Shown here: positions 1 through 20,025 of the stretch, one piece after another
How the letters are laid out: every line of letters begins with the position of its first letter
How positions within the stretch are numbered: the stretch's first letter is position 1
IMG/VR virus record: IMGVR_UViG_3300037584_000843
Location: 1 to 20,025 of that record
Reading direction: 5' to 3' (one strand)
From: a virus
Length of the DNA stretch: 20,025 bases
Program-made: the position numbers and the translations under genes
Notes under the pieces: generated by a model
Told to the model about the DNA's origin: nothing
The model's input: only the letters and a program-made list of their open reading frames with translations
The model's database searches: none

Positions 1-2526
1 ATCAAATGTACCTGAAGTTATCTTGCTGGCTGCTAAATTTGCTATTCTATCTGCTGCTACTGTACCACTCGTAATTAAGTCTCCACTATGGTTTCCTAAG
101 TTTAATGTTTGTACGTGATTTCCAGTATTTGTTGTTACGCTTCCAGATAATCCAGTACCAGCAGTTATTGCAACTTGTGTAATATCTCCACTATTATTTG
201 TAAAAGGTAAATCGCTTACTGGTCCTATTTGAACAGCATTAGAATTTGATGCATCAAAAAATATTAAATGGTCACCTGTTGCTATATCATCAGATATAGG
301 AGAAAGCGCACTATAAGCTATGTCTACTGCATTAGCAGTTACAGCTAAACTACTTGAACCTACTGCAAGTGTCGCTGTACCTGAACTTGTTATTGCAGAA
401 CCGCCACCTGTTAGTCCGTCACCACCAGTAACTGTAACAGATGTTACTGTACCAGCATTAGAAGTAAATCCTGAATCGTTGTTAAAACCAGATAAATTAA
501 TATTACCTTTTGTAAGTTTCTTTTGAGCATTAGAGCTATCAACGACTGCAAAAAAGTCTCCGTCTCCGTCTGATACGGATGTGTTAAGTTCTGATAAGTC
601 TACATCTATAGTTGGTGTAGCTCCCTCTCCACTATTGTTTTGCAAATCAATTAAACTACCTGCAGTCAATGTGGCTACATAATTACCAGTTGTTTTTGTT
701 CCTAAGGCTACACTATTATTTGCTATAGTTGTATCAATACTTACTGCTGCACTACCATCAAAACCTGCTCCTGGTGTTACACCTGTTATATCTCCAGTTA
801 ATGTTATATCTCTAGCATTTGCAAGCTTAGTTGCTGTTCCTGCATTACCTGAAGCATTACCAGTTACATTACCTTCTAAATCTGCAACTAATGTTGCTTT
901 TGCATATCCTGTGCCAGCAACATCAACTGTTGTTGTAGGTTCATCTTGTAAATCTTTAAATAATTTAAACTTACCACTATCATTAGCATCTCTAAATAAA
1001 CCTGCATATTTATCAGTTCCACTTGTATCGTACAAGCCATAAAAACCAATGTCTACAGAATCTGCAGCATTGTTAGCTTTTGCTAGTTTAATTAAAGGGT
1101 CTTCTACTATAAGATTAGTAGTGTCTATTGTAGTTGTAGTTCCGTTTACTACAAGACTGTTAGCAATAACAACATCATCTGGTAAACCAACAGTTATTGT
1201 TCCAGAACTTTCTCCAACAGTTACTTCATTTGAAGTTCCACTAAATGTAATTGTATTTCCTAAAGATATTGCAGTAGAGCTACTTCCATCTGCAACAGTA
1301 ATACTACTTGCAGCTAATTTAGTAATAGCAATAGATGCATCTGAAGCAACTTGACTATCACTTATAGTGTCTAATACTGCCAAATTTCCTAAGCCTAAAT
1401 TGCTTCTTGCTGTTGTTGTATTAGTTCCTCCAGTACCACCTCTAGCAATACTTAAAGTTCCTGTAGTTCCTGCAATAATAGGTAATCCTGTAGCATCTTG
1501 CAAATCAAACGCAGGCGTTGCATCGCTAGCTCCTAAAGCCACACTTACTCCACCATAGCTTACAGATGTATTAGTTAAAGCTACATCATTAGCATTTACA
1601 GTAATTCCTGTACCAGCTCCTATGTTTAAAGTTGTGCTTGAACCTAAAGCAACCGAACCTCCGTTTATTAATCCTGCTCCAGCAGTTATTGTTACAGCAG
1701 ATTCTTCTAGTTTACTTATTTGTATTTGAGCATCTGAAGCAACTTGAGAATCTGATATGCTACTAAGAGTAGCTAAAGTTCCTAAACCTAAACTTGTTCT
1801 TGCCGTGCTACCTGATTCGTATTGAAAAGCACCAGAGCCAGTAGCTACAATAAATTGACCATTAGAAGAAGCTGCTCCTAATGTATCTAAATCTTCTAAA
1901 ACACCATCTACTGCTATAGTTAATGTTTCGTTTGAACTTTGATTTGTAGTAAAGTTTCCTATAGAGCCTATACCTGCACCAGGACTTAAAGTAATAGTTG
2001 CATTAGCAGGAGCAGCTATACCTGATATTTCTGAATCTACATAGGCTTTAATTGATTGTTGCGTAGCAAGCTTAGTGTCGCTATCAGAAGACATATCGTT
2101 TTCATCTAAAATAGCAGTACCACTAACACCTGTATTTATAACAGGGCTTGTTAAAGTTTTGTTTGTTAAAGTTTGTGAACCAGTAAGGGTAGTTACTGTA
2201 GAATCTATGTTTAAGGTTATGTTACCAGTAGCTCCACCTCCAGACAATCCTGTACCAGCAGTAATACCTGTTATGTCCGCATCTCCAGAAGAGCCTCCTA
2301 CTATAAGGTTTGTTACATCTCCTGTAGTTTGTACAGCTTCTTGTTTTGTTTTTTGCTGCTCAACAAATACTTGTTCATAGACAACACCATTTCTTTTTTC
2401 TTGTTTTATTAATTTACCATCTTCAAGAAATGATACTGATTCTCCTTCTCTTATATTCTGAGAAGATGGTCTGACTCTAAAGAATGAGTCAATGCCATTA
2501 ACTCTATGTTCACCAGATTTTGGCAT
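1..2526 (-). CDS. Tail fibre / tail-associated structural protein, N-terminal 842 residues (truncated by window edge)
   Basis: The reading frame is open from an ATG at 2526 to base 1 with no stop, so the protein exceeds 842 residues and its C-terminal receptor-binding end lies outside. It is Gly/Thr/Ser/Ala-rich and low in Cys, as expected for an elongated trimeric phage fibre. About residues 361-380 carry RGGTGGTN followed by ARSNLGLG, a signature common in phage tail fibres. A stretch near 456-476 (VVNGTTTTIDTTNLIVEDPL) resembles a motif I know from fibre-like virion proteins of marine T4-like phages. Two related repeats begin near residues 239 and 372 (SLGLG/NLGLG, then ISDSQVASDA), and ITAGTGLSG occurs near residues 88 and 795. 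The start overlaps the stop of the hub gene as TAATG, which suggests coupled translation. All 11 Arg codons are AGA. The fibre role is inferred from composition, motifs and position; the receptor is unknown. Confidence 0.85.
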   Translation of the reverse strand, partial: MPKSGEHRVNGIDSFFRVRPSSQNIREGESVSFLEDGKLIKQEKRNGVVYEQVFVEQQKTKQEAVQTTGDVTNLIVGGSSGDADITGITAGTGLSGGGATGNITLNIDSTVTTLTGSQTLTNKTLTSPVINTGVSGTAILDENDMSSDSDTKLATQQSIKAYVDSEISGIAAPANATITLSPGAGIGSIGNFTTNQSSNETLTIAVDGVLEDLDTLGAASSNGQFIVATGSGAFQYESGSTARTSLGLGTLATLSSISDSQVASDAQIQISKLEESAVTITAGAGLINGGSVALGSSTTLNIGAGTGITVNANDVALTNTSVSYGGVSVALGASDATPAFDLQDATGLPIIAGTTGTLSIARGGTGGTNTTTARSNLGLGNLAVLDTISDSQVASDASIAITKLAASSITVADGSSSTAISLGNTITFSGTSNEVTVGESSGTITVGLPDDVVIANSLVVNGTTTTIDTTNLIVEDPLIKLAKANNAADSVDIGFYGLYDTSGTDKYAGLFRDANDSGKFKLFKDLQDEPTTTVDVAGTGYAKATLVADLEGNVTGNASGNAGTATKLANARDITLTGDITGVTPGAGFDGSAAVSIDTTIANNSVALGTKTTGNYVATLTAGSLIDLQNNSGEGATPTIDVDLSELNTSVSDGDGDFFAVVDSSNAQKKLTKGNINLSGFNNDSGFTSNAGTVTSVTVTGGDGLTGGGSAITSSGTATLAVGSSSLAVTANAVDIAYSALSPISDDIATGDHLIFFDASNSNAVQIGPVSDLPFTNNSGDITQVAITAGTGLSGSVTTNTGNHVQTLNLGNHSGDLITSGTVAADRIANLAASKITSGTFD

Positions 2527-5090
2527 TATGAAGGTCTCTTGTTAGTTTGTCTGTAATCTATATTGATGTCATTTATGGTAATAGAACCATTAGCAGTTAT
2601 TTTAAAAGCCATTGATTCGCAATTTCTGTCTGCCGTGTTTATTGTAAATTCTTTTATTGTGTATTCTGTTCCTAAGGCTTGAGCTGATAAGTCTTGATAA
2701 GAAGACTCTCCATCATTTGCATAACTTAAAGTTAAATTTGTTCCATTACCCTTTGCTGTTACAAATACTCTGTTTACTCTTTTTACTAAACCTGGATTAC
2801 CAAAATCTATATCTTTTGTTCTTAAATCTATATTTTCAGTTCCTTGGTCATTACTTACTAAATGTATTTTATTATCTGAATGTTTAAAGAAGTATACACC
2901 ATCAAATGATTCTACAAAATTAGATACATCCGCACTTCCTACGCACGCTCTTGTGGTCCAACCTTGCGTTGCAAAGTCATAACAGAAAATTTTATCTTCC
3001 GTATCTACACCACTGTTTGATGTCATTGCAGAGTCTTGTAAAACATATAATTGTTTATATTTTGGCTCATATGCTATAGAAGGTTTTAATAAAGCATCGC
3101 TTAGCTCTTGTCCAGATTGCCATAAATTGTCATCTAATCTTAATGTCAATTCTTTTGGAGCGCTTTGCCCATCAAAGATATAGACTCCATTTCTATTTAC
3201 CCAACATACACCAAAAGGAGTTTTAGATACTGCATTCTGAAATATACAACCCATACCATCGTATTCTGCTTCTAGATACCAACCAGCATCAGAACTAGAG
3301 GATACATTAATAACATATAATTTTTTTTGTTTGAAAGCTAGCAACCTGTTTCCTAAGCTATGTAAAGCTGTAAAAGAATCTCCATCGCTAATACCAATAT
3401 CTAAGTAATAACTATCAGGAAATGTTGCAAATCTGTTTACTGGACTATAATAAATTCTATCATCATATACTTCTCCGTTCTTCTTTACATTAGCTACCCA
3501 TGCTCTTCTAGCACAAACAGTAGCTGCTTTAAATCCACCAGCTGTTCCTGTTGCATTACCTGTTCCAATGTCTATGCTTTCTTCATCTTGTGAATATCCG
3601 TTAATACTTTCATAGGTATCTAGTGATGGGTTTACAATATCAAAAGCTGTAGAGTTTTCATGATATAATGTGTCTACCTGTGATAACGCTTGATAGTCTT
3701 CAAATAAATTTTTTCTTACTCCTCTTTGGTAGTCTACATCTAAAAACAATATCCACCTACCATTACCATCTTTCTTTCTTGTGTAAACTCTTACACCTTT
3801 TTCGTTCATTCTCCAAGTTCCAGCATCTTTTATTCTAAACTTAACACCAGTAAAGTATGCACCAGATGTAATTGCAAATAAATCTGATTTAGGTGTTTGA
3901 GGCAGTGTTTCATTGTCTTGCAAATCAACTACTGTATGACAAAACTCATAAGAACCAGCTTCCCATCCACCACCAGTTACTGTAATATTTGTCTCTATAG
4001 CTACCTGCACCTCAGAAGTACCTGCGTGCTCTAATGGTGTACCTGTAAATACAGCTCTATCTACTGTTACTTCCAATATATCGCCTGTTGATGAACCATT
4101 AATTGCACTAACTTTTCTTACTCTCATAGCTTCGTTATTTATGTAAATAATATTACCCATCATATTAGTGTTATTAAATGCACCAGCAGAATATACATTC
4201 GTAGTAGTTGCATCTACAGTGACTGCGTATGTTAAAGATTGTGAAGACAAATTATCATCTATGCCTTGTAGTGTTAAGTAAATAACTGTGTCTGTAAGTC
4301 TAATATCAGCTGTTTGGTCTGGATTTGTTTCATTAGGGTTTGTAGTTGTTACAAGTTTTTCTGTTGAACCTGTTTTAACAATCGTACCAAAATCTTGAGA
4401 ATCTAATGTTGGGTCTGTCTGAACTATAATGCTGAACTCACCGTCAGCAGATGGATTAGTGCTAAAAGTATCTGCATTTGATATATCTTCAAACTGAGTA
4501 TCGCTAGTTTCTATTTTTAACGTAGTGTCTACCCATTTATTTGTACTAGATATATCAGTGCCTAATCTAGTAGCATCTTTTACATATACTAAACGCCTTG
4601 GTTGTTCATTAGTAGTTTCTTCTACTACTTTTTCATCTGATACAAACAAACTGCCATCTACATAATAATATACTGGCAACACTTCATTTTCAGTTTGCAT
4701 ATCAATCTGTGCATCACGTGTATCTTCGTTTAGTAAAAAAACTCCAGTTCTTCCAAAGTTTCTAGCGTATGTTAAAATCTTTGTGCTTGTTCCAGATGCA
4801 TTGTTTTCTGGAAATGCAAATACTTGAACTGCATTACCTTCAGTACCACTTATATCCGTATTATATTGACTGTTAAACATAAACGCACCATATCCTGCAG
4901 TTGTTTGCTCATTAGGTGCATTAGCTGTTGCTAGCTTGGCTGAAGATACTGATGAAGACAATACAAGGCCAGGATTAGACAAAACAACATTGTTTGCTTT
5001 TGTTACCTGATTAGGCGCAATATCCCTAGGAGAGGACTTGGTATTAAGTCCTCCGCTAAAGTCGTTTAATTGTAAAGACTGCCTAGGCAT
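2526..5090 (-). CDS. Neck/tail-hub protein, P22 gp10-like packaged-DNA stabilisation type (putative)
   Basis: An 854-residue beta-rich protein. Its N-terminus (LNDFSGGLNTKSSPRDIAPN, residues 8-27, then NNVVLSNPG) matches the opening I recognise in podoviral stabilisation/tail-hub proteins, where 'FSGG-n-T-sprd' is typical. The middle contains a sugar-propeller-like succession of short beta motifs with aromatic and Asp residues (GNRLLAFKQKKLYVI near 590, then GVCWVNRNGVYIFDG). The C-terminal segment is also beta-rich. In related phages such proteins close the portal channel after packaging and dock the fibres. The gene lies between the adaptor block and the fibre, as expected for that job. Its ATG directly abuts the stop of a 9-codon ORF (TAA|ATG) and has only a weak Shine-Dalgarno of its own, so its translation may depend on that ORF. 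A tail-needle or tubular-B-like role is an alternative. Confidence 0.7.
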   Translation of the reverse strand: MPRQSLQLNDFSGGLNTKSSPRDIAPNQVTKANNVVLSNPGLVLSSSVSSAKLATANAPNEQTTAGYGAFMFNSQYNTDISGTEGNAVQVFAFPENNASGTSTKILTYARNFGRTGVFLLNEDTRDAQIDMQTENEVLPVYYYVDGSLFVSDEKVVEETTNEQPRRLVYVKDATRLGTDISSTNKWVDTTLKIETSDTQFEDISNADTFSTNPSADGEFSIIVQTDPTLDSQDFGTIVKTGSTEKLVTTTNPNETNPDQTADIRLTDTVIYLTLQGIDDNLSSQSLTYAVTVDATTTNVYSAGAFNNTNMMGNIIYINNEAMRVRKVSAINGSSTGDILEVTVDRAVFTGTPLEHAGTSEVQVAIETNITVTGGGWEAGSYEFCHTVVDLQDNETLPQTPKSDLFAITSGAYFTGVKFRIKDAGTWRMNEKGVRVYTRKKDGNGRWILFLDVDYQRGVRKNLFEDYQALSQVDTLYHENSTAFDIVNPSLDTYESINGYSQDEESIDIGTGNATGTAGGFKAATVCARRAWVANVKKNGEVYDDRIYYSPVNRFATFPDSYYLDIGISDGDSFTALHSLGNRLLAFKQKKLYVINVSSSSDAGWYLEAEYDGMGCIFQNAVSKTPFGVCWVNRNGVYIFDGQSAPKELTLRLDDNLWQSGQELSDALLKPSIAYEPKYKQLYVLQDSAMTSNSGVDTEDKIFCYDFATQGWTTRACVGSADVSNFVESFDGVYFFKHSDNKIHLVSNDQGTENIDLRTKDIDFGNPGLVKRVNRVFVTAKGNGTNLTLSYANDGESSYQDLSAQALGTEYTIKEFTINTADRNCESMAFKITANGSITINDINIDYRQTNKRPS

Positions 5091-5120
5091 TTAGCACCCG
5101 CATCCACATTCACAGTTCAT
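5091..5120 (-). CDS. Cys-rich 9-residue micro-ORF upstream of the hub gene
   Basis: ATG at 5120 encodes MNCECGCGC and stops at TAA 5091-5093, directly against the hub gene's ATG. A good Shine-Dalgarno (GGAG, five bases before the ATG) precedes it, and it is a better site than the one before the hub gene. Four of nine residues are Cys in a CxCxCxC pattern, which could bind metal. It may be a real micropeptide, or simply a device that brings ribosomes to the hub start. I cannot tell which from sequence. Confidence 0.45.
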   Translation of the reverse strand: MNCECGCGC

Positions 5121-5128
5121 ATTCTCTC

Positions 5129-5287
5129 CTATTTTTTATTTAGAGTTTTTTTCACTTCTGCCCATAGTTTGTCATCTAATTTGTTAGATGATTTAGCTAC
5201 AAGCCAATCTCCTAGGTGCATAATGATAGCTTTGATAAGCTTCTCTGTACCTAAACTTGTAAGAACTTTACCTAATATTGGTCCCAT
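5129..5287 (-). CDS. Small conserved-type phage protein, 52 aa, function unknown
   Basis: ATG at 5287 follows a near-perfect Shine-Dalgarno (GGAGGAATC). The product is 52 residues, starting MGPILGKVLTSLGTEK. A first helix (about 3-31) is amphipathic to moderately hydrophobic and contains IIMHLGDWLV; the C-terminal half is charged (DDKLWAEVKKTLNKK). It is too polar for a confident membrane segment. It resembles short phage proteins that sit near lysis or tail genes, but I do not recognise a named family. It follows the DUF6321 gene by 15 bases and precedes the micro-ORF, within the same leftward operon. Confidence 0.7.
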   Translation of the reverse strand: MGPILGKVLTSLGTEKLIKAIIMHLGDWLVAKSSNKLDDKLWAEVKKTLNKK

Positions 5288-5302
5288 GATTCCTCCTATT
5301 AA

Positions 5303-5602
5303 TTAGCATTTCCATCTTCTACGTGCTTGTCTTATTCTAGAATTAGGATTATTCCTAGTTTTAGCAGAACTTCTTTTCAGTTGTCCTAAAGACCTTGCAC
5401 AGTAAGACTTTCTTCTTTTAGCTGCCTTGCTACCTTTCTTTACTTTACCGGTAACAGCAGTTTTTAATTTACTTCCAGGATTAGCCCTTCTATAAGCTTT
5501 TACGCCTTTAGCTGTCATTCCAGCTCCTTTTTTAGTAGGTCTGTAATTAGCGTTTTTACCTTTAGTGGTTCTTCTTATAGATTTAGCTTTTTTTCTTGGC
5601 AT
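5303..5602 (-). CDS. Arg/Lys-rich protein of the DUF6321 type, probable virion component
   Basis: A 99-residue, extremely basic protein with almost no acidic residues. The central segment (TAVTGKVKKGSKAAKRRKSY, about 48-67, followed by CARSLGQ) is the signature I associate with DUF6321 proteins of aquatic phages; many lack a defined role. The charge suggests nucleic-acid binding, perhaps inside the capsid, but that is inference. Its stop codon lies outside any overlap. Its start overlaps the stop of the thioredoxin-fold gene as TAATG, so translation is likely coupled. Two Cys occur (in SYCARS and the C-terminal RRRWKC). Confidence 0.75.
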   Translation of the reverse strand: MPRKKAKSIRRTTKGKNANYRPTKKGAGMTAKGVKAYRRANPGSKLKTAVTGKVKKGSKAAKRRKSYCARSLGQLKRSSAKTRNNPNSRIRQARRRWKC

Positions 5603-5985
5603 TATTGTATAACTTTTTTAATTTTATCAAAAACTTCTTGTTCGTCAAATCTCATACTAATACCAGGTTCATATCTCATAACCTCTTTACCTTCTTTAAG
5701 AATGATAATAGTAGGGACAATCTTAATGTTCCATTCTTTTTGAATTACTGCGCCAACAGTTTTGTTATTTAAGTTTATCTCTCCTACGTAGCAAAGCTTA
5801 GATAGTTTTTCTACCTTAACCCTGTTTGAGTAATTCCAAGACGCATTGACTTGAACTACTGCGCATTTTTGTACATTTAAGGCTTGTATATCTGCAAAGT
5901 TATCTAAGTTGACTGATTGTGAGTGCAGCCAAGACAGCGATGAGAAGAGCGTTAATGCCAAGTATGATATAAATCTGTTGTTCAT
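5602..5985 (-). CDS. Secreted thioredoxin-fold protein lacking the CXXC active site
   Basis: A 127-residue protein with an N-terminal signal-peptide-like segment (MNNR, then hydrophobic FISYLALTLFSSLSWL, probable cleavage after about residue 22-24). The rest reads as a thioredoxin fold: a central strand AVVQVNASW (42-50), and the cis-proline region IVPTIIILKEGKEVMRYEPG (89-108), with P91 as the expected cis-Pro. Where thioredoxins have WCGPC this protein has W50-N-Y-S-N54, so it should have no disulfide-exchange activity. C41 and C65 remain elsewhere. The N-terminal segment implies export or membrane association in the infected cell. Its neighbours are a membrane-anchored coiled-coil protein and a basic protein. 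A structural or scaffold-like role, or a role in the cell envelope during lysis or entry, is possible but unproven. Confidence 0.75.
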   Translation of the reverse strand: MNNRFISYLALTLFSSLSWLHSQSVNLDNFADIQALNVQKCAVVQVNASWNYSNRVKVEKLSKLCYVGEINLNNKTVGAVIQKEWNIKIVPTIIILKEGKEVMRYEPGISMRFDEQEVFDKIKKVIQ

Positions 5986-5997
5986 CTGTAAACCTCA

Positions 5998-6294
5998 TTA
6001 TTTGTTATTCATGTCTATAAGAGTCTCAGTAATAGCTCTAGTATCTTCCTTGATATCATCTACTTTTTCTTCAAGCTTATCTACTTTACCCTCTGTGTTT
6101 AATATTGAATCACGAATCATTTGGTCTTTTAAATCATATTCCATACGTGAAACCTCTGGTTCTGGCAGTTCTTTAGCAAGTTCTATTTCTGCTTGCAAAG
6201 AATACCACATACCAATAATCATACCTATAGTAACTACGATACTAATCCCAGTTTCTAAAGATAATGTAAATTTAGTGTCTTTTCCTACTTCCAT
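5998..6294 (-). CDS. Membrane-anchored coiled-coil protein, candidate holin or inner-membrane spanin-like
   Basis: A 98-residue protein with one clear transmembrane segment at about 15-33 (TGISIVVTIGMIIGMWYSL), preceded by a short polar N-terminus. The C-terminal two thirds are charged, and residues 60-95 (KVDKLEEKVDDIKEDTRAI) show a heptad-like pattern of a coiled coil. This architecture is seen in inner-membrane spanins and in some holin-like phage proteins. No endolysin is in the window and no outer-membrane lipobox partner is visible, so lysis function is inferred only from topology. The ATG follows AAGGGG. The stop lies 13 bases before the start of the thioredoxin-fold gene. Confidence 0.65.
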   Translation of the reverse strand: MEVGKDTKFTLSLETGISIVVTIGMIIGMWYSLQAEIELAKELPEPEVSRMEYDLKDQMIRDSILNTEGKVDKLEEKVDDIKEDTRAITETLIDMNNK

Positions 6295-6304
6295 TGTTGC
6301 CCCT

Positions 6305-7006
6305 TTATCTCATATCTGCTGGTGCCACAGCTCTTGTGCCACCTGTTTTATCGTTTTTCTTCATACCGTATCTACGTACAGCTTCTTTATAATTAGCCAT
6401 ACATTGTTGTGCGGACGCCATTCTAATTTGAGCAACACTACCATCTGTTGCTCTAGCTGCTGCATCCATCAAAGCTTTTCCTTTCACGTAATCTATTAAC
6501 GCTGGTTGTAATGCATTATCAATATCTATTGTACTTCCTGAACCTTGAATAGCTGTTACCTTATCTGGTTCTGCATAGTAAGAGATAATAATACCATCAG
6601 AAACCACATTTATTGTTTTTATTTCAGAGTCGTCTATGTGAGTTGCTGCTGTAGTATCTCTATATCCTCTTGTAACAGTTAATGTATTTGTGTTTATAGC
6701 TGTAATCAACATTATCTCATCATCTACCTGAATCATTTCATTGACTGAAAATTGACCGCCTTCATCTACACTAATAGATGTTGCAGATGTAGATGATATA
6801 GCAGCAGAAAGCAAATTCTTAGGAATAGGGTCTCCAGAAGACTGATAAGAAACTTGAGAGCCTAATTGAACTGCTTTTAGTTTACTCTCTGATGTTTCTG
6901 TAGTTCCTCCGTCTCCAAGGTTGGTTGAAATAGCTATTCTATCGCCTTCTATCCACCAAACAAAGTTATCACTAGGGTCTTTATAAGTACTTGTTATTGC
7001 TGACAT
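6305..7006 (-). CDS. Head-tail connection / neck structural protein (putative)
   Basis: A 233-residue protein. The middle carries a beta-rich motif, VDDEIMLITAINTNTLTVTR (about 92-111) followed by GYRDTTAATH, of the kind seen in many phage neck, tail and baseplate proteins. The C-terminal part is helical and polar (residues about 170-215, ALIDYVKGKALMDAAARA) and ends with a flexible tail. Position between capsid genes and hub, and coupling to the next gene upstream (shared TAATG at 7006), fit a head-completion or adaptor role. I do not recognise a specific named family. Confidence 0.55.
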   Translation of the reverse strand: MSAITSTYKDPSDNFVWWIEGDRIAISTNLGDGGTTETSESKLKAVQLGSQVSYQSSGDPIPKNLLSAAISSTSATSISVDEGGQFSVNEMIQVDDEIMLITAINTNTLTVTRGYRDTTAATHIDDSEIKTINVVSDGIIISYYAEPDKVTAIQGSGSTIDIDNALQPALIDYVKGKALMDAAARATDGSVAQIRMASAQQCMANYKEAVRRYGMKKNDKTGGTRAVAPADMR

Positions 7007-7347
7007 TATACCTCACTCCATGCGAACACATTGCTTACTGATGTTTCGCTGTAAAATTGTTTTATTCTTCCTTGACTTAGTCTAGGTATATCTATATACT
7101 CTCCATTTGAATTTTTAATAGAACATCTAAACACTTTGTTCACTGTTATATTTTGATTGTCATCTAAATCATACCAAAGTTTATTGTCTAATAAATCTGT
7201 TTTAGCATTTTCTATTTGATTAGTATATCTACCCATATCAATCAATGCTTCATTAATTAAATTAAGTACATAGTTCTCTGAGACTTCAGGAACTGCTTGT
7301 TGTACTCTACTATAAATCTCTTTTGCTGTAAATTCTATCGCAGCCAT
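7006..7347 (-). CDS. Small adaptor-type phage protein, 113 aa
   Basis: The N-terminal half is helical (EIYSRVQQAVPEVSENYVLN, then LINEALIDMGRYTNQ), followed by beta-like segments rich in Asn/Asp, and a C-terminus with aromatic residues. It sits between two other adaptor candidates. Both its start and its stop form TAATG overlaps with neighbours, so the three genes are probably made together. The mixed alpha-then-beta profile fits small head-tail joining proteins, but there is no diagnostic motif. Confidence 0.5.
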   Translation of the reverse strand: MAAIEFTAKEIYSRVQQAVPEVSENYVLNLINEALIDMGRYTNQIENAKTDLLDNKLWYDLDDNQNITVNKVFRCSIKNSNGEYIDIPRLSQGRIKQFYSETSVSNVFAWSEV

Positions 7348-7973
7348 TATACACTTCCTTGTAATATTTGTATTTGTTCTTTATATTGTGCATCTATTAA
7401 TTGATATTGAGCAGTTAGTCCTGACACTAGCTCTACATCTTCAGCAACGTTTGCATCTGATATTCTTTTTTCTAAAGCATTTCTAGCTGCAAATAATACT
7501 ACAGCATTTTCTGCTTCATCAGGAAAATTTGTTATAGAAGTATCATCATAAGTCAAACCTGAAAATGAAAGGTCTATATTAACTAATGACATATCATTCG
7601 TAGAAGCACTTGTAGGAAATACCTGTAAAGTATCTCCATCCACCCAATAAGCAGGGTCACTAGTAGAAGCTGCTTCCATATAACTAGAGTCAGTAACTCT
7701 TCCTTTTAATGCAGGAGAAATTTGTCTACAAGGCATAAGTTTACTGCCGTTGTTTTCATCTTTACGCATAACAGCAACTACTTTTTTACCTTCTACATCA
7801 ATTGTATTCTCAAAGTCAGTTGTTGAGGCTACTCTTTGTAGTTTAGTAGGACTTAAAACGTCTACAACTGCCCTAGCTCCTGCAACAAGCCAATCTGTTA
7901 TATCAGCTTGGTCTGAACCAGTGCCATTTCCGAATCCTGTCAATGCATCTATTCTGTTTTCAAAATCAGCCAT
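7347..7973 (-). CDS. Head-tail adaptor / neck virion protein (putative)
   Basis: A 208-residue protein. The motif ITNFPDEAENAVVLFAARNA (about 146-165) is one I recognise from phage neck or head-completion proteins, where a 'fPdeae-vv-yAa-nal' helix follows a beta region. Upstream are a helical N-terminus (DWLVAGARAVVDVLSPTKLQ) and a beta-rich middle including AYWVDGDTLQVFP. The last 45 residues are a long helix. Start and stop are both shared with neighbours (TAATG at 7973 and 7347). Probable position is the ring between portal and hub. Confidence 0.6.
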   Translation of the reverse strand: MADFENRIDALTGFGNGTGSDQADITDWLVAGARAVVDVLSPTKLQRVASTTDFENTIDVEGKKVVAVMRKDENNGSKLMPCRQISPALKGRVTDSSYMEAASTSDPAYWVDGDTLQVFPTSASTNDMSLVNIDLSFSGLTYDDTSITNFPDEAENAVVLFAARNALEKRISDANVAEDVELVSGLTAQYQLIDAQYKEQIQILQGSV

Positions 7974-8116
7974 TATTTACCTTGTCCTCTATATTTTTTG
8001 ACATAATATTTCTTACTTGTCTTTGTTCCATATTTAGTATTTACACTATTACCCTGTCTGGTCTTTTTCTTACCATTAGTATTTCTAACTTGAGTTCCAA
8101 ATACAGGTCTTCTCAT
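7973..8116 (-). CDS. Small basic protein, 47 aa
   Basis: ATG at 8116 to TAA at 7973-7975. The product begins MRRPVFGTQVRNTNGKKKTR and ends KKYYVKKYRGQGK, with about a third Lys/Arg and no acidic residues. Both ends use the TAATG overlap, so it is embedded in the coupled series of tiny genes between capsid and adaptor genes. Nucleic-acid binding inside the virion is plausible from the charge alone; no family is recognised. Confidence 0.75.
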   Translation of the reverse strand: MRRPVFGTQVRNTNGKKKTRQGNSVNTKYGTKTSKKYYVKKYRGQGK

Positions 8117-8310
8117 TAACCTCTTCTTGCCTTCTTGCGTTTTTTAGCAGTTTTAGCAGCTCTTTTAAAATTAGCTGCAGTAGGAGCGCCTTTGCTTCCA
8201 GGTTTTCTCATACGTTCACCTGAACCTGCTTTAATGCGTTTACGTTTAGCATGTATGTTTGCATACAAACCTTTTCTCTTACTTTTTCTTACTGTTTTTT
8301 TCTTTGGCAT
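8116..8310 (-). CDS. Lys/Arg-rich small phage protein, 64 aa
   Basis: A 64-residue, very basic product. GLYANIHAKRKRIKAGSGER (residues 14-33) followed by MRKPGSKGAPTA is a pattern I have met in small proteins of many tailed phages, often encoded near structural genes; no function is established to my knowledge. Coupled at both ends by TAATG overlaps. The protein could compact DNA or occupy the capsid interior; this is inference from composition and position. Confidence 0.8.
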   Translation of the reverse strand: MPKKKTVRKSKRKGLYANIHAKRKRIKAGSGERMRKPGSKGAPTAANFKRAAKTAKKRKKARRG

Positions 8311-8507
8311 TATCTACCTACCTTTTTTTGTGCTGCTTTATGAGCTTGTGTAAAAGTTTTACCTCTTTTCATCATGTTAGTCATACTTTTCATATGTTTT
8401 CCTGTATGATGCTTAGCATGTTTTTTCATTGTAGATTGCTGTCTTTTTGTAAGACCAGATATATCTACACCTTTTACCATCACTTTCTTTTTCTTAGTAA
8501 CTGCCAT
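8310..8507 (-). CDS. His/Lys-rich small phage protein, 65 aa
   Basis: The product has a helical segment, KRQQSTMKKHAKHHTGKHMK (residues 21-40), then SMTNMMKRGKTFTQAHKAAQ. The H-x-H-H..KHM and GKTFTQAHKxAxxKVG pattern recurs in small proteins of tailed phages, as I recall. His clusters could bind metal or nucleic acid. It starts inside the end of the preceding 36-aa gene (14-base overlap) and its stop is shared with the next start. Confidence 0.8.
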   Translation of the reverse strand: MAVTKKKKVMVKGVDISGLTKRQQSTMKKHAKHHTGKHMKSMTNMMKRGKTFTQAHKAAQKKVGR

Positions 8508-8604
8508 ATCTACTTTTCTTCATTGTTTTTTTCTTTTTCTTCGTTGTACTCTTTTTCTTTTTCTTGCCTTTTTTCTTCATTCCACTTCCATAACCATATG
8601 CCAT
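8494..8604 (-). CDS. Lys-rich micro-protein, 36 aa
   Basis: ATG at 8604 gives a 36-residue protein: an aromatic/Gly start (MAYGYGSGM), then almost solid Lys runs (KKKGKKKKKSTTKKKKK) and the end SRYGSY. More than 40% of residues are Lys. It was too short for ordinary ORF filters, but its start forms a TAATG overlap with the upstream zinc-ribbon gene and its end overlaps the next gene by 14 bases, so it fits exactly in the operon. Related Lys-runs are frequent in small phage proteins; the role is unknown. Confidence 0.75.
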   Translation of the reverse strand: MAYGYGSGMKKKGKKKKKSTTKKKKKTMKKSRYGSY

Positions 8605-8852
8605 TACATTATCCTCTGCTTTGGTCCCTTACTAGATACTTTAGAAGCTCCTTGTTTAAGCTTTTCCATACCTTCTTTATGAGACATTGTTTTTATATCA
8701 ATCTGGTCTTTTCTAATAGCTGTTGCAAAGCGATTGTTTTCTCTTACAACAAATTGAGTACTCCATCTTGGTGGATTAGCTCTTTGTCCACAACTTGGAC
8801 AATTGAACATTCCATCAGGATTTGGCTCGTTACAATGTTGACAATTAGCCAC
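8604..8852 (-). CDS. Zinc-ribbon protein, 82 aa (GTG start)
   Basis: Starts with GTG at 8852, within a TAGTG overlap with the upstream gene; no ATG fits before the zinc site. The N-terminus has C4-x-x-C7 and C18-P-S-C21-G, a rubredoxin/zinc-ribbon arrangement for one Zn2+. The rest is polar with Lys clusters near the C-terminus (GMEKLKQGASKVSSKGPKQR). It opens the block of very basic tiny proteins. It could be a DNA- or RNA-binding factor or a small structural protein; there is no basis to choose. Confidence 0.75.
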   Translation of the reverse strand: MANCQHCNEPNPDGMFNCPSCGQRANPPRWSTQFVVRENNRFATAIRKDQIDIKTMSHKEGMEKLKQGASKVSSKGPKQRIM

Positions 8853-9043
8853 TATACTTTAGTAATAATAATATATGCAATTCTACTTCTATCCAACATA
8901 ACTGCATTAGTAGCTACTAGTTTTGCATCATCTATGGTTTCAATATAATCATTGATTTCTTTCGCTAAAGAGCCAGTTACTGTACTTGCTAGAGGACTAA
9001 CATCGTTGATTATAACTTTTGTCACTGTATCAAAATTTGCCAT
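8852..9043 (-). CDS. Small protein of unknown function, 63 aa
   Basis: ATG at 9043 follows a good Shine-Dalgarno (AGGAG, about seven bases). The product is balanced in charge: a beta-like N-terminus (VTKVIINDVSPLAST), a central helix (LAKEINDYIETIDDAKLVAT) and a final strand (RIAYIIITKV). It is the first gene after the hairpin that follows the decoration-protein gene. No family recognised. Confidence 0.65.
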   Translation of the reverse strand: MANFDTVTKVIINDVSPLASTVTGSLAKEINDYIETIDDAKLVATNAVMLDRSRIAYIIITKV

Positions 9044-9080
9044 TTCTTTCTCCTATTAGTTAAAATTCTTTATAGGTTTC

Positions 9081-9101
9081 GGAGTGGGACTTGCCCACTC
9101 C
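9081..9101 (-). other. Perfect 8-bp stem-loop in the capsid-to-small-protein gap
   Basis: GGAGTGGG-5 bases-CCCACTCC, in the 75-base gap downstream of the decoration-protein gene on the minus strand. No T-run follows on either strand, so it is not a canonical intrinsic terminator. It may protect the capsid messenger end, pause transcription or reduce read-through between abundant capsid products and the small-protein genes. Confidence 0.6.
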
Positions 9102-9118
9102 ATAGTACCTAATAACTA

Positions 9119-9583
9119 TTATGATTGGTCTGCAAATACAATAGCAGTATTTGTAGCAGACACAACGTGTCCGTTAATATACCACTTTTGTCCATCGCAA
9201 ACAAATTTAACCATAGTACCTGCTTCAGGTGTTAAAACACTTACCTTTGAGTTACTAGTGTTATTTGAGTCTACAACGTTTGTTACATCGCCATCAGTGT
9301 CATTATGAACTAAACCACCAACAAAGTAGTTTACATTCGCACCTGTGTCGAATAGCCAATCTTGAGCATCGGCAGCTGTACCACCATACCAGAACTCATA
9401 ACTTAATCCAAGTTCTTCTGCTGGTAAACTAATTACAATATCAGCAGTTAAATCAGGACAAACGTGAATTGCTCCTGAGTTATCTGCGCTAATTGAGTAA
9501 GTAGCTGCATCTGGAAGAAAAATAACTTTTCTTGCTGCTGCTCCGTATGCTCCACTATTTTTATTGCTTCTATCTGCCTTCAT
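9119..9583 (-). CDS. Capsid decoration / head-associated protein (putative)
   Basis: A 154-residue, beta-rich, mildly acidic protein with many Asn/Asp/Gly/Thr. Beta segments include AIHVCPDLTADIVISLPAEE (about 39-58) and MVKFVCDGQKWYINGHVVSA (about 124-143). It is encoded immediately after the major capsid gene, one base from its stop (TAA-G-ATG) and with GAGGGG as ribosome site, the usual place for a head decoration or cement protein. Two Cys are present. Role assigned from position and composition, not from a named family. Confidence 0.55.
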   Translation of the reverse strand: MKADRSNKNSGAYGAAARKVIFLPDAATYSISADNSGAIHVCPDLTADIVISLPAEELGLSYEFWYGGTAADAQDWLFDTGANVNYFVGGLVHNDTDGDVTNVVDSNNTSNSKVSVLTPEAGTMVKFVCDGQKWYINGHVVSATNTAIVFADQS

Positions 9584-9584
9584 C

Positions 9585-10958
9585 TTATAACCCCTCTATG
9601 TTGTATAAAGCGTGAGATTCAGGAAGTGTGATTTCAAGACCTGCTTCAGTAAGAATCATGTCTTTTCTCAAATCTTCATCTGCACTTTGTACATTTGTCA
9701 TGATTTGAGTGTCACGGTTAATTCCATTACCTACTAGTGGTCTGTAAGCTAACTGACTCATGTCAGCCATAACCATCATTCCACTTGTAATGCCTCTGAA
9801 TAAAGGTTGTTTAACTAAGAACATACTTCCGTGCACAGTATTAATTTCCATTAATTTGTGTCCAAAAGCACCGTCTACGTTATCCATGTTAACTCTGTAT
9901 GGAGCGTTTCCGTATCCTACAGAAGCGTCAACAAAGGCACCGTCGCCCATTTTGTTAAAGAATGAGATAATTGGTAAAGAAGCCATAACAAGTTTTTCAC
10001 TTGCTCCGCCTCTTGCAGGGTCAAATATAACCTCTAAGTCTGATAATAATTGGTCATATGTTAACTCTGATTCTTGTAAAGTTCTGTGATAAGCTTTACC
10101 TGATGAGTATGATAATGGTGTACCAGCGCCAACTGGAGCAACATTTTTTAATATATTACCAATAAGACCTTCAGTGTATTGAACGCCTGCGTAGCGAGCT
10201 TTTTGACCGAAAAGCATTGCTCTTTCAATGTCAATTTTGTGCTCGCGTAATTTCTGAGCCCATATTCTATCAAACTCATTCGCATATCCACGATGACGTG
10301 TTGCGATTGCTGTGTTTGTTAGTTCACAAGCTGTTTTAAAGATTTGTGTATAACCAAATCCGTCGTCTAGACTATCTGAGAAAGTATCTGGTGATGCAGT
10401 TCCTTCTTCAAATGATGTACCAATAATTTGACAAACATCATCATTTTCAAGAACGTTATAACCAGTACTTGTGTTAGCATCAGATAGACCTATGATTCTA
10501 CCTTGGAAGGTAGAAGTTGAGCCAACCGTTTCTGGTCCGCTTTCAACTCTAACCAAAACTTGGGTGTAACCAGCTGCTGTATCTAAGGTACCAACTGCAA
10601 AAACCATTCCTTTTGTAAGGAAGTTTACTGCTGCTCCTCCTACAGTGTCTACGGTAAATCCGTATACTCTGTTTGCAACTACTGGGTCAGACCCGTTTGG
10701 TGCTGCCGCCAACAAAAAGCTTCTGTCTGTGTGATTGATTTGACTTCTGTTTTCAAGAAATCTGAAAACGTTGTCGTCAGTCGCAACTTTAGAAACATTA
10801 GCTAAGTAGGTGAAAAAAGGTGATTCCTCTGGAGTTAATTCTGCAACTCTATCAGAGAAATCATACAGTTTTCTTTGGTCTGGAGCTTGTCCATAACCTG
10901 CCGCTGTTGTTGAGGCTGTTATTTGGGATGCTTTTAGCATGCCTTTATTTATAGCCAT
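9585..10958 (-). CDS. Major capsid protein, HK97 fold, SU10-type (DUF5309-like)
   Basis: A 457-residue protein with the hallmarks of the SU10/DUF5309 capsid family: N-terminal YDFSDRVAELTPEESPFFTY (about 32-51), a helix with HKIDIERAMLFGQKARY (about 236-252), and the C-terminal segment GITSGMMVMADMSQLAYRPL (about 391-410). Such proteins form the icosahedral shell, usually with scaffold help. Residues about 90-190 look like an extra beta-rich insertion (MVFAVGTLDTAAGYTQVLVR) that makes it longer than I expect for the simplest members. Preceded by AGGAG and by the scaffold gene, as normal in head modules. Confidence 0.85.
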   Translation of the reverse strand: MAINKGMLKASQITASTTAAGYGQAPDQRKLYDFSDRVAELTPEESPFFTYLANVSKVATDDNVFRFLENRSQINHTDRSFLLAAAPNGSDPVVANRVYGFTVDTVGGAAVNFLTKGMVFAVGTLDTAAGYTQVLVRVESGPETVGSTSTFQGRIIGLSDANTSTGYNVLENDDVCQIIGTSFEEGTASPDTFSDSLDDGFGYTQIFKTACELTNTAIATRHRGYANEFDRIWAQKLREHKIDIERAMLFGQKARYAGVQYTEGLIGNILKNVAPVGAGTPLSYSSGKAYHRTLQESELTYDQLLSDLEVIFDPARGGASEKLVMASLPIISFFNKMGDGAFVDASVGYGNAPYRVNMDNVDGAFGHKLMEINTVHGSMFLVKQPLFRGITSGMMVMADMSQLAYRPLVGNGINRDTQIMTNVQSADEDLRKDMILTEAGLEITLPESHALYNIEGL

Positions 10959-10978
10959 TTTAGTCTCCTAACTATCTA

Positions 10979-11752
10979 TTATGATTGTTTAGTTAGCCTA
11001 CCACGAGTCCCGGCGCTCATAACTCTTTCCCATACTTGGTCAGCTTCAGATTGTTGAGGCTGTTCGCCACCCTGAAGCACACCTGCTGGTTTTGGAATTG
11101 ATTTAGTTTTTTTAACTGCTTCCATGTTTTCACTTACTTTAACACTTTTGCCTTCATTCTCTTTCCACACTTTAATAAGCGTTTCAATAGGAAGGTTAGC
11201 TTTTGGTGTTGTTGCAAATTGTAAAAACTTTTCTGCGTCATCTGCACCTAAATTGTGCTTACTTACCAATTCTGTTTTTAAATTATTCATCGCCATTTGA
11301 TTTTGTAGTTTAGCTAACTCATTATCTACTGTTTCGTGTACAAGCTGTTTCTCTTGACTTACTCTAAATTTGTAAGATTCTGATTCCGGCTTGTAATAGG
11401 CGTCCCAAGGGTCAAAATTATCTGGGGTTGTACTTCCCTCATCTTTGTTGCCCTCAACTGATTCTCCAGCAAGACTTTTTTCAATTACGCCGACTAATTC
11501 AGGTTTTTCTGTTAAAACTTGTTTTAACTGCATCAAATCACTACTATCATTTTTCAAATTTTCGTGTTCTGCAACCTTTTTGTCATACATTGATTGAAAT
11601 TTTTTAGCTTCTGTTTCCCAATTTACGTCTTCAGATGCTTCCACACCTTCTTCTACTGCAGTCTCTTCTAATGAAATTTCTTGTTCCACCACAGATTCTA
11701 CTATTGGGTCTACTTGCTGTTCAACCTGTTGTTGTTCTTGTTCTTTTGCCAT
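10979..11752 (-). CDS. Capsid assembly scaffold protein (putative)
   Basis: A 257-residue acidic, helical, low-complexity protein. Its N-terminus is Gln/Glu-rich (MAKEQEQQQVEQQVDPIVES), the middle shows a coiled-coil-like run (AKKFQSMYDKKVAEHENLKN, about 49-68), and the C-terminus turns basic (RVMSAGTRGRLTKQS), where scaffolds usually contact capsid. It lies between portal and major capsid genes, the standard position. AGGAG precedes the ATG. No protease domain is visible, so a separate maturation protease may be elsewhere or absent. Confidence 0.75.
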   Translation of the reverse strand: MAKEQEQQQVEQQVDPIVESVVEQEISLEETAVEEGVEASEDVNWETEAKKFQSMYDKKVAEHENLKNDSSDLMQLKQVLTEKPELVGVIEKSLAGESVEGNKDEGSTTPDNFDPWDAYYKPESESYKFRVSQEKQLVHETVDNELAKLQNQMAMNNLKTELVSKHNLGADDAEKFLQFATTPKANLPIETLIKVWKENEGKSVKVSENMEAVKKTKSIPKPAGVLQGGEQPQQSEADQVWERVMSAGTRGRLTKQS

Positions 11753-11776
11753 GTTTTCTCCTAACCCTGATTTAGT

Positions 11777-13780
11777 CTAAGACTCTGAACCAGGCTCGTT
11801 ATTATTTTCTTCCTCCATAGAACTTTTCATTTGGTCAACTAAACTTCCCAGTTGCATTACCTTTTCTTTTTCTTTAACTTTAGTGCTAGAAGTTATCTCA
11901 TTTAAATCTGATTTAAACTTCTCTACTTCTGTACGTTTTCTAGCTGATACCATCTCACGTTCAGATGTTTGTAAGTCTCCACTAAGCTTCTTCACTTGAT
12001 TTTCAAGCTGTGTAATATACTGTTGCATTTGCGCCATTTGACCTTTTCTCTGAAGAACACCTTCTTTGTCAAAGATTTCAGTTTTCTTTAAAACCTCGAC
12101 ATCATCTACCAGACCAAGTTTGTAAGCATCAAGATACATGTTGTATTCAGATACCTTGTTGCTAGGTAAAGTTGAACCTGATATAACTCGAATGTCGTGT
12201 TGACCAAGCTGAATATCATTCTTCATAGCCGCTACTTCATTCGATTTATCATCATACAATCTCATATTGACAGAAAACTCTGTAATATCGTTATTTGGTT
12301 GTACAATTCTAAATGTTTTTGCAAATCTGTAATGGTCTTTAGCTAAGTTGTAAACAACCTGACCTACCATAGACAAACTTGCCTCAATATCTCTTAACTT
12401 TGATTTACCTCTAGATTCTCCCATTTCTGATAAAAGCATTGTACCTCTAACAGACTCAGGAGCAGCATCTTTAAACCCTTGTAAGAGTTCAGGTATACCA
12501 AAGTTTAAATCTATATATTTTTCTACCCTATCAATTAAATAATAAAACTCACTTGTTAAAGGAGCTGGTTGTGGGTAATGTGGCTCACCAAATTCTGGAT
12601 TATATTCAATAACCGCATTTGGATTAGCCCAATCTTTTTCTAACTGACTAACACTATCAACACTACCCTCTGGAATTAAAAGTTTTAATCCAGCAGCAGA
12701 TTGAGCGTGTGACAAGGTTAGAGAAAATAACTTATTTAAAAGTCTTTGCGAGTCTTTAACCTTGTTCACATCTGATTTGGGATAGGGAGTATTAGTCCAA
12801 ATATTCGCAAATGGAACAATTGGATATATATCAGTATTAAGAATACGCTCATAAAGTAAAATATCTCCAATGCTACTGCATTGAGCAATTCTTGTTTGCA
12901 TAATTTCTTCTATTTGTATAGCGCCTCTTTCTATAGCTTCAACTGTTTCTTCGTCTTCTATTATTACGCTATATGCATCAGGGTCTATAATTTTTTCGCT
13001 TCCATCTATAGTACTAAACAATCTATAGAAAGGAACTTTTACCTTGTAAAATCTATCAAGTATTTGATATTTTTGATTTACGTTGTAATCTAAATCTTTT
13101 GCCTCGGCAGGAGTAAGTATATTGTTACTATTTTTTAAGTTAGATGTTGGATAATCTTCTCCATACAAAGAATTATTTCCAACTTCAACATCGTCAATAA
13201 ACTCTTCCATTTGAGGATACAGGTCTAAAACTTGCTGTCTGGTTAAAAAAGTAGACAATATCATTCCTGACGCATCATTAAAAAACCTATCTCTTGATGC
13301 TGGGTCTACATAAACTCTAAAAGGGTCTACGTGCGTATACTTAACTTCACCTCTTCCATAGTCAGCTTCAGGGTCTATATATACGTACATATATCCCAGT
13401 CCAGTAACAGCATAATCATGAACTACTTGTTTAAAAGTACTATCTCCGTTTGATATGTCCCAAACATATTCTAATATTGTTTTCCATATATTAGCTAGTT
13501 TGTTATCAGAATCTTCTCTTGCAATAGCAGAAAACTTTGCAGGTCTAGATGTAAGCAATGATTTTAACTTGTCAACTGCAGCATATACTCTATCTATAAC
13601 AAAATCAGCTTGCCCTACTGCTTGTAAAGCATTTGATTCGTCGTTTGTATAGTGATTGCCTAAAGTAAAATCTACTGCATTTCTTGCTTCATCGTCCCAT
13701 TGTTGCCTAGCGTCTCTCCAGCGCCTAAACAATTCTCTTGAAATCTGAGATTTAGATTTATTTTCGTCGTAATTAGCCAT
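11777..13780 (-). CDS. Portal protein, P22-like type
   Basis: A 667-residue protein forming the dodecameric ring at one capsid vertex through which DNA is pumped. The N-terminal helical region (LFRRWRDARQQWDDEARNAV, 17-36) and the following VTGLGYMYVYIDPEADYGRG and YTHVDPFRVYVDP segments are typical of P22-type portals. A stem-helix region follows (QGFKDAAPESVRGTMLLSEM). The last 100 residues are a long charged coiled coil (QMQQYITQLENQVKKLSGDL, then ERE...KR), probably the barrel or an internal extension. GGGAGTTT precedes the ATG. A promoter-like site lies in the 63-base gap upstream. The length is in the upper range for portals. Confidence 0.85.
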   Translation of the reverse strand: MANYDENKSKSQISRELFRRWRDARQQWDDEARNAVDFTLGNHYTNDESNALQAVGQADFVIDRVYAAVDKLKSLLTSRPAKFSAIAREDSDNKLANIWKTILEYVWDISNGDSTFKQVVHDYAVTGLGYMYVYIDPEADYGRGEVKYTHVDPFRVYVDPASRDRFFNDASGMILSTFLTRQQVLDLYPQMEEFIDDVEVGNNSLYGEDYPTSNLKNSNNILTPAEAKDLDYNVNQKYQILDRFYKVKVPFYRLFSTIDGSEKIIDPDAYSVIIEDEETVEAIERGAIQIEEIMQTRIAQCSSIGDILLYERILNTDIYPIVPFANIWTNTPYPKSDVNKVKDSQRLLNKLFSLTLSHAQSAAGLKLLIPEGSVDSVSQLEKDWANPNAVIEYNPEFGEPHYPQPAPLTSEFYYLIDRVEKYIDLNFGIPELLQGFKDAAPESVRGTMLLSEMGESRGKSKLRDIEASLSMVGQVVYNLAKDHYRFAKTFRIVQPNNDITEFSVNMRLYDDKSNEVAAMKNDIQLGQHDIRVISGSTLPSNKVSEYNMYLDAYKLGLVDDVEVLKKTEIFDKEGVLQRKGQMAQMQQYITQLENQVKKLSGDLQTSEREMVSARKRTEVEKFKSDLNEITSSTKVKEKEKVMQLGSLVDQMKSSMEEENNNEPGSES

Positions 13781-13806
13781 AAACTCCCAATTTAGTTTTT
13801 AGTCTA

Positions 13807-13836
13807 AAAATAAAAAAATTTATGTACTAAAGTCAA
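13807..13836 (-). promoter_or_regulatory. Candidate late promoter before the portal gene
   Basis: On the minus strand, TTGACT (13836-13831), 18 bases, TATTTT (13812-13807), about 27 bases before the portal ATG and directly after the terL stop. The same -35 with the same spacing occurs at the head of the leftward operon. It would let the head genes be transcribed separately from the packaging genes. The -10 match is weak. Confidence 0.4.
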
Positions 13837-13843
13837 GTAAAAT

Positions 13844-15424
13844 CTATATTTTTTGTCCAGTAACCCAGTTTATGACTGTTTTAGCCCTAGTTTCTTCAAT
13901 TTTACTCATTTTGTCTTCTAGTTTGTTTGCGTCAATTGCAGAACTTTTTGGCGGTTTTGCTGTAGTGACAGCATACCATAGTCCGTCAAGAAGGTCATCA
14001 TTTCTACCTTTTGGAAACTCAAACATTTCATCTACTAGGTTTTCATGCTCTTTTTTGATAAACAATTTTCTTCGATTTACAATAGGGCAAAGCAATGCTT
14101 CTAACCTATCTTCTTTTTTGATACCAGCTGGAGGCCTTACTCCCTGAGATAATCCTGGTGCTAGCTTTCTATCTTTTCCTACTAGTTGATTTACATAGTC
14201 CTTTACCAGTCCTTGAGCACCAACTTTTTCTACATTGACTCTTCTTACAGGGTGATACTCTTTTGCCATATCTACAATTCGTTTTGGCATAGCATACAAA
14301 GGAGAATGTTCTCTGTAGTAATCTACTACGTATATATTTCTATCGCTATCAATAGCAATAACCATAATTACCTGAAAGTCACTTCTTGAATTTGCTTCAT
14401 AAGCCAAGTCAACTCCCATATATACATTTACTGGTATAGCAGACTCATCTACCATCATATAGTTAAATCCGTTTCTTTCAACTAAATTACCTTTATAATA
14501 ATTTATTCTGTCAATATGAAATTTTGCGCTTTCTAAGTCTCTAGCTTCATTTAAGTATTCTTGGGCAAACTTATGAACTAATCCCATCTCAGTAAATCTT
14601 CTTTTTATGTCTAATAGTTTTTCTCTGGTAAAATAGCTAGGCCATAGAGGAACATCGTCTACTATAGCCTTTTTATATAGTACATTCCAAGCAGACTTTC
14701 TATCTTCTTTTTCCGCTTGAAGATATCCATCGTACACTCCTTGTAGGAATGAATCGTAATGGACTATCGTACCAATAAGCCATATTGACCCTTCGTTTTC
14801 TTTGGAGTTTTCCAAAGCGGGTTCTACTGTTGACATTACCCATTCTTTAATCTCTCTTCTTCTTTCTGGTGTTTTTGTATTTAATTCTGACTCAAAGTCG
14901 TCAAGAATAATGTTTGTATATCTTAATCCTAGCTGAGAACGACCACGAAGTCTTTGAGATGTTCCTTTGGCAATAATTCTATCTCCTCTAGCTGTAGTAA
15001 ATTCTTTTTCTGTCCACTTACTTCCTTTTAGGTCTCCAAAATAATATTGTAAAGCAGGATTTATGTCTATATGGTTTTGTATATATTTAATATGGTCAAT
15101 TGCCTGAGATTGTTCTTCAGACACCCAAGCAATAAATTGTTTCTTTTCAGGAGGAGCAAAGTACAGTTGGTGTAATAATGCAGTTTTAGCTAATGTTGAT
15201 TTTGCATGACCTCTAGGAAGTATAATACAAACACGCTTATCTTTTCCTAACAAGATATTACTTAACTCATACTGATAAGGAGCAGGAGTTGATTTCATAA
15301 AATCTTCAGGTAAAAACATTTGACCAAAAGTAACTATGTCTTTTTTTGCCAACTCTAAAGCCTTTTCTTTTGCAGAAAGGTCAGGAGGTATTATATTAAA
15401 GTTCTTTTTGGTATTCTTTTTCAT
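13844..15424 (-). CDS. terL: Terminase large subunit (packaging ATPase and nuclease)
   Basis: A 526-residue packaging motor subunit that cuts concatemeric DNA and translocates it through the portal. The Walker-type ATPase motif is PRGHAKST (70-77) and the Walker B strand is IILDDFE (172-178). The C-terminal RNase H-like nuclease shows GVDLAY (D339) and the acidic cluster NDDLLDGLWYA (D476, D477, D480). The middle contains SQRLRGRSQLGLRY, typical of terminases. The start lies inside the end of the upstream cyclotransferase gene (29-base overlap); a GGATAG stretch precedes it, and the next Met is residue 36, too late for the conserved fold. Confidence 0.93.
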   Translation of the reverse strand: MKKNTKKNFNIIPPDLSAKEKALELAKKDIVTFGQMFLPEDFMKSTPAPYQYELSNILLGKDKRVCIILPRGHAKSTLAKTALLHQLYFAPPEKKQFIAWVSEEQSQAIDHIKYIQNHIDINPALQYYFGDLKGSKWTEKEFTTARGDRIIAKGTSQRLRGRSQLGLRYTNIILDDFESELNTKTPERRREIKEWVMSTVEPALENSKENEGSIWLIGTIVHYDSFLQGVYDGYLQAEKEDRKSAWNVLYKKAIVDDVPLWPSYFTREKLLDIKRRFTEMGLVHKFAQEYLNEARDLESAKFHIDRINYYKGNLVERNGFNYMMVDESAIPVNVYMGVDLAYEANSRSDFQVIMVIAIDSDRNIYVVDYYREHSPLYAMPKRIVDMAKEYHPVRRVNVEKVGAQGLVKDYVNQLVGKDRKLAPGLSQGVRPPAGIKKEDRLEALLCPIVNRRKLFIKKEHENLVDEMFEFPKGRNDDLLDGLWYAVTTAKPPKSSAIDANKLEDKMSKIEETRAKTVINWVTGQKI

Positions 15425-15797
15425 AGACTCTATCCATCATCACTAGTGTTTTAGGAGAAAGCCAGTCTCCATCTGGTACTTCAGTAAACATACTAGAGCT
15501 TTGCCATAATAAAGGACCTGCAACATATATCCAGCACTTTTCTTTTTGTTTAGTGTTGTCTAATATTATATTTGCTGTTGTTCTTATGTATAAACCATTT
15601 TTTGTAGATTCATACATGTCATACATAACAAGCTCATCTTCAGTTACTTCTACCAACTCTACCTTTGCGCCTTTTCCGTTTTGATTTTTTATTAAAGCTG
15701 GAAAAGACTTTGTTCCTGGAAATACAAGACTAAATCCTTCTACTTTACCAGTTTCGTCAAAACCTCTTCTTAATGTTCCATATACTGCTAATCTCAT
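15396..15797 (-). CDS. Gamma-glutamylcyclotransferase-like (AIG2/GGACT fold) protein
   Basis: A 133-residue protein. YGTLRRG (6-12) is the nucleotide-loop-like signature of the GGCT/AIG2 superfamily, and E63 in MYDMYES followed by GLYIR (68-72) matches the catalytic Glu region. Cellular relatives cyclise gamma-glutamyl amines to 5-oxoproline; phage copies have no established substrate. It is squeezed between the zinc-knuckle gene (ATGA overlap) and terL (29-base overlap), in the packaging module, so it is unlikely to be a passenger. Function may be a host-metabolic or protein-modifying step, or a binding fold without catalysis. Confidence 0.75.
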   Translation of the reverse strand: MRLAVYGTLRRGFDETGKVEGFSLVFPGTKSFPALIKNQNGKGAKVELVEVTEDELVMYDMYESTKNGLYIRTTANIILDNTKQKEKCWIYVAGPLLWQSSSMFTEVPDGDWLSPKTLVMMDRVYEKEYQKEL

Positions 15798-16021
15798 GCA
15801 TGACCTACCTCTCCAGGTATACCTAAGTCTGTTATGTCAAAAGACGTGTCATATACCGTTAAACAGTTAAAACATTTTATATGGGTAGTATCTTCTATAT
15901 CTTTACTATATAGATATACTCCAGTTTTGCTTAGTCTATAGTAACATATTAAACAACGTTTATTTTTCGTTATTTCTTTTAACTTCCGCCAATTTTTTGT
16001 TTTGAGACCCTTGAATTGCAT
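15794..16021 (-). CDS. Small zinc-knuckle protein, 75 aa
   Basis: Two CxxC pairs, C23-L-I-C26 and C50-F-N-C53, form a likely zinc ribbon in an otherwise Lys-rich N-terminus (MQFKGLKTKNWRKLKEITKN). ATG at 16021 follows AGGAG by seven bases, and overlaps the end of the small-terminase gene by 62 bases. No other Met lies before the first Cys, so this start is the one that keeps the zinc site. Position between the two terminase genes suggests a DNA-packaging or recognition role, which is inference only. Confidence 0.65.
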   Translation of the reverse strand: MQFKGLKTKNWRKLKEITKNKRCLICYYRLSKTGVYLYSKDIEDTTHIKCFNCLTVYDTSFDITDLGIPGEVGHA

Positions 16022-16721
16022 TTAATTGCTCCTGTGTAAATCCTTGAAATAATGTTAACGACTCTGTAGTCTTTTCTGTATCCATCATTCCAGATATTTT
16101 CATTAATGTAGTTATTGCTGTGATTTTATCTCTATCAGAAGAACCGCCTTTATCTATGATATTTCTCATTTCTTCTAATAAATAAGTTGGAGTAATATCT
16201 GCTTCATTTAGGTACTTATCTATTTCTTCTCTAATCAATTTTTTCACCCTGTCAGTTTTTAACAACAACTTTGCTTGTGATTTAGCATAATTTTCATTTT
16301 TACTGGGAAATGCTTTCATATACGCTTCTACAACGTCATCTCCTTTTGCTACATACTTACCAAACAAAAATTCTTTATCTGTTGCCTGTTTTCTTTCTTT
16401 TTTCCTAACAGAAGGAGATTTGCCTTCCGTAGAGAACGTATGCATGTTAGTTCTCATATCTCCCTCAATTTTAACCTTAGGACTACAAACAAAAGAACCT
16501 ATTATAGTTCTAATGAATGTAGTTTCTTTTTTTCTATCCTTCTTTTTAAGAACGCCTAGGTGTAACACTTGGCATACTTGACCATCGTCGGTAACTATCC
16601 AATCACCTTTATTAGAATGTCTCCAATCTAACGATATAGGTAGAGTTACGTATTTATCTCTAAATTCCTCTAGACTATCATAAAGGTAGTGAGTTACACC
16701 TTTTACTACACGTTCTTTCAT
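15960..16721 (-). CDS. terS: Terminase small subunit with extra N-terminal domain
   Basis: A 253-residue protein. Residues about 115-215 read as a small terminase (Terminase_2-like): EFLFGKYVAKGDDVVEAYMK, then TDRVKKLIREEIDKYLNEA, a helical DNA-recognition and oligomerisation region of the type found in phage TerS. It recognises packaging start sites and passes DNA to the large subunit. About residues 1-100 are an additional beta-rich segment (KGDWIVTDDGQVCQVLHLG, 38-56) followed by a Lys-rich linker, not part of the usual core. The ribosome site is weak (GAGG well upstream). Its end overlaps the next gene by 62 bases. Confidence 0.75.
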   Translation of the reverse strand: MKERVVKGVTHYLYDSLEEFRDKYVTLPISLDWRHSNKGDWIVTDDGQVCQVLHLGVLKKKDRKKETTFIRTIIGSFVCSPKVKIEGDMRTNMHTFSTEGKSPSVRKKERKQATDKEFLFGKYVAKGDDVVEAYMKAFPSKNENYAKSQAKLLLKTDRVKKLIREEIDKYLNEADITPTYLLEEMRNIIDKGGSSDRDKITAITTLMKISGMMDTEKTTESLTLFQGFTQEQLNAIQGSQNKKLAEVKRNNEK

Positions 16722-16728
16722 AATTTAA

Positions 16729-16962
16729 CTATTTTTCCTCTTTATCGTCAACGTCTTTCTCAAGTTCGTTAATAACAAATCGAATGTAGTTATTAGCAAG
16801 GAATCTTAGTTCATTAGCTTGTTGGTCTAATCTCATCAATTGACCAGCTAATTCATTAGCTCTGTTGTACTGAGCTTGTGCCTCTTCTGTTAAATCAGAA
16901 TACAAGAACTCAATTTCCTTGCCATCATTCATTATTGTTAGCTTTTCTTCTTTCTTAGCCAT
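16729..16962 (-). CDS. DUF6447-type small phage protein, 77 aa
   Basis: A 77-residue helical protein with an N-terminal beta pair (KLTIMNDGKEIEFLYSDLTE, 7-26) followed by an extended helix (EAQAQYNRANELAGQLMRLD, then QQANELRFLANNYIRFVI). This 'nitidGkey-sdLseeakaq' layout matches DUF6447 proteins in aquatic phages. Function unknown; the helix may oligomerise. AGGAGG lies just before the ATG. It precedes the small-terminase gene by seven bases. Confidence 0.7.
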   Translation of the reverse strand: MAKKEEKLTIMNDGKEIEFLYSDLTEEAQAQYNRANELAGQLMRLDQQANELRFLANNYIRFVINELEKDVDDKEEK

Positions 16963-16974
16963 ATTTCCTCCTAA

Positions 16975-17703
16975 TTATAATGGATTTACTTGTGGTGGTG
17001 CATATTCTTCTAACTTACGATGTAGTTTTTCTAATATGACTACATCTGCTACATTATGGTCGTAAACGTATTTCATCGCTTTTTCATCGCCCCATCTAGC
17101 TTTTTGCCACATTTCTGGTTTTACTCTTGTTTTACCGGCAATACCAAAAAACTCTGTAGCTGCCATTAATGATGAACGATGTAGCTTTAGTTTAGATTTT
17201 ACTACGTAATATAGGTCTTTGTGTGACTTCTGCTTATATAGTGGGAAGAATGTCTTATGATACAATGCACGTGTTCTGATAAAAGGAATATCAAAACGAG
17301 TACCGTAATATGTAAATATTACATCATATTTATTCATTTCTTCTACTAAGAGTTCTACAATTCTAGCATCTTGTTTGTCTGACATGAGCTCTTCTCTTGT
17401 AATTTTAGCTCCAGCAACATTCTTGTCACCTCTGCCTTTAATACACCAAGACAACATAACATCGATATTAGCACTAAATCCAGTAGATTCAATATCTAGG
17501 TATCCGATAGTCATCTCATGTCCAGTTGTATATCTGGTAGGTTTTCTTAATCCTAAGGATTCTATTTTACGAGATACTGCTTTATATGTTCTATTATATC
17601 CAGCAATACGTATTTCTTGATACAGAACGAATGCAGACTTAGCAGTACGTTCATACTGGTCTATAATTCTGATTTCATCTTCTGTCCATTTTACTCCAGG
17701 CAT
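16975..17703 (-). CDS. DEDD-family 3'-5' exonuclease-like (YprB/RNase H-like) with N-terminal helical domain
   Basis: A 242-residue protein. Residues 66-240 form an RNase H-like exonuclease: exo I YLDIESTG (D70, E72), exo II YGTRFDIPF (D138), another conserved Asp in HKDLYY (D163), and exo III HNVADVVIL (D220). DEDDy members have Tyr four residues before the last Asp; here that position is His216. Residues 1-60 form a separate helical unit (KWTEDEIRIIDQYERTAKSA, then YKAVSRKIESLGLRKPTRY), reminiscent of a SANT/Myb-like or GcrA-like DNA-binding region. A role in trimming or processing DNA or RNA is likely; the substrate is unknown. Start shared with the Nmad1 gene as TAATG. Confidence 0.7.
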   Translation of the reverse strand: MPGVKWTEDEIRIIDQYERTAKSAFVLYQEIRIAGYNRTYKAVSRKIESLGLRKPTRYTTGHEMTIGYLDIESTGFSANIDVMLSWCIKGRGDKNVAGAKITREELMSDKQDARIVELLVEEMNKYDVIFTYYGTRFDIPFIRTRALYHKTFFPLYKQKSHKDLYYVVKSKLKLHRSSLMAATEFFGIAGKTRVKPEMWQKARWGDEKAMKYVYDHNVADVVILEKLHRKLEEYAPPQVNPL

Positions 17704-18062
17704 TATTTACCCCATTTGTTTTGTTTGACTATCATTGCCATCACTGCATATACTGCAATATCTACAAAAGCATCGTCTATTGGTTCATTCTTTGCTTTCA
17801 TATTGTGATTTGTTGACAAATTGATTAGTCTGTTTATCTTATCATTCATCCTTACAATTATACCAAATAAGGACTGATTGACTTCTTTTTCGTTTTTCAA
17901 CATGGTACCTAAAGCTATATTGCCAGGACCATAATCAAATTGCTTTTCACAGAATGTTCTATACATTTTATTTAAAAGAATTTGAAATTCTTGTTCAGTT
18001 TGAGGATATACTTCTTTTATGAATTCTACTGAACTATTAGTCTTTTTTGCTTTCGCATTCAT
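17703..18062 (-). CDS. DUF1599 / Nmad1-type (nucleotide-modification-associated, MazG-like fold) protein
   Basis: A 119-residue helical protein. The landmarks are KQFDYGPGNIALG (40-52), RMNDKINRLINL (71-82) and EPIDDAFVDIAVYA (93-106), which match the DUF1599 family (nucleotide modification associated domain 1). Relatives are predicted NTP-pyrophosphatase-like folds found with phage base-modification genes; the acidic EPIDDxxxD segment would bind metal. AGGAGG precedes the ATG with nine bases spacing. It overlaps the upstream gene by 26 bases. No base-modifying enzyme is visible in this window, so its partner may lie elsewhere. Confidence 0.75.
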   Translation of the reverse strand: MNAKAKKTNSSVEFIKEVYPQTEQEFQILLNKMYRTFCEKQFDYGPGNIALGTMLKNEKEVNQSLFGIIVRMNDKINRLINLSTNHNMKAKNEPIDDAFVDIAVYAVMAMIVKQNKWGK

Positions 18063-18231
18063 ATGGAAAATCCTCCTTGTCTTTTACATCTTCTAATTCA
18101 CGTATTAACTTATCCCAGTTAAGGTTTTGACGTATTTTTTCTAATTCATCTAGTTCTTGCTGTAATCGTTGCACTAATGCAGTATTACCTTGTTCTTTTG
18201 CTTTTAAGATTGCTTTTTTGATGTCTTCCAT
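18037..18231 (-). CDS. Small charged coiled-coil protein, 64 aa
   Basis: A highly charged helical product (MEDIKKAILKAKEQGNTALV, then QRLQQELDELEKIRQNL) with a clear heptad-like pattern in residues 20-50. AGGAGAG precedes the ATG. It overlaps the metallopeptidase gene by 28 bases and the Nmad1 gene by 26, so expression is likely coupled. It could oligomerise or bridge a partner; no family known to me. Confidence 0.65.
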   Translation of the reverse strand: MEDIKKAILKAKEQGNTALVQRLQQELDELEKIRQNLNWDKLIRELEDVKDKEDFPYECESKKD

Positions 18232-18524
18232 AAGAACTCTCCTATTCCTAGTTGAAATAATCCGTTTGATATAGCATCTATTACTCTTTCATCGTGATTT
18301 AGACCATAATTAAAGAATATAGCATGTAATATTTCATGTATTAATGTTTCTTCTTTTCTAGATTTATGAATATCTTCATTAATTAGTATGATATTTTCTT
18401 TTACCATATGTCTACCATATAATTCTTTGCTTTTATCTTCATGTTCTAGCGGTAATTCTATTATTTTATAGTCATGTCCACCAATATTTATTTCTAGTGC
18501 TTTTTTTACTGTTTTTTTACTCAT
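18204..18524 (-). CDS. HExxH zinc metallopeptidase-like protein (ImmA/IrrE-like small phage type)
   Basis: A 106-residue protein with a zinc-binding motif HEILH (63-67) inside ETLIHEILHAIFFNYGL. The helix NHDERVIDAISNGLFQLG follows, and one of its acidic residues (E79 or D83) could be the third ligand. The segment between them resembles small phage and ImmA/IrrE-like peptidases; the catalytic Glu is E64. GGGAG precedes the ATG and it is the first gene of the leftward transcript. Target unknown: a host regulator or a phage precursor are both possible. It lacks the helix-turn-helix domain found in many ImmA proteins. Confidence 0.7.
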   Translation of the reverse strand: MSKKTVKKALEINIGGHDYKIIELPLEHEDKSKELYGRHMVKENIILINEDIHKSRKEETLIHEILHAIFFNYGLNHDERVIDAISNGLFQLGIGEFLWKTSKKQS

Positions 18525-18553
18525 AATACTCCCATATCGTTAATTGTGTATGC

Positions 18554-18583
18554 AAATTAATTAAATATTCCTACACAAGTCAA
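18554..18583 (-). promoter_or_regulatory. Promoter candidate for the leftward operon
   Basis: Minus strand: TTGACT (18583-18578), 18 bases, TAATTT (18559-18554), about 30 bases before the first ATG of the leftward block. The -35 is a near-consensus sigma70 site, the -10 only moderate. Confidence 0.5.
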
Positions 18584-18663
18584 ATATTTTTTAAAAAAAA
18601 TCGCACGACGTCTCAATGTTCTAGATTCTAATGCTCTATAAATCGATATAAATACAAAATAAC

Positions 18664-18693
18664 TTGACTCAAGTAAGACAAACAGGGTAACTT
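18664..18693 (+). promoter_or_regulatory. Rightward promoter-like site inside the control region
   Basis: TTGACT (18664-18669), 18 bases, TAACTT (18688-18693). The -35 lies in a short palindrome, CTTGACTCAAG (18663-18673), which could be an operator. No credible gene starts right after it, so it may drive a leader RNA or be a binding site only. Confidence 0.35.
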
Positions 18694-18984
18694 TAACAGT
18701 CCGAAGGACGAAAAAAAACACTAATGCTCGTTGCTCTTGAATAACATAGAATATTAAATCTATTTCCTACATAATACTCGGTGTTCTAGAGAGGGTCCAA
18801 TCGAAAAATTTTTTCCAAAATTATTCTAGTCGTCGAATTTTACCACCTCACCAGTTTTATCCCGAAATTCCAACCTTTGTTGAAAAAATCGCAGGATTTT
18901 GTGCGTGGCTTTTGTTTCCATAAACGGGTCGGGTCTTTTCTGTCATTGGATTTTATAAATTTGGTTGAAAATTTGGATTTTGGT

Positions 18985-18999
18985 TTATTATTGTAATAA
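18985..18999. repeat. Short inverted repeat TTATTA-TTG-TAATAA
   Basis: A six-base perfect inverted repeat with a three-base centre, about 66 bases upstream of the rightward -35 site. It is a plausible dimeric regulator site. AT-rich, so chance occurrence cannot be excluded. Confidence 0.35.
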
Positions 19000-19009
19000 T
19001 TGTGCTAAC

Positions 19010-19027
19010 AGTGCGCACAGTGCGCAT
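19010..19027. repeat. Tandem AGTGCGCA repeat, operator or initiator-site candidate
   Basis: AGTGCGCAC and AGTGCGCAT lie head to tail with a nine-base period; each contains the palindrome TGCGCA. GC-rich words like this are striking in an AT-rich gap. It sits 38 bases upstream of the rightward promoter's -35. Confidence 0.5.
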
Positions 19028-19064
19028 CTTTTTATATTTTTTTTAATTTATTTCTTTTTTTTTC

Positions 19065-19093
19065 TTGACATTTACATTTATACTATGTAAGTT
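19065..19093 (+). promoter_or_regulatory. Rightward promoter candidate
   Basis: Consensus -35 TTGACA (19065-19070) with a 17-base spacer to TAAGTT (19088-19093), 41 bases before the ATG of the rightward gene. A second possibility for the -10 is the extended TGGTATGAT at 19095-19103, which would have to work with a different -35. Confidence 0.5.
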
Positions 19094-19134
19094 GTGGTAT
19101 GATATTAATCAAACACATAAAGAAAGGACATGTT

Positions 19135-19395
19135 ATGAGTATGACGAAGAAAGACTTCGAAGCAATAGCTCACTGTTTCACTCCCTTCTCTGAAGAAGGC
19201 GAACGTGGAACTGGTAGAGCAAAGCCATTGCGTATGATTGGCTCCGCTACTTCCATAGTTGCGTTATTGATTCCAGTCTTCCAGGAAATCAACCCACGCT
19301 TTGATATGAATGCCTTCTTATATGCATGTGGTTTTAGCGATGCAGAAAAAGAAGAGATTCATGAGGCCATGGGTACAGAAGAAGAGGTATTTTAA
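19135..19395 (+). CDS. Conserved-type small phage protein, 86 aa, unknown function
   Basis: ATG at 19135 with AGGA six bases before it; an upstream in-frame ATG at 19099 lacks a ribosome site and overlaps the promoter region, so I prefer this start. The product begins MSMTKKDFEAIAHCF and has EINPRFDMNAFLYACGFSDA (about 52-71). The arrangement 'KKDFEAIA ... NPRFD-x-x-x-FLxACG' is one I know from small unnamed phage and plasmid proteins. It is acidic at the C-terminus. First gene of the rightward transcript, so possibly an early protein. Arg codons are mainly CGN, unlike the leftward block. Confidence 0.75.
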   Translation: MSMTKKDFEAIAHCFTPFSEEGERGTGRAKPLRMIGSATSIVALLIPVFQEINPRFDMNAFLYACGFSDAEKEEIHEAMGTEEEVF

Positions 19396-19409
19396 CTCTT
19401 AATAATAAC

Positions 19410-19433
19410 GGCGGGGGCTATGATGCCCCTGCC
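19410..19433 (+). other. GC-rich hairpin between the two rightward genes
   Basis: GGCGGGGGC, six-base loop, GCCCCTGCC: a nine-pair stem with one G-T pair, right after the 19135-19395 gene. No T-run follows. It might attenuate transcription or stabilise the upstream messenger. Confidence 0.5.
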
Positions 19434-19451
19434 ACAATGAAAGGAAATAAA

Positions 19452-19550
19452 ATGGAATATGGTAGTTTTGAACATATAATGATTAACTTAGTAGTGTTTA
19501 TAGCGGTGATTGGACCAATAGCAATAAGTGTTTACTTTGACCGCAAATAA
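19452..19550 (+). CDS. Small single-span membrane protein, 32 aa
   Basis: ATG at 19452 after a good ribosome site (AAAGGAAATAAA). The product starts MEYGSFEH and has one hydrophobic stretch from about residue 9 to 29, with a short DRK end, so it should span the membrane once. It lies between a hairpin and a strong terminator in the same transcript as the gene before it. Function unknown; small early membrane proteins of phages often target host envelope processes, but nothing here shows it. Confidence 0.6.
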   Translation: MEYGSFEHIMINLVVFIAVIGPIAISVYFDRK

Positions 19551-19556
19551 CAATAG

Positions 19557-19591
19557 ATACCCTGGGGCTAACAACCCTGGGGTATTTTTTT
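19557..19591 (+). terminator. Intrinsic terminator of the rightward transcript
   Basis: ATACCC/GGGTAT stem with an inner GGG/CCC pair, followed by seven T (19585-19591). It lies just after the 32-aa gene's stop, so it should end the short rightward operon. Confidence 0.8.
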
Positions 19592-19648
19592 GTCTACTAT
19601 CTATAGGCGAGCGCGGCAGCTCGACCAAGCTGTCCAACCTGTTAAGTA

Positions 19649-19684
19649 TTAGAGCTGGACTCTCGTCCCTCAGTCCAGCTCTAA
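19649..19684. repeat. Perfect 13-bp inverted repeat with 10-base loop
   Basis: TTAGAGCTGGACT, ten bases, AGTCCAGCTCTAA. No T-run follows on either strand, so it is not a standard terminator. Such a long perfect stem could form a stable RNA hairpin, a processing site, or a cruciform/protein-binding site. Confidence 0.7.
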
Positions 19685-19708
19685 CCCCCTGGGAAAACTT
19701 GACGATTG

Positions 19709-19743
19709 AAAAAATAAAGCCCGAATAGCTAGTATTCGGGCTT
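19709..19743 (-). terminator. Intrinsic terminator for the gene entering from the right
   Basis: An 11-base stem (AAGCCCGAATA ... TATTCGGGCTT) with a five-base loop; on the minus strand it is followed by TATTTTTT. It is about 50 bases after the stop of the leftward partial gene at 19792. Confidence 0.8.
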
Positions 19744-19750
19744 AGAGTCC

Positions 19751-19774
19751 CCCCGACTTCCTAAGCCGAGGGGA
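19751..19774 (-). other. C-rich bulged hairpin beside the terminator
   Basis: CCCC-CG pairs with CG-A-GGGG around an eleven-base loop, between the partial gene's stop and its terminator. It may help messenger stability; other pairings involving CTTAG/CTAAG are possible. Confidence 0.35.
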
Positions 19775-19791
19775 GTTTATGATTTACCTTT

Positions 19792-20025
19792 CTATTCTGT
19801 TTTATCAGAATCTGCAACCGGTCCGAGAACTTCTAAATCAATATTCTCAAACTTGGCGCTATATCGAGGCAAAGTTCGAACATTCCATTTTTTGCCTTCA
19901 ACTTTTTTAACTGCTTTATCTTGAAACTTGTCAGAATATTTCCCGAGAATGGAATTAACAAGAGTAGGATTTATTTGATTATCATTTTTTTCGATTTCTT
20001 TTTCATCGAATTGAGCTAGAAGCGC
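19792..20025 (-). CDS. C-terminal 77 residues of an unidentified protein (truncated by right edge)
   Basis: The frame is open from the right edge to TAG at 19792-19794. The visible part is charged and Lys-rich (QFDEKEIEKNDNQINPTLVN, then KYSDKFQDKAVKKVEGKKW) and ends ENIDLEVLGPVADSDKTE. Its two Arg codons are CGA and Leu codons include CTC/CTT, unlike the AGA/TTA habit of the leftward structural block. It has its own terminator, so it belongs to a different transcript than the structural genes. No family recognised from this fragment. Confidence 0.75.
   Translation of the reverse strand, partial: ALLAQFDEKEIEKNDNQINPTLVNSILGKYSDKFQDKAVKKVEGKKWNVRTLPRYSAKFENIDLEVLGPVADSDKTE

Follow-up and report, generated by a model that had tools for sequence, protein, structure and literature searches.

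What might four tiny, strongly basic genes, packed between a zinc-ribbon gene and the neck genes of a phage, be doing there? The question arises in the window, by which we mean the whole 20,025-base stretch of a virus record that was analysed, from a marine bacterial virus. A first-pass annotation had described four coupled, strongly basic genes of 47, 64, 65 and 36 residues, termed b47, b64, b65 and b36 here, together with a fifth basic protein at 5303 assigned to DUF6321, and had suggested a jointly acting set, perhaps of DNA-condensing or capsid-interior proteins. The positions, charges and overlaps of the genes are confirmed and the DUF6321 assignment is secure, its 47.6 bits exceeding the cut-off of 28.5. 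The features under discussion are listed in Table 1.

Table 1. Coordinates of features in the window and in related records.
Feature	Coordinates	Strand	Properties and evidence
b36, 36 aa, Lys-rich tail-like protein	8494..8604	-	net +16; b36-like ORFs in relatives' slots
b65, 65 aa, Lys/His-rich	8310..8507	-	net +18; PHROG 31838, E 2.6e-4
b64, 64 aa, basic module with conserved 31-aa core	8116..8310	-	net +26; PHROG 16028
b47, 47 aa, basic, near-constant final slot gene	7973..8116	-	net +15; PHROG 516
DUF6321 protein, 99 aa	5303..5602	-	net +36; PF19846
Zinc-ribbon gene, upstream border of slot	8604..8852	-	DZR 21.1 bits, under the Pfam cut-off of 27.3
208-aa gene, first neck-region gene, downstream border of slot	7347..7973	-	slot layout of relatives
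Major capsid protein, SU10 type	9585..10958	-	PF17236, 98.1 bits
127-aa ORF directly upstream of DUF6321	5602-5985	-	by eye
Near-neutral inserted gene, 145-162 aa	L051:9921-10358, L057:9673-10110, L024:12729-13217		between b47 and first neck-region gene
b47 relative of P-HM1	NC_015280 43568-43696		PHROG 516
b64 relative of CRP-810, about 50 aa	L085:7989-8147		apparent misannotation
S-CREM2 gp137	108049-109521		DUF6321 at its end
Orphan chromosomal b64 homologues	L268:5022-5189, L309:4995-5162, L271:4995-5156; L292, L297, L320 near 5000		53-55 aa
Family of about 105 aa with targeting-like start	L340:3576-3890, L357:10269-10583, L493:6224-6547, others		often directly after DUF6321

The row is compact. 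The overlaps b36/b65, b65/b64 and b64/b47 are 14, 1 and 1 bp, and 1-bp overlaps also join the zinc-ribbon gene to b36 and b47 to the neck-region gene. No Shine-Dalgarno motif could be seen upstream of b65 or b64, which fits translational coupling. The four proteins have pI values of 10.6-12.0 with lysine, arginine and histidine contributing 32-44% of residues. Five of the 25 genes called in the window reach a net charge per residue of at least 0.25, four of them side by side, and 0.8% of shuffled gene orders contain a run of at least four such genes (P 0.008), a value to be read with the caution that the 0.25 threshold was picked after inspection of the data. PHROG and Pfam searches found no family for the 208-aa neck-region gene and none at E ≤ 1 for b36, which, like some other members of the interval, resembles a plain lysine-rich tail. 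The ORF directly upstream of DUF6321 appears thioredoxin-like with a signal-peptide-like start.

Comparison with relatives, excluding L002 and L003 (the window's own phage) and applying length filters, gives median dN/dS values of 0.07 for DUF6321 (13 pairs), 0.20 for b47 (36 of 37 pairs with finite dS), 0.24 for b64 (14 pairs) and 0.35 for b65 (six pairs, dS 1.2-2.0). These values speak for coding constraint. For b36 none of six pairs has a finite dS and the ratio is not estimable.

Is this a conserved operon? A search with the capsid protein found 150 loci, of which 80 were kept; 24 of these are without one border of the interval, leaving 56 that possess both, 55 of them from viruses other than the window's own phage. 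In all 56 the interval, henceforth the slot, consists of two to six tiny genes, and at least seven families, mostly basic, are represented. A net charge of at least +8 is carried by 114 of 126 distinct slot ORFs, the remaining 12 being in part wrong-frame chaining artefacts and in part real inserted genes (71, 145 and 162 aa). b47 is present in 51 of the 56 slots and a different 40-aa gene replaces it in L045, L046 and L048-L050. Among the 55 other loci the slot contains b64 in 10 (weak matches in L055-L057 are to the basic start of a different family and were left uncounted), a relative of b65 in nine and, by a low-complexity match, b36-like ORFs in eight. The relative of b65 in L008 also matches PHROG 31838, with E 5.5e-6. 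Further slot families are FSYTKAG, KGYHFM and two adjoining tiny genes that match the halves of DUF5872 (PF19197), the first at E 7.9e-10, above the cut-off, and the second at 0.0019, below it; DUF5872 has no match in G001, a longer contig of the window's own phage. In L007, L010, L011 and L042 b64 is placed immediately before DUF6321 instead, and in L123 b65 sits between DUF6321 and b64.

The full set of four, and with it the order b36-b65-b64-b47, occurs in none of the 55 other loci and is confined to the window's own phage. Since the content of the slot varies in this way, the interval is an exchangeable slot of interchangeable modules, as opposed to a fixed four-gene operon. One fixed, jointly inherited set of four is not supported by this comparison, and the members also differ in distribution, with cyanophage relatives of b47 in the baseplate region and b64 beside head genes. 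Some relatives, L051, L057 and L024 among them, have a near-neutral gene lodged between b47 and the neck-region genes, and for the copy in L057 no Pfam family was found.

The affinities of b47 were visible only by profile. A tblastn search gave no phage match at E 0.01, and relatives surfaced through PHROG 516, which b47 matches at E 1.1e-7 over profile positions 10-48 of 48 and the S-SM1 member at E 6.7e-27. The cyanophage relative T4-GC394 has a PAAR gene on one side and gp25 on the other, in the baseplate region, and S-SCSM1_11 is two genes ahead of a baseplate wedge gene. Because these relatives sit among baseplate genes, b47 may instead belong to the neck or tail side. The relative in P-HM1 is an open but unannotated frame, the annotation having been given to a different, overlapping one.

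b64 matches PHROG 16028 with E 8.3e-29 (profile positions 3-49 of 50). It is found in 84 phage records, with up to 93.5% identity across the 31-aa core, and in at least 600 viral-contig stretches, and DUF6321 is found in 536 of 50,697 phage records. The two are on the same strand and within 3 kb of each other at 48 of the 80 loci found with b64. Terminase, portal, scaffold and capsid genes predominate among the large genes closest to b64. The matches listed include 77 to head or packaging families among 133 near proteins, as against 14 among 67 at 3 kb or more, a tally in which one protein may match two families. The pair lies directly between scaffold and capsid in HTVC168P, between the same two genes in company with others in S-SBP1 and S-RIP2, and between capsid and gp11 in P-SCSP1u; it stands among head and packaging genes in T7-like phages too, and in CRP-810 b64 is four genes off the capsid gene. 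There are exceptions. In CRP-5 b64 closes a gene block that faces the phoH block, in CRP-2 a gene of DUF5872 type is upstream of the terminase and in HTVC010P DUF6321 follows the endolysin. A term search of the P-SCSP1u cryo-EM paper (PMC10575957) brought up nothing about this pair.

Several records deserve comment. Several phage records, CRP-810 for example, give b64 relatives about 50 aa long the name ribonucleotide reductase A subunit, an apparent misannotation. Orphan homologues of b64 occur in the chromosomes of Variovorax, Xenophilus, Schlegelella and Ramlibacter; a prophage interpretation of these Comamonadaceae genes was considered and dropped, as by eye their neighbours look ordinarily chromosomal. 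Limnohabitans phage DC33 (PQ492659.1, L090) is filed under Inoviridae, yet the record is of 39 kb.

Are these proteins simply polycations? An alignment of 44 b64 sequences contains 16 invariant columns, mostly of non-basic residues, and the model has two predicted helices (pLDDT 81.9). The model of DUF6321 is compact with four helices (pLDDT 87.3). Searches of the PDB returned no fold match for the b64 model and nothing better than E 9.6 or Z 2.9 for that of DUF6321; at the level of sequence the b64 profile gave three PDB matches, all at chance level, and the DUF6321 profile none. Against a viral library of structures the DUF6321 model gave 12 rows with E ≤ 0.001, comprising DUF6321 proteins, a virion protein of S-SCSM1 and unnamed entries. 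The blanks in the fold searches do not establish a new fold for either protein. The many conserved non-basic residues of b64 and DUF6321, and the folds predicted for both, suggest that they are more than polycations and make a specific partner likely, be it a form of DNA, the capsid or the scaffold.

T4-like cyanophages carry the same modules in a different arrangement. Their fusions join DUF6321, both halves of DUF5872 and sometimes b64. The T4-GC119 protein of S-SM1 and its counterpart in S-P4, the latter annotated 'structural protein', each combine GLRKWF, YPSAY and DUF6321 modules in one chain, and in P-HM1 a KGYH module is fused to DUF6321. A search with the DUF6321 domain only gave 69 new loci, with eight on contigs of the earlier set dropped and three re-returned loci counted once, and these provided 54 module-bearing ORFs of at least 90 aa. 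The three-module architecture accounts for 31 of the 54 ORFs, and fusions of a short leader, b64 and DUF6321 occur at five loci. Modules encoded as separate tiny genes in the window's clade are thus parts of a single chain in T4-like phages. The b64 fusion of P-HM1 is annotated as a cytidylyltransferase, an assignment we reject on inspection by eye, the sequence looking like a string of low-complexity modules.

Some of the fused proteins are associated with particles. S-CREM2 gp137, with DUF6321 at its end, is listed in the mass-spectrometry virion table with four unique peptides and 4.1% coverage, peptide positions not being given in that table (PMC10665884 Table 3). S-SCSM1_29 contains three modules and is labelled 'virion protein' in its record; the corresponding paper reports 45 virion proteins by mass spectrometry (PMC9602691). 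The DUF6321 protein S-SZBM1_192 is not in the published table of 30 virion proteins of its phage, and GC119 of S-SM1 is annotated hypothetical though the same record labels others 'virion structural protein'. Virion association therefore stands at two of four comparable DUF6321-bearing cyanophage proteins, and at zero for stand-alone modules.

If the fusions are precursors, then cleavage sites might be expected between modules. The prohead protease of T4 recognizes a pattern of the [LI]xE type. In 76 module proteins, dereplicated by linker from 105 so that shared linker ancestry is partly removed, [LI]xE[AGSN] was observed 75 times outside modules where 38.6 were expected (sd 6.0), and once inside modules where 8.1 were expected (sd 2.9). 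Outside modules the controls [LI]xD, [LI]E, [LI]xK and the reversed pattern were within about 1.2 sd of expectation and [LI]xxE was within 1.6 sd. An intended control, [FV]xE[AGSN], was likewise enriched (76 against 37.3 expected), so the pattern is better described as hydrophobic-x-Glu-small and is not strictly that of T4. A protease-like site is present in 52 of 145 leaders or linkers. Peptidase S77 was detected in six of six T4-like records as against none of ten others, a contrast that is confounded with ancestry and in which five of the ten are contigs, possibly fragments; S78 was detected in none of the 16. Neither peptidase was detected in five of five contigs of the window's clade, which may themselves be fragments, and the four row proteins and the DUF6321 protein of the window have no [LI]xE site.

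The leaders of the fusions were compared with capsid-targeting sequences. The targeting motifs tried first were not enriched, the strict form being present in 0 of 53 T4-like fusion ORFs against 15 of 793 others and the loose form in two of 53 against 15 of 793. A start with aromatic residues at positions 4 and 7 occurs in 12 of 53 against 13 of 793, with the qualification that the query itself had such a start. The DUF6321-only set provides a weak replication, seven of 54 against 13 of 347 (P 0.010), and a stricter version requiring S/T occurs in 0 of 54 against nine of 347. None of the five window proteins has the aromatic start. Most remaining ORFs with targeting-like starts belong to a family of about 105 aa, often found directly after DUF6321 in T4-like marine contigs. 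Positions 4 and 7 are the main capsid-targeting positions according to PMC9026906.

On the basis of these observations we propose, with a probability of about one half, that the row is an exchangeable slot for internal head proteins that are packaged with the DNA, each with a gene of its own in small phages and probably joined in a cleavable precursor in T4-like phages. Small basic proteins from a shared set of modules (b64, DUF6321, the DUF5872 halves and others) would be produced late, together with the capsid proteins, then go into the prohead and remain inside alongside packaged DNA, where their charge would offset part of that of the DNA and/or the proteins would be delivered with it. In small phages every module would be its own tiny gene, whilst in T4-like marine phages the modules would be joined as a precursor, some with a capsid-targeting-like leader, which the prohead protease probably cuts at sites between modules. 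We infer the head-interior location, the DNA binding, the cleavage and the notion that the stand-alone proteins of the window behave like the fused ones; the DNA-condensing role is also an extrapolation. The suggestion of a capsid-interior role in the first-pass annotation is the best-supported reading, favoured by position among head genes, charge, the link to DUF6321 and virion association in two of four cases, although the unit is a set of interchangeable modules and not these four genes. One copy of each of the five window proteins carries a charge of +111, which at an assumed 415 copies each would correspond to approximately 66% of the charge of 35 kb of DNA, and we estimate that module charge matters only at hundreds of copies. 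A bolder version, possible though on balance doubtful, is a protamine-like system shared by aquatic tailed phages, in which the modules fill the head and condense DNA, arriving from separate genes or from a leader-bearing polyprotein that is cleaved, with equivalent mature peptides.

Other explanations should be considered. The modules might be head-assembly helpers, basic peptides that bind an acidic scaffold or the inner capsid surface and perhaps leave with the scaffold. The frequent placement of the pair directly between scaffold and capsid genes would suit such a role, as would the acidic nature of the scaffold-like protein of the window (net -19) and the specific non-basic residues conserved in b64 and DUF6321. 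We consider it unlikely nevertheless, given that one fused DUF6321 protein is reported from mature particles and another is labelled a virion protein, and that slot members are freely swapped within one capsid lineage, unlike the partner of a conserved capsid.

Somewhat less probable again is that the proteins are effectors ejected to act on the nucleoid, restriction or RNA of a new host in the manner of T4 internal proteins, the exchange within the slot reflecting an arms race. Exchange inside one lineage is consistent with this, and the T4 internal proteins are, according to PMC9026906, not highly conserved, replaced by other targeted basic proteins and possibly a reflection of host-restriction systems. 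The extreme conservation of b64 (identity of up to 93.5% in its 31-aa core) and DUF6321 (dN/dS 0.07) between unrelated phages and hosts argues otherwise. We think it improbable that these are late RNA- or ribosome-binding proteins unrelated to the particle, whose position among head genes merely signifies late expression. Size and charge are like those of ribosomal tails, b65 matches Ribosomal_L6e below the threshold (E 0.1) and the chromosomal b64 homologues of Comamonadaceae are beside apparently unrelated genes, but the repeated placement among scaffold, capsid and tail-tube genes, the occurrence of DUF6321 within virion-associated fusions and the lack of PDB sequence relatives above chance all count against the idea.

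The proposal of internal head proteins, if correct, would have wider consequences. Phages carry b64 and DUF6321 widely, as unexplained genes that records call hypothetical or, in several cases for b64, ribonucleotide reductase, and several uncharacterised families would acquire a function together. It would also challenge the view, expressed in PMC3281028, that basic proteins of tailed phages do little to neutralise DNA. Module carriers are in culture, namely P-SCSP1u, S-SBP1, HTVC168P and S-SM1, so a head-internal role is testable. PHROG 16028, 516 and 31838 are listed as of unknown function, DUF6321 and DUF5872 likewise carry no functional assignment, and the PHROG entries make no mention of slot, pairing or fusions. 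Our literature search found no paper on DUF6321 nor, judged by title or the start of the abstract, on these modules.

How do the modules compare with known systems? The core proteins of adenovirus and P6.9 of baculovirus are small, basic, DNA-condensing virion proteins, those of adenovirus being cut from precursors, and the likeness to the modules, by analogy, would be in size and basic character. In the chlorovirus PBCV-1 the proteins A278L and A282L, with a 'basic adaptor domain', are described as basic proteins bound to DNA in a dsDNA virus particle (PMC3281028); these are kinases of about 60-70 kDa from a eukaryotic virus and the analogy would extend to their being basic virion proteins. 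The same text states that there is no evidence for basic proteins contributing much to the neutralisation of phage DNA, so that, on that statement, DNA-neutralising basic proteins would be a novelty among tailed phages. The haptophyte virus CpV-BQ1 is credited with a DUF5872 protein in PMC12085832. The T4 proteins IPI, IPII and IPIII are capsid-targeted and cut by gp21. The window proteins, without a targeting start or an [LI]xE site, are compared with them by features: like these T4 proteins the modules are small, basic, encoded by late genes and swapped among relatives, and the T4-like marine fusions share in addition the targeting-like starts and protease-like sites.
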